This document shows positions 1-5,389 of a stretch of DNA of 5,389 bases, one piece after another (position 1 is the stretch's first letter; every line of letters begins with the position of its first letter). Below the pieces are notes generated by a model. The model was not told the DNA's origin. It was given only the letters and a program-made list of their open reading frames with translations, and ran no database searches. A program made the translations under genes and the position numbers. The stretch is from Deltaproteobacteria bacterium (GTDB lineage Bacteria > Bdellovibrionota_F > JAHFAK01), in assembly GCA_023250585.1 (NCBI GenBank), contig JAHFAK010000131.1:1-5389 (forward strand), given 5' to 3'.

Positions 1-942
1 TTTCTTTTTTGATGCAAGATCATTGGCAATATCATCAATTCGCTGAACAGCTCCACGAATGAGTAAACGCTTCTCTTCCGATAACTCAGGAAGTTCACGG
101 GTAATCGAATTTAATGCTGAGAGTGGCGAACGTATGTCGTGTGCTGCTTGAGCGGCAATACTCATCATTGCTATAGCTTTTTGATGCTTGAGAATTTCAA
201 AAACTGCTTCATTATGTCTTTTTACTACTTCTGAAACACGAGCTACTACTTCACTAAGCTCTTTAAACTTAAGTTTTGGAGGTTCTGCTGATCTTTGGTT
301 TTCAAGGACTTGTTGTAACCAGATTACTAGCTGATTAAGACTATTAGGAACTTCTATTGAAGCTATTCGTGCAAGCCTTAATACTAAAATCACAAAGACA
401 CCGAATAATACGAGGAATATCATACCAGTCATTTTAAGAAAATCTGAAACAAAATCCCTGTTACTCATTAGTTTTGTTTTAAAATAGTAACCATATATTG
501 TTTTATTTTCTTTTATTGGAGCTATAATAGCTAGAGCTTTACCGTCAGTACTATTACAACTCGAAATAATATCTTTGACGGTACATTGTCGAAACTTTTT
601 AGGAATTTCAGAGTTCTCAAAGATTATTTGTGATAGTTCTAGTTTTTCTTTTTTTTTGAAATATGTAAGCAAAAGATTAATTCCCGACATCTGTTCTGGA
701 ATAAGATATGGTATAATAAGTTCCTTTACTTGTGAAGGTGTTGAAGCTAATAGTTTATCTTTTAAAGTTTCTTCGGCAATTTTAGATTGAAATGTATAAT
801 AAGCATAAAATCCACTGCTAGCTATTAAAGAAACAGTTAATAGGGTTACAGAAATAAGACGAACTATTCTTGTCTTAATAGAAATACCATGTTGCTGAAA
901 ATTTTTTAAATTTTTAGCCTTTTTTTGGGTGTAAAATTTCAT
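1..942 (-). CDS. Membrane sensor histidine kinase, 3' part missing (runs off window)
   Basis: This is the sensor kinase of a two-component system. The first 314 residues are present and the frame is open to position 1. Residues 26-50 form a first membrane segment, 51-171 a periplasmic domain of about 120 residues, and about 172-190 a second membrane segment (MTGMIFLVLFGVFVILVL). A HAMP-like or coiled-coil linker follows to about 255. The dimerisation/phosphoacceptor helix carries AHDIRSPLSAL, with the predicted phosphorylated histidine at residue 268 (nt 139-141). The N, G and ATP-lid motifs must lie beyond the left edge. The ATG at 940-942 is directly preceded by an in-frame TAG and no later start keeps the first membrane segment, so the start is well fixed, although the ribosome binding site is weak. 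The gene overlaps the end of the binding-protein gene by 29 nt. The periplasmic loop has two cysteines (120 and 129) that could form a disulfide. The periplasmic fold is not recognised. Kinase identity is strong; the ligand is unknown. Confidence 0.88.
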   Translation of the reverse strand, partial: MKFYTQKKAKNLKNFQQHGISIKTRIVRLISVTLLTVSLIASSGFYAYYTFQSKIAEETLKDKLLASTPSQVKELIIPYLIPEQMSGINLLLTYFKKKEKLELSQIIFENSEIPKKFRQCTVKDIISSCNSTDGKALAIIAPIKENKTIYGYYFKTKLMSNRDFVSDFLKMTGMIFLVLFGVFVILVLRLARIASIEVPNSLNQLVIWLQQVLENQRSAEPPKLKFKELSEVVARVSEVVKRHNEAVFEILKHQKAIAMMSIAAQAAHDIRSPLSALNSITRELPELSEEKRLLIRGAVQRIDDIANDLASKKK

Positions 943-2074
943 CTATAATAAATCCCGTTTGAGTCGAGCGAAAAACTATTATGGTTTTTAATGGCGCTTT
1001 GTTTTGTTGAAATAAGAATAAACCAGAAACACCCCTAAATGATTTAATCCTCGTGAGTTCTCGCTCAATTTCTAATCGAGAAAAAGTTTTTGCTTTAAGA
1101 AGAATCTTTCCTAATATCCTCATACTATCATAGGCTAGAACAGCTGAGTCTGTTGGAGTATTTCTATATTTTGATTGATAGCGTTTTACAAACTCTTTTG
1201 ACTCTTTTGTTGGTAATTTGCTATGCCAATGAGCTGTCATATAACCATGAAATTTTTTTATATATGGATTTTTAAAAAAATCTGCTCCAAGATTTCTCCA
1301 CCCATCGCCACCTAAGAACGGCTTTGTAATACCATTTTTTAATAATGTTTTGATAATATGCCCTGACGTTAACTCTTGGTTGGGAATAAATATGGCATCA
1401 ATGTTTTTTATATTTTTAACGATATCTCTAGCAATATAAGTAAAATCGTTTTCTTGTTCAAGAACCTCATAGTTTTTTTCTATTCTCCCTCCTTTTCTTT
1501 TAAATTCTTTAGAAAAAGCATTGTTCATGTCGTTACAATATGCACAATTAGCAATAACTATGGAAACAACTTTTTTACATTTTAATTTTTGCAGAGCTAT
1601 AGTTGCTAAGATTTCTCCTTGATATGAATTATTAAATGTTCCCTGGTGAATATATTCTCCCATCTGACCTAAACGATCTGCTGACGCACTTGGTGTTAAC
1701 ATAGGCACATGATATTTCTGATGAAGTGGAGCTGCCATCAAGGCATGGTCAGAATATTCATATCCTACTACAGCAACGACGTTATCTTTTACTGCTTGTT
1801 TAACGACTTTTCTTACTTCTATGAGATTAGATCCATAGTCATATTCCAACAAAGCTAATTGAATGTTACGTTTCTCGAACTCTTTATACATATCCTCAAT
1901 AGCAAAATTAATTCCATTACGAACACTATTCCCAAAAGGGTTATAAGAGTTAGATGTTACATCCGAAAAATTCGAAGCAACTCCAATTTTAACCATTCTT
2001 TTTTCTTTGTTAATGGAGAATACAGCCTGTGTAGAACATGTTATGAGTACAAAAAGAATAATGATCTTATTCAT
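914..2074 (-). CDS. Periplasmic type 1 substrate-binding protein (Leu/Ile/Val-binding-like, Peripla_BP_6 type)
   Basis: This 386-residue protein has the length and layout of the branched-chain amino acid/amide binding protein family. Residues 1-20 form a signal peptide with a hydrophobic core (IIILFVLIT) and a likely signal peptidase I site near STQA or AVFS. The LITC stretch lacks the usual small residue before Cys, so a lipoprotein is unlikely. Family-like segments follow: VKIGVASNF at 28-36, a FGNSVRNGINFAIED helix near 47-61, VVGYEYSDHALMAAP near 102-116, HVPMLTPSAS at 122-131, FLGGDGW at 253-259, AYDSMRILGK near 314-323 and FRGVSGLFLF at 346-355. CAYC at 177-180 is a CxxC pair, odd for this family. 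A strong AAGGAGG (2081-2087) lies 6 nt before the ATG. The gene sits 17 nt after the SDR gene and overlaps the kinase gene by 29 nt. No permease or ATPase gene adjoins it, so I infer a sensory partner of the kinase (compare LuxP-LuxQ and TorT-TorS). The ligand is unknown; an amino acid or amide is a family-based guess. Confidence 0.85.
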   Translation of the reverse strand: MNKIIILFVLITCSTQAVFSINKEKRMVKIGVASNFSDVTSNSYNPFGNSVRNGINFAIEDMYKEFEKRNIQLALLEYDYGSNLIEVRKVVKQAVKDNVVAVVGYEYSDHALMAAPLHQKYHVPMLTPSASADRLGQMGEYIHQGTFNNSYQGEILATIALQKLKCKKVVSIVIANCAYCNDMNNAFSKEFKRKGGRIEKNYEVLEQENDFTYIARDIVKNIKNIDAIFIPNQELTSGHIIKTLLKNGITKPFLGGDGWRNLGADFFKNPYIKKFHGYMTAHWHSKLPTKESKEFVKRYQSKYRNTPTDSAVLAYDSMRILGKILLKAKTFSRLEIERELTRIKSFRGVSGLFLFQQNKAPLKTIIVFRSTQTGFIIDEILHPKKG

Positions 2075-2091
2075 TAATGACCTCCTTACCG

Positions 2092-2844
2092 TTACTGTGC
2101 AACATAACCTCCATCAACTGAAACAAGGGTCCCCGTTATAAAAGATGCTTTATCGCTGCATAAAAAGTGTATGAGATGTGCAACCTCTTCTGAACTTCCA
2201 ATACGCTTTAAGGGGTGCTTTTCTTTTAATTGAGCTAATAAGTCTTCTTTGCTTCCACTTCCAAATTTCTCTAAGTAACTTCTGAGTGCACCATCGCACA
2301 GAGGTGTATCAATTGCTCCTGGACAAACACAATTTACTCGTATCCCATACTCTGCATAATCCAAGGCCGTACTCTTTGTTAATTGTCCAATAGCTCCTTT
2401 TGTTGCTCCATAAATTGCGCTCTTTTTTTTGCCGATGAGTGATTGATCTGATCCTACTAAAACAATTGAGCCATGGCCTTGCTGTCTCACGATCGGCAAC
2501 ACACATTTTAATACATAAAATACTCCCTTGAAATTTGTTGAAAGAACTCGTTCAAAGGTTTCTAAATCAGTATCTTCTATTGAGCCTGAAAAATGAATAC
2601 CGGCACATGCTACAAGACAATCAATTTTTTCTTCCTTTGATGAAATTTCTTTAATTGCGTTTTCTATCTGAGCATAGCTTCGGACATCGCATTCGAAAAA
2701 GGTTACCGTATCTCTTGAAACTCGAGGAGGTATAATATCGAGTATATAAACCCGAGCCCCGTCAGCTACAAACTCATGAACAGCTGCTGCTCCAATACCT
2801 GAAGCACCTCCTGAAATGATAACTGTCTTTTCTTTGAAACTCAT
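2092..2844 (-). CDS. Short-chain dehydrogenase/reductase (classical SDR)
   Basis: This 250-residue protein is a full-length classical SDR, an NAD(P)-dependent cytosolic oxidoreductase acting on an alcohol/carbonyl pair. The Rossmann nucleotide loop is SGGASGIG at 11-18, with Ser in place of the usual Thr. An acidic Asp36 at the end of beta-2 (YILDI) favours NAD(H) over NADP(H). Asp53 in CDV lies near the adenine. CAG at 80-82 replaces the common NAG. The catalytic tetrad reads Asn104, Ser132, Tyr145 and Lys149 (YGATK). PG at 175-176 and the C-terminal VDGGY are typical. The ATG overlaps the methyltransferase stop as ATGA, and GGGAG lies 7 nt before it. The enzyme class is secure but the substrate cannot be read from the sequence. 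Its place inside a two-component operon suggests it changes the signal molecule or the product of the response; this is inference. Confidence 0.93.
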   Translation of the reverse strand: MSFKEKTVIISGGASGIGAAAVHEFVADGARVYILDIIPPRVSRDTVTFFECDVRSYAQIENAIKEISSKEEKIDCLVACAGIHFSGSIEDTDLETFERVLSTNFKGVFYVLKCVLPIVRQQGHGSIVLVGSDQSLIGKKKSAIYGATKGAIGQLTKSTALDYAEYGIRVNCVCPGAIDTPLCDGALRSYLEKFGSGSKEDLLAQLKEKHPLKRIGSSEEVAHLIHFLCSDKASFITGTLVSVDGGYVAQ

Positions 2845-3587
2845 ACTTTTACTCCCATGATACTCACACTTTCACGTCCATCATAACGTATAGGTGCAGG
2901 AAAATGTATTTGATTAATATACCCGATTTTTTCAACCATTAATCCGGCTTCGATAAAAATTCGTTCTAAAATGTCTCTATCTAAAAAGTGAATTTGCTGA
3001 GGTAAATTTTTGCCAAAGCCGGCATCTTCATATTCGGAAACATTGTCTATCCAGCCAGGCCATTTAATACCCTGTTTTTTCCGTTCCTCATAAACACTAT
3101 GAAATTTTTTGAAATTTCCAAGATACGGAGTTTCAGTAACAACACAAAGTTTACCTCCTTTAGAGAGCCATCGGATAATTTTAGCTATTCCTCGTTCAAT
3201 AGTTTGCCCGTAATAAAAATGAAGAACTCGACATGCAAGAACTGCTCCTAAACTATTATCGGGAAAATCAATTTCATCGGGAAATTTCCCAACGCTGATT
3301 TGTATTCGAGATCTTTCTTCTTCGGTAAGTCCTTGAAGCAAAATTGTAAGATGTCGTTCATCAAGATCATTCGCAATAACGTGAACCTTTTTTTCCAAAG
3401 CCTTTTTACAAGTAATACCATATGCAGTCCCAATATCAAGAAAAGGGCCTGGAGCGTTTGGAGTAAAATCAATTAATGCTTGTGAAAAAGGGTCTAAATA
3501 ATGGGTCATAAATCCCATACAATTAAGCGTTGGAACAAAGCCTTCAGTTGCATCTGGTATTACGAGATTACGATTCTTTTTTTTCAT
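2841..3587 (-). CDS. Class I SAM-dependent methyltransferase
   Basis: This protein of 248 residues has a Rossmann-type methyltransferase core. Motif I, the SAM-binding loop, is LDIGTAYG at 50-57. The acidic residue after beta-2 that holds the SAM ribose is in ANDLD, residues 72-76. A motif IV/post-motif region, DFPDNSLGAVLACRVLHF, lies at 107-124, and WLSKGGKL at 140-147 precedes beta-5. The last 80 or so residues (WPGWIDNVSEYEDAGFG, then a helix and strand) probably form the substrate cap and closing sheet. I chose the ATG at 3585-3587, whose A is the last base of the regulator's TGA (TGATG coupling), with GGGG about 8 nt upstream. An in-frame ATG at 3600-3602 would add MGYEV but has no ribosome binding site. 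The gene overlaps the SDR gene by 4 nt. The substrate is not recognisable: it could be a small molecule, lipid or protein. No DNA- or rRNA-methylase motif is apparent. Confidence 0.85.
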   Translation of the reverse strand: MKKKNRNLVIPDATEGFVPTLNCMGFMTHYLDPFSQALIDFTPNAPGPFLDIGTAYGITCKKALEKKVHVIANDLDERHLTILLQGLTEEERSRIQISVGKFPDEIDFPDNSLGAVLACRVLHFYYGQTIERGIAKIIRWLSKGGKLCVVTETPYLGNFKKFHSVYEERKKQGIKWPGWIDNVSEYEDAGFGKNLPQQIHFLDRDILERIFIEAGLMVEKIGYINQIHFPAPIRYDGRESVSIMGVKV

Positions 3588-4960
3588 CACCTCATACCCC
3601 ATATTTTTAGACGTTGATAGAGTCGAGTGCGACTCACCTGAAGGATGGCGGCTGCTTTAGACTTATCACCTTCCATGAGAGAAAGAGCTCGCTCGACGTA
3701 GGCTTTTTCAGCCTTGGCTACATAGTCTTTAAGTGATAAAAAATCACGTGATGATTCGGGTAATTCGAGTTCGAGTGGAACCTTGCTGGATGCGAAATAC
3801 TCATTGGTATTTTTCCGAAAAATCCACTGAGGTAAATCAGATACCGTTATTTTATTGCCTGGAACTAAGATGCAGAGATTCCTCATGAGATTTTCGAGTT
3901 CTCGCACATTCCCCGGCCATGCATATTCGCAAAGGGCTATCACCGCTGTTTGGTTGCATGATATACATCTGCCTTTTCCGTACTGTTTTAAAAAACGTTC
4001 CACCAAGAGAGGAATATCGTCTTTTCGTTTTCGTAAGGGTGGAATGATAAGAGAAACAACACATAATCGATGATAGAGATCTCGTCTAAATAGACCATGT
4101 GCAACTAATGCTTCGAGGTTTTCATTGGAAGCTGCTATAACACGGAAATTGACTTTGATTGGATGTACACTTCCCACGCGAATAATTTCTTGCTCTTCAA
4201 TAGCGCGTAATATTTTTGCCTGTAAATCTTTGTGGAGTGTAGAAATCTCATCGAGAAAAAGATCTCCCGTATGTGCAAGCTCAAACTTACCGATCTTTCG
4301 CTCTGTAGCTCCGGTAAACGCTCCCTTCTCATGACCGAATAATTCTGATTCTAAGAGCTCATGAGGTATAGCTGCACAATTGATGGCAACAAATGGACGC
4401 TTGTCTTGTTCTTCTTGCTCATGAATAAAGCGTGCGAATAATTCTTTTCCTGTTCCCGATTCTCCTTCAATGAGCACATGCACATCTTCACCTTTGAGTT
4501 TACGAGCTTTATTGAGTTGATACAGTAATGCATCTGATCGTCCGACAATAGATTCTGATTCTTGATGATTATCATGAGGAGAACGCTCTTCTTTGCGCTT
4601 TCGTAATGGAGAAAGCTTTTCAATGATGGCCAGTACTTCTTCTGTGGCGAAAGGTTTTACTAAGTAATCAGAAGCTCCTTCTCGAATAGCTTCGAGTAAG
4701 AGAGCTGGATCTTTATGTCCGGTTACCATGATGACATCAAGGGTATGGCGGAGTTTCTTTATTGTTCGTATAAGCTGTATTCCATTTTCTTTGCCCAATG
4801 AAATATCAAGCAATACAAGATCAATTGAATGATCATGCAAAATCTCCAAGCCACAGGCGAAATCATGAGCAGAGAACACATCACATTCATTTTTTAAGCT
4901 CACGCGAATAAAGGTGACAAATTCACGATCATCATCAATGACGAGTAGGTGCGTTTTCAT
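3587..4960 (-). CDS. NtrC-family sigma-54-dependent response regulator (REC-AAA+-Fis HTH)
   Basis: This 457-residue cytosolic activator has the standard three-domain NtrC layout. The receiver domain (1-120) has acidic D9-D11, phosphoacceptor D52 (LVLLDISLG), T80 (MVTG) and K102 (LVKPF). The AAA+ domain (about 137-370) has Walker A GESGTGKE at 166-173, an intact sigma-54-contacting GAFTGA loop at 213-218, Walker B DLFLDE at 233-238, an arginine-finger region RRDLYHRL at 292-299 and sensor II WPGNVREL at 348-355. The C-terminus has a Fis-type helix-turn-helix at 432-452 (DKSKAAAILQVSRTRLYQRLK). All key residues are present, so it should be a phosphorylation-controlled activator of sigma-54 RNA polymerase. 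I chose the ATG at 4958-4960, preceded by GGAGA. The longer in-frame ATG at 4985-4987 lies inside the -12 box of the proposed promoter, has no ribosome binding site and adds nine residues before the receiver fold. The gene leads the operon and its likely partner is the kinase at the operon's end. Confidence 0.95.
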   Translation of the reverse strand: MKTHLLVIDDDREFVTFIRVSLKNECDVFSAHDFACGLEILHDHSIDLVLLDISLGKENGIQLIRTIKKLRHTLDVIMVTGHKDPALLLEAIREGASDYLVKPFATEEVLAIIEKLSPLRKRKEERSPHDNHQESESIVGRSDALLYQLNKARKLKGEDVHVLIEGESGTGKELFARFIHEQEEQDKRPFVAINCAAIPHELLESELFGHEKGAFTGATERKIGKFELAHTGDLFLDEISTLHKDLQAKILRAIEEQEIIRVGSVHPIKVNFRVIAASNENLEALVAHGLFRRDLYHRLCVVSLIIPPLRKRKDDIPLLVERFLKQYGKGRCISCNQTAVIALCEYAWPGNVRELENLMRNLCILVPGNKITVSDLPQWIFRKNTNEYFASSKVPLELELPESSRDFLSLKDYVAKAEKAYVERALSLMEGDKSKAAAILQVSRTRLYQRLKIWGMR

Positions 4961-4963
4961 ATA

Positions 4964-4968
4964 TCTCC
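4964..4968 (-). promoter_or_regulatory. Ribosome binding site deciding the regulator start
   Basis: GGAGA on the minus strand lies 3-4 nt before the ATG at 4958-4960. The alternative ATG at 4985-4987 has no comparable purine-rich stretch upstream. This site supports the shorter regulator start and fits in the approximately 12-nt leader expected from the sigma-54 promoter at 4983-4998. Confidence 0.6.
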
Positions 4969-4982
4969 GTTTTTGGTTATAA

Positions 4983-4998
4983 TGCAATTGCTATGCCA
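4983..4998 (-). promoter_or_regulatory. Sigma-54 (-24/-12) promoter of the regulator operon
   Basis: Read on the minus strand this is TGGCAT-AGCAA-TTGCA. It matches the consensus TGGCAC-N5-TTGC[A/T] at all but one position (T for C), with the essential GG and GC exactly 10 bp apart. The expected transcription start is near 4972, only about 12 nt before the chosen regulator ATG. As the operon encodes its own sigma-54 activator, this suggests positive autoregulation. The call rests on pattern match and position only. Confidence 0.72.
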
Positions 4999-5002
4999 AT
5001 AA

Positions 5003-5029
5003 TCTTTATTTCATAAAATCAAATAAAGA
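5003..5029. repeat. AT-rich inverted repeat, 9-bp arms
   Basis: TCTTTATTT (5003-5011) and AAATAAAGA (5021-5029) are exact reverse complements around a 9-nt centre. The repeat lies immediately upstream of the leftward sigma-54 -24 box, around -31 to -57 from the predicted start. It could be an operator or a bending-protein site. There is no G+C-rich stem, so it is not a good terminator, and in AT-rich DNA it may be chance. Confidence 0.4.
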
Positions 5030-5079
5030 CAGAAGGTTACATATTATTTAGCACAACATGGTTTGGCAATAATCCCATT

Positions 5080-5113
5080 TTTTGAACACATGACTAAGAA
5101 TGTGTACTCAAAA
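5080..5113. repeat. Imperfect inverted repeat with 2-nt bulge
   Basis: The left arm TTTTGA-ACACA (5080-5090) pairs with the right arm TGTGT-(AC)-TCAAAA (5101-5113) across a 10-nt loop. That gives eleven base pairs with a two-base bulge. It could be a weak hairpin or a protein site between the two promoters. No U-run is placed for termination. The function is unknown. Confidence 0.35.
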
Positions 5114-5123
5114 TAGGAAAAAT

Positions 5124-5140
5124 CCTCTGACAACCAGAGG
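5124..5140. promoter_or_regulatory. 17-bp dyad, candidate activator (enhancer) binding site
   Basis: CCTCTG-N5-CAGAGG is a perfect 6-5-6 dyad and the most G+C-rich palindrome in the intergenic region. NtrC-type activators bind 17-bp dyads with this spacing, and Fis-type helix-turn-helix dimers prefer such symmetry. Its centre is about -131 from the predicted rightward start and about -160 from the leftward one, within the usual enhancer range for sigma-54 promoters, so one site could serve both. On the minus strand the hairpin is followed by ATTTTT and could also act as a weak terminator, but no minus-strand gene upstream would need it. Confidence 0.5.
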
Positions 5141-5189
5141 TATCATATCCTCAATAAACCTTTTTTATGAAAGCTGTCAATTATGATCT

Positions 5190-5204
5190 CCTTAATTGAT
5201 AAGG
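5190..5204. promoter_or_regulatory. Small dyad CCTTA-N5-TAAGG, possible second regulator site
   Basis: This dyad has perfect 5-bp arms around a 5-nt centre. It lies about 33 bp upstream of the rightward -24 box, centred near -66 from the predicted start. The spacer matches that of the 5124-5140 dyad and both begin with CCT, so it could be a weaker copy, but the arms differ and chance is possible. Confidence 0.25.
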
Positions 5205-5236
5205 CTTCGATACATATACAAAGAATATCTGATGAT

Positions 5237-5252
5237 TGGCACGTATTTTGCT
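5237..5252 (+). promoter_or_regulatory. Sigma-54 (-24/-12) promoter of the divergent gene
   Basis: TGGCAC-GTATT-TTGCT matches the consensus TGGCAC-R-N4-TTGC[A/T] at every defined position, with GG at 5238-5239 and GC at 5250-5251. Transcription should start near 5263, giving a leader of about 37 nt before the ATG at 5300. It faces away from the regulator operon, and that regulator, with its intact GAFTGA loop, is the obvious candidate activator. Confidence 0.85.
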
Positions 5253-5285
5253 TATATACATATTTCAACTGGGGTAAACATATAT

Positions 5286-5292
5286 AAGGAGG
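5286..5292 (+). promoter_or_regulatory. Strong ribosome binding site for the 5300 gene
   Basis: AAGGAGG lies 7 nt before the ATG at 5300-5302. An in-frame TAA at 5285-5287, with no other start codon after it, makes that ATG the only possible start in this frame. Confidence 0.8.
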
Positions 5293-5299
5293 ATTTTGT

Positions 5300-5389
5300 A
5301 TGAAGCGAGCATTTATCACGGAACATGGGCCATTGGTACGAAGGCTATCAGAGTTACGAAAGCTCAAGGGGAGTACTATCACTATTCAC
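5300..5389 (+). CDS. Unrecognised protein, 5' end only (runs off window)
   Basis: Only the first 30 codons are present, open to the right edge. The N-terminus begins MKRAFITEHGPLVRRLSELR and continues KLKGSTITIH. It is basic and hydrophilic with no signal peptide or membrane segment, so the product probably starts as a cytosolic protein; residues 11-24 look helical. No family is recognisable from this length. The start is secure: an in-frame stop lies just upstream, AAGGAGG is well spaced, and a perfect sigma-54 promoter lies 37-63 bp upstream. These make it a real and probably strongly translated gene once activated. As the divergent neighbour of a sigma-54 regulator it is the prime candidate target of that regulator (inference). 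Confidence 0.75.
   Translation, partial: MKRAFITEHGPLVRRLSELRKLKGSTITIH

Follow-up and report, generated by a model that had tools for sequence, protein, structure and literature searches.

The zraP and zraSR genes of Escherichia coli are sigma-54 dependent, and PspF and HrpR/HrpS are AAA+ activators built without an N-terminal receiver domain. ZraR has a single binding site, in the intergenic region that separates zraP from the zraSR operon (PMC8249747). In Myxococcus xanthus, Nla28, an autoregulated two-component activator of the NtrC type, directly regulates other sigma-54 activator genes (PMC9765219). In the sigma-54 regulome of Desulfovibrio vulgaris, some activator genes belong to sigma-54-dependent operons, and others lie upstream of a sigma-54 promoter or diverge from one (PMC4641369).

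The window analysed here is a stretch of 5,389 nucleotides that makes up the whole of contig C64 in a genome of 2.24 Mb and 164 contigs. It holds a minus-strand operon headed by the gene for an NtrC-type regulator and, across a spacer, the start of a divergent gene that we call X. The locus probably combines autoactivation of the ZraSR/ZraP kind with a two-tier relay of activators, as judged from its sequence. Its features are as follows.

1-942, minus strand: sensor kinase, truncated by the contig end, with the phospho-acceptor region AHDIRSPLSAL
914-2074, minus strand: periplasmic binding protein (Peripla_BP_6)
2092-2844, minus strand: short-chain dehydrogenase/reductase (SDR), by domain match
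2841-3602, minus strand: methyltransferase-domain protein, by domain match
3587-4960, minus strand: NtrC-type response regulator of 457 aa, with receiver, sigma54-activation (GAFTGA intact) and Fis-type HTH domains
4956-5224, minus strand: control region with a duplicate at C160:4226-4492 (92% identity)
4983-4998, minus strand: left -24/-12 element, TGGCATAGCAATTGCA, an exact match to TGGCAYRN4TTGCW, predicted start near 4972
5073-5118: imperfect inverted repeat with 19-nt arms, a candidate shared enhancer (core ACACAT-N8-ATGTGT at 5086-5105)
5124-5140, minus strand: terminator-like, left-facing hairpin with a T tail, upstream of the left promoter (1 found against 0.1 expected)
5237-5252, plus strand: right -24/-12 element, TGGCACGTATTTTGCT, exact consensus, predicted start near 5263
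5253-5299, plus strand: leader of X with AAGGAGG (type A), conserved with C75
5300-5389, plus strand: first 30 codons of X, a predicted receiver-less sigma-54 activator, truncated by the contig end

Two opposed sigma-54 elements

Both -24/-12 elements match TGGCAYRN4TTGCW without a mismatch, their GG and GC doublets are 10 bp apart, and the window contains no further sites even when one mismatch is tolerated. A sequence-only reading of this DNA had described a perfect right-facing element at 5237-5252, and TGGCACGTATTTTGCT is indeed exact there. The same reading had described a left-facing element with one mismatch at 4983-4998; TGGCATAGCAATTGCA stands there, and differs from the strict TGGCACGN4TTGCW at two positions and from the degenerate pattern at none. 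The observation of two opposed elements is confirmed. The gene directly after this left element had been taken to encode an NtrC-type activator with an intact GAFTGA loop, and the domains and the motif were found as described. The leader from the left start to the regulator ATG at 4960 measures about 12 nt and contains GGAG; leaders this short are often seen in this genome's sigma-54 genes.

We scanned the genome for exact matches to TGGCAYRN4TTGCW, using the same pattern read backwards as a control. The pattern occurred at 57 sites in the 2.24 Mb, compared to one for the reversed control, an enrichment of about 57-fold; across 40 other genomes it gave 0 to 40 sites, and the controls 0 to 5 (strands summed). 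At 48 of the 55 distinct sites an ATG-initiated ORF, either 60 codons or longer or open at a contig end, begins no more than about 125 nt from the predicted start. The absence of rpoN had been named as a finding that would speak against the proposal; the gene was looked for and is present in the genome. Given the enrichment of 57 to 1, the placement of the sites before ORFs and the presence of rpoN, two chance sites within one 339-bp spacer are not credible. In this lineage sigma-54 promoters can be read from sequence alone, almost free of noise.

By a simple heuristic, 14 of the 48 first ORFs are lipoprotein-like and another 22 begin with a hydrophobic stretch. The genome appears to hold a large sigma-54 regulon whose promoters are close to consensus and mostly stand before predicted lipoproteins or other exported proteins (36 of 48 lipobox-like or hydrophobic by this heuristic). 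A search for an enhancer motif common to all sigma-54 promoters returned at most a weak subgroup motif, ACAAAATGTA-N10-TACAT.

Three sigma-54 promoters (C80, C118 and C153:11129-11144, minus strand) have the element ACAAAATGT in common on their upstream side and, downstream, GAGRCTGTTGYG starting 13 nt past the -12 element. Some 200 bp farther on, C153 also has an inverted end that matches, CGCAACAGTCTC. This family may represent a small insertion element or a group of related non-coding transcripts. The promoters at C102:10078 (minus), C102:12186 (plus) and C153:1163, which adjoin two related regulators, possibly have a common site, TACATTCTG..AATACAT. In addition, the proteins encoded at C91:267-2084 and C102 (1-471, minus) begin identically with MLQYFQWHKKQHQQESCLYPAIIVIVIGIILLILSLGIPWCGGGDD; in C91 the gene closely follows the 3′ end of an activator gene.

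Gene X and its neighbours

The start of X also forms the ends of contigs C54, C75, C14 and C91, which brings the total to at least five copies. Their coding parts are identical over the common span save for one SNP in C54, and all five stand behind a perfect sigma-54 promoter. Two types of promoter and leader occur, the window type being shared with C75 and the second type being found at C14, C54 and C91. Homology begins abruptly at the -24 element, and the sequence farther upstream diverges among the copies.

In C54, X can be followed for 36 codons and runs into IHIYGESG, the Walker-A motif of activators, with no receiver before it. With about 48-63 nt between its sigma-54 promoter and its ATG, X cannot accommodate a receiver domain at the N-terminus. 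When the 36 residues were aligned to the Walker-A flanks of activators, the best partner was the window regulator with a score of 57, compared to a mean of 36.7 and a maximum of 51 in 300 shuffles that held the last 8 residues fixed; a Pfam search of these 36 residues alone gave no match. Most likely, then, the divergent gene encodes another sigma-54 activator, as predicted from these first 36 residues; the sequence-only reading had missed this, as well as the multiple copies of the gene.

A Sigma54_activat search of the assembly did not find the body of X. At five contig ends an activator gene is represented by its HTH part alone, and three of these sequences are nearly the same as far as the stop codon; these are likely to be the other ends of X-like genes and would join the X starts. 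Both C64 and C54 stop exactly 121 nt past the last upstream difference from another copy, and C14 and C91 have exactly their last 121 nt in common, as would fit a repeat collapsed in a k=121 assembly. Two candidates were rejected: C153 as a continuation of X, its start reading as a transposase-like fragment followed by a different activator, and C22:9393 as a further copy, a 16-mer of the C14/C54/C91 type that stands before an unrelated lipoprotein-like gene.

Four of the five X copies adjoin different NtrC-type regulators, C54 being the exception. At C14, C91 and C75 the order is a sigma-54 promoter, enzymes or transporters, a hybrid kinase, an NtrC-type regulator, a second sigma-54 promoter and X, and a solute-binding protein is among the operon genes at C14 and C91. 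In the window the parts are of the same types, with X divergent. All four X-linked regulator operons have a sigma-54 promoter of their own, with exactly two perfect sites per scanned stretch. Near the regulators at C3, C7, C145 and C159 no sigma-54 sites were found in the scanned stretches (short for C3 and C7); such promoters do lie near regulators at C102, C153 and C5 (one mismatch), where no X was seen.

These copies could also be explained without a relay, if the window held an ordinary pair of the ZraSR/ZraP type, for which ZraR provides a known design, and X had recently been amplified as a mobile or gene-converted sequence. The near-identity of the copies and the abrupt edge of their homology are indeed what a recent duplication would leave behind. 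However, the association of four copies in five with NtrC-type regulators whose operons have sigma-54 promoters is above that expected of random insertion, and every copy has kept its perfect promoter and leader. Moreover, no exact X start was found in viral contigs, and plasmids gave weak matches at most (E 0.3 or more). We regard this explanation as rather unlikely.

The spacer and its duplicate

The core of the inverted repeat between the two promoters has exact matches in the genome at the window and at C160 only. Measured to its centre, the repeat is upstream of both predicted starts, by about 124 bp for the left one and 168 bp for the right one, and such distances are in the normal range for sigma-54 enhancers. 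Lying between the promoters, the dyad would fit positive feedback, in which the window regulator would activate both and expression would be switch-like. The neighbouring hairpin at 5124-5140 may insulate the operon or end a leftward transcript.

The control regions of the window and C160 differ at 21 positions, one of which falls within the left 16-mer, in its free spacer, and every consensus position of the left -24/-12 element is kept at C160. The inverted repeat has 1 change in 46 bp, and the stem-closing G of the hairpin is altered. Where the right promoter would stand, C160 has weakly similar sequence (4 of 1000 shuffles scored as high) from which the GG and GC doublets are gone, and a search there for the start of X found none; the right promoter appears to have decayed at C160, where X is absent. 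Conservation of both elements had been proposed as a check on orthologous loci. No orthologous locus was found in another genome, nor was the regulator matched by any close orthologue (relatives share about 30-48% identity, with one other genome of the class compared), and conservation was judged on the paralogous C160 region instead, where the left element is kept. Overall, the proposal that the regulator operon and the divergent gene each have a predicted sigma-54 promoter is well supported by the site enrichment, by retention of the left element at C160 and by the promoters of all four X-linked operons.

Behind the C160 copy lies an operon for an aspartoacylase-like protein, a methyltransferase, an MFS transporter, an ATP-grasp protein, a binding-protein-like ORF (without a Pfam match, its likeness being judged by eye) and a kinase truncated by the contig end; no regulator gene was seen on C160. 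The part of the window kinase present (1-942) had no Pfam match, and its end is 93% identical to that of the C160 kinase, an ORF with a weak HisKA match. With kinase ends so alike and no regulator gene seen on C160, one regulator may serve both kinases. The phospho-acceptor region at 1-159 of the window is near-identical to C160:10446-10604 and occurs in part at C34:3666-3737 (24 residues, 96%), as if the kinase cores had also been homogenised.

The dyad also bears on the possibility that the regulator operons are under the control of X rather than of the local regulator, such that the two tiers activate one another. At C75, C14 and C91 no regulator site common to the operon and X promoters rose above shuffles, as this arrangement would allow. 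Yet a search for an enhancer motif shared across the X-linked promoters was also negative, and the window dyad is specific to the regulator region and its C160 copy rather than to the X loci, so that we consider such mutual activation very unlikely. We give the least credence to a sigma-70 promoter that drives the regulator operon past an inactive left -24/-12 element: some basal expression is required to start any feedback and sigma-70-like matches do exist on the minus strand, for example at 5069-5041, but the five matches compare with 2.3 +/- 1.5 in shuffles, the -10 of this candidate is altered at C160 while the left -24/-12 consensus is fully kept, and exact sigma-54 sites exceed their control by about 57-fold.

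A possible relay compared with described systems

The relay is supported by the enrichment of the promoters, the multiple copies of X, the recurrence of the arrangement, the restriction of the dyad to the two copies of the control region and the apparent decay of the right promoter at C160, where X is absent. Against it count the failure to find the X body in the assembly, the negative Pfam result for the 36 residues, the negative search for common operon and X sites at C75, C14 and C91, the lack of an orthologous locus elsewhere and the C54 copy, which adjoins no regulator. Within it we infer the binding, activation and feedback steps, the body of X and its targets. The periplasmic binding protein and histidine kinase would sense a ligand and lead to phosphorylation of the NtrC-type regulator. 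The regulator would in turn bind the dyad at 5073-5118 and, judging from the anatomy of the spacer, activate the two opposed sigma-54 promoters. From the left promoter it would raise its own operon, comprising the regulator, methyltransferase, SDR enzyme, binding protein and kinase, in a positive feedback loop. The right promoter would express X, a receiver-less sigma-54 activator that would work once made. Because near-identical X is found at three other kinase/regulator operons and one further locus, X would act as a second-tier activator that several first-tier systems share.

More tentatively, and with some doubt on our part, the relay may be modular: at least four self-amplified two-component operons would each switch on a near-identical X, X would drive a large sigma-54 regulon of mostly exported proteins, and recombination would keep the copies alike. 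The outputs of separate signalling systems are usually kept apart. If the modular relay is true, several sensors each owning the same downstream activator would constitute a hard-wired OR gate with feedback, and would offer a natural case for signal convergence and for likeness of regulatory copies kept by recombination.

The order of the genes and their promoters would fit a proposed succession of activators like the M. xanthus Nla28 cascade; the available part of that account (PMC9765219) describes no first-tier systems that each have a near-identical second-tier copy at their side, and X is predicted to be receiver-less. As in D. vulgaris, activator genes lie in or beside operons with sigma-54 promoters, and the available part of that study describes no multi-copy activator cassette (PMC4641369). 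Like PspF and HrpR/HrpS, X is a predicted AAA+ activator without a receiver, as judged from its N-terminal 36 residues; unlike them, it is multi-copy and stands behind the sigma-54 promoters of several loci. In design the locus resembles zraP/zraSR, with which the window has in common an NtrC-family regulator, a divergent target, a site in the spacer (here a candidate) and an autoregulated two-component operon (here proposed). Unlike zraSR, the window operon also carries enzymes and a binding protein, and whereas ZraP is a periplasmic accessory protein, the divergent gene of the window appears to encode a sigma-54 activator and has at least five copies. The general design of autoactivation with a divergent target is already known from E. 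coli ZraR; the unusual feature is that several first-tier systems each adjoin a near-identical copy of one second-tier gene.
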